64,000 nt of DNA from Winslowiella toletana (GTDB lineage: Bacteria; Pseudomonadota; Gammaproteobacteria; Enterobacterales; Enterobacteriaceae). Below, piece by piece: positions 1-64,000 of the stretch (within the stretch, counting starts at the first letter, position 1; each line of letters starts with the position of its first letter). The notes under the pieces were generated by a model. The model did not search any database. It was given only the letters and a program-made list of their open reading frames with translations, and was not told the origin of the DNA. Location of the stretch: the NCBI RefSeq assembly GCF_017875465.1, contig NZ_JAGGMQ010000001.1, positions 3,286,001 through 3,350,000 on the forward strand, in the 5' to 3' direction. The position numbers and the translations under genes were made by a program.

Positions 1-372
1 ATCTGCGCTATTCAGGATAGCGACAGGCTGGTCAGTGGGCGCTGTCTCCGTGCGCAAGTTGGAGTAAAGCAATATTCCGGCCAGCGATGCGGCCAGCGCC
101 CAGCCACTGTAGTGCCAGCCGTGCGGTTTTGCTCTGGCGGGCTGGATAGCCGGCAGACTCAGGGCGATTTTCTTCCAGATATGCGCGGGCGGCGTGACTG
201 GCGTCAGTGAGTCATCAAGATGCGCCAGCGCGTTCTGCCAGCGGCTGACTTCCAGCGCCAGCTCTGGCTCCTGCTGTAAACGCCGTTCAAATTTGAGTCG
301 CGCTGCGCCACGCAAGGTGCCGAGCACATATTCTGCCGCCAGCGCTGAATCGTAATCGCTTCTGTTTTTCAT
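1..372 (-). CDS. RskA-like anti-sigma factor, 3' part beyond window
   Basis: Membrane anti-sigma factor expected to hold the ECF sigma factor encoded just upstream in an inactive complex. The visible 124 residues open with the RskA-type N-terminus (LAAEYVLGTLRG near residue 11, a charged helix, then W45 and VTPPAHIWKKI near 59-69). A single membrane segment follows at about residues 90-103, and the chain then continues as the start of the extracytoplasmic domain. The gene runs off the left edge, so the C-terminal sensor domain is not seen. Its ATG overlaps the TGA of the sigma gene (ATGA), implying translational coupling and near-equal production of the pair. Family assignment is from sequence pattern. 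Partnership with this sigma factor is inferred from the overlap. Confidence 0.8.
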   Translation of the reverse strand, partial: MKNRSDYDSALAAEYVLGTLRGAARLKFERRLQQEPELALEVSRWQNALAHLDDSLTPVTPPAHIWKKIALSLPAIQPARAKPHGWHYSGWALAASLAGILLYSNLRTETAPTDQPVAILNSAD

Positions 373-923
373 ATACCTACACAATTCTTAAGATGATCCA
401 GCGCACGACGAATCCAGCTTTTTACACTGCCCAACGGCTGCTGCAAATGGGTGGAAATTTCACCATGCGACAGCCCCTGATAGTAGGCCAGCGTGATACT
501 TTGCCGCTGGTCGGCGGATAAATATCCGAGGCACTCAGTCAGGCGCTGCGCCTGCTGGCTGGCGTCTAACTGGTCGGCTGCCGGAGCGGACATCGCCATC
601 AGCTCCTCTTGCGGCTGCTCATCCAGAGCCTCAAGGTTATTGTCACGCATTCGCAGGCAGTCAATGGCGCGGTGGCGCACAATATGTGTCAGCCAGGTTT
701 TCGGCGCGCTAAGTTCCGGGTTATAACTGGCGGCACGTTGCCAGACGAGAATAAAACTGTCATGCAGTACTTCTTCCGCCCAGCTGCGACGGCGCATCAT
801 GCGCAGCGCGATGGCATACAGATGCGGTGAGGTTTGATGATAAAGCGATGCTAAAGCCTGACGGTCTCCGGACGCGACAGCGGCTAGCAATAAAACCTGC
901 TCGTTGGGGGGGGTGTCCGTCAT
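369..923 (-). CDS. ECF-family RNA polymerase sigma factor (SigK-like)
   Basis: Alternative sigma factor of 184 residues, the usual ECF length. Sigma-2 covers about residues 20-90, with the polymerase and -10 binding stretch around EEVLHDSFILVWQRA. Sigma-4 covers about 125-180, with the helix-turn-helix around LSHGEISTHLQQPLGSVKSW. It lies second in a minus-strand row: FAS1 protein, sigma factor, RskA-like anti-sigma factor. Known biology: in mycobacteria SigK, paired with RskA, drives the FAS1-domain proteins MPT70/MPT83. The same three components here suggest a comparable regulon. The signal that releases the sigma factor cannot be read from the sequence. Confidence 0.88.
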   Translation of the reverse strand: MTDTPPNEQVLLLAAVASGDRQALASLYHQTSPHLYAIALRMMRRRSWAEEVLHDSFILVWQRAASYNPELSAPKTWLTHIVRHRAIDCLRMRDNNLEALDEQPQEELMAMSAPAADQLDASQQAQRLTECLGYLSADQRQSITLAYYQGLSHGEISTHLQQPLGSVKSWIRRALDHLKNCVGI

Positions 924-963
924 CTCTTATCCTGTGATGGCGCTGCGGAAGGCAACACTGTGT

Positions 964-991
964 CTGTGCCGCGAAATATTGCGCGGCACAG
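964..991 (-). other. Perfect hairpin between FAS1 and sigma genes
   Basis: Arms CTGTGCCGCG and CGCGGCACAG (10 bp, perfect) enclose an 8-nt A/T-rich loop in the 83-nt gap between the FAS1 gene stop and the sigma gene start. No U-run follows, so a full terminator is unlikely. A partial terminator or mRNA-stabilising stem that makes more FAS1 protein than sigma factor would fit (inference). Confidence 0.6.
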
Positions 992-1006
992 CAAGTATAG
1001 ATGCGC

Positions 1007-1567
1007 TTATTTTGGCATCAATACGGTATCAATCACATCGATAACGCCATTTTTCTGGTTTACATCATAGGTACTGATATTGGCGACAAAACCTTTGCCA
1101 TCTTTTAACTGAATATTGTGCGGGCCGTTGCTCATAATCCACAATGGCTGACCATTGACGGTTGTCAGTTCCGCCGTGCCATGGCCCTGTTTTAATTTTT
1201 TCTGCAACGCTTTCATATCATATTTACCGGCGACCACATGGTAAGTCAGAACGCTGGTCAGCAGCTTTTTATTCTCGGGTTTAAGCAGACTCTCCAGCGT
1301 GCCTGCCGGTAATTTGGCAAAGGCGTCATTGGTCGGCGCAAATACCGTAAACGGACCCGGGCCTTTTAAGGTTGTCACCAGATCGGCCGCTTTTACCGCA
1401 GCAACTAGCGTGGTGTGGTCTTTTGAATTTACCGCATTATCAACAATATCTTTTGACGGGTACATTTCAGCACCGCCAACCATCACGATATTCGACATCA
1501 TTTCAGCCATTGAAACACTGCTGAACAGCAATGAAGCGCAGATAGCAGAGCGAATTAAGGTTTTCAT
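1007..1567 (-). CDS. Secreted FAS1 (fasciclin) domain protein
   Basis: Exported protein of 186 residues. A cleavable signal peptide is seen at residues 1-21 (MKTLIRS, hydrophobic core, SMA cleavage site). One FAS1 domain fills about residues 35-185, with the H1 motif TVFAPTNDAFAKLP, the YHVVAGKYD motif and the C-terminal H2 motif GVIDVIDTVLMP. FAS1 domains mediate adhesion or cell-surface interaction in many organisms. The bacterial role here is unknown. It is the first gene of the minus-strand row with the ECF sigma and anti-sigma genes and is probably the main target of that sigma factor. In E. coli ampD is flanked on this side by nadC, so this module is an insertion relative to E. coli. 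Confidence 0.88.
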   Translation of the reverse strand: MKTLIRSAICASLLFSSVSMAEMMSNIVMVGGAEMYPSKDIVDNAVNSKDHTTLVAAVKAADLVTTLKGPGPFTVFAPTNDAFAKLPAGTLESLLKPENKKLLTSVLTYHVVAGKYDMKALQKKLKQGHGTAELTTVNGQPLWIMSNGPHNIQLKDGKGFVANISTYDVNQKNGVIDVIDTVLMPK

Positions 1568-1617
1568 GATTATTTCCTTGTTGAGTGACAGGGGGCATTG
1601 ATTGCCTCACATTGCTA

Positions 1618-1644
1618 TGTACGAACCGGCGGGCGATTTGGATG
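1618..1644 (-). promoter_or_regulatory. Candidate SigK-type ECF promoter for FAS1-sigma-antisigma operon
   Basis: Reading the minus strand, CATCCA (1644-1639) is followed after 15 nt by CGTACA (1623-1618), about 50 nt before the FAS1 ATG. Mycobacterial SigK promoters have a CCATCC-type -35 and a CGAAT-type -10 with similar spacing, so this is a plausible autoregulated promoter. It is a pattern match only, and the -10 agrees less well than the -35. Confidence 0.4.
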
Positions 1645-1769
1645 CAGCAGAGACGAAAAAAGTTGTGTTACCGCTCAATGACCGATTAAAGCGGTGGCAG
1701 GTATAAGATTTCTTAACGGAAAAAAAACCGTGCTACTCTGAGGGAAATGTTATGAAGGGAGGGAAGGGG

Positions 1770-2345
1770 ATGCAGTTGCAGGATGGCTGGATTGTGGATG
1801 TGAAGCAGGTGCCATCGCCACATTTTAATTTACGCCCCGCGGATGAAGCGCCGTCATTGCTGGTGGTGCACAATATCAGTTTGCCGCCCGGCGAGTTTGG
1901 TGGCCCGTATATTGATGCGCTGTTTACCGGCACGCTGGATGCCAGCATCCATCCCTTTTTCGCAGAAATCAGTCATCTGCGCGTTTCGGCTCATTGCCTG
2001 ATTCGCCGCGACGGGGAAATAGTGCAATACGTTCCTTTCCATCTGCGCGCATGGCATGCGGGCGTCTCTCTCTGGCAGGGCCGTGAAAACTGTAATGATT
2101 TTTCAATCGGCATTGAGCTGGAAGGAACGGATATCCTTCCCTATACCGATGCGCAGTATCATGCGCTGAAGGACGTCACACTGCTGCTGATGCAGCACTA
2201 TCCGCTGACGGTTGAGCGTATTACCGGCCATAGCGATATTGCGCCGCTGCGCAAAACCGATCCCGGACCGGCATTTGACTGGGAAAAATTTCGCCACGCC
2301 TTAGATCTCGCGAGGGATACCACTCCGAAGGAGCGCAATGCATGA
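1770..2345 (+). CDS. ampD: 1,6-anhydro-N-acetylmuramyl-L-alanine amidase AmpD
   Basis: Cytosolic zinc amidase that removes the peptide from anhydro-muropeptides during cell-wall recycling. Loss of AmpD lets these muropeptides accumulate and induces AmpR-controlled beta-lactamase where present. With the start at 1770 the zinc ligands fall at H34, H154 and D164, with K162, exactly as in E. coli AmpD, in VVHNIS and [17 protein letters not shown]. An in-frame ATG at 1752 was rejected because the strong purine-rich ribosome site GGGAGGGAAGGGG lies between the two. The length is 191 residues (E. coli 183). The stop overlaps the ampE start. Confidence 0.97.
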
Positions 2346-3196
2346 CCCTGTTTAGCTTATTGCTGGTGTTAGGTTGGGAGCGCCTGTTCAAATCAGGTGA
2401 ACACTGGCAACTGGATCACCGGCTGGAACCGCTATTTCGCCGGCAACGGCGTTTTTCACTGCTGCGGACCATACTGATGACACTGATCGCGATGGCGATA
2501 GTGATGGTGGTGATCGGTTCGCTAAAAGGGCTGTTCTTTGGCGTGGTGCAGCTGATTTTCTGGATTCTGGTGGGGCTGCTCTGTATTGGCGCGGGTTCCG
2601 TGCGCCTGCATTATCACGCTTATCTGAAGGCGGCCAGCCACAACGACGCTAACGCGCGGGATGCAATGGCGGAAGAGCTGACGCTGATCCACGGCATTCC
2701 GGTGGATTGCGACGAGCGCGAATACCTGCGCGAACTGCAGAATGCCTTGCTGTGGATTAACTTCCGCTTTTATCTGGCGCCGATGTTCTGGTTTGTGGTC
2801 GGCGGCGCATGGGGGCCGGTACTGCTGGTCGGTTATGCCTTTTTACGCGGCTGGCAGAGCTGGCTGGCGCGGCACCATACGCCCCTGGAGCGCTCACAGT
2901 CCGGCATTGATGCGGTGTTACACTGGCTTGACTGGATCCCGGTGCGTCTGGCCGGGGTGGCCTATGCACTGCTGGGGCACGGTGAGCGCGCGCTGCCTGC
3001 GTGGTTTGCTTCGCTTGGCGATCGCCACAGCTCGCAATATCAGGTGCTGACCCAGCTGGCGCAGTTCTCGCTGGCGCGCGATCCTCATCTGGATAAAACC
3101 GAGACACCGCGCGTGGCGGTGTCGCTGGCTAAAAAGGTGTCGTTAGTGCTGGTGGTGGTGGTGGCAATACTGACGATTTACGGCACCCTGGTGTAA
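2342..3196 (+). CDS. ampE: AmpE inner-membrane protein
   Basis: Inner-membrane protein of 284 residues, E. coli length. It is translated from an ATG that overlaps the ampD stop (ATGA), as in the classical ampDE operon. Hydrophobic segments lie near residues 38-80 (two closely spaced), 140-165, around 200, and at the C-terminus. The family has an incomplete nucleotide-binding motif and was proposed as a sensor or transporter in beta-lactamase induction, but its reaction is not established. The stop codon directly abuts the stop of the convergent GH43 gene with no spacer and no obvious terminator. Confidence 0.95.
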
Positions 3197-4147
3197 CTAC
3201 TCTTCGGCTGGCGGTACGCCAAAATCGGGCATACCGTCAGCGTCCCAGCTGAAGCTTTTAATGCGCGTATGGCGGTTTGGATCCCATAATGGATCGCCCT
3301 CGATTTCCGTATAGTTACGCGCATGATACACAAGTATATCTTCGCCATTTTCTGCGGTGGTAAAGCTGTTATGCCCCGGGCCATATTGCCGGTGCAGCCA
3401 GTGAGTGGTAAACACCGGACGCGCCGATTTTGACCAGTTGGCCGGACGCAGCGGATCCGCATCGGCATCAATCCATAATAATCCCATACAGTAGTTTTCA
3501 TCGGTGGCGCTGGCGGAATAGCTGACAAACAGCTTGTCGCCGTGACGGATCGCCGCCGGGCCTTCATTCACGCTGAAACCGGCGCACTCCCACTGATATT
3601 GCGGACGGCTTAGCATCACCGGCGGGGTTTTTAGCGTCCAGGGATTTTCCAGCTCGGCCAGATAGAGGTTGGAGTTGCCGGGGATCAGCGGATCTTTCTG
3701 CGCCCACAGATACCAGTTTTTGCCCTGATGCCGGAATACGGTGGCATCCAGCGCAAAGCTGTCGATCGGGGTACGCACCTGTCCGCGCTCCTGCCAGTTA
3801 CCGCTTAGGGGATCGCTGTCGCGACACTCCAGCGCAAACATCCGGTGCTGAAACAGCCCGTCTTTAATCGCCCTGCTCGGGGCGGCGGCGAAGTAGATCA
3901 TCCAGCGGCCATCAATGTAGTGCAGTTCCGGCGCCCAGATCAGTTCGCTCATCGGGCCGCCGGGCGGTTTACGCCACACCACCACGGCGCTGGCTTCACG
4001 CAGACCGCTTAGCGTGTCGGCGCGACGGATCTCCAGCCGGTCATATTCGGGTACTGAGGCGATAAAGTAGTAGTGATCTTCGTGGCGCAGAATAAAGGGG
4101 TCAGCGCGCTGTTCAATAAACGGGTTAGGCCAGCTCTGGTCAGACAT
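3197..4147 (-). CDS. Glycoside hydrolase family 43 protein
   Basis: Predicted five-bladed beta-propeller glycosidase of 316 residues without a signal peptide, so probably cytosolic. The three GH43 acidic residues can be placed: general base D16 in RADPFIL, the pKa-modulating Asp D134 in FALDATVF, and general acid E195 in SVNEGPA. Family 43 enzymes act mainly on alpha-L-arabinofuranosides and beta-xylosides. This sequence resembles the short exo-acting arabinofuranosidase-type members, but substrate assignment is inference. Its ATG overlaps the stop of the upstream GPH symporter by 1 nt. The pair should therefore import and hydrolyse a plant-derived pentoside. No regulator lies beside it. Confidence 0.82.
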   Translation of the reverse strand: MSDQSWPNPFIEQRADPFILRHEDHYYFIASVPEYDRLEIRRADTLSGLREASAVVVWRKPPGGPMSELIWAPELHYIDGRWMIYFAAAPSRAIKDGLFQHRMFALECRDSDPLSGNWQERGQVRTPIDSFALDATVFRHQGKNWYLWAQKDPLIPGNSNLYLAELENPWTLKTPPVMLSRPQYQWECAGFSVNEGPAAIRHGDKLFVSYSASATDENYCMGLLWIDADADPLRPANWSKSARPVFTTHWLHRQYGPGHNSFTTAENGEDILVYHARNYTEIEGDPLWDPNRHTRIKSFSWDADGMPDFGVPPAEE

Positions 4148-5559
4148 TACGCTGCTCCCTCTGGTTTGATATCAAGAGGTTTTCCTTCGCGGTAGTCGCT
4201 TAGTTCACGATAGTTTTCGCGCCGTTTAGCCAGATCGATCTGAATGGTCTGCATCAGCTGACGGTCAACTTTTAACAGACGAATGACGCCTGCGGTAATC
4301 AGATAACCGACGCCAGGGATCACGGTAAACAGCAGCATAATGCCGTTAATCGCCGTGGCGCTCTGTTGTTTCGCACCCGCATCGTAGCCATACCATGACA
4401 GCAGAAAACCGACCATCGCCCCGGCCACCGCCAGTCCCACTTTCAGGAAAAACAGGTTGCCGGAGAAGCTGATGCCGGTGCTGCGTTTACCGGTTTTCCA
4501 CTCGCCGTAGTCATCAACATCCGCCATCAGCGACCAGTGCAGCGGCGACGGGATCTGATGGAGGATATTCAGCAGGAAGTACATCACCAGAATCAATACC
4601 GTGGCATGCGGATCGAGGAACCAGAAACCGGTGGAGAAGATCGCCAGCACGATATTGGTCCAGAAAAATACTTTCAGTTTGCACCAGCGGTCGGTAAGCG
4701 GTTTCGCCAGCGTACTGCCAATCATCATGCCAACCACCCCAAGACTGATAAACAGCGTGGCGAAGCTGGTCGACTGCTGCATCACCCAGGTGACGTAATA
4801 CATAGTGGCGGCCATGCGAATAAAGCCGGGACACACATTGCAGAAGGTCAGCAGCAGAATGCGCACCCACTGATCGTTTTTCCACACATCTTTCAGATCG
4901 GCTTTCAGATCGTCATTACTCGGTACTGCCGGAGTGATGCGTTCGCGCACCGTGGCAAAGCAGAACAGAAACATAAACAGACCGATAGTGGCCAGTACGC
5001 CCATCGCCATCTGGTAGCCACGCGCCCGGTCTGCGCCGCCAAACCACTCCGCCAGCGGCAGCAGCGACAGTGACAGAATCAGCGTGGCGATGCCGACCAT
5101 CACAAAACGGTAAGACTGGCACGAGACGCGCTCGCCAGGATCGTTGGTAATCACCCCGCCGAGTGAACAGTAAGGAATATTAATGGCGGTGTAGGAGAGC
5201 GACATCAGGAAGTAAGTGATAAAGGCATAGATCACTTTACTCTGATAGCTCCATTCCGGCGTGGTAAACATCAGGACGCTAAACAGCACGTAGGGCACCG
5301 ATACCCATAACAGCCACGGGCGAAAACGTCCCCAGCGGCTGCGCGTACGGTCGGCAATCGCCCCCATAATCGGATCGGTAACCGCATCCAGCACGCGCAC
5401 CGACAGCAGCAGGATGCCGACCATTGCTGGCGCCAGGCCAAACACATCAGTGTAAAAATAGCTGAGGAACAACATGATGGCGCCGCCGATCATATTGCAA
5501 CCCGCGTCGCCCATGCCGTAGCCAATTTTTTCTTTAACCGAAAGCGCTGTTGCCTTCAT
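4147..5559 (-). CDS. GPH-family glycoside/pentoside:cation symporter
   Basis: Inner-membrane transporter of about 470 residues with 12 predicted membrane segments, of the MelB/XynP/YicJ type. It opens with KEKIGYGMGDAGCN and has the family-typical RVLDAVTDPIMGAIADRTRSRWGRFRPW in the first half. A longer frame begins at 5607. The start at 5559 is preferred because GGGAGAA lies 6 nt before it and MKATALSVKEKIGYG is the usual family N-terminus. It is coupled to the downstream GH43 gene, indicating uptake of an oligosaccharide containing arabinose or xylose. A long positively charged C-terminal tail is present. The substrate is not determined by the sequence. Confidence 0.87.
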   Translation of the reverse strand: MKATALSVKEKIGYGMGDAGCNMIGGAIMLFLSYFYTDVFGLAPAMVGILLLSVRVLDAVTDPIMGAIADRTRSRWGRFRPWLLWVSVPYVLFSVLMFTTPEWSYQSKVIYAFITYFLMSLSYTAINIPYCSLGGVITNDPGERVSCQSYRFVMVGIATLILSLSLLPLAEWFGGADRARGYQMAMGVLATIGLFMFLFCFATVRERITPAVPSNDDLKADLKDVWKNDQWVRILLLTFCNVCPGFIRMAATMYYVTWVMQQSTSFATLFISLGVVGMMIGSTLAKPLTDRWCKLKVFFWTNIVLAIFSTGFWFLDPHATVLILVMYFLLNILHQIPSPLHWSLMADVDDYGEWKTGKRSTGISFSGNLFFLKVGLAVAGAMVGFLLSWYGYDAGAKQQSATAINGIMLLFTVIPGVGYLITAGVIRLLKVDRQLMQTIQIDLAKRRENYRELSDYREGKPLDIKPEGAA

Positions 5560-5703
5560 TGTCTGTTCTCCCGCCGCTGGAGGGTCATCCTCTGTAGTGG
5601 GAAACATTATTGATGTTTATGTCTCACTGTGCGCAGCAGGAAACCGTCGCGCAGATGGACAAAATGACTGTGCAGGGAGAAGTGTGATGGAGATCATTAA
5701 CAC

Positions 5704-5763
5704 GGGCGGCGAGAACGCCGCCCCTACATGAAGCCTGGCGTAGGGGCGGCGTTCCCGCCGCCC
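5704..5763. repeat. Paired GC-rich palindromes, REP-like family (copy 1)
   Basis: Two units, each itself a palindrome (GGGCGGCG-AGAA-CGCCGCCC and GGGCGGCG-TTCC-CGCCGCCC), are arranged as an inverted pair with CCCTAC/GTAGGG inner flanks. It lies between the aroP stop and the symporter start. The same core recurs at 24303, 33397, 45412, 49395, 58729 and 61265. It can form strong stem-loops in RNA and may end or protect transcripts. Confidence 0.85.
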
Positions 5764-5773
5764 GCCGACAATA

Positions 5774-7129
5774 TTACGCCTTCTGCGCTTTATTCTTAAT
5801 AAAGTAGCCGATAGCAAGGATCAGCACCCAAACCGGGATCAGCCAGACTGAAATCGCCATACCTGGCGTCATCGCCATAATCACCAGAATACCGGCGAGG
5901 AACACCAGGCAGATCCAGTTGCCAACCGGATAGAGCAGCGCTTTAAAGCGAGTGGTCACACCCTGCTGATCTTTCTTGCGGCGGAATTTCAGGTGGGCAA
6001 GACTAATCATTGCCCAGTTGATCACCAGCGCAGAAACCACCAGCGCCATCAGAATGCCGAATGCTTCACCAGGCATCAGATAGTTCACCAGTACGCAGAT
6101 GGCGGTGGCCAGCGCGGAAACCGCAATGGCGATCACCGGAACACCGCGTGCATCCACTTTCAGCAGCGCTTTCGGGCCGTTGCCCTGTTTCGCCAGGCCG
6201 TAGAGCATGCGGCTGTTACTGTAGACGCAGCTGTTATATACCGACAGCGCCGCGGTCAGAATCACCACGTTTAGCGCATTCGCCACCAGGCTGTCGCCGA
6301 GGTCATGGAAAATCATCACAAACGGGCTGCCGCCCTCGACCACTTTGGTCCATGGGTAGAGTGAAAGCAGCACGGCCAGCGAACCGATATAGAAAATCAG
6401 GATACGATACAGCACCTGATTGGTCGCTTTGGGAATGCTTTTTTCCGGGTCGTCCGCTTCCGCCGCGGTTATGCCGATCAGCTCAAGGCCACCAAAGGAG
6501 AACATAATCACTGCCATCGCCATCACCAGACCGGTGACGCCATTCGGGAAGAAGCCGCCAATATCCCAGATATTGCTGACCTTCGCTTCCGGCCCGGCAG
6601 TCCCACTGAACAGCAACCAGCCACCGAAAATGATCATTCCGACCACCGCCACCACTTTAATGATGGCAAACCAGAACTCCATTTCGCCATACACTTTGAC
6701 GTTGGAGAGGTTAATCGCGTTGATCACTAAGAAGAACACGGCGGCAGAGACCCAGGTCGGGATCTCCGGCCACCAGTACTGTACATAGATACCGACTGCG
6801 GACAGCTCAGCCATCGCCACCAGTACATACAGCACCCAGTAGTTCCAGCCGGAAGCAAAGCCGGCAAAATTGCCCCAGTATTTGTAAGCGAAGTGGCTGA
6901 AGGAACCGGCTACCGGCTCTTCCACCACCATCTCTCCCAGCTGACGCATAATCATAAAGGCAATAAAGCCGCCAATCGCGTAACCCAGCAGTACTGACGG
7001 ACCAGCCATTTTGATCGTTTGTGCGATCCCCAGAAACAAGCCGGTACCTACCGCGCCACCCAATGCAATAAGCTGAATATGGCGATTTTTCAATCCCCTT
7101 TTTAGCGCATCGCCTTGTTGTTGTTCCAT
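5774..7129 (-). CDS. aroP: Aromatic amino acid transporter AroP
   Basis: Proton-driven inner-membrane permease for phenylalanine, tyrosine and tryptophan, of the amino acid-polyamine-organocation family, 451 residues with 12 membrane segments (E. coli 457). The N-terminus LKRGLKNRHIQLIALGGAVGTGLFLG is the family signature. PheP is close in sequence, but position next to pdhR is the conserved aroP position. It is divergent from pdhR across a 527-bp control region with a tandem TyrR box candidate, matching known TyrR repression of aroP. Confidence 0.94.
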   Translation of the reverse strand: MEQQQGDALKRGLKNRHIQLIALGGAVGTGLFLGIAQTIKMAGPSVLLGYAIGGFIAFMIMRQLGEMVVEEPVAGSFSHFAYKYWGNFAGFASGWNYWVLYVLVAMAELSAVGIYVQYWWPEIPTWVSAAVFFLVINAINLSNVKVYGEMEFWFAIIKVVAVVGMIIFGGWLLFSGTAGPEAKVSNIWDIGGFFPNGVTGLVMAMAVIMFSFGGLELIGITAAEADDPEKSIPKATNQVLYRILIFYIGSLAVLLSLYPWTKVVEGGSPFVMIFHDLGDSLVANALNVVILTAALSVYNSCVYSNSRMLYGLAKQGNGPKALLKVDARGVPVIAIAVSALATAICVLVNYLMPGEAFGILMALVVSALVINWAMISLAHLKFRRKKDQQGVTTRFKALLYPVGNWICLVFLAGILVIMAMTPGMAISVWLIPVWVLILAIGYFIKNKAQKA

Positions 7130-7563
7130 ATAAAACCTCGTGATGTCGTTATTCTTATTGGCATTTTTTGCGCCGCTGCGTGAGCCGTTGTAAGCAAAAT
7201 CTGACAGATAACGTATTGATTATTTTACAGTAACAGCATCACAAAAAACGAAATGATGCTTTCTCCGCGACAAGAATAGTGGTAAGCGCTGGCCTTTGCA
7301 CATGCTTTCTCTTTTTGTGCGGCGAAGTGGTGAAGAAATAGTCAGTTACATCTGCCGCGCAATATCCTCTTCTGGCATAGATTGGCCCGAAAGACGAATA
7401 GCTTCGCCTTATGGCTTAGCGCCAGAAACCCCACTAACTCCGTGTAAGGTTTCGTAAAAGTTAGCGTTATTAACAATTCTGTCGCCCGCGTTTGATACGC
7501 TTTCCGGTGGCTAATCAGTCTCTTTACAACGTGAGCCAGCCCCGGTTTCGGGCTTATGCCATA
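7130..7563. other. aroP-pdhR divergent intergenic region, left part
   Basis: Apart from the TyrR boxes this stretch holds no gene I can support. A 76-codon open frame on the minus strand (7342-7572) has no recognisable domain or ribosome site and runs into the pdh promoter. A short stem (GCCC-CGGTTTC-GGGC) lies near 7538. The length and position match the long regulatory region known between these genes in E. coli. Confidence 0.5.
7189..7229 (-). promoter_or_regulatory. Tandem TyrR box pair upstream of aroP
   Basis: Two 18-bp boxes of the form TGTAAA-N6-TTTACA, at 7189-7206 and 7212-7229, sit exactly 23 bp apart centre to centre, the spacing used at known TyrR targets. On the minus strand one reads TGTAAA-N6-AATACG and the other TGTCAG-N6-CTTACA. 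Both keep the key G and C at positions 2 and 17. This predicts TyrR repression of aroP by aromatic amino acids. Confidence 0.6.
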
Positions 7564-7592
7564 TAGACACAAGGTGAATACTTTGTTACTTT
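7564..7592 (+). promoter_or_regulatory. pdh operon promoter
   Basis: A -35 TAGACA (7564-7569) and -10 TACTTT (7587-7592) are separated by 17 bp, giving a start near 7599. The PdhR operator begins about 10 bp downstream, the geometry described for the E. coli pdhR-aceEF promoter, so pyruvate-free PdhR would block the polymerase. Confidence 0.6.
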
Positions 7593-7608
7593 ACGGACAC
7601 CTTTTTGC

Positions 7609-7625
7609 AATTGGTATTACCAATT
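7609..7625 (+). promoter_or_regulatory. PdhR operator
   Basis: AATTGGTATTACCAATT is a perfect 17-bp palindrome matching the known PdhR consensus AATTGGTnnnACCAATT. It sits just after the predicted transcription start and before pdhR, so the operon should be autoregulated and induced by pyruvate. Confidence 0.93.
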
Positions 7626-7656
7626 TACTTCGGACAAATGGCAGGAAGAAGGGAAG

Positions 7657-8421
7657 ATGGCCTACAGCAAGATTCGCCAACCAAAGCTATCCGATGCAAT
7701 CGAGCAACAGCTCGAGTCTCTGATTATGGAAGGGACCCTGCGTCCGGGTGAGAAGCTGCTGCCAGAGCGCGAGCTCGCCAAACAGTTTGATGTCTCCCGC
7801 CCCTCTTTACGTGAAGCTATCCAGCGTCTGGAAGCAAAAGGTCTGCTGCTGCGCCGTCAGGGCGGTGGCACATTCGTACAACAAAGCCTGTGGCAAAGCC
7901 TGAGCGATCCGCTCGTAGAACTGCTTGCCGAACATCCTGAATCTCAGTTCGATCTGCTGGAAACCCGTCACGCACTGGAAGGCATTGCCGCCTACTATGC
8001 GGCGTTGCGCGGCACCGACGAAGATTTGCAGCGCATTCGCGAATGTCATCAGGTGATTCAGCAGGCACAGGATAGCGGCGATTTAGACGCCGAAGCCGAT
8101 GCGGTTATGCAGTATCAGATTGCTGTCACCGAAGCGGCGCACAATGTGGTGCTGTTGCATCTGTTGCGCTGTATGGGACCGATGCTGGAGAAGAACGTCC
8201 GGCAGAACTTTGAATTGCTCTACTCACGCCGGGAAATGTTGGCGAAAGTGAGCGGTCACCGCGCCAGCATCTTTGCGGCGATTGTGGCACGCGAGCCGGA
8301 ACAGGCTCGTGAAGCGTCACACCGCCATCTGGCGTTTATCGAGGAAATATTGCTGGACAGAAGTCGGGAGCAGAGTCGTAGAGAGCGCTCCTTACGACGT
8401 TTACAGCAACGTAAGGAATAA
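7657..8421 (+). CDS. pdhR: Pyruvate-sensing repressor PdhR
   Basis: GntR-family transcriptional repressor of 254 residues, E. coli length. The winged helix DNA-binding domain occupies about residues 10-75 ([46 protein letters not shown] region). An FCD all-helical effector domain follows and binds pyruvate. It represses its own operon and other genes of central and respiratory metabolism in E. coli. It is the first gene of pdhR-aceE-aceF(-lpd), with a GGAAGAAGGGA ribosome site and a perfect operator upstream. Confidence 0.97.
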
Positions 8422-8509
8422 CGCGTCGAGAAAACGCGGCTATATACCCGACACCATTCGCGTTGCAACTGACTCAGCGGCAACCTGAAGGATGAAAGGG
8501 ATAAACGAC

Positions 8510-8561
8510 GAGCCTGTCTCCTTGCGCTCCATAATCAGGCAGAGTGCAACGAGACAGGCTC
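8510..8561 (+). other. Long hairpin in the pdhR-aceE gap
   Basis: GAGCCTGTCTC and GAGACAGGCTC pair perfectly (11 bp). After one mismatch, eight more pairs (TTGCGCTC with GAGTGCAA, one G-U) close a 12-nt loop, so about 19 pairs in all. It ends 42 nt before the aceE start. No U-run follows. Candidate roles are RNA processing, a stability barrier, or attenuation between the regulator and the abundant enzyme genes. Confidence 0.75.
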
Positions 8562-8603
8562 CAGACAATTCAACGTATTAGACACAGATAAGGAATACCC
8601 CCC

Positions 8604-11267
8604 ATGTCAGAACGTTTACACAATGACGTGGATCCGATTGAAACTCGCGACTGGCTACAGGCGATCGAATCGGTCATCCGTGAAGAAGGTGTTGAGCGCG
8701 CGCAGTATCTGATTGATCAGGTATTAAGCGAAGCACGTAAAGGTGGCGTTAAAGTGGCTGCGGGTGCTGGTGTCAGCCAGTACATCAACTCCATTGCCAC
8801 TGAAGACGAGCCGGAATATCCGGGCAACGCCTCTCTGGAACGTCGTATCCGTTCCGCGATCCGCTGGAACGCCATCATGACGGTTCTGCGTGCATCGAAG
8901 AAAGATCTGGATCTGGGCGGTCATATGTCCTCCTTCCAGTCATCCGCCACCATCTATGAAGTGTGTTTTAACCACTTCTTCCGTGCGCGTAACGACAAAG
9001 ATGGCGGCGATCTGGTTTATTTCCAGGGTCATATCTCCCCAGGCGTTTACGCCCGTGCCTTCCTTGAAGGCCGTCTGACTGAAGATCAGATGAATAACTT
9101 CCGTCAGGAAGTGGATGGTAAGGGTCTCTCTTCTTACCCGCATCCAAAACTGATGCCTGATTTCTGGCAGTTCCCAACCGTATCGATGGGCCTTGGTCCG
9201 TTAGGCGCGATCTACCAGGCGAAATTCCTCAAGTATCTTGAGCACCGTGGTCTGAAAGAGACTGCCGCACAGACCGTTTACGCCTTCCTCGGCGACGGCG
9301 AAATGGATGAGCCAGAATCCAAAGGCGCGATCACTATTGCGACCCGCGAGAAGCTGGACAACCTGTGCTTTATCATCAACTGTAACCTGCAACGTCTGGA
9401 CGGACCGGTCACCGGTAACGGCAAGATCATTAACGAACTGGAAGGCATCTTTGCCGGCGCCGGTTGGGAAGTGATCAAAGTGATCTGGGGCGGTCGTTGG
9501 GATGAGCTGCTGCGTAAAGATACCAGCGGTAAACTGATCCAGCTAATGAACGAAACCGTTGACGGCGACTATCAGACCTTTAAATCGCGTAACGGCGCTT
9601 ATGTGCGCGAACACTTCTTCGGCAAATATCCGGAAACCGCTGAGCTGGTGAAAGATATGACCGACGACGAGATTTGGGCGCTGAACCGTGGCGGCCACGA
9701 TCCGAAGAAAGTCTATGCGGCGCTGAAAAAAGCGCAGGACACCAAAGGCAAGCCGGTAGTGATTCTGGCGCATACCATTAAAGGCTATGGTATGGGCGAC
9801 TCCGCAGAAGGGAAAAACATCGCTCACCAGGTGAAGAAAGTGAACATGGATGGCGTGCGCTATATCCGTGATCGTTTCAACGTACCGGTTGAAGATGCGG
9901 ATATCGAAAAACTGCCCTACGTGACCTTTGCTGAAGGTTCAGAAGAGCACACCTATCTGCACGCTCAGCGCCAGAAACTGGGTGGCTACCTGCCAACCCG
10001 TCAGGCGAAGTTCAGCGAGAAGCTGGAAATGCCCGCGCTGTCTGATTTCCAGTCACTGCTGGAAGAGCAGAACAAAGAGATCTCGACCACTATCGCCTTT
10101 GTGCGTGTGCTGAACGTGATGCTGAAGAATCAGTCGATCAAAGATCGTCTGGTGCCAATTATCGCCGATGAAGCGCGTACTTTCGGTATGGAAGGTCTGT
10201 TCCGTCAGATCGGTATCTACAGCCCGAATGGCCAGCAATATACCCCGCAGGACCGTGAGCAGGTTGCTTACTACAAAGAAGACGAAAAAGGTCAGATCCT
10301 GCAGGAAGGCATCAACGAACTGGGCGCAGGCGCATCCTGGCTGGCGGCGGCAACGTCTTACAGCACCAACAACCTGCCGATGATTCCGTTCTACATCTAC
10401 TACTCAATGTTCGGTTTCCAGCGTATCGGCGACCTGTGCTGGGCGGCAGGCGATCAGCAGGCGCGCGGCTTCCTGGTAGGCGGTACTTCCGGTCGTACCA
10501 CACTGAACGGTGAAGGTCTGCAACATGAAGATGGCCACAGCCATATTCAGTCACTGACTATCCCTAACTGTATCTCTTACGATCCGGCTTACGCCTATGA
10601 AGTGGCTGTCATTATGCATGACGGTCTGGTGCGTATGTACGGTGAAGCACAAGAGAACATCTACTACTACATCACCACGCTAAACGAAAACTACCATATG
10701 CCTGCGATGCCGCAGGGTGCGGAAGAGGGTATCCGTAAGGGTATCTACAAGCTGGAGACGGTAGAAGGCAGCAAAGGTAAAGTTCAGCTGCTGGGTTCAG
10801 GCTCTATCCTGCGTCATGTGCGTGACGCAGCGCAGATTCTGGCGAAAGATTACGGCGTCGGTTCTGACGTTTACAGCGTGACTTCATTTACCGAACTGGC
10901 GCGTGATGGTCAGGATTGTGAGCGCTGGAACATGCTGCACCCGGCTGAAGAAGCGCGTGTGCCGTACATTGCTCAGGTGATGAACGAAGCACCGGCCGTG
11001 GCGTCAACTGACTATATGAAACTGTTCGCTGAGCAGGTTCGCAGCTATGTACCATCAAGCGATTACCGCGTGCTGGGTACCGACGGCTTTGGCCGTTCTG
11101 ACAGCCGTGAAAATCTGCGTCACCACTTCGAAGTGGATGCGTCTTACGTTGTTGTAGCAGCCCTGGGCGAACTGGCCAAACGCGGCGAAATCGAGAAGAA
11201 AGTCGTGGTGGAAGCCATTGCGAAATTCAATATCGATGCTGATAAAGTCAACCCGCGTCTGGCATAA
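8604..11267 (+). CDS. aceE: Pyruvate dehydrogenase E1 component
   Basis: Thiamine-diphosphate-dependent E1 of the pyruvate dehydrogenase complex. It decarboxylates pyruvate and passes the acetyl group to lipoyl groups of AceF. It is the homodimeric type of 887 residues, the E. coli length. The thiamine diphosphate motif GDGEMDEPES, running to NCNLQRLDGPVTGN, lies at about residues 230-275. The start SERLHNDVDPIETRDWLQAIESV is conserved. It follows pdhR by 182 bp and precedes aceF by 13 bp. Codon use is typical of a highly expressed gene. Confidence 0.98.
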   Translation: MSERLHNDVDPIETRDWLQAIESVIREEGVERAQYLIDQVLSEARKGGVKVAAGAGVSQYINSIATEDEPEYPGNASLERRIRSAIRWNAIMTVLRASKKDLDLGGHMSSFQSSATIYEVCFNHFFRARNDKDGGDLVYFQGHISPGVYARAFLEGRLTEDQMNNFRQEVDGKGLSSYPHPKLMPDFWQFPTVSMGLGPLGAIYQAKFLKYLEHRGLKETAAQTVYAFLGDGEMDEPESKGAITIATREKLDNLCFIINCNLQRLDGPVTGNGKIINELEGIFAGAGWEVIKVIWGGRWDELLRKDTSGKLIQLMNETVDGDYQTFKSRNGAYVREHFFGKYPETAELVKDMTDDEIWALNRGGHDPKKVYAALKKAQDTKGKPVVILAHTIKGYGMGDSAEGKNIAHQVKKVNMDGVRYIRDRFNVPVEDADIEKLPYVTFAEGSEEHTYLHAQRQKLGGYLPTRQAKFSEKLEMPALSDFQSLLEEQNKEISTTIAFVRVLNVMLKNQSIKDRLVPIIADEARTFGMEGLFRQIGIYSPNGQQYTPQDREQVAYYKEDEKGQILQEGINELGAGASWLAAATSYSTNNLPMIPFYIYYSMFGFQRIGDLCWAAGDQQARGFLVGGTSGRTTLNGEGLQHEDGHSHIQSLTIPNCISYDPAYAYEVAVIMHDGLVRMYGEAQENIYYYITTLNENYHMPAMPQGAEEGIRKGIYKLETVEGSKGKVQLLGSGSILRHVRDAAQILAKDYGVGSDVYSVTSFTELARDGQDCERWNMLHPAEEARVPYIAQVMNEAPAVASTDYMKLFAEQVRSYVPSSDYRVLGTDGFGRSDSRENLRHHFEVDASYVVVAALGELAKRGEIEKKVVVEAIAKFNIDADKVNPRLA

Positions 11268-11280
11268 GAGGTAAAGTTTA

Positions 11281-12891
11281 ATGGCTATCGAAATCAAGGT
11301 ACCGGATATCGGTGCAGACGAAGTTGAAGTCACCGAGATTATGGTGAAAGTTGGCGATAAAGTTGAAGTTGAACAGTCGCTGATCACCGTGGAAGGTGAC
11401 AAGGCCTCGATGGAAGTCCCTTCGCCAGAAGCTGGCGTAGTGAAAGAGATCAGAGTGGCCACCGGTGATAAAGTGGAAACCGGTAAACTGATTATGATTT
11501 TCGAATCCGCCGACGGTGCAGCAGAAGCTGCGCCTGCTCCGGCAGAAGAGAAAAAAGACGCAGCGGCGCCAGCTGCTGCGGCCGCACCGGCAGCCAGCGA
11601 AAGCAAAGAAGTTGCCGTGCCGGATATCGGTTCAGACGAAGTTGAAGTGACTGAAATCCTGGTGAAAGTGGGCGACAGCGTTGAAGCTGAGCAGTCACTG
11701 ATCACCGTGGAAGGCGATAAAGCGTCAATGGAAGTGCCTGCGCCATTCGCCGGTAAGATCAAAGAGATCAAAATCGCGACTGGCGATAAAGTCAGCACCG
11801 GCTCGCTGATTATGGTGTTCGAAACCGCCGGTTCTGGCGCTGCGGCTCCGGCTGCGGCAGAAGCGCCAGCGGCTGAGAAAAAAGAAGCAGCGGCTCCGGC
11901 GCCTGCGAAGAAAGAAGAGGCGAAGCCCGCCGCTAACGCTGAAGCGAAAAGCGATTTCGCCGAGAACGACGCTTACGTACACGCCACCCCGGTTATCCGT
12001 CGTCTGGCGCGTGAATTCGGTGTTAACCTGGCGAAAGTCAAAGGCACTGGCCGTAAAAGTCGTATTCTGAAAGAAGACGTTCAGTCATACGTGAAAGATG
12101 CCGTGAAACGCGCCGAGTCTGCACCTGCTGCAGCGGGCGGCGGTATCCCGGGCATGCTGCCGTGGCCGAAAGTTGATTTCAGCAAGTTCGGTGAAATCGA
12201 AGAAGTCGAGATGGGCCGCATCCAGAAAATCTCTGGCGCTAACCTGAGCCGTAACTGGATCGTGATCCCGCACGTTACCCAGCACGACGAAGCGGATATT
12301 ACTGAAGTCGAAAACTTCCGTAAGCAGCAGAATGACGAAGCAGCGAAGAAGAAACTGGATCTGAAGATCACCCCACTGGTGTTCCTGATGAAAGCGGCTG
12401 CCAAAGCGCTGGAAGAGTTCCCACGTTTCAACAGCTCACTGTCGGAAGATGGCCAGAAACTGACGTTGAAGAAATATATCAATATCGGTGTGGCGGTTGA
12501 TACGCCAAATGGTCTGGTGGTTCCGGTGTTCCGTGACGTCAACAAGAAAGGCATTGTTGAGCTGTCGCAGGAACTGGCGGTGATCTCGAAGAAAGCGCGC
12601 GACGGTAAGCTGACGGCTTCTGATATGCAGGGTGGTTGTTTCACCATCTCCAGCCTTGGCGGCATTGGCGGTACGGCATTTACCCCCATCGTCAATGCGC
12701 CGGAAGTGGCGATCCTCGGTGTGTCTAAATCATCGATGAAACCGGTGTGGAACGGTAAAGAGTTTGTACCACGCCTGATGCTGCCTCTGTCACTCTCCTT
12801 CGACCATCGGGTCATCGATGGCGCGGCGGGTGCGCGTTTTGCCGCTTACATCGGCACCATCATGGCAGATATTCGCCGTCTGGTGATGTAA
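11281..12891 (+). CDS. aceF: Dihydrolipoyl acetyltransferase E2, two lipoyl domains
   Basis: Core E2 subunit that carries acetyl groups on lipoyl-lysine arms and transfers them to coenzyme A. Domains in order: lipoyl 1 (about 2-75, lipoyl lysine K41 in EGDKASM), Ala-Pro-rich linker, lipoyl 2 (about 108-182, K147 in EGDKASM), second linker, peripheral subunit-binding domain (about 233-270, [16 protein letters not shown]), then the catalytic acetyltransferase core with FDHRVIDG (His near residue 509) at the C-terminus. It has 536 residues against 630 in E. coli because it has two lipoyl domains instead of three. The gene ends before a short hairpin. Confidence 0.97.
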
Positions 12892-12897
12892 GTTAAC

Positions 12898-12918
12898 AGG
12901 CCGGCATGTTGCCGGCCT
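12898..12918 (+). terminator. Hairpin after aceF
   Basis: AGGCCGGC and GCCGGCCT pair around a 5-nt loop, followed by TATTA rather than a U-run. It probably causes partial termination after aceF, so that lpd is transcribed both from the pdh promoter and from its own. Confidence 0.5.
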
Positions 12919-12968
12919 TATTACAGGCTCCTGGATTGAGAAGTTAACATCTAAGGAAACCAAGCGGT

Positions 12969-12996
12969 TTGCAGTCTGTTAACAATTCTGTAAACT
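12969..12996 (+). promoter_or_regulatory. Candidate lpd promoter
   Basis: TTGCAG (12969-12974) and TAAACT (12991-12996) are spaced by 16 bp, about 80 nt before lpd. Two TGTwAAC motifs at 12977 and 12989 overlap the spacer and might be ArcA-related, but they are 12 bp apart rather than the usual 10-11. E. coli lpd has its own promoter at this place because Lpd also serves 2-oxoglutarate dehydrogenase and glycine cleavage. Confidence 0.45.
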
Positions 12997-13077
12997 CTTG
13001 CGATGAATATGTCCCGGTGGAACATGGGCACTAACCAGAAAGTCTGACCCGCCGGAACGCCAATCAAAGAGGTCATG

Positions 13078-14502
13078 ATGAGTACAGAGATTAAAACTCA
13101 GGTCGTGGTACTTGGGGCTGGCCCTGCAGGCTACTCTGCAGCCTTCCGTTGCGCTGATTTAGGTCTGGAGACCGTCATCGTAGAGCGTTTCAGCAGCCTT
13201 GGTGGTGTTTGTCTGAACGTGGGTTGCATCCCTTCGAAAGCGTTGCTGCACGTCGCGAAAGTGATTGAAGAAGCCAAAGCGCTGGAAGAGCACGGTATCG
13301 TATTTGGTAAACCTACCACTGATATCGACAAAGTGCGTTCGTGGAAAGAGAAAGTCATCACTCAGCTGACCGGTGGTCTGGCGGGTATGGCGAAAGGCCG
13401 TAAAGTTAAAGTGGTTACCGGTCTGGGTAAATTTACCGGTGCTAATACGCTGGTGGTTGAAGGTGAAAATGGCGCGACTACCATTAACTTCGACAACGCG
13501 ATTATTGCTGCAGGCTCACGTCCGATTGAACTGCCATTTATCCCACATGAAGACCCACGCGTCTGGGACTCAACTGATGCACTGGAGCTGAAAGAAGTTC
13601 CTGAGCGTCTGCTGGTGATGGGCGGCGGCATTATCGGTCTGGAAATGGGCACCGTATATCACGCACTGGGTTCACAGATTGATGTGGTTGAGATGTTTGA
13701 CCAGGTGATTCCGGCGGCGGATAAAGACGTAGTGAAAGTCTTTACCAAACGTATCAGCAAGCAGTTTAACCTGATGCTGGAAACCAAAGTGACTGCGGTA
13801 GAAGCCAAAGAAGACGGCATCTATGTCACGATGGAAGGCAAAAAAGCGCCAGCCGAACCACAGCGTTATGATGCGGTGCTGGTCGCTATCGGTCGCGTAC
13901 CGAATGGTAAACTGCTGGATGCGGGTCAGGCGGGCGTGGAAGTGGATGAGCGCGGCTTTATCCGTACCGATAAGCAGATGCGCACCAATGTGCCGCATAT
14001 CTATGCGATCGGCGATATTGTGGGTCAGCCAATGCTGGCGCATAAAGGTGTGCATGAAGGCCACGTCGCGGCAGAAGTGATCTCCGGTAAGAAGCACTAC
14101 TTCGATCCGAAAGTGATTCCTTCTATCGCTTACACTGAGCCAGAAGTTGCCTGGGTAGGTCTGACTGAGAAAGAAGCGAAAGAGAAAGGCATCAGCTATG
14201 AAGTTTCCACTTTCCCGTGGGCCGCTTCTGGTCGCGCCATCGCTTCCGATTGTGCAGACGGTATGACCAAACTGATTTTCGACAAAGAGACGCATCGTAT
14301 TATCGGCGGCGCGATTGTTGGCACTAACGGCGGCGAGCTGCTGGGTGAAATCGGTCTGGCGATTGAGATGGGTTGTGATGCTGAAGATATCGCCCTGACG
14401 ATTCATGCGCACCCAACGCTGCATGAATCTGTTGGTCTGGCTGCTGAGATCTTTGAAGGTAGCATTACTGACCTGCCAAACCCGAAAGCGAAAAAGAAAT
14501 AA
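13078..14502 (+). CDS. lpd: Dihydrolipoamide dehydrogenase E3
   Basis: FAD enzyme that reoxidises dihydrolipoyl groups and reduces NAD+, shared by the pyruvate and 2-oxoglutarate dehydrogenases and the glycine cleavage system. It has 474 residues as in E. coli. The FAD-binding GxGxxG is VLGAGPAGYSAA, the redox disulfide is C45-C50 in GGVCLNVGC, the NAD site is MGGGIIGLEMG, and the His-Glu pair is in IHAHPTLHES near the C-terminus. The second of two adjacent ATG codons (13078) is chosen because it gives the E. coli N-terminus MSTEIKTQ and better spacing from GAGG. Confidence 0.97.
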   Translation: MSTEIKTQVVVLGAGPAGYSAAFRCADLGLETVIVERFSSLGGVCLNVGCIPSKALLHVAKVIEEAKALEEHGIVFGKPTTDIDKVRSWKEKVITQLTGGLAGMAKGRKVKVVTGLGKFTGANTLVVEGENGATTINFDNAIIAAGSRPIELPFIPHEDPRVWDSTDALELKEVPERLLVMGGGIIGLEMGTVYHALGSQIDVVEMFDQVIPAADKDVVKVFTKRISKQFNLMLETKVTAVEAKEDGIYVTMEGKKAPAEPQRYDAVLVAIGRVPNGKLLDAGQAGVEVDERGFIRTDKQMRTNVPHIYAIGDIVGQPMLAHKGVHEGHVAAEVISGKKHYFDPKVIPSIAYTEPEVAWVGLTEKEAKEKGISYEVSTFPWAASGRAIASDCADGMTKLIFDKETHRIIGGAIVGTNGGELLGEIGLAIEMGCDAEDIALTIHAHPTLHESVGLAAEIFEGSITDLPNPKAKKK

Positions 14503-14527
14503 ATTTTCGCTATTTGGTTTCGCTGAA

Positions 14528-14554
14528 AACGGCTCCCCAGGGAGCCGTTTTTTT
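14528..14554 (+). terminator. Rho-independent terminator of lpd
   Basis: ACGGCTCC-CCAG-GGAGCCGT stem followed by a run of T residues ending at 14554. It closes the pdh operon and meets the end of the convergent gene at 14553. Confidence 0.95.
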
Positions 14555-15665
14555 AGCTTAATCTAAGAGGAAGGTGATTTTCAGGATTACGTCGCAAGGT
14601 CACATCTGCAGCCAGACTGTTTATATCCCCGATATTGTTTTGGCTAATCTTGTTTTCACCATTTTTATCGGTACACAGTTCAACATTAATGCTGTATGCA
14701 TCTGTCATACTCGCGATGCTAATCGGATCACCGTTTGTCTTATCGAAGTTATGATCCGAACTGGTAAAATTGAATTCTCTTGCTATTACGACAAATTTAC
14801 CTGCTTCTGCTTTCTGATGTTGGTTAATCAGCTCAGCAGAGAAAATATTTGTTGCTTTCATCGATACAACATATTTTTCAGATGAATGTAATGTTTTATA
14901 ATTTAAATTTACCGATGTTGCAATGCAATCAAGTGCCTGTACTTTAATTCCCTTGAATTGTGCAGTGAAGATTAGAGCTTTGAGCCTTCCTGTATTATCA
15001 ATAAAATCCAGGTAATTGATCAAGTTATCAGGTATAAAATAACCTGAACCTATATGTTTGTTCACCTCGTCAAGGTACTGTTGATGTACTTCACTTACCA
15101 AACCTGAAAGATAAATTTTTTTGACATTGTTATCACCGAGAGTCTGTATATTTTGGATGATAAAATCTATGGGTAAGGTATTGCCAGGGTCTTTATAAAC
15201 TACAATTCCACTACTATCAGTTAGCATAGAATTAATCAGTGCTCTTTCATTATCGATGTCCGAACTTTTATTGGGGGTATTAATTTTCGCCTGAGGCTTT
15301 ATAACGTAACTTTTGGCAAGTTCGGTATGTTTTTCCTTAAGGGAATCTCTCTTCTCCTTAATGAGAATGTTTAGCAAGTGCATATCACGTACTGATATAT
15401 CTTTATCAGTGAGGTGGTCTGTTGTTAGTATTTTTTCAGCGACAATTTCCTTAGTTCGTTGGTTGGGAATTAGAAAGTTTTCGTACCCGGTTAAGTCTTT
15501 AGTTTTAAATTCATTATTCTTGACATTAATACTGTAAAGTTCTGCGCCAGCTGTATTTACGCTCTGCATAGAGAATTTCCATGTTAATAATGATTTCCAA
15601 AATATATCTGTTAATGTAATGGTGCTGATATAAAAAAACGCTGAAATATTTTCCATGCTTAGCAT
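14553..15665 (-). CDS. Unrecognised protein resembling a degenerate TIKI/ChaN-like toxin domain
   Basis: I do not know this gene by name. The open frame gives 370 residues. An internal ATG at 15569 (338 residues, MQSVNTAGAELY) may be the true start, since the first 32 residues look unlike the rest. Residues about 150-330 follow, in order, the pattern I know from the TIKI/ChaN-like domain of large membrane-targeted effector toxins: KKIYLSGLVSEVHQQYLDE, IPDNLINYLDFID, GIKVQALDCIATS, then a VVIAREF strand. In those proteins the first strand carries GExH and the last GNxH. Here they read YKDPGN (157-162) and AREFNF (295-300), so catalytic function is probably lost. The DNA is clearly AT-richer than its neighbours, suggesting transfer. 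It is not a secreted protein by visible signal. Confidence 0.5.
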   Translation of the reverse strand: MLSMENISAFFYISTITLTDIFWKSLLTWKFSMQSVNTAGAELYSINVKNNEFKTKDLTGYENFLIPNQRTKEIVAEKILTTDHLTDKDISVRDMHLLNILIKEKRDSLKEKHTELAKSYVIKPQAKINTPNKSSDIDNERALINSMLTDSSGIVVYKDPGNTLPIDFIIQNIQTLGDNNVKKIYLSGLVSEVHQQYLDEVNKHIGSGYFIPDNLINYLDFIDNTGRLKALIFTAQFKGIKVQALDCIATSVNLNYKTLHSSEKYVVSMKATNIFSAELINQHQKAEAGKFVVIAREFNFTSSDHNFDKTNGDPISIASMTDAYSINVELCTDKNGENKISQNNIGDINSLAADVTLRRNPENHLPLRLS

Positions 15666-15691
15666 GAAATTTTAGTATTACTCTCATTTTT

Positions 15692-15722
15692 TAAAAAAAA
15701 ACGGGAGGGATTCCCCTCCCGT
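15692..15722 (-). terminator. Rho-independent terminator of mgtA
   Basis: On the minus strand ACGGGAGGG-GAAT-CCCTCCCGT is followed by nine T residues, 14 nt after the mgtA stop. It insulates the AT-rich downstream gene from mgtA transcription. Confidence 0.93.
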
Positions 15723-15735
15723 ATCGATTAAACAA

Positions 15736-18432
15736 TCAGAACCACTGACCAAAACGACGGATATAGAGTTGTTTCATGCCCTGGCTTAACAGGCAGTAAC
15801 CCAGCAGGGTCGCCAGCAGCCATGGGAAGTAACTTAATGGCAGCGCCTGTAAACCAAACCAGCTATTAACTGGTGAGAACGGTAAACCGATGCCGATTAC
15901 CACCACCAGCACGGTGGCCAGCATAACTGGCCAGCTGGCGCGTGCCTGAATAAACGGGATCTTCTGGGTGCGCAACATATGTACTACCAGCGTTTGTGAC
16001 AGCAAGCCTTCGATAAACCAGCCAGACTGAAACAGAGTCTGATGATCAACGCTGTTAGCGCCGAAAATATGCCACATCAGCGCAAAGGTGGTGATATCAA
16101 AAATTGACGAAGTGGGTCCCATCCACAACATAAAACGCCCGATATTTTTCGCATCCCATTGGCGTGGCTGGCGTACAAACTCCTTATCCATTTTGTCCCA
16201 CGGCAGCGCCAGCTGTGAGATATCGTAAATCAGGTTCTGCAACAGCAGCTGAATCGCCAGCATCGGTAAAAATGGAATAAAGGCGCTGGCGACCAGAATG
16301 GAAAACACATTGCCGAAATTGGAGCTGGCGGTGATATTCAGATACTTAATGATATTGCCAAAGGTCTGGCGACCAACCAGTACCCCTTGCTCCAGCACCA
16401 TCAGGCTCTTCTCCAGCAGAATAATATCAGCGGACTGTCTGGCGATATCGCTGGCGCTGTCGACAGAGATTCCGACATCCGCCGCGTGCAGCGCCGCCGC
16501 GTCATTAATGCCATCGCCAAGGAAGCCGACGGTATGACCGTTCTCCTGCAGCAGAGTAACCACCCGCTGTTTCTGCGCCGGGGTCAGCCTGGCAAAAATG
16601 GTATGCAGCTCTACCCTCGGTTTTAGCTGTTCATCGCTTAACTGCTCAATCTCATCACCCAGCAGCGGCACGCCGGGATCAAGATCGAGATCCCGGCAGA
16701 TTTTGGCAGTGATCAGCGGGTTATCGCCGGTCAGCACTTTGATCTGCACGCCATTATCCTGCAGCGCGCGGATCGCCGCTGCGGCGCTCTCTTTGGCTGG
16801 ATCGAGGAAGGTCAGCATGCCGCACAGGGTTAAATCGCGCTCATCGTCCGATGTCAGGCGCTGATGCCAGCCGCTGCTATTTAATTTACGGATGGCGATT
16901 AGCAGCACCCGATAGCCCTGCTGATTGAAGTCGGCGGCCCGCTGTATAATTTCTGCACGCCATGCCTCATCGATCGCCACCACCTGACCGTTCTGCTGCA
17001 GATGGGTGGTGATTGCCAGCATCTCTTCCACTGCGCCTTTGCAGATCAACTGATGCTGTCCCTGATCGTCACTCAGGGAAACCGACAGACGACGGCGGCT
17101 GAAATCGAACGGCAGTTCGTCGACTTTGCGGAGATGACGCGGCAAGTCGTGGTACTGGCGCGCAAACGCCACCACGGCGCGATCCATCAGATTTTTATGT
17201 CCGCTCTGATGAAAACTGTTCAACCACGCCAGTTCCAGCACCCTGCGGCAGGGGCGGCCGAGAATATCCAGATGGTGCTCCAGCGCAATATGATCCTGCG
17301 TCAGAGTGCCGGTTTTATCAGTACAAAGCACATCCATCGCGCCAAAGTTCTGGATAGCATTCAGCCGTTTGACCACCACTTTGCGGCGCGCCATCGCCAT
17401 CGCGCCTTTGGCCAGATTGGTGCTGACAATCATTGGCAGCATCTCAGGCGTCAGACCGACGGCGACGGCGACGGCAAACAGGGTGGCATCCAGCCAGTCG
17501 CCTTTAGTGAAGCCATTCAGCAACAGCACCACTGGCACCATAACGGCCATAAAACGGATCAGCAGCCAGCTGACGCTATTTACGCCGCGGTCAAAAGAGG
17601 TGGGAGGGCGTTTGCCAATAATATTTTTTGCCAGCGAACCAAACCAGCTGCGGGTGCCGGTGGCGACCACCACCGCAGTGGCGTGGCCGCTGACCACATT
17701 GGTGCCCATCAGGCAGATATTTGTTAAGCCGGGCAGCGCGCCTTCACCAATATCGTGCGGCGTCTGCGTGGGTTCCGTCAGACAATATTTTTCCACCGGT
17801 AAGGCTTCGCCAGTCAGCGCTGCCTGACTGACCAGCAGGTCATGTGATTTAACCAGCTTGATATCGGCAGGAATAATATCGCCAGCTGACAGTGAGATGA
17901 TATCTCCTGGCACCAGCTGCTGCTGGTTGACGTAGATCCACTGTGGTTTGCTGTTATCGCCATGGCGGCGCAGGGTGGTGACCTGAGTGGATACCAGCGA
18001 TTTCAGCGCATCGGCCGCCTGATTGGTGCGGAACTCCTGCCAGAAGCGCAGTACCCCGCTCAGGGTAATCATTATCAGCATAATGGTTACGCCAGTCAGA
18101 TCGGTTTCTTCACCCTGCTGCGCCGGTAGCCAGTAGTCGGTGAAGAAACTGATGCCAGCCAGACCCATCAGTACAAAAATAAACGGATTATTAAACGCCA
18201 TCAGCAGCTGAATCAGGACGTGCGGCGCTTTTTCCTCCGCCACCTGATTCAGGCCAGACTGTTGCAAACGCGCGGCCGCCTGGCGGGCGCTCAGTCCCTG
18301 CGGACTGCTGTTGAGTGTGGCAAAGGTGCTGTCGAGGCTGACCTGCGCCTCACGGGCAATCGGCCACGCCTGAGTGGGGCGATTTTTGTTGTGGCGGCGC
18401 GTTTGCTGCGTACTATCGATCATCTGAGTCAT
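15736..18432 (-). CDS. mgtA: Magnesium-importing P-type ATPase MgtA
   Basis: P3B-type ATPase of the inner membrane that imports Mg2+ under limitation. It has 898 residues, the same as E. coli MgtA. Phosphorylated D372 is in LCTDKTGTLTQD, the actuator motif is TGEALPVEK (about 207-215), the hinge is VGFLGDGINDAAAL, and membrane pairs lie near residues 70-130, 285-335 and the C-terminal six-helix block. The closely related MgtB is an alternative name. No mgtC lies beside it. In E. coli mgtA is elsewhere on the chromosome, so its place between lpd and acnB is unusual. A roughly 410-nt leader with a short peptide precedes it. Confidence 0.93.
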   Translation of the reverse strand: MTQMIDSTQQTRRHNKNRPTQAWPIAREAQVSLDSTFATLNSSPQGLSARQAAARLQQSGLNQVAEEKAPHVLIQLLMAFNNPFIFVLMGLAGISFFTDYWLPAQQGEETDLTGVTIMLIMITLSGVLRFWQEFRTNQAADALKSLVSTQVTTLRRHGDNSKPQWIYVNQQQLVPGDIISLSAGDIIPADIKLVKSHDLLVSQAALTGEALPVEKYCLTEPTQTPHDIGEGALPGLTNICLMGTNVVSGHATAVVVATGTRSWFGSLAKNIIGKRPPTSFDRGVNSVSWLLIRFMAVMVPVVLLLNGFTKGDWLDATLFAVAVAVGLTPEMLPMIVSTNLAKGAMAMARRKVVVKRLNAIQNFGAMDVLCTDKTGTLTQDHIALEHHLDILGRPCRRVLELAWLNSFHQSGHKNLMDRAVVAFARQYHDLPRHLRKVDELPFDFSRRRLSVSLSDDQGQHQLICKGAVEEMLAITTHLQQNGQVVAIDEAWRAEIIQRAADFNQQGYRVLLIAIRKLNSSGWHQRLTSDDERDLTLCGMLTFLDPAKESAAAAIRALQDNGVQIKVLTGDNPLITAKICRDLDLDPGVPLLGDEIEQLSDEQLKPRVELHTIFARLTPAQKQRVVTLLQENGHTVGFLGDGINDAAALHAADVGISVDSASDIARQSADIILLEKSLMVLEQGVLVGRQTFGNIIKYLNITASSNFGNVFSILVASAFIPFLPMLAIQLLLQNLIYDISQLALPWDKMDKEFVRQPRQWDAKNIGRFMLWMGPTSSIFDITTFALMWHIFGANSVDHQTLFQSGWFIEGLLSQTLVVHMLRTQKIPFIQARASWPVMLATVLVVVIGIGLPFSPVNSWFGLQALPLSYFPWLLATLLGYCLLSQGMKQLYIRRFGQWF

Positions 18433-18488
18433 CTGTTGCTACTCCAAATTCTGCGCACGGCAATCTCTCTCAAATTGAGATAGTCGTG

Positions 18489-18557
18489 AAAAAAAGAGTG
18501 CGTTGCAGATGGGAAAGGAACTAGCTCACTGCTCCCTTGCAACGCGGATTACGTTGC
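18489..18557 (-). promoter_or_regulatory. Attenuator in the mgtA leader: two competing hairpins and a U-run
   Basis: Minus-strand RNA. Segment CGTTGC (18544-18539) can pair upstream with GCAACG (18557-18552, 7-nt loop). Alternatively, extended as GCGTTGCA (18545-18538), it can pair downstream with TGCAACGC (18507-18500), with four further pairs GGGA/TCCC above an internal loop. The second stem is followed after 4 nt by seven T residues (18495-18489), so it looks like an intrinsic terminator, and the first like its antiterminator. Both overlap the leader peptide frame, the classical attenuation layout. Pairing is read directly from the sequence. The switching mechanism is inference. Confidence 0.7.
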
Positions 18558-18577
18558 GTACTGGGGTGCTCGTCCAT
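18521..18577 (-). CDS. Leader peptide of mgtA (MgtL-like role)
   Basis: Eighteen codons, MDEHPSTQRNPRCKGAVS, with an excellent ribosome site (AAGGAG, 5 nt before ATG), 88 nt before mgtA. Known biology: E. coli/Salmonella mgtA has a short proline-rich leader peptide, MgtL, whose acidic and proline codons near the start destabilise ribosomes at low Mg2+. This peptide also begins with Asp-Glu and has two prolines, but is otherwise unlike MgtL. Its second half and stop codon lie inside the competing hairpins, so its translation could decide whether mgtA is transcribed. Confidence 0.7.
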   Translation of the reverse strand: MDEHPSTQRNPRCKGAVS

Positions 18578-18840
18578 AGGGACTCCTTAACTGATAATGG
18601 TAATAACCTGAATAGCAGGATCGGTTACAGAGAGCTGCGCATCAGGCGCAGCCGATAGCCGCTTGGGCATCAGCCCGGAGGAAAAAGGGTATGGGTAAAT
18701 TTCAGTATCATAATGACTCGTCCGGGTAGCAGTGGAGCAGCAGACGAGTTAACCGATCGCTGCTTGCCAGGGTGGCAAGCAACAGGCTTGCCTTAATGGG
18801 TTTGGTTACTGTCCAAAAAGGTTGCTCCACGTGATTAAAC
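18578..18840 (-). promoter_or_regulatory. Structured 5' leader of mgtA, upstream half
   Basis: The leader RNA from about 18840 holds several stems, for example GGCAAGC-N5-GCTTGCC near 18788-18770 and CTGCGC-CTGAT-GCGCAG near 18654-18638. Two further small frames are open: 18711-18670 (MILKFTHTLFPPG, ending Pro-Pro-Gly-stop), and a 27-codon frame starting in its TGATG overlap and ending just before the ribosome site of the leader peptide. Neither has a good ribosome site. They are recorded as candidates only. Confidence 0.4.
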
Positions 18841-18847
18841 GACAGGC

Positions 18848-18876
18848 ACTATACGCCCGGCCTGTTGGGCTGTAAA
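18848..18876 (-). promoter_or_regulatory. Candidate mgtA promoter
   Basis: Minus strand: TTTACA (18876-18871), 17 bp, TATAGT (18853-18848), giving a start near 18840 and a leader of about 410 nt. GGTTAA and GATTTA half-sites lie just upstream and on the -35, but not in the 5-bp-spaced arrangement of a PhoP box. Confidence 0.6.
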
Positions 18877-18953
18877 TCTCGCTTCCTTAACCGCCAGTCA
18901 ACGCACGGCAATTAATGACTTCGCGCCAGCCTGCAGGCGATGGTAAGTGATAT

Positions 18954-21302
18954 TTACGTCTGTAGCAGATAGCGGATAAGCATATCCGGGTTAAATCCGC
19001 TAATACAATCACTGTCATTTTGGCTGATGCCGGTTTCTTTCAGACGCAGGCACCATGCTGGCCAGTCTTCGCCAGGGCGGAAAGCATGCGCGCCACCTGT
19101 CGGGGAATTAATTTCGTCCCGGATCATTTTACCCGCAGGCGATAACTGTTTTCGCAGCCCTAAACGGGTATCAATCACAGAACAACTTTCGTCACATACT
19201 TGCATTATATCGGTCCCGCTCAGTCCTTCGTCCATATTGCCGAGACGTTCTATCCATTCAGAGGGGGTTTCATCACCAAAGCGTTTATAGGGATTCCAGT
19301 CCGACGAATTCAGCCTGTTCTGCAATCTTTTGCCACTGTCCGACAAACCTGATTTATGCGCCTTCCATAGCCTTATCAGCAAAAAACTATTGCCGCCGGT
19401 TATCAACACCAAATCATCCACTGTCAGTTCAGGTTGTTGTTTGATTAATCTGCTTGCCCAGCGGTAATTGGTTTCATCTTCTTTCCACGCATAATCGCCC
19501 GGCATATCTGAGTCGATAATTTGCATCGTATGCTTGCCGTGATCGCTAAGCGCGCTGCGAAATTGCTGCGGAAAAGCATTTATTTCATCGGTAGTGACCT
19601 TCACCAGGTCTTTAATATCGTTTTCTGTCAGCAATAATCCAAGTTTGCGTGCAATGAGCAGCAGCTCCCTGATTCTTATAATTGGCATCGATGAGCTATT
19701 CAGTTTTATTTTTCTGCTGTTGATTAATCGCTCTATTTTTTCACCATCGCCGGAAAGATCGCTTATCGTAATCACGACAGGCTGTGCCTGAGAACGGGAA
19801 GGTTTACCGGTAAGCTTTAACAGCCTCAAAGGGGGAGGAAACGTCACCCGGGATGGCCCGGTAACCGCAGGTAAATTATCGCGCGGGGGGGGCAATAGCG
19901 CTGAAAAATGGTTACCGATATTCAGGATATGTATCTCGCGTGCATTAGCCTCAAAGGAACCCAAAATGGCCTGGGATTCCTTTTCGGCGATAAAGCTATG
20001 GCTGATAACCCGTATTGGGTGTCTGAAACGATCCAGTAAATCCTGATTAAGCATTTCCACTAAGGCCGCCGCTGCGCCTGCCGGCTTGAACAGGATATTG
20101 CCATCCAGAAAAAAACCATGCGCATGCCCCTGCCAGCCTTGCAGCACCAGCCGCTGACGATATTTATTTACCTGCGCCATTAGCCATTTGCTTTGCGAGT
20201 ATTCACGCGTCGTGAGCTGTAACAAGGCGATCGGCAGCGAATTATTATAATCGGTGCCGCTGCTGCCATTATTATGCAATTGAGTCCAGCCCTGCTGTTT
20301 GAGAAAACGCTCGACGTGCGCACCATTCTCTGGCTGAAAAAGATTGCGCTTTTGCTGGATAGCCCGAATCACGCCACTGACGTTCGTGCCGGAACGCGCC
20401 GCGCGCTGCCACGGCGAGGTCAAAGAGGTGGCGGTTATCCGTTTGGAACGCGGGGTGATCACCGGATCTTCCTGCAACAGTTTATTTGCCGGATAACGTT
20501 TCTGGATTTCGGGCGTAAAACCGGTGAGGGTGATAACTTCCTGTTCTGACAGATAGGGCGCCAGTTTTTTTAGCCGGACAACCCAATATGGCCACTCTTC
20601 GCCCAGCTGAAAGTCCATCCCTTCCGGGTTCGTTGAATGGATATAATTCATCACTCGCAGCCCGGCTTCCGATAATGGTTGCCGCTGCAGTAAATGAAGG
20701 TTTAACAGGATAAGGTTGATGTCTTTCAGTTTACTAAAGTCACTATATTTCAGACGCTGATCCATATTGCTCACCCGCAGCGCCCATTCAAGGTTGGTTT
20801 CTCCGGCTAATTGTTTCCAGGGACTCCAGTGCGGAGAGTTGAGCCTCTCTTCCAGCTCCTTACCCGCTGCCGTCAGATGCTTATTTTCCAGCGGGGCCAT
20901 TGCGCCCATATGGCGGTAGCAGGGAAGAATCTCTTCCAGGGTTTGAGGCGAAAGCCCGGATGGCTGTTGCCGCAATGCATGCTGAAGCGTTGAAATTATC
21001 GGTGGTCCTTCCGGGGGAGCAGCAGGCGGTAACGGTAATGGCGGGTATGAAAGAAGCCCGCTATTTTGAAACCCTGGTGTCGGATAGTTGGTTGCTGTAA
21101 ATGCTGGTGAAAGAGGGGGGATAAAGTTCTGCCTGGCTGACAAAGGTGGTGGCGCTGACCATGCTGCCATATTTAACGGACTTTGCATCACCTGCGAAAG
21201 CTGATGGATCATTGGCATATCGGAGGCTGAAAAGTGGGCATTTGTGTTTAGCGCTATAAGCCGTTCATCAGCATTCGGAGGGATACGGTCAATTCTCTTC
21301 AC
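18954..21302 (-). CDS. Unrecognised 782-residue protein with repeated modules and an OTU-like centre
   Basis: I do not know this gene by name. The N-terminus (1-100) is proline-rich and low in structure, like a secreted effector, without a cleavable signal. Two copies of a module of about 130 residues flank a central domain: 142-270 and 653-780. Each has LSxxGxxLxxRLNS-W-P, then EWxxRLxNMDxxL, then LSxAGxxVxxxINS, GEEWPxWxxRLK and TGFxPDxxxRY. The centre (about 330-470) resembles the OTU cysteine-protease layout: D351-x-x-N-S355, a WxG then helical ALVEML, HPIRVIS, and GNHFSALLP with H465. Position 355, where OTU enzymes have the nucleophilic Cys, is Ser. A type III or other contact-dependent effector, or an inactive relative, is possible. 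This is inference from pattern. Confidence 0.5.
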   Translation of the reverse strand: MKRIDRIPPNADERLIALNTNAHFSASDMPMIHQLSQVMQSPLNMAAWSAPPPLSARQNFIPPLSPAFTATNYPTPGFQNSGLLSYPPLPLPPAAPPEGPPIISTLQHALRQQPSGLSPQTLEEILPCYRHMGAMAPLENKHLTAAGKELEERLNSPHWSPWKQLAGETNLEWALRVSNMDQRLKYSDFSKLKDINLILLNLHLLQRQPLSEAGLRVMNYIHSTNPEGMDFQLGEEWPYWVVRLKKLAPYLSEQEVITLTGFTPEIQKRYPANKLLQEDPVITPRSKRITATSLTSPWQRAARSGTNVSGVIRAIQQKRNLFQPENGAHVERFLKQQGWTQLHNNGSSGTDYNNSLPIALLQLTTREYSQSKWLMAQVNKYRQRLVLQGWQGHAHGFFLDGNILFKPAGAAAALVEMLNQDLLDRFRHPIRVISHSFIAEKESQAILGSFEANAREIHILNIGNHFSALLPPPRDNLPAVTGPSRVTFPPPLRLLKLTGKPSRSQAQPVVITISDLSGDGEKIERLINSRKIKLNSSSMPIIRIRELLLIARKLGLLLTENDIKDLVKVTTDEINAFPQQFRSALSDHGKHTMQIIDSDMPGDYAWKEDETNYRWASRLIKQQPELTVDDLVLITGGNSFLLIRLWKAHKSGLSDSGKRLQNRLNSSDWNPYKRFGDETPSEWIERLGNMDEGLSGTDIMQVCDESCSVIDTRLGLRKQLSPAGKMIRDEINSPTGGAHAFRPGEDWPAWCLRLKETGISQNDSDCISGFNPDMLIRYLLQT

Positions 21303-21546
21303 AATGGCTCCCTGCTAAATAGCGTGGGGAATTGGGTTCTAATGCCAAAGTGTAATCAGCTATCGCGAAAGCACCGGAAACATCAGCAAAAGTGAGCGAA
21401 TTTTGATGGTCAGACGAGATTTAGTAATGAAACGCTGGCAGGTTGAGCAGGCAAAACGGCATTCAGGCCAGCGGTGGCCTGCATTCAGCAGGTTTATGCG
21501 GTGAATGTTGCAAGGCGCCGAATAATGTTGCTTTTTTGTAAACAGA

Positions 21547-21575
21547 TTAACAAGCGAACTAATTCCTGATATGCT
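21547..21575 (+). promoter_or_regulatory. acnB promoter
   Basis: TTAACA (21547-21552) and TATGCT (21570-21575) with a 17-bp spacer and a TGn extended -10, giving an untranslated leader of about 110 nt. In E. coli the acnB leader is the target of the iron-stress RNA RyhB and is bound by AcnB itself. A leader of this length would allow the same. The remaining 21303-21546 shows no gene. Confidence 0.7.
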
Positions 21576-21692
21576 GACCCCCGCGAAACCGGGCACCTTA
21601 CCCTATGCAAAACCCGGACAAGGATAGTTACTCACGTCGACGTGAAAAAAGGTGACCGGAAAGCCAAATACAATGAGAGCGAGGAGAACGTC

Positions 21693-24290
21693 GTGCTAGA
21701 AGAATACCGTAAGCACGTTGCCGAGCGTGCTGCCCAGGGGATTGTTCCTAAACCGTTAGATGCTTCCCAAATGGCCGCGCTGGTTGAACTGCTAAAAAAC
21801 CCACCAGCAGGTGAAGAAGAATTCCTGTCCGATCTGTTAATTAATCGAGTCCCGCCAGGCGTTGATGAAGCGGCCTATGTTAAAGCGGGTTTCCTTGCGG
21901 CAATTGCCAAACGTGAAGCAACCTCTCCTCTGGTTTCGCCGGAAAAAGCGGTGGAGCTGCTGGGCACCATGCAGGGTGGCTACAATATCCATCCGCTGAT
22001 CGATGCCCTCGATGATGAAACGCTGGCCGCGATTGCCGCTAAAGCGTTGTCCCACACGCTGCTGATGTTTGACAGCTTCTACGACGTTGAAGAGAAAGCC
22101 AAAGCTGGCAACCCGCATGCCAGACAGGTCGTACAAGCCTGGGCTGATGCTGACTGGTATCTCTCGCGCCCGGAACTGGCGGAAAAAATCACCGTTACCG
22201 TGTTTAAAGTTACCGGCGAAACCAATACCGATGACCTCTCGCCGGCGCCAGATGCCTGGTCGCGCCCGGATATTCCACTGCATGCGCTGGCAATGCTGAA
22301 AAACGCCCGTGAAGGTATCGAACCCGACGATGCTGGTAACGTGGGTCCGATTAAGCAGATCGAAGCGCTGAATCAGAAAGGTTTCCCACTGGCATACGTC
22401 GGTGACGTGGTCGGTACCGGTTCATCACGTAAATCCGCCACCAACTCGGTGCTGTGGTTTATGGGAGATGATCTGCCGTTTGTGCCGAACAAAAAAGGCG
22501 GCGGCGTGGTGCTGGGCGGTAAAATTGCGCCGATCTTCTTTAACACCATGGAAGATGCCGGCGCACTGCCGATTGAAGTGGATGTCGATAACCTGAACAC
22601 CGGCGACGTCATTGATATCTATCCGTATAAAGGCGAAGTGCGTAGCCATGACACCAATGAGGTGCTGGCGAACTTCGAACTGAAAACCGAAGTGCTGCTG
22701 GATGAAGTGCGTGCCGGTGGCCGTATTCCGCTGATTATTGGTCGCGGTCTGACCACCAAAGCGCGTGAATCACTGGGTCTGCCAGTGAGCGACGTATTCC
22801 GCATCGCGAAAGACGTGGCCGAGAGCAGCCGTGGTTTCTCGCTGGCGCAGAAAATGGTTGGCCGCGCCTGCGGCACCGACGGCGTGCGTCCTGGTCAGTA
22901 TTGCGAACCGAAAATGACCTCGGTAGGTTCGCAGGATACCACCGGCCCGATGACCCGTGATGAACTGAAAGACCTTGCCTGCCTCGGCTTCTCCGCCGAC
23001 CTGGTGATGCAGTCATTCTGCCATACCGCGGCCTATCCGAAGCCGGTTGACGTCAGCACGCACCATACGCTGCCCGACTTTATTATGAACCGTGGCGGTG
23101 TGTCACTGCGTCCGGGCGACGGCATTATCCACAGCTGGCTGAACCGTATGCTGCTGCCGGATACCGTCGGTACCGGTGGTGACTCCCATACCCGTTTCCC
23201 AATCGGTATCTCATTCCCGGCGGGTTCTGGTCTGGTGGCGTTTGCCGCTGCCACCGGCGTAATGCCGCTGGATATGCCGGAATCAGTGCTGGTGCGCTTT
23301 AAAGGCAAAATGCAGCCGGGCATCACCCTGCGCGATCTGGTGCATGCGATCCCGCTGTACGCGATCAAAGCGGGCCTGCTGACCGTTGAGAAGAAAGGTA
23401 AGAAAAACATCTTCTCTGGCCGCATCCTTGAGATCGAAGGCTTGCCGGAACTGAAAGTTGAGCAGGCATTTGAGCTGTCCGATGCTTCTGCTGAGCGTTC
23501 GGCGGCGGGCTGTACCATTAAGCTGGGTAAAGATCCGATTATCGAATATCTTAATTCCAACATTGTGCTGCTGAAGTGGATGATCTCCGAGGGCTATGGC
23601 GATCGCCGTACGCTGGAGCGTCGTATCCAGGGCATGCAGAAATGGCTGGAAGATCCACAGCTGCTGGAAGGCGATGCCGATGCGGAATACGCTGCGGTGA
23701 TCGATATCGATCTGGCTGAGATCAAAGAGCCAATTCTCTGTGCGCCTAACGATCCTGATGATGCGCGTCTGCTGTCTGACGTGCAGGGTGAGAAGATCGA
23801 TGAAGTGTTTATCGGTTCCTGCATGACCAACATTGGTCACTTCCGTGCGGCCGGTAAGCTGCTGGATGCCCATAAAGGCCAGCTGCCAACCCGTCTGTGG
23901 GTGGCGCCGCCAACCAAGATGGATGCGGCGCAGCTGACCGAAGAGGGTTACTACAGCGTGTTTGGTAAGAGCGGTGCGCGTATTGAGATCCCGGGTTGCT
24001 CACTCTGTATGGGTAACCAGGCGCGTGTTGCCGATGGCTCGACGGTGGTTTCCACTTCGACGCGTAACTTCCCGAACCGTCTGGGTAATGGTGCTAACGT
24101 CTTCCTGGCGTCAGCGGAGCTGGCTGCGGTAGCCTCACTGCTTGGCAAGTTGCCAACGCCGGATGAGTATCAGCAGTTTATGGAACAGGTGGATAAGACG
24201 GCGGTAGATACTTACCGTTATCTGAACTTTGACCAGCTTGACCAGTATACCGATAAAGCTGATGGTGTGATTTTCCAGACCGCAGTGTAG
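21693..24290 (+). CDS. acnB: Aconitate hydratase B
   Basis: Main TCA-cycle aconitase, a [4Fe-4S] enzyme interconverting citrate and isocitrate, also able to dehydrate 2-methylcitrate. It has 865 residues from the GTG at 21693, exactly the E. coli length, beginning [16 protein letters not shown]. An upstream in-frame ATG at 21642 was rejected because GAGGAG lies just before the GTG. Domain order is HEAT-like (1-160), swivel, then core domains. Cluster cysteines are in [10 protein letters not shown] and CSLCMGN near the C-terminus. The gene ends before a REP-like palindrome facing the convergent MmgE/PrpD gene. Confidence 0.98.
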
Positions 24291-24302
24291 TTCTGTTGTG
24301 AT

Positions 24303-24323
24303 GGGCGGCGAGAACGCCGCCCC
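24303..24323. repeat. GC-rich palindrome, REP-like family (copy 2)
   Basis: Single unit GGGCGGCG-AGAA-CGCCGCCC between the convergent stops of acnB and the MmgE/PrpD gene. The stem could stop transcription from both sides. Confidence 0.8.
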
Positions 24324-24329
24324 TTTGCT

Positions 24330-25637
24330 TCAGACCATCATTTTCCGCACAAATCCCAGATGACTTTCCTGCGGTAAATTCCCCAGTCGTTGCCAGATCT
24401 GATCATAACCGCGTAAACCTGCGCAGCAGTCAGCGAACTTCTGCTGTTTCTCCGCTGCACTAAAAGGTTCCGCCAGTGAGCCTTTAGCGTTCAGACGCTG
24501 AGCGGTCAGCGTGCGGCCATCTTTCAGCATAATGGTGACAATATGCGGCAGGTTACTCTGTTCAGCTTCTTCTTCGGCGCTCCAGCTGCTCATCGATACT
24601 CTGGCCAGTCTGGCGGCATCGGCCTGACGCTGCACCTGCTCTGGCGTGAAATCGGCGACACTGAGCATCCCTTTCTCCAGCATCACCGCCACACAGTAAT
24701 GCATCGAGAAACGCGCCTGCATCTCATCCTGCGGCTGCTGATATGCAAGATTGCGCAGATTCGAGATACCGACTTTGGTGGCCACCGACTCAACATCTTC
24801 AGCGCTAAAGGCATGCAGCGCCTGCAAATCGGCAATCGCATCAAGAATGCGGTGCGTCGATCCGCAGCAGGGATGCTTTTTCGGCATCACACCCACCGTT
24901 TCAATCACATGCTGTGGCAACGTTAACCAGCGCTGGATGCTTTCCGGCTGAAAACCGGCGCCGTCAAACAGCTGATAAAAGCCCATATCGCATTCGATAA
25001 TATCCAGCCGTCCGGTCATTTCGCAGGCTGCCAGCTGAGCGGCATCAATCGCGTTACGCGCCGCCATACCAGCATGAAAAGGCTTTAACGGCGTGCCAAA
25101 CTGGCCTTTAATCCCGCTGGCGAGGCTGACGGCAATCGACAGCGTGCGCGCAATTCCGGCCTCATCGAGTCCCTTTAGCCAGGCGACGCCAGCCGCGGTG
25201 CCGATACAGCCGATGGTCGAGGTGCCATGCCAGCCCGCCGTATAGTGTGCGCTGCTGACCACTTCGCCAACAAAGGCCTGCGCCTGTAAACCGATCAGAT
25301 AAGCTTCTGTCAGCGCCTTGCCGTCGCGGTTCTCTTCCAGCGCCACCGCCAGCAGGGCAGGGACCAGCACCGCCGAGGCGTGGCTCATCCCCGGGCCAAA
25401 GTTATCATCGTAATCAATCGCATGGGCGGCGGTGCCATTCAGCAACGCGATAATCGCCGCTGGCTGGCTTTCATAGTGCGCCCAGGCACGCTGCACTGCC
25501 TGGGTGGAGAAGTCGTCGCGTCCGGCATACAGGCAGCCCAGCGTATCGGCGATCGCATCCTGCGCCAGCTGGCGCGCGTGGTCGCTAAACGCCGGGTGGC
25601 GAACGCACCAGGCGGCAATGGTTTCAATCACACTCAT
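24330..25637 (-). CDS. MmgE/PrpD-family protein
   Basis: Cytosolic protein of 435 residues of the MmgE/PrpD family, which includes 2-methylcitrate dehydratase, cis-aconitate decarboxylase and iminodisuccinate epimerase. The N-terminal helical domain contains the family stretch AHAIDYDDNFGPGMSHASAVLVPALLAVALE (about 79-109) and the later GWHGTSTIG and MPKKHPCCGSTHR. A longer frame starts at 25658, but ATG 25637 has GGAGGT 5 nt before it and overlaps the previous stop (ATGA). It is the last gene of the minus-strand operon 33262-24330. No prpB, prpC or prpE is nearby, so a methylcitrate-cycle role is unlikely. The substrate is unknown. Confidence 0.85.
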   Translation of the reverse strand: MSVIETIAAWCVRHPAFSDHARQLAQDAIADTLGCLYAGRDDFSTQAVQRAWAHYESQPAAIIALLNGTAAHAIDYDDNFGPGMSHASAVLVPALLAVALEENRDGKALTEAYLIGLQAQAFVGEVVSSAHYTAGWHGTSTIGCIGTAAGVAWLKGLDEAGIARTLSIAVSLASGIKGQFGTPLKPFHAGMAARNAIDAAQLAACEMTGRLDIIECDMGFYQLFDGAGFQPESIQRWLTLPQHVIETVGVMPKKHPCCGSTHRILDAIADLQALHAFSAEDVESVATKVGISNLRNLAYQQPQDEMQARFSMHYCVAVMLEKGMLSVADFTPEQVQRQADAARLARVSMSSWSAEEEAEQSNLPHIVTIMLKDGRTLTAQRLNAKGSLAEPFSAAEKQQKFADCCAGLRGYDQIWQRLGNLPQESHLGFVRKMMV

Positions 25638-26557
25638 ACAACACCTCCGGCAGCACATTCATCCAGCAACAGCTGCAATAATTTTCCAATCTGAAAACGG
25701 TTTACTTCCCGACCCGGCTGGTCAGTGTCGACCCGATGCACCACCACCATATCCAGCGTCGGCATCACCAGGCAGAAGTGGCCGCCAGCGCCGCGCGCCG
25801 AATAGCTGCCCGCCGGTAATATCGCTTCCGGCCAGGCGACGCTATCGCGCGTCACCCACCACATATAGCCATAGGCGCCGCGATCGCCGGCGTGGGAAAT
25901 CGGTGCGGTGCTGGTCTTCACCCACGCCGCCGGGATAATCGTTTCTCCCTGCCACTGGCCCTGCTGCAAAAACAGCTGGCCAAAGCGCGCCAGATCGCGC
26001 GTCGACAGGCGGAACGGATAGGCCGCATGATCTGACGACTCTCCCGGCTCCATCCAGCCATCCTGCCCGCCGCGGAAATCTTCCATGCCAACTGGACGCG
26101 CAATACGCTGCTCAAAAGCCTGATGGATATTTTCGCCGGTCAGCTGCAACCAGGCAGTGCCAAGGGCATTAAAATCCCAGTTGCTGTAGCACCAGTTCTC
26201 CCCTGGCGCATGGCGGTGACGCGCCGGTTTAATGCGCTTCATCCATGCAGTTTCATAATTTGCCGGATGATAGATACCGGAGCGCGCCGTCAGCAGGTCA
26301 TACAGACAGGCCTGTTTTTCCACTGCCGATAAGCCTTCACGGTCGTCAATGCCCAGCGTCTGCAAGGTCAGTGACAGATCGATACGATCTTCCGCCACCG
26401 CCGGGCCATACAGCGCGCTGAGAAAGCTTTTGCGCATTGAGTGGCACTGAAAACGATGGCTGAGATCGCCAACGGAAAACCGGCACTCGCCGTGTTGCAG
26501 CACCATCATCGCATCGGTATTAATGGTTTCCAGATAACGACGCAGCTTAATAAACAT
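25634..26557 (-). CDS. Serine hydrolase, beta-lactamase (class C-like) fold
   Basis: Protein of 307 residues with the penicillin-recognising hydrolase motifs SxxK (S40-M-R-K43) and YxN (Y124-S-N126), and a Gly-rich GAGGH stretch near residue 270 in the place of the third motif. There is no signal peptide, so it is probably cytosolic and acts as an amidase or esterase rather than a beta-lactamase. It lies between the ABC importer genes and the MmgE/PrpD gene, with a 15-nt gap before it and an ATGA overlap after it, so it probably hydrolyses the imported compound or an intermediate. Specificity cannot be read from the sequence. Confidence 0.82.
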   Translation of the reverse strand: MFIKLRRYLETINTDAMMVLQHGECRFSVGDLSHRFQCHSMRKSFLSALYGPAVAEDRIDLSLTLQTLGIDDREGLSAVEKQACLYDLLTARSGIYHPANYETAWMKRIKPARHRHAPGENWCYSNWDFNALGTAWLQLTGENIHQAFEQRIARPVGMEDFRGGQDGWMEPGESSDHAAYPFRLSTRDLARFGQLFLQQGQWQGETIIPAAWVKTSTAPISHAGDRGAYGYMWWVTRDSVAWPEAILPAGSYSARGAGGHFCLVMPTLDMVVVHRVDTDQPGREVNRFQIGKLLQLLLDECAAGGVV

Positions 26558-26572
26558 GCTTAAACCTTCTCC

Positions 26573-27340
26573 TTAGCATTCACTGGCAGCGAGGAAACGC
26601 CGCGTGTACTCTTCGCGCGCATTGCCCTGACGCAGGGCATCGGCGCTTAACTCTTCCAGCAGCACCCCCTGATGCATAATCGCCACCCGCTGACAGAGAT
26701 GGGTCACGACCGCCAGATCGTGGGTGACCATCAGATAGGTCAGCTGGCGCTGTTTGCGCATCGTGGCGAGCAGGTTAAGGATTTCCGCCTGCACCGACAC
26801 GTCGAGCGCCGATGTGGGTTCATCAAGCAGCAGCACCGACGGTTCCATAATCAGCGCGCGGGCAATCGCGACGCGCTGACGCTGGCCGCCGGAAAGCTGA
26901 TGCGGATAGCGGTAACGAAATGCATCACTCAGACCCACCGCATGCAGCACATCGCTGATACGCGACTCGTGGCGATCAAGGCCGTGCAGCTGCAATGGTT
27001 CGCGCAGCGCGTTCCACACCATTTTGCGTGGATGCAACGAGGCGTAGGGATCCTGAAACACCATCTGTACCTGACGGTAAAAAGCTTTATCACGTACCGG
27101 CTGCTGCTCTTTGTTATCAAACAGAATCGCGCCCTGATAATCGCTGTTCAGACCGGCAAGGGCGCGCAGAATGGTGGATTTACCACAGCCGGATTCGCCA
27201 ATCAGGCCATAGCTTTCGCCCGCCGCCAGCGTAAAGCTGACATCGCTCACTACCTGACGGCGCTGGCTGCCTTCACCAAAGGCGATATTCAGACTGACCG
27301 CTTCAACACTGCGCTGTTGCGTGGGAATCGGTGTATTCAT
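26573..27340 (-). CDS. Peptide/nickel-type ABC transporter ATPase (DppF/OppF-like)
   Basis: Nucleotide-binding subunit of 255 residues. Walker A is GESGCGKST near residue 53, the signature LSGGQRQRVAIARAL near 143, and Walker [17 protein letters not shown] near 168. It is the second of two ATPases of a complete importer and overlaps the other by 4 nt (ATGA). It is somewhat short because the usual C-terminal oligopeptide extension is reduced. Confidence 0.92.
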   Translation of the reverse strand: MNTPIPTQQRSVEAVSLNIAFGEGSQRRQVVSDVSFTLAAGESYGLIGESGCGKSTILRALAGLNSDYQGAILFDNKEQQPVRDKAFYRQVQMVFQDPYASLHPRKMVWNALREPLQLHGLDRHESRISDVLHAVGLSDAFRYRYPHQLSGGQRQRVAIARALIMEPSVLLLDEPTSALDVSVQAEILNLLATMRKQRQLTYLMVTHDLAVVTHLCQRVAIMHQGVLLEELSADALRQGNAREEYTRRFLAASEC

Positions 27341-28203
27341 ATGGCAACTCCATCACGCCAGGTCGGGCCGTTCAGCCAGGCGGCGTCACGGGTCGGCACA
27401 CTCAGGGTCTCCACCGGTTGCTGCAGCCGTGGCTGGCTGGCGAGCAGCGCGCGGGTGTAGGGATGACAGGCATGTTCCAGCTGGCTGGCCTGAATCTCCT
27501 CCACTACCCGTCCGGCATACATCACCAGCACACGGTCGCAAAAACGTGATACCAGATTAAGATCGTGGGTGATAAACAGCATGCCGGTATTGCGGCGCGC
27601 CAGCAGTTCATCAAGGATACTCAGCACCTGCTGACGCACGGTCACATCCAGCGCCGAAGTGGGTTCATCGGCGATAATCAGATCCGGCTCCGGAATCAGC
27701 ATCATGGCGATCATCACGCGCTGCCCCATACCGCCGGAAATCTCATGCGGATAGAGCTGGCAGACTTTTTCCACCTCACGAATATGCACTGACTCCAGCA
27801 TTGCCAGCGCCCGCTCGCGCGCCACGCTTTTACTTGCCTGGGTGTGCAGGCGATAAGCTTCGCTAATCTGGTCACCGATACGCATCAGCGGATTTAGCGA
27901 GAATTTAGGATCCTGCAAAATCATCGAAATGCGTCCGCCGCGAATCCGCCGCATCTGCTTTTCGCTGGCGGCCAGCAGATCGATATCGCCAAACTGCATT
28001 TTATCCGCCGTGACGCGACCAATTTTCGGCGTCAGCTTCAGCAGCGCACGGCAGGTCTGTGATTTGCCAGAGCCAGACTCACCGACAATCGCCAGCTTTT
28101 CGCGTCCGACGCTGAAAGAGACATTGCGCACCGCGTGATGATCCTGATGCGCGCCCTTAAAAATGATATTCAGGTTTTCCACCTGCAGCAGGGTGTCATT
28201 CAT
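27337..28203 (-). CDS. Peptide/nickel-type ABC transporter ATPase (DppD/OppD-like)
   Basis: Nucleotide-binding subunit of 288 residues. Walker [11 protein letters not shown] near residue 39, signature [13 protein letters not shown] near 154, Walker [16 protein letters not shown] near 174. The signature reads SGGMG, a variant common in the D-type subunit. It overlaps the upstream permease end by 8 nt. It works with the other ATPase, two permeases and the binding protein in the same operon. Confidence 0.92.
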
Positions 28204-29131
28204 GGCGGAGATCCATTACGTCGCGCAGGCCGTCGCCAAGCAGGTTAAAGGCCAGACTGGTAAAAAGAATCGCTAAACCAGGGATGGCGGCAATCCAGCC
28301 ATTGTTCAGCATAAATTCGCGGCCGGAAGCCAGCATCGCCCCCCATTCCGGGCTGGGCGCTTGCGCGCCGAGGCCGAGGAAGCCGAGTCCGGCAGCGGTC
28401 AGGATAATCGCCGCCATATTCAGCGTGACGCGCACCACCACTGACGGCAGACACATCGGCATAATATGGCGCAGAATAATGTGCCACGACGATGCCCCCT
28501 GCAAACGTACCGCCGCGATATAGTCCATCTTGCGGATCGACAGGGTTTCGGCGCGCGCCAGACGGGCAATCGGCGGCCAGGAGGAGAGTGAAATGGCGAT
28601 AATCGCGTTATCAATGCCCGGACCCAGTGCGGCGACAAACGCCAGCGCCAGAATCAGGCTGGGGAAGGCGAGAAAAATATCTACCAGGCGCATCAGCACG
28701 GTATCCACCCAGCCACCGAGGTAGCCAGCGGTGGTGCCGATAATCAGCCCCAGCGGCGTGATGATCACCGCCGTCAGTGCGGCGATATACAGCGTAATCC
28801 GCGCGCCATGCAGCAGGCGGCTGTAGATATCACGTCCCAGCTCATCGGTGCCGAGCCAGTGCTGCGCCGTTGGTGGTTGCAGACGGTTGGTCAGATCCTG
28901 GGTAAAAATATCATGCGTGCTGAACCACGGCGCAAACAGCGCCGCCGCCACCACCACCAGCAGCACCAGCAGACCAAACAGCGCCGAATGGTTAGCGCAG
29001 AAGCGCAGCCACTGTAGCCATATTTGCTGCATCCGTGCCTGGAATGGCGAAGCGGGCACCGGCGCGCTAAGCCAGCTACGTAATGCCGAACGCTGGTGCG
29101 CTGGCAGTGATTTATTTAGCGAGTCGGTCAT
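28196..29131 (-). CDS. Peptide-type ABC permease (DppC-like)
   Basis: Inner-membrane permease of 311 residues. The N-terminal extension precedes six membrane segments. The family stretch GTDELGRDIYSRLLHGARITL lies near residue 94, and the coupling EAA loop, which contacts the ATPase, near 215-235 (RLQGASSWHIILRHIMPM). It starts within the stop of the DppB-like gene (ATGA). Confidence 0.92.
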   Translation of the reverse strand: MTDSLNKSLPAHQRSALRSWLSAPVPASPFQARMQQIWLQWLRFCANHSALFGLLVLLVVVAAALFAPWFSTHDIFTQDLTNRLQPPTAQHWLGTDELGRDIYSRLLHGARITLYIAALTAVIITPLGLIIGTTAGYLGGWVDTVLMRLVDIFLAFPSLILALAFVAALGPGIDNAIIAISLSSWPPIARLARAETLSIRKMDYIAAVRLQGASSWHIILRHIMPMCLPSVVVRVTLNMAAIILTAAGLGFLGLGAQAPSPEWGAMLASGREFMLNNGWIAAIPGLAILFTSLAFNLLGDGLRDVMDLRHE

Positions 29132-30201
29132 TGTCCCTCCTGACGCGTGCGGGGATCGAAAATACGGTACAGCAGGTCGCAGATCAGATTAAGCACCACA
29201 AAGATCGCGCCGATCAGCAGCGTACAGCCGACCACCGCGTTCATATCGCCAGCCAGCAGCGCATTGGTGAGGTAGCGGCCAAAACCCGGCCAGGCAAACA
29301 CGGTTTCAGTGAGTACGGCTCCTTCCAGCAGGGTGGCCCAGGAGAGCGCCACCACGGTTAAGGTCGGCACCGCCACATTGCGCAGCGCGTGGATCCAGAC
29401 GCAGCGCGCCCATGACAGACCCTTAACCCGCGCGGTGATAATATATTCCTGTGAAAGCTGCTCAATCATAAAGCTGCGCACCATGCGGCTGATATAAGCC
29501 AGTGAGCTGAGGCCCAGAATCGACGCCGGCAGAATGATATGACCGAAGACGTTCTTAAACACCTCCCAGTTACCGGCCAGCAGGCTGTCAATCAGCCAGA
29601 AGCCGGTCACCGGATGCAGATCGAACTCATACATAAAGTCGATACGACCAGGTCCGCCAATCCAGCCGAGTGAGGCATAGAACAGCAGCAGCCCCATCAG
29701 TCCCAGCCAGAAGTGCGGCGTCGAGTAACTCAGCAGGCCGATAAAACGAATGACATGGTCAAACCATGAGTTACGGTACATTGAGGAGAGCACCCCGGCC
29801 GGAATACCGAGGCCGACGCCAATAATTGCCGCCAGCGTCGCCAGTTCCAGCGTGGCCGGAAATACGCGGGCGATATCCTGCGCCACCGGCTGGCTGGTGG
29901 TCAGCGCGGTGCCAAAGTTGAGATGCGCCAGCTGCCAGACGTAATCAATAAACTGTTTCCACAGCGGCTGATCGAGGCCCAGCAGATGGTACATCTTGTC
30001 ATAGGCTTCCTGACCGGCGTTGTCGCCGATCACCGCCACCACCGGGTCGATCGGCAGCAGACGGCCAATAAAGAAGGTCAATGCCGCCAGCCCCAGCAGC
30101 GTACAGAAGATGGAGAGTGTGCCTTTCAGCAGCGCCCGCAGGCGGCGCCAGATTGGTGACGGCTCCAGGGTCATGTGTTGTTGCGGTAAAAGCTGCGACA
30201 T
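29128..30201 (-). CDS. Peptide-type ABC permease (DppB-like)
   Basis: Inner-membrane permease of 357 residues. The first membrane segment is near 30-50, followed by the periplasmic DPVVAVIGDNAG and LGLDQPLWKQFIDYVWQLAHLNFG motifs typical of DppB/OppB. Five more segments follow, and the EAA loop lies near 275-295 (ARVKGLSWARCVWIHALRNVA). It is 12 nt downstream of the binding-protein gene, in the same operon. Confidence 0.92.
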   Translation of the reverse strand: MSQLLPQQHMTLEPSPIWRRLRALLKGTLSIFCTLLGLAALTFFIGRLLPIDPVVAVIGDNAGQEAYDKMYHLLGLDQPLWKQFIDYVWQLAHLNFGTALTTSQPVAQDIARVFPATLELATLAAIIGVGLGIPAGVLSSMYRNSWFDHVIRFIGLLSYSTPHFWLGLMGLLLFYASLGWIGGPGRIDFMYEFDLHPVTGFWLIDSLLAGNWEVFKNVFGHIILPASILGLSSLAYISRMVRSFMIEQLSQEYIITARVKGLSWARCVWIHALRNVAVPTLTVVALSWATLLEGAVLTETVFAWPGFGRYLTNALLAGDMNAVVGCTLLIGAIFVVLNLICDLLYRIFDPRTRQEGQ

Positions 30202-30213
30202 TGGCGGCCTCCG

Positions 30214-31809
30214 TTATTTGCTCGCGGCGTTGTACCAGACGCGGAAGCCATTCCAGGTCCAGTTTTTCACTGTCGGGCTGATGCCGGCGGTGTTGTACAT
30301 CTGGAACATGATGGCCATCGGTCCTTTCTGCATCACTTCACGTTGCAGATCGGCGTACATGGCGGTGCGTTTGCTGTCGTCCGGCTCCAGCAGCGCGGCT
30401 TCAACGGCTTTATTCATCTGCTCGTCGTAGTAAGCGGCGCGCCAGCTTGGATACTGCGTGGCACGCGCTTCTTTGCTGTTGTCCGGGTTAAACACCAGCC
30501 GCGAGGCGTTGCCGTAGGCATCCGGCACCGAGGTTTGCCATGCCATCATCACGCTCTGGAATTCACGACCGCGTGCGCGGCTGAACAGCTGGGCATTAGC
30601 CATCCGCTCCAGCTTCAGTGTGACCCCGATTTTGGCGGCGTTCTGCTGGATGCTCTGGGCGATAGGCGCTGAGTGCGGCAGGGTGCCGAAAAACACAGTG
30701 GAGGTGAAACCATTCGGGTAACCGGCTTCGGTCAGCAGCTGTTTAGCTTTGGCCAGATCGAGTTTAAACGGCTGACCCTCTTTGGCGTCCAGCGCGCCGA
30801 AAGCGCCGAGTTGCGCAAAGCTGGCGCGCGGCACGCCGAGGTACGGCATGACGCTGTTCGCCAGGCCGTCGTAATCGATCAGGTAGCGCATTGCCAGACG
30901 TACTTTTTCATTTTTGAAAATCGGGTCTTCGTTGTTAAAGCTCCAGAAGAACAGCTGCGGTTTCAGGGTTTTTTCCACCTTAACCTTGCCGCCTTCATCC
31001 AGCGTTTTCAGATCGTCTGCTGACAGGTCGCGGGCAATATCGACATCGCCCTGCGTCAGCAGCAGGCGCTGGGTGCCGGTTTCCGCCACATGACGGATCA
31101 GAATGCGTTTCAGATGTGGCTGCTCGCCCCAGTAGTTGGGCGTTGACTGTAATACCACGCCCTCACCGGCGTTCCAGCGCGCCAGCTGATACGGTCCGAC
31201 GCAGGCGGTATGGGTGGAGAGATATTTATGGCCGAAGTCGCCATCTACCGCCTGTTTCTCCAGCAGTTTGCGATCGACCAGTGAGGAGACGTTATTGGCG
31301 GCAATCGCCTGAAGCACCAGGTTGGTGGGATAGGCTTTATCGAAGGTCAGCACCAGTGTGTTGTTATCCGGCGCGGTAATTGTCTGGTCGACGTTCTCTT
31401 TAGTAAAACCGTACTCTTTAATCGCCGCCGCGTTGCCATAGCCGAGTTTAACCACCCGCTGCAGTGACCACGCCAGATCGCCCGCCGTTGCCGGGGAACC
31501 ATCGGCAAACTTCATGTTCTTTTGCAGATGAAAGGTAATGGTTTTCCGGTCGGCAGAAACATCCCAGCTCTGCGCCATATTCGGCACCACTTTTTTCTCA
31601 TCTTTGACGTCAAAATCCACCAGCGTATCGCAGGTGTTGGTATAGATTTCATTGGTGACCACTTCACCAATTTGCGCCGGATCCCAGGTGCTGATGGCGT
31701 CGATATTCCACGCCATTACCAGTGAATCGGGCGGTGTTGCGGCCTGACTGGCCGCGCTAAAAGTGCCCGCCAAAACCAGTGCGGCGGCAATTGCATTCAG
31801 TTTGGTCAT
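30214..31809 (-). CDS. Family 5 periplasmic solute-binding protein
   Basis: Extracytoplasmic substrate receptor for the ABC importer, 531 residues, OppA/DppA type. The signal peptide is about residues 1-23 (MTKLNAIAAALVLAGTFSAASQA); no lipobox. The mature protein has the usual start of this family (LVMAWNIDAISTWDPAQIGE, then YDTLVD-like CDTLVDFD). It sits directly between the amidohydrolase and permease genes. Ligands of this family are peptides, opines, nickel chelates or glycosides. With an M20 amidohydrolase beside it, an N-acyl amino acid or dipeptide-like compound is likely here (inference). Confidence 0.9.
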   Translation of the reverse strand: MTKLNAIAAALVLAGTFSAASQAATPPDSLVMAWNIDAISTWDPAQIGEVVTNEIYTNTCDTLVDFDVKDEKKVVPNMAQSWDVSADRKTITFHLQKNMKFADGSPATAGDLAWSLQRVVKLGYGNAAAIKEYGFTKENVDQTITAPDNNTLVLTFDKAYPTNLVLQAIAANNVSSLVDRKLLEKQAVDGDFGHKYLSTHTACVGPYQLARWNAGEGVVLQSTPNYWGEQPHLKRILIRHVAETGTQRLLLTQGDVDIARDLSADDLKTLDEGGKVKVEKTLKPQLFFWSFNNEDPIFKNEKVRLAMRYLIDYDGLANSVMPYLGVPRASFAQLGAFGALDAKEGQPFKLDLAKAKQLLTEAGYPNGFTSTVFFGTLPHSAPIAQSIQQNAAKIGVTLKLERMANAQLFSRARGREFQSVMMAWQTSVPDAYGNASRLVFNPDNSKEARATQYPSWRAAYYDEQMNKAVEAALLEPDDSKRTAMYADLQREVMQKGPMAIMFQMYNTAGISPTVKNWTWNGFRVWYNAASK

Positions 31810-31834
31810 TATTATGCTCCAGAGGATAAAAGAA

Positions 31835-33262
31835 TCAGAGTTCAGTCGGACGCGGTTGCACCGGTGGTTTCACTTCCGCCGGGATCGGGCATTTATAAGG
31901 GGTTTCACTGACCTGCTCGTAATGGGCTTTTTTCACCTGCGCCAGCAGCACTTTATCGGTCAGCACATCAATGGCGGTGGAGGCCATCACTTTGGCAACG
32001 TGGGTCAGACCTTTGTGCGCGGCCGGCATTTTGCCCTGTGCGGTCAGCTGCCAGGAGTGGCCCGGCGTGGCAATCGCCATGGTCGGAACATGAGCCTGCA
32101 CTGTTGGGATCACCCAGCTGACATCGCCAACGTCGGTGGAACCCATCATCACTTCACCCTGGGTATCAAGCGGGATAATAAAGTCGCTGAGCGGCTTTGG
32201 CGTGGCGCGTTTCATGCCGGTTTTGCGGATATCGCTGGCGATCTCTTCCGCGCTGAGCGTCGCCTGAATCTCGGCGGCAAACGCCAGGTCGGCGTCATCA
32301 AACTTCACGGTGCCCAGCTGTTCCAGGTTACGCTGCATCGCCTCTTCCAGCGGGCGGTTGCCCAGCAGGTTGGAGACGGCGCTCATAATGCTGATCTCGA
32401 CCTGGGTATCGGTCATCATCGCCGCGCCCTGCGCCACGCGTTTGACGCGCTCATTCAGATCGAACATCGCATGCACATCGCGTGAACGGATGGCGTAACG
32501 CACTGCAGCTTTCGCCTGCACCACGTTTGGCGCGATACCGCCGGAATCGAGCATCGCGTAGTGGATCCGCGAATCCTGCGGTACATGCTCACGCAGGAAC
32601 TGAACGCCGACATTCATCAGCTCAGCGGCATCCAGTGCGCTGCGGCCCAGGTGTGGCGATGCGGCGGCATGCGAAGAGCGACCGGTAAAGAAGAAGTCCA
32701 TGCGAGTGTTGGCGAGGGATTGCGGTTTTGCCACTTCGTGATGGGCGCTGGGGTGCCAGGTAATCGCCACATCAACGTTATCGAAAGCGCCTGCGCGCGC
32801 CATAAAGGATTTCGCTGCGCCGCCTTCTTCGGCCGGACAGCCGTAGTAGCGTACGCGGCCAGGCGTGCCGGTCGCGGCCAGCCACTCTTTCAGCGCGGTC
32901 GCGGCCAGCATAGCGGCAGAACCTAACAGGTTATGACCGCAGCCGTGCCCCTGGCCATTGCCTGGCAGCGGGGAGGGATAAGCGACACCGGACTCCTGGC
33001 TCAGGCCAGGCAGGGCATCATATTCGCCGAGAATGGCAATAATCGGGCCGCCTTCACCGGCTTCGCCGATAACCGCCGTCGGGATGCCGGCGATATTCTC
33101 AGTCACGCGGAAACCCTGCTGTTTCAGCATCGCGGTATGTTCGGCCACGGAGCGGTATTCGGTATAACAGATCTCCGGCATACCCCAGACGCGGTCGCTC
33201 AGATCACAGAATTCGGTTTTATGTTCATCCACCAGCTTCCAGACTAACTCTTTGTTTTGCAT
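31835..33262 (-). CDS. M20-family amidohydrolase (AbgB-like)
   Basis: Metal-dependent amidohydrolase of 475 residues, similar in length and sequence to E. coli AbgB, a p-aminobenzoyl-glutamate hydrolase subunit. The metal-binding motifs GNGQGHGCGHN (about 102-112), PAEEGG (about 144-149) and HPSAHHE (about 170-176) are all present. A dimerisation domain occupies about 190-320. It is the first gene of the ABC/serine hydrolase/MmgE-PrpD operon, 25 nt before the binding-protein gene. Unlike the abg operon there is no AbgA partner and no AbgT, so the substrate probably differs. Confidence 0.88.
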   Translation of the reverse strand: MQNKELVWKLVDEHKTEFCDLSDRVWGMPEICYTEYRSVAEHTAMLKQQGFRVTENIAGIPTAVIGEAGEGGPIIAILGEYDALPGLSQESGVAYPSPLPGNGQGHGCGHNLLGSAAMLAATALKEWLAATGTPGRVRYYGCPAEEGGAAKSFMARAGAFDNVDVAITWHPSAHHEVAKPQSLANTRMDFFFTGRSSHAAASPHLGRSALDAAELMNVGVQFLREHVPQDSRIHYAMLDSGGIAPNVVQAKAAVRYAIRSRDVHAMFDLNERVKRVAQGAAMMTDTQVEISIMSAVSNLLGNRPLEEAMQRNLEQLGTVKFDDADLAFAAEIQATLSAEEIASDIRKTGMKRATPKPLSDFIIPLDTQGEVMMGSTDVGDVSWVIPTVQAHVPTMAIATPGHSWQLTAQGKMPAAHKGLTHVAKVMASTAIDVLTDKVLLAQVKKAHYEQVSETPYKCPIPAEVKPPVQPRPTEL

Positions 33263-33396
33263 GACTGTCCCCAGAAATCGTTGTCAGGCGCGTGCGCGGC
33301 CCAGGACATTCAGAATGCGCGTGGGTGGCGGCAAAATACCAATGAGCATTTCGCCTGTCCCATTCCAAAAATGCATAGTTTGGTGTCTGGATTTAC

Positions 33397-33415
33397 GGGC
33401 GGCGTTATCGCCGCC
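33397..33415. repeat. GC-rich palindrome, REP-like family (copy 3)
   Basis: GGGCGGCG-TTAT-CGCCGCC between the LysR stop (33429) and the M20 gene, which lie in tandem. The stem may terminate LysR transcripts before the operon. Confidence 0.75.
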
Positions 33416-33428
33416 TTTGTCAGGATTA

Positions 33429-34343
33429 TCACGCTGCCGAAACGGCGGTTTCTCCTTTGGCGCTCAGCCAGAAGGCTTCCGCCTGATGATTGCGCAGGTG
33501 TGGCTGACGATACAGACGGATATCCAGCGGCATATCCCAGTGGCGATCGCCGGCGCGCACCAGCATGCCGCGGCTTAACTCTTCATGGATCAGACTTTCC
33601 GGCAGCCAGGCGACGCCGCTGCCCGACAGCACCATCGCTTTCAGGTTAATCGACATGCTGTTTTCATAGATTGGCGCCAGCGGCAGCGGCTTGCGGCTAA
33701 ACATCTCCGCCAGCGCATGGGCAAAGAAGGAGTGGTGGCCATAGCTGAGATAGGGAATCGGCTGCTGATCAAGACCGACAGGATAGAGCGGTTTACCGTC
33801 ACTGTCGGGACGACACACTGCTATAGCGCGTTCGGTACCCAGCCGCAGCATCGGGTAGCGGGCGAGTTGCTGGATCAGCGAGACAGAATCATGGGCGTAG
33901 GTCAGCAGAAAATCGGTTTCATCGCTGTGCAGCAGCGTAATGTGCTCCACAAAGGTCGGTTTTTGATCGCACAGGCGAATATAGCTCAGCTGCTGATGCT
34001 GACTAATCTGTTTGATCCAGTCGGGGAAAAAGGTCAGCGACAGCGTATTCAGCATCGCAAAACGCATCACCGAGGTCCGGCGCGTATAACGCTGATGCAT
34101 ATCGTTACGCAGGTGTGACATGGCAAACACTGTTTCACTGGCGGTGGCGAGGAACGCCTGCCCTTCAGGCGTCAGCGTCACCGGATAGGTTTTACGGTCA
34201 AACAGCGGCACGCCAAGCCACTCCTCAAGCTGGCGGATACGCCGGCTCAGTGCGGACTGGGTAACATGACGCTCATCCGCAGCGCGAGTAAAGCTGTAGC
34301 AACGCGTGACACTGAGAAAATCTTCGAACCATTTCAGTTCCAT
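33429..34343 (-). CDS. LysR-family regulator of the M20/ABC operon
   Basis: Transcription regulator of 304 residues. The winged helix-turn-helix is at about 3-62 (FTRAADERHVTQSALSRRIRQLEEWLG), followed by the effector-binding domain. The frame extends to 34421, but the ATG at 34343 gives the standard LysR N-terminus MELKWFEDFLSV and has GAGG upstream. It lies 166 bp before the M20 amidohydrolase on the same strand. It is therefore the probable activator of that operon, although LysR regulators are more often divergent from their targets. Confidence 0.88.
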   Translation of the reverse strand: MELKWFEDFLSVTRCYSFTRAADERHVTQSALSRRIRQLEEWLGVPLFDRKTYPVTLTPEGQAFLATASETVFAMSHLRNDMHQRYTRRTSVMRFAMLNTLSLTFFPDWIKQISQHQQLSYIRLCDQKPTFVEHITLLHSDETDFLLTYAHDSVSLIQQLARYPMLRLGTERAIAVCRPDSDGKPLYPVGLDQQPIPYLSYGHHSFFAHALAEMFSRKPLPLAPIYENSMSINLKAMVLSGSGVAWLPESLIHEELSRGMLVRAGDRHWDMPLDIRLYRQPHLRNHQAEAFWLSAKGETAVSAA

Positions 34344-34499
34344 AACAAAAGCCTCGGTCTGGACGAAAAGGAAGGGGAGTTCAGCTGATCGACAGAAGAT
34401 CACGCAAAAATCGCGCCACACTGTTAAATGGTCCTGAAATCTCTTTTTTTCGCCTCTCAGCCTGCGATAATGCCGGTAAGCATCTATTCACCACGCGCG

Positions 34500-34520
34500 C
34501 AGTGCAGAAACTGCACTTTT
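34500..34520 (+). other. Short hairpin upstream of yacL
   Basis: AGTGCAG-AAA-CTGCACT followed by TTT, 43 nt before the yacL start. It could be a weak terminator for upstream transcription or part of the yacL leader. Confidence 0.35.
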
Positions 34521-34562
34521 ATAGTGCGTGACAAGGCCGTCTGGCTGGCAGAGGAAAGTACA

Positions 34563-34925
34563 ATGGAATATGAATTTTTACGTGATCTCACCGGCGGGGT
34601 GAAGGTACGTATGTCGATGGGCCATGAAGTTGTGGGGCACTGGTTTAATGAAGAAGTAAAAGAGAATCTCACGCTGCTGGACGATGTTGAAGCGGCGGTG
34701 CAAGCGATTAAAGGCAGTGAGCGCCAGTGGCAACATGTCGGTCATGAGTACAGTTTGTGGATGGATGATGAGGAGATTATTATCCGCGCCAATCAGCTGA
34801 ATATCGAAGATGACGGTATGGAAGAGGGCATGAGCTATTACGATGAAGAGAGTCTGTCATTCTGCGGTGTGGAGGATTTTCTCGCGGTGATCGCCGCCTA
34901 CCGACTGTTTTTACAGGGAAAATAA
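34563..34925 (+). CDS. yacL: YacL, UPF0231 family protein
   Basis: Small acidic cytosolic protein of 120 residues, the E. coli length and nearly the same sequence ([57 protein letters not shown]). Its function is unknown. The start at 34563 has GAGGAAAG just before it. The frame is open further upstream, but that part does not match the family. In E. coli yacL lies between acnB and speD. Here it remains between them but is flanked by about 10 kb of accessory genes on each side. Confidence 0.96.
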
Positions 34926-34928
34926 TCG

Positions 34929-34948
34929 GGACGGGATTGAACCCGTCC
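34929..34948. terminator. Hairpin between convergent yacL and SDR genes
   Basis: GGACGGG-ATTGAA-CCCGTCC, a perfect 7-bp stem with A/T-rich flanks on both sides (TTATTTT on the minus strand). A plausible weak bidirectional terminator. Confidence 0.5.
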
Positions 34949-34955
34949 GCAAAAT

Positions 34956-35632
34956 TCACAACGATGCACCGCCGCAAATCACCAGCTCCTGACCGGTAAT
35001 TGCCCCGGCCAGTGGTGACAGCAGATAATTCACCAGTCCGGCCACCTCCTGTGGCTGAATAAAACGCCCAATCGGCGGCAACTTCGGCGGTGAGCTTTCG
35101 CGTCCCGGTTGTTTCAGCATTGGCGTCTCGGTCGCGCCTGGCGCGACGATATTGACCGTTATGCCGCGTCCGGCCAGCTCCGCCGCCCAGCTTCTGATCA
35201 TCCCTCTCATCGCGGATTTAGTGGTGACGTACTGGCTGCGACCGGCGGCGCCGGTCGAGGTGCGACTGCCGAGCAGCACAATGCGGCCGCCCGCAGGCAG
35301 TTGTGGTGCCAGCTGATTGGCCAGCACCTCCGCCACACGAATATGCAGCTGCCACAGCTGTTCACTGATGGTTTCATCCAGTTCACCGAGAGGCGCTGCT
35401 TTCATCATCCCCGCAGCATGAATCACCGCATCCACCGGCGACAGACTGCTTAGCGCCTGCTTCAGCGCCGCAGTGTCAAACAGATCAACCGGGAGCGATT
35501 GAAACGCCGGATTATCGTCGCTGACAAGGGTGCGGCTGAGTCCGGTCACCGCCCAGCCCTCCTGCAATAACGTTTGCGTTATCGCGGCGCCTATCCCGGA
35601 ACTGGCGCCGGTTACCAGCGCATGACGCTTCA

Positions 35633-35633
<1 letters not shown>
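34956..35633 (-). CDS. Short-chain dehydrogenase/reductase
   Basis: NAD(P)-dependent oxidoreductase of 225 residues. The Rossmann motif TGASSGIG is at residues 8-15, NAG-like HAAG near 72, and the catalytic YVTTK (Tyr-x-x-x-Lys) near 136, with Ser in LLGSRTS. The ATG at 35633 is chosen because GGAGG lies 7 nt before it. A GTG one codon earlier is possible. It shares one base with the YhcH stop (TGATG). It is last in the minus-strand operon that begins with the Fe-alcohol dehydrogenase, so it probably acts on a sugar or sugar acid. Confidence 0.87.
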
Positions 35634-37284
<1,651 letters not shown>

Positions 37285-37285
37285 A

Positions 37286-38707
37286 TCAGGCTCCACTTTT
37301 CTGAATTTGGGGTTTGGTTTTTTTGCTCTGTTTTTCTGCGCGCGTCGGGATCAGACGGTCGATTAACATGATCACCGCCGGGGTCACCAGCGCGACATAC
37401 ATGTTGTTGATGCCAAACGGATCGCCCAACATATACCAGACCGAGGTCACCACACAGGCGCCAATCAGCCCTGCATTCGCGCCGCGCGCGCTCTTAAAGA
37501 ACGGCAGGTAGAAGGCAATCATTGCCACGACTGAAATCGACAGGCGAATGGCGCGGGTAAAGAATGACAGCTTCAGCACTTCCGGCACGAACAGCACGAA
37601 AATCAGTGGCGCGAAACCAATCGCCAGTGATAACCAGCGCGTCATTTTAAATTCGCGCTCTGGCGTTGGGTTGCGATAAGGCACATAGAAGTCTTTAACA
37701 ATCAGCGAGGCAATCGCCAGCGCGACGGTACTGACACTGACGAAGATCGATGCCACCAGTGAGGTGGTGACAATCCCCGCCAGCCATGGGTTCATATCCT
37801 GCAGGAACACCGGTAATGCATACAGGCTGTTGATCTCCGGATGCAGGTATTTCGCCGCCACACCGATAATCGCGATGGCAATCGCAATGGGCAGACAGAA
37901 CAGGAAAGCGACCCAGGTGGCGCGTTTGGCCGATTTGGCATCTTTGGTGGAAGAGATCGCCTGAATGACAAACTGGGTACAGAAGATGGATCCAATGGTG
38001 CCAATCAGCCAGGCAAAAATGGTGCTGGCGCCGATATTGCCGTCCCATGTCCAGTAGAAGTCCGGCATATTTTGCACCATTGGGGTAATACCGCCGGTCA
38101 TATGCAGCGCCACACCAAGGATCACCAGTACGCCAAAATACTTGATGCCACTGTGTAGCAGCGTAACCCAGGCCATCCCTTTCATGCCGCCAAAGGCGAA
38201 GTAGAAGGTACTGACGACCGCGGTAATAAACGCCGCTACCGGCAGGTTCACTTTTAGTACTGTTGAAATGGCCGCCGCGCCGCTGACATAGTTACCCACG
38301 TTAACCAGTAGCAGGGCGTAAATCATAATTAGCGAGATAATATTTTTAGTGGAGTTACCATATTTCTCGGCAATCGCACCAGAAATAGTGATTTTCCCGG
38401 TGTTGTAGATGCGTTTAACCAGCAACAGGCCAAAGATGGGGAAACCAATCGCCGCGCCAATTACCGACCAGGAAGCGGCGAAACCATCTTCAAATGCCGC
38501 CTGTGCGGTACCGATAGTGGATTTTGCGCCGATATATTCTGACATTAACATCACTCCGACAATAAAGGCCGGCATCGCACGCGAGCCTTCCATAAAATCG
38601 CCTGAGCTTTTACTTCTTAACCGGTAGGTTAACCAGGTGGTAAACAGGATGTACGCTATGACGATGCCGATAATAATTAGCGTATCTTCAGCGGTAAATT
38701 CTTTCAT
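37286..38707 (-). CDS. Sodium:solute symporter (SSS family)
   Basis: Inner-membrane Na+-coupled transporter of 473 residues with about 13 membrane segments, LeuT-like fold. The early stretch GDFMEGSRAMPAFIVGVMLMSEYIGAKSTIGTAQAAFEDG is typical of the family. It ends one base before the ATG chosen for the sialidase-like gene. It is expected to bring in the substrate handled by the sialidase-like, YhcH, DapA-like and dehydrogenase proteins. Both termini are charged, and the C-terminus is lysine-rich. Confidence 0.9.
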   Translation of the reverse strand: MKEFTAEDTLIIIGIVIAYILFTTWLTYRLRSKSSGDFMEGSRAMPAFIVGVMLMSEYIGAKSTIGTAQAAFEDGFAASWSVIGAAIGFPIFGLLLVKRIYNTGKITISGAIAEKYGNSTKNIISLIMIYALLLVNVGNYVSGAAAISTVLKVNLPVAAFITAVVSTFYFAFGGMKGMAWVTLLHSGIKYFGVLVILGVALHMTGGITPMVQNMPDFYWTWDGNIGASTIFAWLIGTIGSIFCTQFVIQAISSTKDAKSAKRATWVAFLFCLPIAIAIAIIGVAAKYLHPEINSLYALPVFLQDMNPWLAGIVTTSLVASIFVSVSTVALAIASLIVKDFYVPYRNPTPEREFKMTRWLSLAIGFAPLIFVLFVPEVLKLSFFTRAIRLSISVVAMIAFYLPFFKSARGANAGLIGACVVTSVWYMLGDPFGINNMYVALVTPAVIMLIDRLIPTRAEKQSKKTKPQIQKSGA

Positions 38708-38793
38708 TTCAGCCTCTTAACAGACGTAATGAACCCTGGGTGTGTAAGGCAACACCCGCTTCAGCAAATCGGAAATGGTTTTATTAAATTTTT

Positions 38794-39678
38794 TTATTGC
38801 AGGTACTGGTTCACGATCTGACGAATGCGTTGTTCGTCTTCTGCGCTGAACTGCACCGCATAGCGGCTGTCGCCGACATCATGGCCCATCAGCGCCAGCG
38901 CTTTTTTCACCGCTGCCGGAGAGAAGGCGACGCTGTACAGATCGGTACGCAGGCCGGTGACGTTTTGCTGGGCTTTATGCGAGGCTTCGATATCACCGGC
39001 GTTAAAGTGCGCCCAGATAGCGTTAATTTCGTCAGGCGCCACGTTGGCCAGCCCGGAAATACAGGCGGAACAGCCATCGACAAAGCCCTGATGAATCAGC
39101 GAATCCGGCCCATTCAGCACGTTAAAGTTGTCGATGCCTTCGGCTGCCTTTAAAAAGCCGCTCAGGCTTTCATAGCTCCCGGCGCTGTCTTTGATGCCGA
39201 TGATATTCGGATGCGCCGCCAGCGTGCGCACGGTGTCCGGTTGCAGGGTATTGCCGGTGCGCGCCGGGATGTTGTAGAGGAATAGCGGCACCTCAAGGGC
39301 GTCGGCCACAGCGCGATAGTGCGCAATCAGCTCTTCCTGTTTTAGCGGCACAAAATAGGGCGTGATAACCGAAACCGCATCCACACCCAGTTTTGCTACC
39401 TGCCTGCCAAGACGAATGGTTTCACGCGTCGAGATCTCGCCGATATGGGCGACCACATTTGCGCTGCCCGCCACTTCATCAACGCAGGTTTCGGTCACTG
39501 CCAGCTTCTCCTGCTCGTTCAGCACAAAGAATTCGCCGTTAGTCCCGCCGCAGAAGATGCCATTACCGGCTTTTAGCTGACGCTGGATCTGCTGGCGCAT
39601 CGCGCTGGCGTTATACGCGCCGTCGCGGTCAAAGGCGGTGACAATGGCGGTGAGTACGCCGTCAATTTTTTTGCTCAT
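38794..39678 (-). CDS. DapA/NanA-superfamily aldolase or dehydratase
   Basis: TIM-barrel class I lyase of 294 residues. The Schiff-base lysine is in IIGIKDSAG (about residue 163), the catalytic tyrosine in LYNIPARTGN (about 134), and the phosphate or carboxylate loop is GGTNGEF (44-50, GTNGE-type). The family includes dihydrodipicolinate synthase, N-acetylneuraminate lyase and 2-keto-3-deoxy sugar acid aldolases or dehydratases. Lysine biosynthesis is unlikely in this setting. A keto-deoxy sugar acid lyase fits the neighbours (SSS symporter and Fe-alcohol dehydrogenase). It follows the Fe-ADH gene by 14 nt. Confidence 0.86.
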   Translation of the reverse strand: MSKKIDGVLTAIVTAFDRDGAYNASAMRQQIQRQLKAGNGIFCGGTNGEFFVLNEQEKLAVTETCVDEVAGSANVVAHIGEISTRETIRLGRQVAKLGVDAVSVITPYFVPLKQEELIAHYRAVADALEVPLFLYNIPARTGNTLQPDTVRTLAAHPNIIGIKDSAGSYESLSGFLKAAEGIDNFNVLNGPDSLIHQGFVDGCSACISGLANVAPDEINAIWAHFNAGDIEASHKAQQNVTGLRTDLYSVAFSPAAVKKALALMGHDVGDSRYAVQFSAEDEQRIRQIVNQYLQ

Positions 39679-39692
39679 CTTATCCTCGGAAT

Positions 39693-40844
39693 TTATTCGT
39701 GATTGAGTGTCGGAAACAGCGTCAGGTAGATATCGCGTACATCACTGGCGCTGACCGCTGCCGGAACATTTTTCATCAGGCGCTGCACATCCAGCGCAGC
39801 TTCCACCAGGTAGGGCAGGTGGTCAGCATTGATCCCCAGCTCATCAAGGCTGGCGGGCAGTTTCAGGCGTTTAACCAGCGCGGCGAAGTAGTCGACCAGC
39901 GCGTGCGATTTCGCCTCTTCCGTCAGTGAAGGATTCGCATCGGGCAGCAGGTCGTATGCCTGAGCAAATTTGCTCACTGCCGCCGGGCGCACAAAGCGCA
40001 TGCAGGGCGCCAGCAGAATGGCGTTCGCCACGCCGTGCGGGATATGGTATTTGCCGCCCAGCGGATAGGACATGGCGTGAACCAGATGGGTGCCGGCATG
40101 GGCAATCGCTGCGCCGCCGTAGTAAGAGGCCCACAACATATCGAGACGGGCGCTAAGGTTTGCCGGTTCGGCAAGGGTGGTTTCAAGGCTGGCAAACAGC
40201 TTTCTCATACCGATTAGCGCGTAGTTATCACTGACCGGATTCGAGACAGTTGCGGTAAAGCACTCAATCAGATGGCAGAGCGCATCAATGCCGGTAGAAG
40301 ACGCGATATGGGCGGGCATGCTGGTGGTCAGTTCCGGCACCAGCGCGACAAAATCCGGTAACATCACTGGCGAAATAATGCCTACCTTGGTCTCTTTTTC
40401 CGGGATCGCCAGAATCGCGTTCGGCGTCGCTTCGGAGCCCGTTCCGGCGGTGGTCGGGATCAGCAGAGTGGTGGTGCGCGTCAGCGGCTTGTCACCGGCC
40501 AGCAGGGCATCCAGCGTTGGCGCGTTATCCACACACAGCACCGACAGCAGCTTGGCGACGTCCAGCACGCTGCCGCCGCCAATGCCAATCACCATATCAA
40601 TACCTTGCGTCTCCAGCGGCGCCAGAATGGCCGCGACGTCGTGCTGGCTTGGTTCCGGCGGCACGCTGTCGATAATTTTCAGGCTGCCGACATGCGACTT
40701 CACTTGCGCAATAAGCTGTTGTACTGCCGGGATCGCCACAATATTTTTATCGCTGACCAGCAATACGCTCTGCTTGTCCTGCAGCAGATAGCCAATGTCG
40801 TTAAGCGCCTGGTAGCCGCTGATAAGGGTGCTGTTGATATTCAT
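39693..40844 (-). CDS. Iron-containing alcohol dehydrogenase
   Basis: Group III metal-dependent dehydrogenase of 383 residues. The nucleotide-binding GGGSVLDVAK is near 96-105, PTTAGTGSEAT near 136-146, and metal ligands lie in the GIDALCHLIE stretch and the HAMSYPLGGKYHIPHGVANA stretch. It is the first gene of the minus-strand operon running to the SDR gene, and is divergent from dtnK across a 223-bp control region. Relatives reduce or oxidise small aldehydes, hydroxy acids and polyols. The substrate may be a product of the adjacent DapA-like lyase (inference). Confidence 0.88.
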   Translation of the reverse strand: MNINSTLISGYQALNDIGYLLQDKQSVLLVSDKNIVAIPAVQQLIAQVKSHVGSLKIIDSVPPEPSQHDVAAILAPLETQGIDMVIGIGGGSVLDVAKLLSVLCVDNAPTLDALLAGDKPLTRTTTLLIPTTAGTGSEATPNAILAIPEKETKVGIISPVMLPDFVALVPELTTSMPAHIASSTGIDALCHLIECFTATVSNPVSDNYALIGMRKLFASLETTLAEPANLSARLDMLWASYYGGAAIAHAGTHLVHAMSYPLGGKYHIPHGVANAILLAPCMRFVRPAAVSKFAQAYDLLPDANPSLTEEAKSHALVDYFAALVKRLKLPASLDELGINADHLPYLVEAALDVQRLMKNVPAAVSASDVRDIYLTLFPTLNHE

Positions 40845-40958
40845 TATTTCTGCCTTTTCTCCTGGCGATCGCTTGCTGGAATCGCTGGTGATTGTAATTC
40901 GTCATTTCAACGCGACGGCTGTCACAACTGCTGGCTAATTTTATAAGACAAATTGATT

Positions 40959-40988
40959 TTGATTAATTTGATCTTGCTCACATATAAT
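40959..40988 (+). promoter_or_regulatory. dtnK promoter
   Basis: TTGATT (40959-40964, the second of two tandem TTGATT hexamers) and a perfect TATAAT (40983-40988), 18-bp spacer. The -10 box is covered by the 24-bp near-palindrome that follows. Confidence 0.6.
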
Positions 40989-41006
40989 CAATCGTGATTG
41001 AATATA
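40983..41006. promoter_or_regulatory. 24-bp near-palindromic operator between Fe-ADH and dtnK
   Basis: Arms TATAATCAATC and GATTGAATATA flank GT. Of the 11 arm pairs 10 are complementary. It overlaps the -10 box and start point of dtnK. The DeoR-family gene in the same operon is the obvious candidate to bind it, giving substrate-induced expression. Confidence 0.65.
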
Positions 41007-41067
41007 ATCATTATCGGGTTGTGTGGCATGATGACTACCGCAATCTTTCAACCCTGATGGAGAACAG

Positions 41068-42345
41068 ATGACGCAGTGGAAAACCCCGGTATGGGTGATT
41101 GCCGATGATTTTACCGGCGCGAATGACGCCGGCAGCGGGCTGGCAAGGGCCGGTGCGCGGGTCAATGTACTGTTTGACTGCAACAGCGCGCTAAACAGCG
41201 CCGAGGCTGATGTCTGGGTAATCAGCACCGACAGCCGGGCGCTGAGTGCGCCTCAGGCTGCCGAACGCACCCGTCAGGCAATGGCGGCTGGCGTGGAGAG
41301 AGTGCGTGATGGCTGGATTTTTAAAAAAATCGACTCCACCCTGCGCGGTAATCCGGGAGCGGAGATTGAAGCGGCGCTGCTGGCCAGCGGCAGACAGCTG
41401 GCGTTAATAGCGCCTGCGGTTCCTAAGCTGGGCCGCACCACGCGCGGCGGCTATTGCCTGATCGACGGACAATTGCTGACCGCCACCGAATTTGCCAGTG
41501 ACCCGAAAACCCCGGTAGGCGACGCCAGCGTACTGGCGCGGCTGCAGGCGCAAAGTGACCTGAGCGGCGCGGTGCTGAGCCTTGATGAGCTGCGCTCCGA
41601 TACGTTAGCGCAGCGGCTGCAACACCATCTGCATCAGGGCACGCGTTTACTGGTGGTTGATGCCGAATCGGATCACGATATTCAGCGCCTGATGCGCGCT
41701 GCCGCGCAGCTGGCGGAAAAACCGCTGCTGGCCGGATCCGCCGGATTAAGTGATGCGCTCGGCGCCTTGCTGTCCGATCGTCCCGCAGCGCCGCTGCTGG
41801 CGGTGGTGGGTTCGATGAGTGATATCGCCCGGCAGCAGATTGCGCGGCTGCAAACCCAGCATTCTGTGACGCTGGTGGATATCGATATCACCGCGCTGTT
41901 TCAGCAACCGCCGTGGCCGCAGAGCAGCAGCTGGCTGCAACAGGCCATCACGGCGCTTCAGCAGGGAGAGCACTGCATTATCCGCACCTGCCAGCAGGCA
42001 GATCAGCGCCATACGATTGCGGCGCTGTGCCAGCAGCATCAGATCTCACGTCAGCAATTAGGTGAACAAATTTGCCAGCAGCTCGGCGAGCTGACCGCGG
42101 CGATTTTGCCGCAGGCCGAGCCAGCCGGGCTTTATCTTTCCGGTGGGGATGTGGCGCTGGCGATTGCGCGGCGGCTGGGCGCCAGCGGATTTCAGATTAA
42201 AGGGCAGGTGGCGGGCTGTGTGCCTTACGGTCATCTGCTGAACAGGTATCAACACATGCTGGTGATGACCAAGGCCGGTGGCTTTGGTGATGAAAACACC
42301 CTGGTAGAAGTTATTCGTTTTATTGAGGAGAAGTCGAGTGAGTAA
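41068..42345 (+). CDS. dtnK: Four-carbon acid sugar kinase (D-threonate kinase type, DUF1537)
   Basis: Kinase of 425 residues of the DUF1537 family. The N-terminal domain has VIADDFTGANDAGSGLA (substrate-binding, residues 10-26), FKKIDSTLRGNPGAEIEA (about 85-102) and GRTTRGGYCLIDG. The C-terminal nucleotide domain has SGGDVALAI and KAGGFGDENTLVE at the end. Known biology: DtnK phosphorylates D-threonate, and PdxA2 then oxidises and decarboxylates the product to dihydroxyacetone phosphate. The pair sits between yacL and speD in Salmonella too, as far as I recall, which supports this name over the erythronate kinase. The gene overlaps pdxA2 by 8 nt. Confidence 0.82.
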   Translation: MTQWKTPVWVIADDFTGANDAGSGLARAGARVNVLFDCNSALNSAEADVWVISTDSRALSAPQAAERTRQAMAAGVERVRDGWIFKKIDSTLRGNPGAEIEAALLASGRQLALIAPAVPKLGRTTRGGYCLIDGQLLTATEFASDPKTPVGDASVLARLQAQSDLSGAVLSLDELRSDTLAQRLQHHLHQGTRLLVVDAESDHDIQRLMRAAAQLAEKPLLAGSAGLSDALGALLSDRPAAPLLAVVGSMSDIARQQIARLQTQHSVTLVDIDITALFQQPPWPQSSSWLQQAITALQQGEHCIIRTCQQADQRHTIAALCQQHQISRQQLGEQICQQLGELTAAILPQAEPAGLYLSGGDVALAIARRLGASGFQIKGQVAGCVPYGHLLNRYQHMLVMTKAGGFGDENTLVEVIRFIEEKSSE

Positions 42346-43318
42346 AATTATTGCGGTTACCATGGGCGACCCGGCAGGTATCGGTCCGGAAATTATTATC
42401 AAGTCACTGGCCGAAGGTGAGCTGTCCGGCGCACCGGCCGTGGTGGTGGGATGCGCCACTACGCTGCGTCGCATACTGAGCCTGAATATTACGCCGCAAG
42501 TGGAATTACGCGTGCTGGATAAGGTGTCAGATGCGCACTTTGCGCCAGGCATTATTAATATTATCGACGAGCCGCTGGTGGATCCGCAGGGGTTAAAACC
42601 GGGAGTGGTGCAGTCCGAGGCGGGTGATCTGGCATATCGCTGCATAAAACGCGCCACAGCGCTGGCAATGGCCGGTGAGGTGCACGCTATCGCTACGGCG
42701 CCACTGAATAAGGAAGCGCTGCACTCTGCCGGGCATATCTATCCGGGCCATACCGAACTGCTGGCGCAGCTGACGGACAGCAAAGATTACGCCATGGTGC
42801 TGTATACCGATCGACTGAAAGTGATCCACGTCACCACCCATATTGCACTGCGTAAGTTCCTTGATACGCTGGGACGCGAGCGGGTGGAAACCACCATTGC
42901 GATGGCGGATACCTTTATGAAGCGTGTGGGTTATGACCATGCGCGTATCGCGGTGGCGGGCGTAAATCCGCATGCCGGTGAAAATGGCCTGTTTGGCGAT
43001 GAAGAGATCACTATCGTCGGACCTGCCGTCGAAGCGATGAAAGCCAAAGGCATCAATGTTTATGGTCCGTGCCCGCCGGATACCGTCTATCTGCAGTGTT
43101 ATGAAGGGATGTATGACATGGTGGTGGCGATGTATCACGACCAGGGACATATTCCGCTGAAGCTGTTGGGTTTCTATGACGGGGTGAATATCACCGCCGG
43201 ACTGCCGTTTATCCGCACTTCTGCTGACCATGGCACGGCATTTGATATTGCCTGGACAGGTAAAGCGAAGTCTGAGAGCATGGCGATTTCCATCCAACTC
43301 GCGATGCAACTGGCATAA
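42338..43318 (+). CDS. pdxA2: PdxA2, 4-phospho-D-threonate 3-dehydrogenase
   Basis: NAD- and metal-dependent dehydrogenase of 326 residues. The family start is IIAVTMGDPAGIGPEII. The metal-binding histidines are in YPGHTELLAQ, MYHDQGHIPLKLLGF and TSADHGTAFDIAW. It belongs to the PdxA2 branch, which works in four-carbon acid sugar catabolism rather than vitamin B6 synthesis, as its fusion-like coupling to the kinase shows. The start is taken as GTG 42338, inside the kinase end, with GAGGAG upstream. An in-frame ATG at 42323 is less well placed. Confidence 0.85.
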   Translation: MSKIIAVTMGDPAGIGPEIIIKSLAEGELSGAPAVVVGCATTLRRILSLNITPQVELRVLDKVSDAHFAPGIINIIDEPLVDPQGLKPGVVQSEAGDLAYRCIKRATALAMAGEVHAIATAPLNKEALHSAGHIYPGHTELLAQLTDSKDYAMVLYTDRLKVIHVTTHIALRKFLDTLGRERVETTIAMADTFMKRVGYDHARIAVAGVNPHAGENGLFGDEEITIVGPAVEAMKAKGINVYGPCPPDTVYLQCYEGMYDMVVAMYHDQGHIPLKLLGFYDGVNITAGLPFIRTSADHGTAFDIAWTGKAKSESMAISIQLAMQLA

Positions 43319-43324
43319 GGAAAT

Positions 43325-44086
43325 ATGAAGGGACAAAGCCGCCTCGATCAGATTATGGACTATCTGAAAAGTCATAATCTGGTCACTGTTGAACAGCTGG
43401 TCGCCGCCATTTCAGCGTCGCCAGCCACCATTCGCCGTGACCTGATTAAGCTTGATCAGGAGGGCGTGATTAGCCGCACGCATGGCGGTGTAACGCTGAA
43501 TCGCTTTATCCCCGCCCAGCCGACCACTCAGGAGAAGTCGCAGCGTCATCTGGCCGAGAAGCAGGCGATCGCCCATCAGGCGGCAAGTCTGGTCAAATCT
43601 GGCGATTCGGTGGTGCTGGATGCTGGCACCACCATGCTGGAACTGGCGCGCGAGCTGACGCATCTGCAACTGCGGGTGATTACCGCGGATCTGCATATTG
43701 CGCTGTTTCTGTCAGAGTTTAAGCAGATTGAGGTGACGATTATCGGTGGCCGTATCGATGATTCCAGCCAGTCCTGTATTGGCGATCATGGCCGACGTTT
43801 TCTGCGCACTGTCTATCCGGATATCGCTTTTGTCAGCTGTAACTCATGGAGTCTGGAGAAGGGCATTACTACCCCGACCGAGGAGAAAGCCGGGCTGAAG
43901 CAGGATCTGCTGGTCAATTCGCGCCGTCGCGTGTTGCTGGCTGACAGCAGTAAGTACGGCTCCTGGTCACTGTTTTGCGTGTCGCCATTGCAGGGACTGA
44001 CCGATATTATTACCGATAAATATCTGGAAGCCGATGTACGCACTGAACTGACCGGGCAGCCGTTTCAGCTGATGCTGACGGCGTAA
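43325..44086 (+). CDS. DeoR-family repressor of the dtnK-pdxA2 operon
   Basis: Transcription regulator of 253 residues. The DeoR helix-turn-helix is at about 6-60 ([36 protein letters not shown]). The sugar-phosphate-sensing domain follows, with [10 protein letters not shown] near 99 and IGGRIDD near 140. It starts 6 nt after pdxA2, as the last gene of the kinase operon. It probably binds the near-palindrome at 40983-41006 and may also control the divergent Fe-ADH operon. Confidence 0.88.
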
Positions 44087-44221
44087 GGCAGCCAGAGACA
44101 ACCCCCTGCTGAGTCTGAAATAGCCCTGCGCTAACCAGGCGGACCCCATTATCCTCTTTTTTATCTTGTCGGTTGTTATGGTAAATTGCGTGTGAGATGA
44201 GCACAGGAAGGAACACTCAGG

Positions 44222-44927
44222 ATGAGTAAACGATCGGAAATTATCGACGGCAAATATGCTGCTTCTCGACCGACGGGTTTGATTTATACCGAAGTGCTTG
44301 GCTGGGTGGATCTGGGCCACGCACAGGGTTCTGATATTCGTAACTTACTTAGCAGAATGACCCGAGGAGAGGCTTCGGGAACAGAGTTCTATGATGTGAC
44401 GTACGCTCAGGGGATGACGTCTCCTTACGGGTTGTTACGTTCGGGCAAGGTGATGACCTGGCGCAACCGGCGCGGGCGGCCTCACTGGGAGCAGAAAAGC
44501 ATCGCGCTGGCGATGATGATGACCATGGCGCGTAAGTTTGAGGCGTTTCAGGGATCGTTTCCCAATAACCTGGTAACTGACAGCGGTTTCGGCGGCGAGG
44601 ATCTGGTCTCAGACCTGCTGGGTTTTTTACCGTGTGGTGTCAGTTCAGAATCCCTTTAATCAGCTGTGGCCGGTCAGCAAGAAAGAAGCCCTGAAGCGCT
44701 GGGACTATTACGGCAAGATTGGTAGCTGGAAAAACGAGACGTTCCAGCCGCTGCTGTTCCCGGATCCGGAAAAATTTCCCCACTGACGGCCACGTAAAGG
44801 GCTGCTGCCGCCGTTCATGCGGACGATTGTACCCTACAATGATTTTCTGTCCGGTAACGTGATCCTGCCGCAGCAGAACGGGACGTTTGCGATTATTGGT
44901 GCCAGCAACGGCAGGATGGGACTATGA
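44222..44927 (+). pseudogene. Broken gene of an unrecognised enterobacterial family
   Basis: The first 133 codons are intact (RPTGLIYTEVLGWVDLGHAQG, SIALAMMMTMARKFEAFQG, DSGFGGEDLVSDLLGF). At a run of six T (44623-44628) the reading moves into another frame. With one T fewer the text continues as LLGFYRVVSVQNPFNQLWPVSKKEALKRWDYYG and so on. A TGA at 44784 then interrupts the restored frame (PEKFPH-stop-RPRKG) before it resumes to the stop at 44925-44927. The whole product would be about 235 residues. I recall relatives of unknown function in other enterobacteria, possibly annotated DUF4056, but cannot confirm this. Two lesions indicate decay, though a sequencing slip in the T-run is possible for the first. 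Confidence 0.7.
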
Positions 44928-45373
44928 GAAAACGCACGAAATTTTGGACTGGCGCAATTCTTGTTGCCGGAATTATTCTGGCCGCTGTCTGGACGTTTCT
45001 TAAGCTGGAGTTTGCAGGCTCTGCATCTTACACCGAGCAGGACTGGCTGAAGTACGAATTCTATACGCCTGAACTGCTGAAACAAATGCCCAGGATTTCA
45101 GACAACTATAATTTTGATTTTACTAACATTACCGGTCCGGAAGCTCTTGTTTTTTCAGTTCATTTTCAAGGGGCCACTGACAGCAGTGAGATCCGGAATT
45201 ACTTAAGAGTTAAGGGATATGAACCACAAAAAACATGTAGTATTGAGGCGGAATGCTGGCGAAGCTATGAGAGTAATGATGTTGTTTCAATAGGTAACTT
45301 TATGTCTTCAAAGGAAGTTTTTGTTGATATATATCGAAGCCCGTACACGGACCCTCTGACCGATTTGAAATGA
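44924..45373 (+). CDS. Small membrane-anchored protein, unrecognised
   Basis: Protein of 149 residues with one N-terminal membrane segment (about 8-27, flanked by RKRTK), then a polar domain with two cysteines (CSIEAEC). The function is unknown. Its ATG overlaps the stop of the decayed upstream gene (ATGA), so the two were once translated together and probably form a functional pair in relatives. The base composition is more AT-rich in the 3' half than the backbone genes, suggesting transfer of the pair into the yacL-speD interval. Confidence 0.6.
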   Translation: MRKRTKFWTGAILVAGIILAAVWTFLKLEFAGSASYTEQDWLKYEFYTPELLKQMPRISDNYNFDFTNITGPEALVFSVHFQGATDSSEIRNYLRVKGYEPQKTCSIEAECWRSYESNDVVSIGNFMSSKEVFVDIYRSPYTDPLTDLK

Positions 45374-45411
45374 TCTTCCTGGAAATTTCGGCGGTTGCGG
45401 CTTAGAACCCC

Positions 45412-45467
45412 TGGGTCGGCGAGAAATGGACATCAGCCAAAAAGTTAGATGCCATTCTCGCCGCCCA
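45412..45467. repeat. GC-rich inverted repeat, REP-like family (copy 4, degenerate)
   Basis: Outer arms TGGGTCGGCGAGAAATGG and CCATTCTCGCCGCCCA pair with two unpaired bases around a 22-nt centre. It differs from the other copies in that the arms pair with each other rather than each forming its own stem. It lies between the convergent small gene and speD. Confidence 0.65.
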
Positions 45468-45470
45468 CTG

Positions 45471-46280
45471 TTACAGCGTTTTCAATCCCACGGCAGGGAT
45501 ATTGCGGCCGTAGTAAATTTCACGCATCTCTTTCCACAACAAATCGGTAATGCGTTTGTGCTCTTGCGGGCGCAAATCTTCCGGTTTGGTGTTAAACAGG
45601 TAGTGTTTTAAGTCGAACTCTTTCAGCAGCATCTTAGTGTGGAAGATATTCTCCTGATAAACGTTCACATCCATCATGTCGTACATCGACTTCATATCTT
45701 CAGACATAAAGTTCTGAATCGAATTAATCTCGTGATCAATAAAGTGTTTTACGCCGTTAACGTCACGGGTAAAGCCACGCACACGATAGTCGATAGTGAC
45801 GATGTCAGATTCCAGTTGATGAATTAAGTAGTTCAGCGCTTTTAGCGGCGAGATGACACCGCAGGTAGAGACCTCGATATCGGCGCGGAAAGTGCAGAGT
45901 CCGCCTTCCGGGTGACTTTCCGGGTAGGTATGGACGCAGATATGGCTCTTATCCAGATGGGCCACCACGGAGTTCGGCAGTGGACCAGGATGTTCCGAGT
46001 TATCGATATCACGCGGGTCAATAGGCTCTTCGCTCACCAGAATGGTGACGCTGGCCCCTTGTGGTTCGTAATCCTGACGGGCGATATTCAGCACATTAGC
46101 GCCAATGATCGAGCAGGTTTCGCTCAGGATTTCAGTCAGACGATTGGCGTTGTATTGCTCATCAATATAGGCAATGTATCCGTCGCGCTCCGCAGCGGTA
46201 TTCGCATAGCAAATATCATAGATACAAAAACTCAGGCTCTTTGTCAGGTTGTTGAAGCCATGTAGTTTCAGCTTTTGCAA
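45471..46280 (-). CDS. speD: S-adenosylmethionine decarboxylase proenzyme
   Basis: Pyruvoyl enzyme that makes decarboxylated S-adenosylmethionine, the aminopropyl donor for spermidine. It has 269 residues (E. coli 264). The self-cleavage site is the Lys-Ser bond in [19 protein letters not shown] near residue 111-112, where Ser becomes the pyruvoyl group. The C-terminus is a few residues longer than in E. coli. It follows speE by 28 nt in the speED operon. Confidence 0.97.
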
Positions 46281-46308
46281 TTTAGTTCACCCCCTTATAA
46301 ATGCCCAG

Positions 46309-47172
46309 TCAGCTTGCGTCTGACAGTGCATTCAACAGATATTGCGGCAGGGCAAAGCTGCCAGTGTGGATCGCCGGATTATAGTAACGGCAGGTTATAC
46401 CCGCTGCAGCAAAACGCGCCTGCAGGGTTGCGCTATCAAGCTGGCGCAAAGCTGGATTATCACTCGCCCAGGCAAAGGTCATAATGCCGCCATAATAGGT
46501 CGGGATCGCTGCCTGATAGAAGCTGACATCACTGAAGTAGTGACCCAGCTTGCGGTGACTGTTGATGGCTTCGTCCTGTTGCAGGAAACAAACGCCATTC
46601 TGCGCCACGAAGATGCCATTCTGATTAAGGCTGCGGTGGCATCCGGCGTAAAATTCAGAGGTAAACAGACTTTCGCCAGGACCAATCGGGTCGGTACAGT
46701 CAGAGATAATAACGTCGAATTTTTCGCTGCACTGATTAACGAAGTTAACGCCATCATCTATTACCAGCGTAAAGCGCGGATCCTCATAGGCTCCGGCGCT
46801 GTGGTTTGGCAGATACTGTTTGCAGAAGGTAACCACCCCGGCGTCAATTTCCACCATGGTGATCTGCTCAACCGATTGATGACGGCTGACTTCACGCAGC
46901 ATTGCGCCATCGCCGCCGCCAATAATCAGCACTTTCTTCGCCGCGCCGTGCGCCAGTAGCGGCACATGGGTCATCATCTCGTGGTAGATAAACTCATCGC
47001 GCTCGGTGGTTTGTACCACGCCGTCAAGCGCCATAACGCGACCCAGAGCAGCATTTTCAAAGATAATCAGATCCTGATGTTCGGTCTTTTCACGATACAG
47101 CTGTTTATCAACCGTGAAATATTGTCCGAAACCGGCATGAAGTGTTTCATACCACATTTCATTTTGAGCCAT
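46309..47172 (-). CDS. speE: Spermidine synthase
   Basis: Aminopropyltransferase that joins decarboxylated S-adenosylmethionine and putrescine to give spermidine. It has 287 residues, as in E. coli (288). Typical motifs: [24 protein letters not shown], the nucleoside-binding [10 protein letters not shown], and the catalytic Asp stretch [12 protein letters not shown]. The frame extends to 47247, but ATG 47172 gives the conserved N-terminus [19 protein letters not shown] and has GAGGAG upstream. Confidence 0.97.
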
Positions 47173-47276
47173 GGAGGATCTCCTCAAAGTAGCCAGGAAA
47201 AATGGGCGGCACATAATAGCTAACTCTGACCGTGGTTGCACGGTCAAATTATCAGCAGTGGAGTAATCGCGGTGGG

Positions 47277-47624
47277 TTATTTTACGTAGGCCAGCAGGCT
47301 CAGGGAATCACGTGCGAGAGACTTACACTTTTTATCATTCGCGATGGCAATACCGCTCAAATCACGGTAGCTGTCTTCGCCTAACGCTTTCATGTTGTAA
47401 CTGGCGTAATTGGTTAAATCCCAACGGTTTTGCTGGGCAAAAAACATCAGGGCTTTACGAATCTGGGCATCGGGAAGATCCTGATAGCCACAGTCATTTT
47501 TCAGGTAGACAAATACCGCGGTCAGATCCGCAAGATCTTCCGCTTCTGATTCGCTCAGCGCAAAGCTGGAGCAGGAAAAACCCAGCAGACCGGTCAGAAA
47601 CAGAGCCTTGATGCCTTTCTTCAT
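47277..47624 (-). CDS. yacC: YacC, PulS/OutS-family small exported protein
   Basis: Protein of 115 residues with an N-terminal signal peptide (about 1-22, [22 protein letters not shown]), the same length as E. coli YacC and highly similar after the signal ([57 protein letters not shown]). Two to three cysteines suggest a disulfide. The family includes pilotins of type II secretion secretins, but no such system is visible here and the function of YacC is unknown. The start is at 47624, matching E. coli. It lies upstream of speE on the same strand. Confidence 0.93.
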
Positions 47625-47756
47625 AATTCTTCTCACAAAGTTGCTATAACCTGACGTTAGCACAGTTAGACTCCGGGTTCAGACAATTTTGCCGCTTAAA
47701 CTGCCTTCAACAGCCATTTTCATCAGTTTCCACCAACATGATGAATCTGATTGAAC

Positions 47757-47787
47757 TTGACCTTACCGCCGGGGGAGGGTTTAAGCT
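47757..47787 (+). promoter_or_regulatory. CueR-activated cueO promoter
   Basis: -35 TTGACC (47757-47762) and -10 TAAGCT (47782-47787) are separated by 19 bp, the over-long spacer typical of MerR-family promoters. The spacer dyad ACCTTACC-N5-GGGAGGGT matches CueR sites at copA and cueO of E. coli. This predicts induction by copper through CueR. Confidence 0.85.
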
Positions 47788-47819
47788 GCGCAATAACTTT
47801 TACTGTAAAGGATGCAATG

Positions 47820-49385
47820 ATGTTACGCCGTGATTTTATTAAGCTGAGCGCTGCGCTCAGTGCTGCCGGTGCGTTACCACTCTGGAGCCGCTCGCTGATG
47901 GCCGCAACCCGTCCGATGCTGCCGATTCCCGAGCTGCTGAGTGCCGACCCGCGCGGCGAAGTCACGCTAACCGCTCAGAGTGGTTTTTCAACCTGGAACG
48001 GCAAGCAAGTGCCGAGCTGGGGTTATAACGGCAATCTGCTGGGGCCGGCGCTGCTGCTGGAGCGCGGCAAACCGATTAGCGTCAATATCGACAACCGGCT
48101 GCCGCAGGCCACCACCCTGCACTGGCACGGGCTGGAGATCCCCGGCGCAGTGGATGGCGGACCGCAGGCGCGCATTGAGCCGGGCCAGCGCCGCACGGTG
48201 AGTTTTACCCCCGACCAGCCGGCGGCTACCTGCTGGTTCCACCCTCATCAGCATGGTGAAACCGGCTATCAGGTGGCGCAGGGGCTGGCGGGGCTGGTGA
48301 TTATGCAGGATAACGACAGTGAAAAACTGATGCTGCCGAAGCAGTGGGGCGTCGATGATATTCCGCTGATTTTACAGGATAAACAGCTTAGCGCCGACGG
48401 CAGTAAAATCGATTATCAGCTGGATATTCTCAGCGCGGCGGTGGGCTGGTTTGGCAATATGATGTTAACCAACGGCGTGCAGTATCCGCAGCAGGCGGTG
48501 CCGCGCGGCTGGCTGCGTCTGCGCTTGCTGAATGGCTGTAACGCCCGTTCCCTGAAACTGGCGGCCAGCGATCATCGCCCGCTGTATGTGATTGCCAGCG
48601 ACGGCGGCCTGCTGGCTGAACCGGTTAAAGTCACGGAGCTGGCGATGATGCCAGGTGAGCGCTTTGAAGTGCTGGTCGATACCAAAGATGGCAAAGCGTT
48701 TGACCTGGTGACCCTGCCGGTGCGTCAGATGGGGATGACGCTGATGCCGTTTGACCAGCCGCTGCCGCTGTTAAACGTTATCCCGCTGGCGATTCAGGCC
48801 AGTGGTCAGCTGCCGGACAAACTGGTCGATCTGCCGCCGCTGCCCGCCAGCGAAGGCATCACTAACCGCTGGCTGCAACTGATGATGGATCCGCAACTGG
48901 ACCAGCTCGGGATGCAGGCGCTGATGCGCAAGTATGGCAATAAAGCGATGGCCGGGATGGCGATGGATGCGCACGACGATAAAGATGGCGACGGCGCAAT
49001 GGATCACCGTGCAATGGCTGGCGACCCGGCAAGTTACGATTTCCATCACGGCAATAAGATCAACGGCCTGCCCTATGATATGGACAAGCCGATGTTTGCC
49101 GCCAGATTAGGCGATTATGAAAAGTGGACCATTTCCGGTGAAGGCGACGCCATGCTGCATCCGTTCCATATTCACGGCGCCCAGTTCCGCATTCTGTCGG
49201 AAAACGGTAAAGCGCCGGAAGCGCACCGCAGTGGCTGGAAAGACATGGTGCGCGTTGAGGGCTGGCGCAGCGAAGTGCTGGTGCGCTTTAACTATGTTGC
49301 TGATGCGCAGAATGCTTATATGGCGCACTGCCATCTGCTGGAGCATGAAGATACCGGCATGATGCTGGGATTTACCGTTAACTAA
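47820..49385 (+). CDS. cueO: Multicopper oxidase CueO
   Basis: Periplasmic cuprous oxidase for copper tolerance, 521 residues. It is exported folded: a twin-arginine signal (MLRRDFIK then hydrophobic stretch to SLMAA) occupies residues 1-28. The copper ligands are in [31 protein letters not shown] and the C-terminal [15 protein letters not shown], so all four copper sites are present. The methionine-rich insert that binds extra Cu(I) in E. coli is shortened, with aspartates in place of many Met/His ([20 protein letters not shown]). The ATG at 47820 has AAAGGA at good spacing. Longer in-frame starts would break the Tat signal. Confidence 0.96.
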
Positions 49386-49394
49386 AGGCTGAGC

Positions 49395-49449
49395 GGGCGG
49401 CGAAAATGCCGCCGCTGCACCATCCGTAGGGGCGCCGTTCTCGCCGCCC
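49395..49449. repeat. Paired GC-rich palindromes, REP-like family (copy 5)
   Basis: GGGCGGCG-AAAAT-GCCGCC and GGGGCGCCG-TTCTCGCCGCCC arranged as an inverted pair with CCGTAGGGG in between, separating the convergent cueO and YhbP-like genes. Confidence 0.8.
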
Positions 49450-49451
49450 AT

Positions 49452-49892
49452 CTACGTAACGTTGCGCAGCCAGTGCAGTTTTCTGCCAAAACCCAGCCGG
49501 TTATTGGTCATTTTTAGCCGGTTAATCCGGATTTTCCATACTGGCGTAGTGATAAGTTTTGCCAGCGGGAAACGCCGCTGGTAGTGCGTGCGGGCGCGCT
49601 GCGCTTCATCGCCGCTTAAGCAACTGACTTCTCCCTGATACTGCACGCCACGGATCAGCGCCACGGTTTTAGTCTGATCGCTGACCGTGCCGGCAACCAG
49701 GGCCTGCTGTTGCATCAATGCGCCATGCTCGGTGCTGCTGGCGCTCATCAGCAGAAATGCCACTTCGTCCCGATCAAAAACATAAAAGCAGCTGGCGCAC
49801 CACAGTGAATCGCGCTCGCCGCTACAGAGTGTCAGCACATGCTGCTGCTGCAAATAGTCGCCGATCGTCGCCAGCGGATTAACATTTTGCAC
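49452..49892 (-). CDS. YhbP-family (UPF0306) flavin-fold protein
   Basis: Protein of 146 residues, close in length to E. coli YhbP (147). It has the split-barrel fold of pyridoxamine 5'-phosphate oxidase-like proteins (LTLCSGERDSLWCASCFYVFDRDEVAFLLMS near the N-terminus, GTV then IRGVQYQGEV in the middle). Its function is unknown. It is not with its E. coli neighbours here. It lies 71 bp downstream of the QuiC-like gene on the same strand, without obvious coupling. Confidence 0.85.
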   Translation of the reverse strand: MQNVNPLATIGDYLQQQHVLTLCSGERDSLWCASCFYVFDRDEVAFLLMSASSTEHGALMQQQALVAGTVSDQTKTVALIRGVQYQGEVSCLSGDEAQRARTHYQRRFPLAKLITTPVWKIRINRLKMTNNRLGFGRKLHWLRNVT

Positions 49893-49963
49893 AGGTAAAC
49901 GTCCGTTTTATGCGCCTGAGCGGCATGGCACGCTGTCGTCAGGCGCAGATTTAAGTGAAGTCG

Positions 49964-51502
49964 CTACCGGACCATCACCGGGTGACTTAATGGTGAAGTT
50001 GCGCCGTCATTATTGGTGGCGGTGGCGGTAATATTGGCGACCTGCAAACCGGCGGGCAGTGCCCGCAGGTAGTGGAAGCTGGCTTTGCCGTTGGCATTGA
50101 TCGGCACCATCTGATAACCGAGGAAGTCTTCGGCCTCATCTTCACTGGCACGACGATTTGAGAAGAATTCAATACGGTACAGGGTGTTAGCCACACCATT
50201 GACCTGACCATCAACGCTTAGCTCGCTGTTATGCAGCCTGACCTGGCTCAGACGCGGAGCCGTCTGGCCCTCATTCGGCACCGATTCGCAACCGGCGCTC
50301 TGACCATCAATCGCGCAGATTTTTTCCAGCTGACTGGTGTCATTACTGATACCGCCGCCACGATTGCCAATAAAGGCGGCGTGTTCCAGTCCCGGCACGT
50401 TAAAGACAATCGCGCCAGCTTCACCTTCGACACAACTGCCACCGGCAAAGCAGCGCTTAATATCTTTACCGTTATCGACCATAATATTTTCACTGATGCG
50501 GTTATCCGAAGGACCGGTGATACGGTTAATACCAAAGCTGCCATCTTTACCCGCTTCGCCCTGTGGACGCACCGAAACCGCCACCCGGTTGCCGATCATA
50601 ATATTGCCGTCCACGATATTTTCGCTGCCGCTTAAGGTGACGGCGGATGACAAGTTGGTAAAGGTATTGGCCGCAATATAGTTGCGGTTGCCCCAGTTAA
50701 GCTGAACACCATCAGAGTAATTTTCAAAGTGGTTACGGATGATTTGATTATCGTTCCCCCACAACAGCTCGATACCCTGAGAGGGTTCCTGATTACTTTT
50801 ATCGGTAGTAATAAAGTTATCGGCAATCAGATTAAATGATGCGCCACGAGTGGCCTCCATTGCATCGCCATTATTAATAAAAGTATTGCGGATGATTTTA
50901 TTTCTTTGTGTGGTTGTGATGGTGGAATTACCTTTGCCATCATCGCCGGTTAACATAATGCCAGCGCCACCATGGTTCGCGACAATACGGTTATCTTCCA
51001 GCAGGTTATCACTGGCGCGGTTAATTAAGATCCCGATGCAAAAGTTACTGATTTCCAGCCCCTGTAGCGTCACATGGTCGGTATCGCGCAACACCAGACC
51101 TGGCAGGCTGGTGGTGCGCACATTGGCGCCGTACTGGCCCGCAACCGCGCCCGGGCAGGCTCGTGGATCAACCGGTTTGATATAGCCGGAACCGTCAATC
51201 GCAATATAGTCACTGGTTTTGCGCCAGTCGGTATTGATAATCTCTACCGGTCCGCGGATGGCAGGCAGCGGCTGTTGCAGTTTAATGACATACGGCTTGT
51301 TGCCGATGGCATGTAATTCAATGCGATAGTGTCCTGGGTGTTGATTGTTTTTTTCTAATGCCCAGCGCAACGTACCCTGGCTGCCATTATCGGCATAAGA
51401 GGTGACCTGTAATATTTCCGCTGACGGGCTGCTGTTTTCTGCTGCACAGATAACAGTTGGCAGCAGACAGGAAAACAGTATCGCTAAAGATATTTTTTTC
51501 AT
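49964..51502 (-). CDS. quiC: Periplasmic 3-dehydroshikimate dehydratase, QuiC-like beta-helix protein
   Basis: Exported right-handed beta-helix protein of about 512 residues (signal peptide 1-20, MKKISLAILFSCLLPTVICA). It resembles Acinetobacter QuiC, the 3-dehydroshikimate dehydratase that yields protocatechuate, throughout: SYADNGSQGTLRWALE at the start, IAIDGSGYI, the helix turns LVLRDTDHVTLQGLEISNFCIGILINR and SDGVQLNWGNRNYI, then DIKRCFAGGSCV and the C-terminal EFFSNRRASEDEAEDFLG. The identification rests on remembered QuiC sequence features. The start is at ATG 51502. It lies 221 bp downstream of the DUF554/UbiX/UbiD genes on the same strand, which fits a dehydroshikimate-to-protocatechuate-to-catechol route. 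No quinate dehydrogenase is nearby. Confidence 0.8.
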   Translation of the reverse strand: MKKISLAILFSCLLPTVICAAENSSPSAEILQVTSYADNGSQGTLRWALEKNNQHPGHYRIELHAIGNKPYVIKLQQPLPAIRGPVEIINTDWRKTSDYIAIDGSGYIKPVDPRACPGAVAGQYGANVRTTSLPGLVLRDTDHVTLQGLEISNFCIGILINRASDNLLEDNRIVANHGGAGIMLTGDDGKGNSTITTTQRNKIIRNTFINNGDAMEATRGASFNLIADNFITTDKSNQEPSQGIELLWGNDNQIIRNHFENYSDGVQLNWGNRNYIAANTFTNLSSAVTLSGSENIVDGNIMIGNRVAVSVRPQGEAGKDGSFGINRITGPSDNRISENIMVDNGKDIKRCFAGGSCVEGEAGAIVFNVPGLEHAAFIGNRGGGISNDTSQLEKICAIDGQSAGCESVPNEGQTAPRLSQVRLHNSELSVDGQVNGVANTLYRIEFFSNRRASEDEAEDFLGYQMVPINANGKASFHYLRALPAGLQVANITATATNNDGATSPLSHPVMVR

Positions 51503-51641
51503 TTTAATTCTACCTTGACTTTTCTTACGGTGATTCAAGGTAAAGGACGCCCCCTGGTGCCTTTAACCTGTTGAGATATAATTTTTTCTTTGAAGTATTG
51601 AGCGTATTTATATTTTTTATTTTATTAATAACGACAAGATG

Positions 51642-51678
51642 CCACACTGATTATTACGTCGGGTAATAATCAGTGTGG
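51642..51678. other. 16-bp perfect inverted repeat between DUF554 and quiC genes
   Basis: CCACACTGATTATTAC and GTAATAATCAGTGTGG pair without mismatch around GTCGG. On the minus strand it lies downstream of the DUF554 stop and upstream of quiC. There is no U-run after the stem. It could be a processing or partial termination site between the two transcription units, or the operator of a dimeric regulator. Confidence 0.7.
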
Positions 51679-51723
51679 GATAAAAATAGTCTGTTTATGA
51701 TGCGATATTTGCAGGTTAAATAA

Positions 51724-52443
51724 TTAAAATACGGCGCTCCATAACGCCGATATAGGCATTGCCAGTACCAGCGCTGGTAACATATTGGCTACCGGGAATA
51801 TCTTAATGCCACAGATACGAAAACCGGTGGCAAACATCAGTACGCCGCCGACGGCGGAAAAATCCGCCTGCATCGCTGGCGTGGTCAGTGGCAGAATAAA
51901 TACCGCGCCATAGGCCAGCAGTAACTGAATAATCAGCTGTGGCACTGCGACAATCGCCACCGCGAAGCCGAGCGTGGTAGCAAAAATAGCGGCGGTAAAC
52001 ACATCGAGGAACGATTTGGCAATCAGGATACTGAAATCACCGGTCATCCCCTCATGCATCGAACCAAAAATCCCGGTGCCACTGGCGCAAAACAGCACAA
52101 TAATCGCCACATAGCTCTGTAAAAATTGCTGCTGCGACTCCTCACTGCCTGGCTCGGAGCGGACAACTAATTCCACTAACCCGCGCGCTTTCGCTCCAAG
52201 CTTGCCAATGCCTTTTTCCAGATAAACTAACTCCCCTAACAGTGAACCGAGGATCACCGCCAGCACCATCACCGGCATATGGGCAATTTTGGTGACCAGA
52301 ATGATGCCCATACACATTGAAGCGGCGCCAAAAATCTGCGGCATCGAGGTGCGTACGCGTTCAGGGAGTTTATTACTCAGTAGTGCCCCAACAATGCCGC
52401 CAGTCAGTACGGCGGCCCCATTAATATAGGGTCCAATAATCAC
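51724..52443 (-). CDS. DUF554 (YqgA-like) membrane protein
   Basis: Inner-membrane protein of 239 residues with six to seven membrane segments and Gly-rich loops ([19 protein letters not shown] at the start, [19 protein letters not shown] in the middle). The family includes E. coli YqgA and is of unknown function, though a transport role is assumed. It begins with GTG overlapping the UbiX-like stop (GTGA), so it belongs firmly to the decarboxylase operon. Here it may export or import an aromatic acid or its product (inference). Confidence 0.85.
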
Positions 52444-53057
52444 GACTCTTCACTCCCACTTAATAAGTTTACTGTCTCTCCCCAACGTGGTAATTCCGCA
52501 CAATCAATACCAAATAAGCTCAGCGCGCGCGCCACACTGTGGGAGATAATCTCCTCAACAGTTTGTGGCCGGGCATACAGAGCCGGCACCGGAGGGAAAA
52601 TAATCGCACCACATTCAGTCGCATATTGCATATTACGCAGATGACCGGCATGTAATGGCGTTTCCCGCACCATTAACACCAGCCGCCTGCGTTCTTTTAG
52701 CACGACATCTGCTGCCCGTGTCAGCAGATTATCGGTAACGCCATTGGCGATGGCAGCCAGGGAGTGCATTGAGCAGGGCGCCACCAGCATCCCCATGGTC
52801 TGAAATGACCCACTGGAAATCGCGGCTCCTACTGCCCGGATCGGATGCACCACGTCCGCCAGCGCCAGCACATCTTCCTCGCTGAGACTGGTTTCGTGCT
52901 GCCGATTCAGATGTGCCGCCGGGGAGATCACCAGATGGCTCTCCACTCCAGCCTGACGTAAGAAACGCAGTGCCTGAACGCCATAGGAGAAACCTGAAGC
53001 ACCGCTGATGCCGACCACCAGACGTGGTTTTTTTAGCGCACTAACTGACCCTGACAT
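52440..53057 (-). CDS. UbiX/Pad1-like flavin prenyltransferase
   Basis: Enzyme of 205 residues that prenylates FMN to the cofactor needed by UbiD-type decarboxylases. The flavin-binding start is [22 protein letters not shown], and the later [26 protein letters not shown] and [16 protein letters not shown] motifs are complete. It is encoded 12 nt after the UbiD-like gene and coupled to the DUF554 gene. This copy is probably dedicated to the adjacent decarboxylase, while a separate UbiX for ubiquinone synthesis is expected elsewhere in the genome. Confidence 0.93.
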
Positions 53058-53069
53058 ACCCTCTCCTGA

Positions 53070-54569
53070 TTACTGGTTAAAGCCTGGAATAAAGCGATTT
53101 ACATCCACTTCAAGGAACTGACTGCGCTGGAAATTCTTTTTCAGGCTATAAGGTACGGTACAGTCGAAAATAGCTTTACAGGCAATACCGTGGCCGCGAA
53201 TTGACGAGCTAAAGGCCGGATCGGAAGAGGGATCAAGCGGATGGCAACGCACGCCCGGAATAAAGGTGGTGCTGACATCGCCCTGGTAACGGGTGGTCAT
53301 TGCCCACATCACGTCACTAAGGTCGAAAATATCGACGTCTTCATCCACCAGCATCACATGCTTCAGTTCGGAGAAGGCTGAGAAAGCCAGCAATGCAGCC
53401 TGTTTCTGGCGACCTTCATCCTGCGCAGTGCGTTTTTTCACCTGCAATACCGCCAGGTATTTGCCGGTGCCCGGAGACGGGCAATGTACATTCTGCACAA
53501 AACCAGGCAGGGCGCGTTCTACCATTTGCAGAATACTGGCTTCGGTAGGAATACCGGCCATATTGGTATGTTCGTCGCTCGGGCCGATACAGGTTTGCAG
53601 AATTGGATGACGGCGATGAGTAATCGCTTTGACTTTAATTACCGGCACTTCCGCCTGTGCGTCACCGGTATAGCCAGGGAATTCTGGCATCGCTTTACCG
53701 GTGTTGGTGTTCTGGTCTTCGCGTACGCGGTAATTTGGCACCAGTTCGCCTTCAATCACCACTTCGGCGTTAGCAATGCCGCGCGCTTTGACGCTGATGC
53801 AGTCAACCAGTTCGACAGCCTGGCCACGCAGGCTACCGGCAATAGAGAGTTCATCAAAACCGAGCGGGGTTGTCGGTGGCTCAAAGCAGGCGCCAATTTC
53901 AATGGCCGGATCGACACCGATACTGATAGAGATTGGCAGTGCTTTACCGGCGGCTTCCGCTTTCTGGCGAAAAACATCCAGATGACGGCCCGGCACAAAA
54001 TACATGGAAATCTCATCTTTGCCCTGCACACACAGGCGGTGGATGGTGACATCGTGCTCACCGGTTTCCGGATCAGCAGCATAGGCCATACCGAGGGTGA
54101 AGTACGGGCCGGCATCTTCAGGTGTATTGGTCGGTGCTGGCAGCAGTTTCAGAATATCGAAATCAGGATCGGTCGCCAGATGCACGACTTCCTGACAAGC
54201 GGCTTTCTCACGTGGGATAACGATCGGCGCAATTGGCGTACTGACCGAATCTTTTAGCATAAAAGCCAGCTTTTCCGGCGTAGTGCCGAACAGTCGTGCC
54301 ACACGCTTACGGGATGACAGTAACCCGATCAGCACGCGCATATCATCATAGCCTTTGATTTTATTGAAAATCATTGCCGGGCCAACACGAGTTGGTCGTT
54401 GCACGGTGCCATTGGCGCCAACATAACGATAGACGCCGGAGAGTTCGGCGATCGGATCCACCGGTTCATCGGTGTAAATCAATTCATCCTCGTACTGGCT
54501 TAGCACCGCCAGTGCGGAACGCAGGTCCGTCACTTTTGGCAGAGCATCAACTTTTTTGGCTTCAGACAT
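53070..54569 (-). CDS. UbiD-family aromatic acid decarboxylase (protocatechuate/gallate type)
   Basis: Prenyl-FMN-dependent decarboxylase of 499 residues. It follows closely the AroY (protocatechuate) and LpdC (gallate) branch: ELSGVYRYVGANGTVQRPTR, LLPAPTNTPEDAGPY, DVTIHRLCVQGKDE, FEPPTTPLGFDELSIAGSLR, and the active-site region IPTEASILQMVERALPG with MLVDEDVDIFDLSDVMWAM. The expected reaction is protocatechuate to catechol (or gallate to pyrogallol). ATG 54569 is chosen over 54590 because GAGGTT precedes it and MSEAKK fits the family. It is the first gene of the operon with UbiX-like and DUF554 proteins, divergent from a LysR gene. Confidence 0.88.
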   Translation of the reverse strand: MSEAKKVDALPKVTDLRSALAVLSQYEDELIYTDEPVDPIAELSGVYRYVGANGTVQRPTRVGPAMIFNKIKGYDDMRVLIGLLSSRKRVARLFGTTPEKLAFMLKDSVSTPIAPIVIPREKAACQEVVHLATDPDFDILKLLPAPTNTPEDAGPYFTLGMAYAADPETGEHDVTIHRLCVQGKDEISMYFVPGRHLDVFRQKAEAAGKALPISISIGVDPAIEIGACFEPPTTPLGFDELSIAGSLRGQAVELVDCISVKARGIANAEVVIEGELVPNYRVREDQNTNTGKAMPEFPGYTGDAQAEVPVIKVKAITHRRHPILQTCIGPSDEHTNMAGIPTEASILQMVERALPGFVQNVHCPSPGTGKYLAVLQVKKRTAQDEGRQKQAALLAFSAFSELKHVMLVDEDVDIFDLSDVMWAMTTRYQGDVSTTFIPGVRCHPLDPSSDPAFSSSIRGHGIACKAIFDCTVPYSLKKNFQRSQFLEVDVNRFIPGFNQ

Positions 54570-54601
54570 ACAAATGAACCTCAAAATCATCTTATCGGCA
54601 A

Positions 54602-54645
54602 AGCGTCAGCAGACGCTATCTTGCAACAACAGGGCTGATATCAGC
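54602..54645. promoter_or_regulatory. Candidate operator sites in the UbiD-LysR divergent region
   Basis: Two dyads lie side by side: AGCGTC-AGCA-GACGCT (54602-54617) and the perfect palindrome GCTGATATCAGC (54634-54645). They sit between the UbiD-like start and the LysR start, where a LysR activator would bind. Neither has been matched to a known protein. Confidence 0.35.
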
Positions 54646-54791
54646 GGCTTCACCGTTGCTGTGCTTGCAGTTTCGGGATGTCGGTAATTGTTGTCCAATA
54701 ATAAAAACCGGTGTTTTAATAAGGGATTTTTATAAGTTTTGGGCACATAATCATGGCCACATATCTGCGCTTACGACGGAACCCTGACCGT

Positions 54792-55679
54792 ATGGATCAC
54801 CGACAACTGCACTCCTTTGTGGTGCTGGCGGAAGAGTTACATTTTGGTAAAGCCGCTTTGCGCCTGAATATTGCCCAGCCAGCACTTAGCCAGCATATTA
54901 AAGCGCTGGAGCAGGAACTGGGGCTGATGCTGTTTTTGCGCAATCGGCGTAATGTGGCGTTAACCCATGAGGGCGCGCAGTTGCTGGTTGATGCGCGGCT
55001 GGCGGTAAGCCATTACGATAAGATCCGTGAAACCGCGCGCAGCCTGCGGGCAGGATATAAAGGCCAGCTACGAATGGGATATGTCGGATCGTCGATCATC
55101 GATCCGGTATTAGCGATGTTAATTAGCGGTTATCGTAAGGAAAATCCGCACGTCGATATTGATATTGAAGAACACGATGTTAACCAGCAATTAACCCTGT
55201 TGTTAAATGATCAGCTGGATATTGCTTTAATTCGTACCCCGGTGCCGCGGCTTGAGCAGCTTGATTATCTGGAAGTGGCGACGCGTCCGCTGATTGCCGT
55301 GTTGCCGCATCACCATCCGTTGCTGAATAAGCAACGCATTGCTTTAGCCGACCTGGCGAATGAACCTTTTCTGATTCAAAAAGATCCTCCCGGCGTCGGG
55401 CTGGGCTGGTCGGCGCTCTCTTCCTGTCTGCGCGCCGGGTTTACGCCGCAAAAAATTCAGTTTACCCGTGATGTGTCTGTCGCCATTGGCCTGGTGGCGA
55501 TTGGCATGGGGGTGACGCTGGCGCCGGAAACCCAGCTTTCGGTGATGCTGCCGGAAGTCGGGTATTGTCATCTCGACGATCCACTGGCCACCACCACGCT
55601 GGCGCTCAGCTGGCAGAGCCATTTGCATAATCACGCCGTGCGCGACTTTATTGACTATGCGCGTGAGCTACTCTGCTAA
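54792..55679 (+). CDS. LysR-family regulator of the decarboxylase operon
   Basis: Transcription regulator of 295 residues. The helix-turn-helix is at about 4-62 (LHFGKAALRLNIAQPALSQHIKALEQELGLMLF), followed by the effector domain (KGQLRMGYVGSSIIDPVLAML onward) like BenM/CatM relatives. The start at 54792 (MDHRQLHSFVVLAEEL) is preferred on similarity. An in-frame ATG at 54753 would add 13 residues, and neither has a strong ribosome site. Divergent from the UbiD-like gene, it probably activates that operon in response to an aromatic acid. Confidence 0.87.
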   Translation: MDHRQLHSFVVLAEELHFGKAALRLNIAQPALSQHIKALEQELGLMLFLRNRRNVALTHEGAQLLVDARLAVSHYDKIRETARSLRAGYKGQLRMGYVGSSIIDPVLAMLISGYRKENPHVDIDIEEHDVNQQLTLLLNDQLDIALIRTPVPRLEQLDYLEVATRPLIAVLPHHHPLLNKQRIALADLANEPFLIQKDPPGVGLGWSALSSCLRAGFTPQKIQFTRDVSVAIGLVAIGMGVTLAPETQLSVMLPEVGYCHLDDPLATTTLALSWQSHLHNHAVRDFIDYARELLC

Positions 55680-55695
55680 TAATAAATGACAGCTA

Positions 55696-56979
55696 TCAGG
55701 CCTGTTCCAGCGCCAGACGCAAATCCTCAATTAAATCATCTTTATTCTCGATGCCGATCGATAAACGAATGGTAGACGGTCGAATGCCAATGCGGTCGCG
55801 CACCTCAACCGGCACGCCCGAATGCGTGGTGCTGGCCGGGTGGCTGGCAAGTGATTCGGTGCCGCCAAGGCTGACCGCCAGCTTAAACAGCTGGAGCGCA
55901 TTGAGAAAACGGAAAGAAGAGGCCTGGCCGCCGCGTAAATCGAAAGAAAAGGTCGAACCGGCTCCCGAACACTGCTGGCTGAAGGTTTGTCCGGCGGCAG
56001 ATTGCGCATCAAGAAATGACAGATAGTGGATATTTTCGACTTTAGCATGATCGCGCAGAAACTCCGCCACAGCCTGTGCATTACTGTTTGCGCGCTCCAT
56101 CCGCAGCGACAGCGTCTCCAGTGAGCGGCCAATCATCCAGCAGGAGTGCGGATCCAGCTGGGTGCCAATCGAGCCACGCAGCGATTTAATCTGGCTGATC
56201 AGCGCCTTACTGCCAAGCACCGCACCGGCAATCAGGTCCGAGTGGCCGCCAACATATTTGGTCAGCGAGTAGATGGAGAGATCGGCGCCATGCTCCAGCG
56301 GCCGCTGAAACACCGGGCCCAGCAGGGTGTTATCGCAGGCAATAACCGGACGATGACCCTGTTGTTGAGCAATATAGTCAGCGATACGACTGATCATCGC
56401 CACATCGACCAGGCTATTGGTCGGGTTTGCTGGTGACTCAATCAGGATGACTGAAACGCGTCCCTGTTGCAGCGCAGCATCGGCGGCAGCCTGTACCGAT
56501 GTCTGATTGACGCCATCATCAAAGCCCTGAGTCGCCACGCCCAGATTGCGAAAGGTTTTCGTTAGCAGGGTTTCGGTGCCGCCATACAACGGTTGCGAGT
56601 GCAGGATGGCATCCCCCGGTTTGACCAGCGCCAGCAGCGTGGTGGCAATTGCCGACATGCCGGAGGAGAATAGCGCGCCACTTTCGCTGCGCTCATAAAT
56701 CGCCAGTCGATCCTCAACGATTTCGCTATTAGGATGGTTAAAACGCGAGTAAACCAGGCCCGATGAACTGCCTGCCGGTGGTTCACGGCGGCCGGAGACA
56801 TAGTCGAAGAAGTCGCGCCCCTCTTCAGCAGTGTTAAAGACAAAGGTCGAAGTAAGGAATACCGGCGGTTTAACCGCGCCTTCAGAAAGCGCCGGATCGT
56901 AGCCATAGTTAAGCATTTGCGTTTCTGGCGACAATTCGCGATTACCAAGATGGGTTTTCTTTGAGTGTGGCGACGTCAT
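55696..56979 (-). CDS. PLP-dependent Cys/Met metabolism enzyme (cystathionine gamma-synthase family)
   Basis: Pyridoxal-phosphate enzyme of 427 residues. The PLP lysine is in [14 protein letters not shown], phosphate contacts are in [14 protein letters not shown], and the tyrosine region is [18 protein letters not shown]. The family covers cystathionine gamma-synthase, cystathionine gamma-lyase, methionine gamma-lyase and O-acylhomoserine sulfhydrylases. The insertion near residues 60-75 ([14 protein letters not shown]) and the [21 protein letters not shown]-terminal stretch point to the less-studied branch often labelled only cystathionine gamma-synthase family. The start at 56979 has AGGAG. 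It is convergent with the LysR gene, 16 bp apart, and shares no clear pathway with it. Confidence 0.85.
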
Positions 56980-57176
56980 ACGATCTCCTGCCATTGCGGC
57001 ATGAATTAACTCGTTATTTTTAGCATAAGCTAGCATGCAGCTGATCATGACGATAAATGAATTAACGTTCTATGGTTAAAACCATTTGCGCTATTAAATA
57101 TTATATTTGTTATTTATGGCAGTCTATCCATCTGGGTGGGTTTTTTCCATTCCCTGGTTTTATTGTGTAAAAACAG

Positions 57177-57205
57177 TTGACGCTGTTTTCGGACATGAGT
57201 ACATT
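57177..57205 (+). promoter_or_regulatory. Promoter before the NYN gene, or of a small RNA
   Basis: TTGACG (57177-57182), 17 bp, TACATT (57200-57205), predicting a start near 57212. A strong terminator follows about 75 nt later and the NYN-domain gene starts after it. The remaining part of 57049-57308 shows no other feature. Confidence 0.6.
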
Positions 57206-57258
57206 AATTACACAACTCAACCCTGTACGCAGCGATTAAATTCACTGGCTGTTAGGGT

Positions 57259-57287
57259 GAAAAAACCGGCAAGCTGCCGGTTTTTTC
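57259..57287. terminator. Strong bidirectional terminator upstream of the NYN gene
   Basis: GAAAAAACCGGC-AAGCT-GCCGGTTTTTTC forms a 12-bp stem with its A and T tracts and a 5-nt loop, functional in either direction. Placed between a good promoter and the GTG at 57309, it either ends a small RNA of about 75 nt or attenuates the gene. Confidence 0.9.
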
Positions 57288-57308
57288 GTATCCAAAGGAC
57301 TGGAGAAC

Positions 57309-57998
57309 GTGCGCACCTCTTTTTTTATTGATGGCTATAACCTGTTTTATGGATTGCTGGCTGGCACTCCTTATAAATGGCTCAATCTGCCTGCGTTGTT
57401 AACTCATATTTGTTGTGTCCAGAATCCTGCCTCGCAAACCGTCAATATCAATTATTTTACTTCCTCAGTTTTGCCTCATCTTGCCACCAGAGGTATAGAG
57501 TCAAGGCATGCGCAGGACACTTATATCCGCGCTCTTATTGCGCATAATGTCTGCGTTTATTATGGCCGTCACAGGATAGAACACGGCACCGCACCCCGTT
57601 ACATCAGCAAAGACGTTCCGGCATCAAGGCTGGATAAAGTTCATATCTGGGATCTGGAAGAAAAAGAAACTGACGTCCATATCGCCATTAGTATGTATCG
57701 ACTTCTTGCACGGCAGGTGAGGTTGGATGACGAGAAGCGCATCCGGCAACTGGTTTTAGTCTCAGCTGATACCGATATGACCCCTGCACTAAAAGCGATA
57801 CGTGAAGATTTTCCTGATATTACGGTTGGGATTATACTGCCGCATCGGGAAGGGATCCGGCGTGGTGTTCCTGGTTCTCTGGCTAACCACAGTCACTGGA
57901 TAAGGCGAAATATCTCTGATATCGAGCTGGCCTCACATCAGTTTCCTGACCGGGTAGCCACCAGAAAGAAGTCCGCCATAAAACCGCATTACTGGTAA
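57309..57998 (+). CDS. NYN-domain (LabA/DUF88-like, PIN-fold) putative ribonuclease
   Basis: Protein of 229 residues with the acidic residues of the NYN nuclease fold: D8 in [12 protein letters not shown]122 in [10 protein letters not shown], and D154/D156 in [12 protein letters not shown]. Such proteins cleave RNA. Several bacterial ones act in RNA processing or in mobile defence and toxin systems. Start is GTG with GGAG close upstream, giving the family N-terminus [11 protein letters not shown]. It is absent from this position in E. coli. It stands alone between the PLP enzyme and hpt, behind its own promoter and a terminator. No partner antitoxin gene is seen. Confidence 0.82.
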
Positions 57999-58117
57999 TT
58001 TTCGGCAGACCCGGGGGGCGTATCTGCCACATAATGATTCAGGTTGCGCAACAGCATGCTTCAACGGTGAAATGTGGTAGACTGCGGTGCTTTCCCCATG
58101 CAACCAATCTGAATGTT

Positions 58118-58654
58118 ATGAAACACACCGTAGAAGTGATGATCTCCGAAGCTGAGATCAAAACCCGCATTGCTGAACTGGGCAAGCAAATCTCTGAACA
58201 CTACCGTGACAGCGGCAGCGATATGGTGCTGGTCGGTCTGTTACGTGGGTCGTTTATGTTTATGGCCGATCTGTGCCGCACCATTGATGTCTCGCATGAA
58301 GTCGATTTTATGACCGCCTCCAGCTACGGCAGCGGCATGTCCACCACCCGTGACGTCAAGATCCTGAAAGACCTCGACGAAGATATTCGTGGTAAAGACG
58401 TGCTGATTGTTGAAGATATTATCGATTCCGGTAATACGCTGAGCAAAGTGCGCGAGATTCTGCGCCTGCGTGGTCCGAAGTCACTGGCGATCTGTACGCT
58501 GCTGGATAAGCCTGAGCGCCGTGAAGTGGCGGTGGATGTGGAATATGTCGGCTTCACTATTCCCGACGAATTTGTGGTCGGTTATGGCATCGATTATGCC
58601 CAGCGCTATCGTCATCTGCCGTATGTTGGCAAAGTCGTGATCTTCGAAGAGTAA
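58118..58654 (+). CDS. hpt: Hypoxanthine phosphoribosyltransferase
   Basis: Purine salvage enzyme making IMP from hypoxanthine and phosphoribosyl pyrophosphate. It has 178 residues, as in E. coli. The PRPP-binding motif is [14 protein letters not shown], the flexible loop [16 protein letters not shown], and the C-terminal base site [22 protein letters not shown]. The frame is open to 58034, but [15 protein letters not shown] at 58118 matches E. coli. The ribosome site is weak. Divergent-convergent layout with can is as in E. coli. Confidence 0.96.
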
Positions 58655-58728
58655 TCCCCACGCCTTACAGCACAATCGACCAAGGCCGGAGTGAGCAGCC
58701 TGTTGTATTCTTGCGGCGCTATTCAGAC

Positions 58729-58783
58729 GGGCGGCGATAACGGCGCCCCTACATAATACGTAGGGGCGCCGTTATCGGCTCCC
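58729..58783. repeat. Paired GC-rich palindromes, REP-like family (copy 6)
   Basis: GGGCGGCGATAACGGCGCCCCTAC and its complement flank ATAATAC; the two arms pair almost perfectly over 24 bp. It lies between convergent hpt and can and probably ends both transcripts. Confidence 0.85.
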
Positions 58784-58788
58784 GACTA

Positions 58789-59451
58789 TCAGCGATGGCT
58801 ATCCGGCGTATTCAGCAGGTTGGCAATACCGTGGCGGTAACGTTGCTCAAGGATTTCACGGTTGGTGGCGGTGACCTGAAGGTCGCGCAGGCAACCGTCG
58901 TGAATCCCATATACCCAGCCATGAATCGTCACTTTCTGGCCGCGCTTCCATGCTGATTGCATTATCGTGGAGTGACCGAGGTTGTAGACTTGCTCAATCA
59001 CGTTGATTTCACACAATTTATCAAAACGCTTTTCTGGCGGCAGTTCACCCAGTATTGAGCTATGTTTGTACCACAGGTCGCGGATATGCAGCAGCCAGTT
59101 GTCAATTAATCCCAGTTCCGGATTTTCAACTGCAGCCTGTACACCGCCACAGCCATAGTGACCGCAGATAATGATGTGTTCGACTTCCAGCACTTCTACC
59201 GCGTATTGCACCACGGAAAGGCAGTTTAAGTCGGTATGAACCACCAGGTTGGCTACGTTGCGGTGAACAAACAGCTCACCAGGTTCAAGGCCGGTTAAAC
59301 GTTCCGCAGGTACGCGGCTGTCAGAGCAACCAATCCACAGAAAACGGGGTTTTTGCGCATCAGCAAGACGCTCAAAGAAACCTGGGTCCTCTTCGACCAG
59401 CAATTTAGACCATTCGCGATTGTTGCTGATAAGGGTGTCTATGTCTTTCAT
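58789..59451 (-). CDS. can: Beta-carbonic anhydrase Can
   Basis: Zinc enzyme interconverting CO2 and bicarbonate, essential for growth in air in E. coli. It has 220 residues, the E. coli length. Zinc ligands are in [16 protein letters not shown] (Cys42, Asp44) and [10 protein letters not shown] (His98, Cys101). The start at ATG 59451 gives the conserved [11 protein letters not shown]. The longer open frame upstream to 59511 has no similarity. It is divergent from yadG. Confidence 0.97.
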
Positions 59452-59563
59452 TAAAATTAACGACCTGTAACAAGTCAAAGTGCGTTGCAGTACTATAGGC
59501 CAACGCCACAATATTTAATACGGCAAACAAAAAAACCAAACAAAACAGGGTAGGCTTTTACCT

Positions 59564-60487
59564 ATGACTTATGCACTGGAACTTGAAAAACTGGCCAAGA
59601 CCTATCCCGGCGGTGTTCAGGCGCTGAAGGGAATCGATCTTAATGTTGAGGCCGGTGATTTCTATGCACTGCTCGGGCCGAACGGCGCGGGAAAATCGAC
59701 CACCATCGGCATTATCAGCTCGCTGGTAAATAAGACGGCCGGCAAGGTGCGGGTATTCGGTTATGACCTGCAGCACGATGTGGTCAACGCCAAGCGCCAG
59801 CTGGGGCTGGTGCCGCAGGAGTTTAATTTTAACCCGTTTGAGACCGTGATGCAGATTGTGGTCAATCAGGCGGGTTATTACGGTGTTGAGAAGCGCGATG
59901 CCATTGCACGTGCGGAAAAATACCTCAAGCAGCTTGATCTGTGGGAGAAGCGTAACGAACGTGCGCGCATGCTTTCTGGCGGTATGAAACGCCGTCTGAT
60001 GATCGCCCGTGCGCTGATGCATGAGCCGAAGCTATTGATCCTTGATGAACCGACGGCGGGCGTGGATATTGAGTTGCGTCGTTCAATGTGGGTATTTCTG
60101 AAAGAGCTTAATGCGCAGGGTACTACCATTATTCTTACCACCCATTATCTGGAAGAAGCTGAGATGCTGTGCCGCAATATCGGCATTATTCAGAGCGGTG
60201 AGCTGGTAGAAAACACCTCGATGAAAGGACTGCTCTCCAAACTGAAATCTGAGACCTTTATCCTCGATCTGGCGGCAAAAAGCGCTTTGCCACGGCTTGA
60301 AGGTTTCCAGTACCGGCTGGTGGATGCCTCGACGCTGGAAGTGGAAGTGATGCGTGAACAGGGACTTAACAGCGTGTTCAGTCAGCTTAGCGCGCAGGGG
60401 GTTCAGGTGCTGAGTATGCGGAATAAAGCAAACCGGCTGGAAGAGCTGTTTGTTGGACTGACGCAGAAGAAAGGGGAGAAGGCATGA
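59564..60487 (+). CDS. yadG: ABC-2 type exporter ATPase YadG
   Basis: ATP-binding subunit of 307 residues (E. coli 308). Walker A GPNGAGKSTT near residue 39, signature LSGGMKRRLMIARAL near 139, Walker B LLILDEPTAGVDIE near 159. It pairs with the permease YadH, whose start overlaps its stop (ATGA). The substrate exported by YadGH is unknown. DrrA-like family membership suggests a lipid or polysaccharide-related or drug substrate. Confidence 0.95.
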   Translation: MTYALELEKLAKTYPGGVQALKGIDLNVEAGDFYALLGPNGAGKSTTIGIISSLVNKTAGKVRVFGYDLQHDVVNAKRQLGLVPQEFNFNPFETVMQIVVNQAGYYGVEKRDAIARAEKYLKQLDLWEKRNERARMLSGGMKRRLMIARALMHEPKLLILDEPTAGVDIELRRSMWVFLKELNAQGTTIILTTHYLEEAEMLCRNIGIIQSGELVENTSMKGLLSKLKSETFILDLAAKSALPRLEGFQYRLVDASTLEVEVMREQGLNSVFSQLSAQGVQVLSMRNKANRLEELFVGLTQKKGEKA

Positions 60488-61254
60488 CACATTTGTACTG
60501 GGTAGCGTTAAAGAGTATCTGGGAAAAAGAGATTAACCGTTTTGCGCGTATCTGGGTACAAACCCTGCTGCCGCCGGTGATCACCATGACGCTCTATTTT
60601 ATCATTTTCGGTAATCTGATCGGCTCGCGGATTGGTGATATGCATGGTTTCACTTACATGCAGTTTATCGTCCCGGGCCTGATTATGATGGCGGTGATCA
60701 CCAACGCTTACGCTAATGTCTCCTCGTCGTTTTTTAGCTCCAAGTTCCAGCGCAATATCGAAGAGCTGTTGGTCGCGCCGGTGCCTACCCATATTATCAT
60801 CGCCGGATATGTTGGCGGTGGGGTGGCGCGTGGTATTTGCGTGGGGATCCTGGTAACCGCTATTTCGCTGTTCTTTGTGCCTTTCCATGTGCACTCCTGG
60901 GCTATGGTGGCGATCACGCTATTACTGACGGCGATTCTGTTTTCGCTGGCGGGGCTGTTAAATGCGGTGTTTGCCCGCACTTTTGACGATATCAGCCTGA
61001 TCCCGACTTTTGTGCTGACGCCACTAACCTACCTGGGCGGCGTATTCTATTCGCTGACGCTGTTGCCACCGTTCTGGCAGGCGGTATCGAAGCTAAATCC
61101 TATCGTGTATATGATTAGCGGCTTCCGCTACGGTTTCCTGGGCATCAGCGATGTACCGCTGGTATTTACCCTTGCGGTGCTAATCGCCTTTATCGTGGTG
61201 TTTTATGCGCTGGTATGGTGGCTGATTCAGCGTGGCCGTGGATTGCGGACGTAA
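60484..61254 (+). CDS. yadH: ABC-2 type permease YadH
   Basis: Inner-membrane permease of 256 residues (E. coli same) with six membrane segments. The ABC-2 signature region FVLTPLTYLGGVFYSLTLLPPFWQAVSKLNPIVYM lies in the second half. The N-terminus (LKSIWEKEINRFARIWVQTLLPPVI) is the usual coupling helix. It is translated with yadG. Confidence 0.95.
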   Translation: MTHLYWVALKSIWEKEINRFARIWVQTLLPPVITMTLYFIIFGNLIGSRIGDMHGFTYMQFIVPGLIMMAVITNAYANVSSSFFSSKFQRNIEELLVAPVPTHIIIAGYVGGGVARGICVGILVTAISLFFVPFHVHSWAMVAITLLLTAILFSLAGLLNAVFARTFDDISLIPTFVLTPLTYLGGVFYSLTLLPPFWQAVSKLNPIVYMISGFRYGFLGISDVPLVFTLAVLIAFIVVFYALVWWLIQRGRGLRT

Positions 61255-61264
61255 TAAACTTATT

Positions 61265-61289
61265 GGGCGGCGAAAACGCCGCCCGTAGG
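61265..61289. repeat. GC-rich palindrome, REP-like family (copy 7)
   Basis: GGGCGGCG-AAAA-CGCCGCCC with the outer GTAGG tail seen in the paired copies, between convergent yadH and panD. It probably acts as a transcription end. Confidence 0.8.
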
Positions 61290-61293
61290 ATAT

Positions 61294-61674
61294 TCAGGCC
61301 ACCTGAACCGGCACCGCTTTCGCCACACGTTTCAGCTGATTGTCACCCTCAAAATAGGCCACTTTCGGCTGCCACTCGCGGGCTTGCTCATCTGACATCT
61401 GTACATAAGAGCAGATAATTAGCAGATCACCTTCGCAGGCGCAGCGCGCAGCGGCGCCATTTACTGAGATAATTTTTGAGCCACGCTCAGCAGCAATCGC
61501 GTAGGTCGAAAAACGCTGACCATTATTGACGTTGTAAATATCAATCGCTTCATACTGCAGGATGCCGGAGGCATCGAGGAAATCCTGATCGATAGCGCAG
61601 GAACCTTCATAGTGCAGATCGGCCTGGGTGACTTTTACCCGGTGCAGCTTGCCTTGCAACATGGTGCGTACCAT
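61294..61674 (-). CDS. panD: Aspartate 1-decarboxylase proenzyme
   Basis: Pyruvoyl enzyme making beta-alanine from aspartate for pantothenate and coenzyme A synthesis. It has 126 residues, the same as E. coli. Self-cleavage occurs between G24 and S25 in [11 protein letters not shown], with catalytic Tyr58 region [19 protein letters not shown]. It is separated from panC by a 123-bp palindromic element where E. coli has the yadD transposase-like gene. Confidence 0.97.
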
Positions 61675-61690
61675 AACTTTATTACCTCGT

Positions 61691-61813
61691 TACCCGTCAT
61701 ACTTCAAGTTGCAGATGCGTTGGCTGCGCCTGCTCACCCTGGTCACATAGTTATCTATGCTCCCAGGGATTCTCAGTCTTGCCGCCTTCCTGCAACTCGA
61801 ATTATTTAGGGTA
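61691..61813. repeat. 123-bp palindromic intergenic element (YPAL-like)
   Basis: Ends are TACCC and GGGTA. The outer arms CATACTTCAAGTTGCAG and CTGCAACTCGAATTATT are nearly complementary, and an inner stem lies around CCTGGTCACATAG / CTATGCTCCCAGG. The consensus is familiar to me as a repeated intergenic palindrome of Yersinia, Serratia, Erwinia and Pantoea chromosomes, probably the YPAL type. It encodes no protein, so it is a miniature non-autonomous element. It lies between panC and panD and can fold in the mRNA. Confidence 0.75.
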
Positions 61814-61861
61814 AAATCAGAAAAAAACGAACGACAGTATCTGTCGATAGCCGTGCCTTGT

Positions 61862-62716
61862 CTACTGCGTCAGATCAACCTGCTGGTTATCAATCAGCCG
61901 TGCATTGCCCAGCCAGGCCGCCATTAAAATAACCGCGCTTTGACTCTCGGTATTCAGCGGCAGCAGAGTGCCTGCATCGCAGATCGCCAGTCCATCAGGG
62001 CGGAAGCCTTTCTCCGTCAGTTCCGCTTCGGCATCAGCGATAATCTGCTCCACATGGCGTTCACCGTCAGACAACTTCTGCGCCATGCTGTTCATCACTT
62101 TGCTCAGGGCCGGAGCCTGTTTACGCTGATCGGCAGTCAGATAGCCGTTGCGTGAGCTTAACGCCAGTCCGTCTTTGGCGCGTACCGTTGGCACGCCGAT
62201 AATCTCGATATCGTAGCCCATATCGGCCACCATCTTGCGGATCAACGCCAGCTGCTGATAATCCTTTTCGCCAAAGCAGGCGAGGTCAGGCTGGACAAGG
62301 TTAAACAGCTTGCTGACCACCGTCGATACGCCACGGAAATGGCCCGGACGGCTGGCGCCTTCCAGCAGTGACGACAACCCCGGCACCTCCACAAAGGTCT
62401 GGGTATCCAGTCCCTGCGGATAGATATCGTCCGGTGAAGGCGAAAACACCAGATCGACACCGCGACGATTAAGCTTCTCGCAATCTTCCTGCAGCGTGCG
62501 AGGATAGCGCGCCAGATCGTCCGCGCGTTCAAACTGCATCGGGTTGACGAAAATAGTGGCCACCACGATATCAGCACGCTCACGCGCTTCATCAACCAGC
62601 GTCATATGACCATCGTGCAGATTGCCCATGGTCGGCACCAGCGCGATGCGCTTACCATCCTGACGCCAGCGACGGATCTCACGGCGCAGCATCGGCAAGG
62701 TTTCAATTATCAGCAC
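61862..62716 (-). CDS. panC: Pantothenate synthetase
   Basis: ATP-dependent ligase joining pantoate and beta-alanine. It has 284 residues (E. coli 283). Nucleotidyl-transferase motifs: [18 protein letters not shown] (HxGH-like, about 29-46), the [16 protein letters not shown] stretch, and the KMSKS-like [10 protein letters not shown]. It follows panB by 17 nt in the same operon. Confidence 0.97.
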
Positions 62717-62733
62717 AGACTCTCTCTCCTGGA

Positions 62734-63528
62734 TTATTGGAAACTGTGTTCTTCAGCGGGATAACTTCCGGCTTCAACTTCAGTAATATACTGGCGCACC
62801 GCTGCACGGATATCGCCGCTGTCAGCAAGGAAGTTTTTCGCGAATTTCGGGATATGTCCACCGGTAATGCCAAAGGCGTCATGCATCACCAGAATCTGAC
62901 CATCGGTCACATTACCGGCGCCGATGCCAATCACCGGGATAGTCAGCGCTGCGGTGACGCGTTGCGCCAGTGGCACTGGCACACACTCCAGAACCAGCAG
63001 CTGCGTACCGGCGGCTTCTAACGCCAGCGCATCTTCCAGCAGGCGATCGGCCGCCGCAGCTTCACGCCCCTGGATTTTGTAACCGCCAAATACATTGACC
63101 GACTGCGGCGTTAAGCCGAGATGACCACAGACCGGCACTGCGCGCTCGGTCAGCTGCTGTACCGTCTCCGCCAGCCACTTACCGCCCTCCAGTTTGACCA
63201 TATTCGCGCCCGCGCGCATCAGCTGCGCTGCGTTATCGAAGGTTTGCTGCGGCGTGGCGTAACTCATAAATGGCAGATCGGCGAGCAGCAGGGCCGCTGG
63301 CGCGCCACGGCGCACGGCATGGGTGTGATAGACAATATCTTCCACGGTGACCGGCAGCGTTGAATCATGGCCCTGCACGGTCATCCCCAGTGAATCACCT
63401 ACCAGCAATACCTGGATGCCCTCTTCGGCAAACAGTTTAGCGAAGCTGTATTCGTAGGCAGTAATCGAGGCGAATTTACGCCCTGTCTGTTTCCACTGGC
63501 GCAGATGAGAAATAGTGGTCGGTTTCAT
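62734..63528 (-). CDS. panB: Ketopantoate hydroxymethyltransferase
   Basis: First enzyme of pantoate synthesis, adding a hydroxymethyl group from methylene-tetrahydrofolate to 2-ketoisovalerate. It has 264 residues, the same as E. coli. The metal and substrate motifs [38 protein letters not shown] and [22 protein letters not shown] are complete. It is the first gene of panBC on the minus strand. Confidence 0.97.
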
Positions 63529-63689
63529 TACGGCCCCTCAGGACAAAATTTCTGATGGGCGAAGTGTAATAGATCGCTTCAGGTAGAGGAACGTTTATCA
63601 GAGATGAGAGTACAGGGGAAAAAAAAGGGGGGGTATCGCGCGGGAAAAATAACATAAAGTAAAAATAGTTACACAAGTCAGAAAGCAGA

Positions 63690-63710
63690 AACCCCGCACA
63701 AGGCGGGGTT
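63690..63710 (-). terminator. Terminator of the right-edge gene
   Basis: AACCCCGC-CTTGT-GCGGGGTT (minus strand) followed by TCTGCTTTCT, 66 nt after the stop of the partial gene. The T content is moderate but the stem is strong. Confidence 0.75.
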
Positions 63711-63775
63711 ATGCGCTATAGCCAACTGCTTCGCGAGGGCTGCAGGCATACAGCATGATGAAATTCTTCTTTTGG

Positions 63776-64000
63776 CTAAATAATTATACGACAGAAGTCA
63801 AACCCCATCAATCGCATATTTAATAAGCAGAATTTACGGTTTATAATGTCGCGGTCCGAAAGAGGTAATGCCCGCTGAACCGCTTTGTAAGTTGCCAGAT
63901 TAAGCTCTTCAACACTGAATTTGGTAGTGAACAGTACTGAACCATCAGTGTATCGGTGGCTAATGTATAGCCCTCTTCCGGGTTCGCCCCCGGAAGCCTT
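63776..64000 (-). CDS. C-terminal end of an unrecognised protein, cut by the window edge
   Basis: The frame is open from the right edge to a TAG at 63776-63778, giving the last 74 residues, ending FCLLNMRLMGFDFCRIII. The stretch reads like a folded protein (GLYISHRYTDGSVLFTTKFSVEELN, then a basic helix), has no stop codons and is followed by a terminator. No family could be assigned. In E. coli folK lies upstream of panB, and this is not FolK, so another accessory gene may begin here. Confidence 0.55.
   Translation of the reverse strand, partial: KASGGEPGRGLYISHRYTDGSVLFTTKFSVEELNLATYKAVQRALPLSDRDIINRKFCLLNMRLMGFDFCRIII

Follow-up and report, generated by a model that had tools for sequence, protein, structure and literature searches.

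A probable mgtQ-type leader switch in front of an mgtB-type Mg2+ ATPase gene of Winslowiella toletana

The window, which is the whole 64,000-nucleotide stretch of Winslowiella toletana DNA analysed here, carries a long leader on the minus strand in front of a gene for an Mg2+-translocating P-type ATPase. The last element of this leader is probably an mgtQ-type translation-abortion switch, set in a composite mgtM–mgtP–mgtQ leader that feeds mgtB directly, without mgtC. Conservation of the short ORF, the alternative pairings, the place before mgtB, the mgtM/mgtP/mgtQ order, and the absence of mgtC were observed directly. Ribosome destabilisation, the sign of control, and a response to Mg2+ would follow by analogy with Salmonella. 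The features used below are listed in the order of transcription.

18848..18876, minus strand: candidate promoter hexamers TTTACA-17-TATAGT (consensus scan alone, 1 found vs 0.6 expected)
18793..18816, minus strand: mgtM-like ORF with a TTG start, 7 codons, (M)DSNQTH; SD GGAG at 18828-18825
18762..18792, minus strand: three-part repeat GGCAAGC/GCTTGCC/GGCAAGC of the mgtM module, able to fold into either of two hairpins; no stem letter differs among the four clade members
18717..18748, minus strand: hairpin CTCGTCTG...CGGACGAG before the mgtP-like ORF, retained in the four clade members
18670..18711, minus strand: mgtP-like ORF MILKFTHTLFPPG, resembling the proline codon-rich mgtP in the passages of PMC3641672
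18588-18583, minus strand: SD AAGGAG of the mgtQ-like ORF, by direct reading
18521..18577, minus strand: mgtQ-like ORF MDEHPSTQRNPRCKGAVS, 18 sense codons, ATG at 18577, TAG ending at 18521
18551..18557, minus strand: region 1 (GCAACGT), pairs with region 2 through GCAACG at 18557-18552
18538..18545, minus strand: region 2 (GCGTTGCA), partner of either region 1 or region 3; CGTTGC at 18544-18539
18500..18511, minus strand: region 3 (CATCTGCAACGC), of which TGCAACGC at 18507-18500 pairs with region 2
18489..18495, minus strand: U7 run, 4 nt past stem 2:3, 0/7 columns variable among the four clade members
18430..18445, minus strand: region 4, the mgtB SD GGAGT and the CAGATG start; duplex with region 3 of -10.5 kcal/mol, shuffle p 0.28
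15736..18432, minus strand: mgtB-type Mg2+-translocating P-type ATPase, 898 aa (NCBIfam PRK15122, 1533.5 bits; TIGR01524, 1348.9 bits)

The ATPase gene and the composite leader

The 898-aa ATPase was the sole full-length match in its own genome. By sequence comparison it is of the mgtB type, because it has 66% identity to MgtB from a Serratia marcescens plasmid, whose gene stands next to mgtC, vs 51% identity over residues 34-895 to an E. coli MgtA encoded beside mgtL. The first-pass annotation had called the gene mgtA, a name that these values speak against; it is an understandable one, since mgtA is the name given to such proteins in many database records. Among 12 listed rows with 63-67% identity, ten carried the symbol mgtA, one mgtB, and one had no symbol. 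No MgtC match was obtained upstream of the mgtQ-like ORF in the window or in the related loci L088, L089, and L090, and the MgtC gene of the genome itself is situated elsewhere.

The surroundings of mgtB varied among the five stretches examined for gene order. In L159 and L160, mgtB adjoins both lpdA and acnB, and in L161 it adjoins acnB, with the contig ending on the other side. L162 has acnB as the only one of the two neighbors (lpdA being absent from 6 kb of the opposite flank) and L163 has lpdA only (acnB being absent from 8 kb of the opposite flank). The window has an ORF of 782 aa (18954-21302, minus strand) that lies between acnB and the mgtB leader and gave no NCBIfam match and no Pfam match above cut-off. 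This ORF has 54-59% identity in L159, where a second, weaker match suggests internal repetition, and no match in L160-L163. An ORF of 370 aa on the other side of mgtB (14553-15665, minus strand) gave a Pfam match to the Pasteurella multocida toxin C2 domain below cut-off (20.8 bits, cut-off 27) and no match in L159-L163. In L008, from Enterobacillus tribolii, Rfam placed a RyhB small RNA gene close to the mgtB locus, at 247-313 on the minus strand (89.3 bits).

Judged by their letters, counterparts of mgtM, mgtP, and mgtQ follow one another in the window leader in that order, minus mgtC. Both candidate promoter hexamers, TTTACA and TATAGT, are retained in L088-L090; a look by eye for a PhoP box found no clear 11-nt direct repeat. 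An mgtM-like ORF with SD was recovered by regular expression in 19 of 32 related leaders, and L088 has one that was seen by eye and missed by this search. The start codon of Salmonella mgtM is UUG as well, according to PMC6908480. In the hairpin at 18717..18748, CGGACGAG becomes CAGACGAG in L089 and L090, turning a U-G pair into U-A. A short LFPP ORF occurs in 27 of the 32 leaders. Eight of the 32 have mgtC between mgtP and mgtQ, PF02308 being confirmed for one (L127).

This arrangement resembles the mgtM/mgtP tandem attenuator of the mgtCBR leader (RF02887; Lee and Groisman 2012, PMC3641672, where mgtP is called proline codon-rich): an ORF starting with UUG is followed by GGCAAGC/GCTTGCC hairpins and then by an ORF with Pro codons (LFPPG). 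Unlike that system, the window module sits on mgtB without mgtC, has two consecutive Pro codons instead of three, and is missed by RF02887 on the leader strand. The mgtC_leader model (RF02887) scored 16.1 bits in the window on the opposite strand, vs a gathering threshold of 48, and we do not use this match as support. Among six loci searched with it, L129 (37.1 bits), L127 (35.9 bits), and L008 (24.1 bits) all remained below 48, and L001, L122, and L124 gave no match. The other Rfam match on the window leader was a chance one to bxd_6, and no Mg-sensor family was among the matches.

Conservation of the mgtQ-like ORF

Direct reading of the SD, the ATG, and the TAG bears out the well-initiated 18-codon leader peptide that had been proposed at the outset. 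The window leader (L001) forms a four-member clade with L088, L089, and L090, all congeneric. These share the leader, and their mgtB identities to the window are 93%, 84%, and 84%, respectively. When the leaders were aligned, as the first-pass annotation had suggested, the ORF, both pairings, and U7 recurred in L088, L089, and L090. Codons 2-5 change once among the four members, synonymously, vs 24 variable columns of 89 from the stop codon to the mgtB start. The acidic and Pro-containing peptide start (MDEHP) before an Mg2+ P-type ATPase, another early claim, thus held in relatives. Within the genus, the ATPase was present in 30 of the 37 genomes searched, most of them with a differing leader ORF of the MKEPP type.

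Beyond the genus, a DNA search with the leader matched 10 of 295 family genomes. The pattern of SD plus ATGGANGANCANCC was found in 31 of 392 family genomes (14 of 154 genera), its reversed control in one genome, and a sample of 394 genomes from the order gave 7 with the same pattern. A further count did not use the leader as bait and covered 107 distinct regions of 300 bases in front of mgtB relatives. Of these, 45 contained a short ORF led by an SD and having both an acidic residue and a Pro near its start, vs 1 of 5256 control windows taken from the same loci. Under the strict rule, 62 regions lacked such an ORF. By record title, 39 of these lie outside Enterobacterales (17 Pseudomonas and 5 Burkholderia among them) and 23 belong to Enterobacterales or the same genus, including Brenneria, Edwardsiella, Rahnella, Gilliamella, and some Pantoea. 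Four of the regions negative by the strict rule (L054, L067, L095, and L106) contain the ORF under a looser SD rule.

In many Enterobacterales, ORFs with the SD AAGGAG lie directly before mgtB and begin with MDEHP, MDDHP, MKEPP, and similar residues. Among 19 distinct ORFs of the form M[DE]xxP, a rule that fixes codons 2 and 5 by choice, codon 5 was CCC in 14 and CCT in 5, and codon 3 was acidic in 16, by four different codons. Codon usage of this kind points to a peptide-level constraint on the early acidic and Pro residues. An annotated Serratia plasmid has the order mgtC, then a MDDDPGRKMIPAWLTG ORF with the SD TAAGGAGG, then mgtB; from its sequence and place, this ORF is the equivalent of the mgtQ-like ORF of the window.

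The leaders L091-L115 of the same genus have MKEPP-type mgtQ-like ORFs upstream of mgtB. In these, CCTCC (within the Glu-Pro-Pro codons), GGAGG, and CCTCC could form, with an mgtB SD of the AAGGAG kind, a series of SD mimics and anti-SDs. Every piece of this series is present in some of them only, and few have significant 2:3 helices.

The mgtQ of the Salmonella mgtCBRU operon is an 8-codon ORF between mgtC and mgtB, with Asp2, Pro4, and Glu5, as given by Choi et al. 2021 (PMC8092293). The same authors name orthologs in Erwinia tasmaniensis, Yersinia, and Serratia. They describe 1:2 with 3:4 as the state that covers the mgtB RBS, and 2:3 as the ON state in which the RBS is free. Acidic codons (Asp/Glu) are described there as lowering mgtQ translation and raising mgtB translation, an effect counteracted by L31 (rpmE1) in the model, and loss of the mgtQ start codon as reducing mgtB translation with transcription unchanged. 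Like Salmonella mgtQ, the window ORF is short, has a strong SD, stands directly before mgtB, and contains Asp2, a second acidic residue close to it, and a Pro near the N-terminus; its predicted alternative stems also reach towards the mgtB start site. It differs in having 18 codons vs 8, acidic residues at positions 2 and 3, no upstream mgtC, a U7 run behind 2:3, and a weaker predicted 3:4 pairing. The first-pass annotation had taken the element for a different molecular solution to Mg2+ sensing; given the match to the known mgtQ of the Salmonella mgtC-mgtB intergenic region, that view does not stand. Early acidic and Pro codons before an Mg2+ ATPase gene are also common to the MgtL/mgtA leader of E. 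coli and Salmonella, which is unlike the window leader in preceding the other ATPase type (51% identity) and, according to the passages of PMC3641672, in being Rho-dependent.

Stems, the U7 run, and competing explanations

The mutually exclusive stems overlapping the ORF, also part of the first-pass proposal, were confirmed by direct reading. CGTTGC pairs either upstream, with 18557-18552, or downstream, with GCAACG at 18506-18501, the latter within the 8-bp helix GCGTTGCA/TGCAACGC (-19.7 kcal/mol). Region 3 can instead use CATCTG and the following GCACTCT to pair with the mgtB AUG and SD. As single sequences, the folds are unremarkable: for 93 nt, z was -1.13 and 29 of 200 shuffles were as stable, and for 176 nt, z was -1.51 with 11 of 200. 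It is conservation that makes the element more than chance. A helix from the end of the ORF to downstream sequence reached p<=0.05 vs shuffles in 26 of 73 distinct leaders, with about 4 expected, although related leaders are not independent and the same-genus MKEPP-type leaders mostly miss p<=0.05. The shuffle test takes the place of covariation, since the stems hardly vary among near relatives and distant leaders can be aligned only by assuming the helix.

Partition-function folding of the free RNA cut just after region 3 gave P(2:3) values of 0.97, 0.97, 0.41, and 0.96 for L001, L088, L089, and L090; P(1:2) was 0.03 in three of the four and 0.59 in L089. With a ribosome on codons 2-5, P(2:3) was at least 0.95 in all four members, and on codons 9-17 it was 0.00. 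For the whole leader, the free minimum-energy fold contained 1:2 in L001, L089, and L090, and 2:3 in L088. The L001 fold combined 1:2 with pairing of region 3 to the mgtB AUG (CATCTG/CAGATG) and SD (ACTCT/GGAGT), which is not seen in L088, and masking codons 1-5 switched L001 to 2:3.

When codons 1-5 were masked, the opening cost at the mgtB start site fell in only 11 of 32 leaders, 5 of which changed by 1 kcal/mol or more, and rose by at least 1 kcal/mol in 8, the values for L146 being unreliable because its mgtB start was probably set too early. The change was 6.84 to 8.26 kcal/mol in L001, 8.91 to 6.14 in L088, 5.59 to 5.64 in L089, and 4.83 to 5.26 in L090, so within the clade opening was eased only in L088. 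Of 71 leaders, 21 showed significant complementarity (p<=0.05) of region 3 to the mgtB start site, where about 4 would be expected; L013 and L061 gave no 2:3 helix in this analysis. For the duplex of region 3 with the start site, p was 0.28 in the window and 0.13 in L088, and the best duplex of L090 lay at mgtB +14 to +23 (p 0.05). By direct reading, several relatives carry AACGC in region 3 with GCGTT ahead of the mgtB ATG, and the MKEPP-type leaders have CCTCC to set against AAGGAG. Simple thermodynamic folding thus supports the pairings, and does not clearly support a switch in start-site access; the easing in just 11 of 32 leaders weakens the translational reading.

In the preferred mgtQ-type reading, ribosomes pausing on or leaving the Asp-Glu-His-Pro codons would hold region 1 open, allowing stem 2:3 to form. 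Stem 2:3 would then keep region 3 off the mgtB SD and AUG, and MgtB would be made. If mgtQ were untranslated, or translated through with release, 1:2 and 3:4 could form, giving low mgtB translation. The clade-specific U7 behind 2:3 would be an addition, perhaps for partial termination or pausing.

The U7 run itself is confined to the clade. U>=5 within 12 bases after the helix occurred in 4 of 73 leaders, all clade members (U7 of L089 being taken from direct reading), and in none of the other 69, for some distant ones of which the helix choice is uncertain; L122, the closest outgroup compared (mgtB 73.6%), has ATCTCACTGTTTT in place of U7. Between U7 and the mgtB SD, at 18488-18456 on the minus strand, lies a further hairpin-capable stretch (CACG..CGTG with inner TCTC/GAGA), which L122 and all four clade members retain. 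The 8-bp stem followed by seven U, as first annotated, is real on both counts; the 4-nt spacer ACTC between them had gone unmentioned.

Leader ORFs overlapping mutually exclusive stems are common to the window and to classical intrinsic-terminator attenuators (trp, his). The model of the first-pass annotation takes 2:3 with U7 as an intrinsic terminator that full translation of the peptide exposes (OFF), and 1:2 as an antiterminator left by early ribosome loss at low Mg2+ (ON). Such a mechanism has some appeal: U7 is invariant in all four members as the spacer changes (3 of 4 columns variable), 2:3 is stable, the sign would suit the Mg2+ logic, and 1:2, present in most of the whole-leader free folds, is transcribed first and could persist. 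We nevertheless consider it improbable. A terminator scan allowing a 0-2 nt spacer found 0 sites, and with the 4-nt gap the tail score of U7 is 2.51, TransTermHP having a tail cut-off near 2.5. A census of 1.64 Mb from the window and fetched loci, both strands included, gave 950 T runs >=6, and 81 of them had a 7-8 bp stem within 11 nt; mostly these 81 start at 0 nt (32 of 81), and 13 of 81 start at 4 nt, four of which are the U7 element itself (in the window, L159, L160, and L161). The upstream antiterminator fares no better, as 1:2 is not favored at equilibrium in three of four members: at the decision point 2:3 dominates over 1:2, both in free RNA (3/4) and with a ribosome on codons 2-5 (4/4). 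Because of the latter value, pausing or drop-off at DEHP would favor, not prevent, the supposed terminator, unless 1:2, once formed, were kinetically trapped. The hairpin called a terminator corresponds to 2:3, the ON state in the mgtQ model as described in PMC8092293, opposite in sign to a terminator. Unlike trp and his attenuators, the window thus has a U run displaced by 4 nt and absent from the other 69 of 73 leaders, and the opposite predicted sign for an early-stalled ribosome. According to PMC3641672, the stems of the mgtCBR leader are unlike intrinsic terminators, and the mgtA leader has none. Titles and abstract openings in the literature searched named no intrinsic terminator before mgtB or in an Mg2+ leader-peptide system of this kind.

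That U7 is no terminator, and instead a site of pausing, a target of RNase E or Hfq, or a spacer following 2:3, has better prospects, though we would put it somewhat short of an even chance; it is compatible with the mgtQ-type reading. The run is conserved but badly spaced for termination, and another conserved hairpin-capable stretch follows before the mgtB SD, whereas conservation in four genomes of one genus spans a limited time. A further, rather unlikely proposal is that the mgtQ switch of the clade gained a second output, in which 2:3 with U7 would end or stall transcription when the leader ribosome is early or absent, while 2:3 opens the mgtB start site. Chance occurrence of ORF and stems before an mgtB gene without leader control would fit the unremarkable single-sequence fold, and is hardly credible against the upstream-region count (45/107 vs 1/5256), the helix count (26/73), and the pattern matches in 14 genera vs a single genome for the reversed pattern. 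Returning to the mgtQ-type switch, termination at U7 is possible within it and not likely to be the main function; the run may perhaps act as a weak terminator, in partial termination, as a pause, or otherwise.

Implications for Mg2+ leaders

The element is real, conserved, and explained in outline by mgtQ, with U7 as one small addition. All three regulatory ORFs of the Salmonella mgtCBR operon have counterparts here that stay with mgtB even without mgtC, and it is mgtQ that adjoins mgtB. The 32 related leaders offer material for testing the joint evolution of acidic/Pro peptides and RNA switching. If the second-output proposal were true, one hairpin would act oppositely on transcription and translation. 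If U7 ends transcription, the clade would be a case, within one family, of a leader gaining a transcriptional output on top of a translational one.
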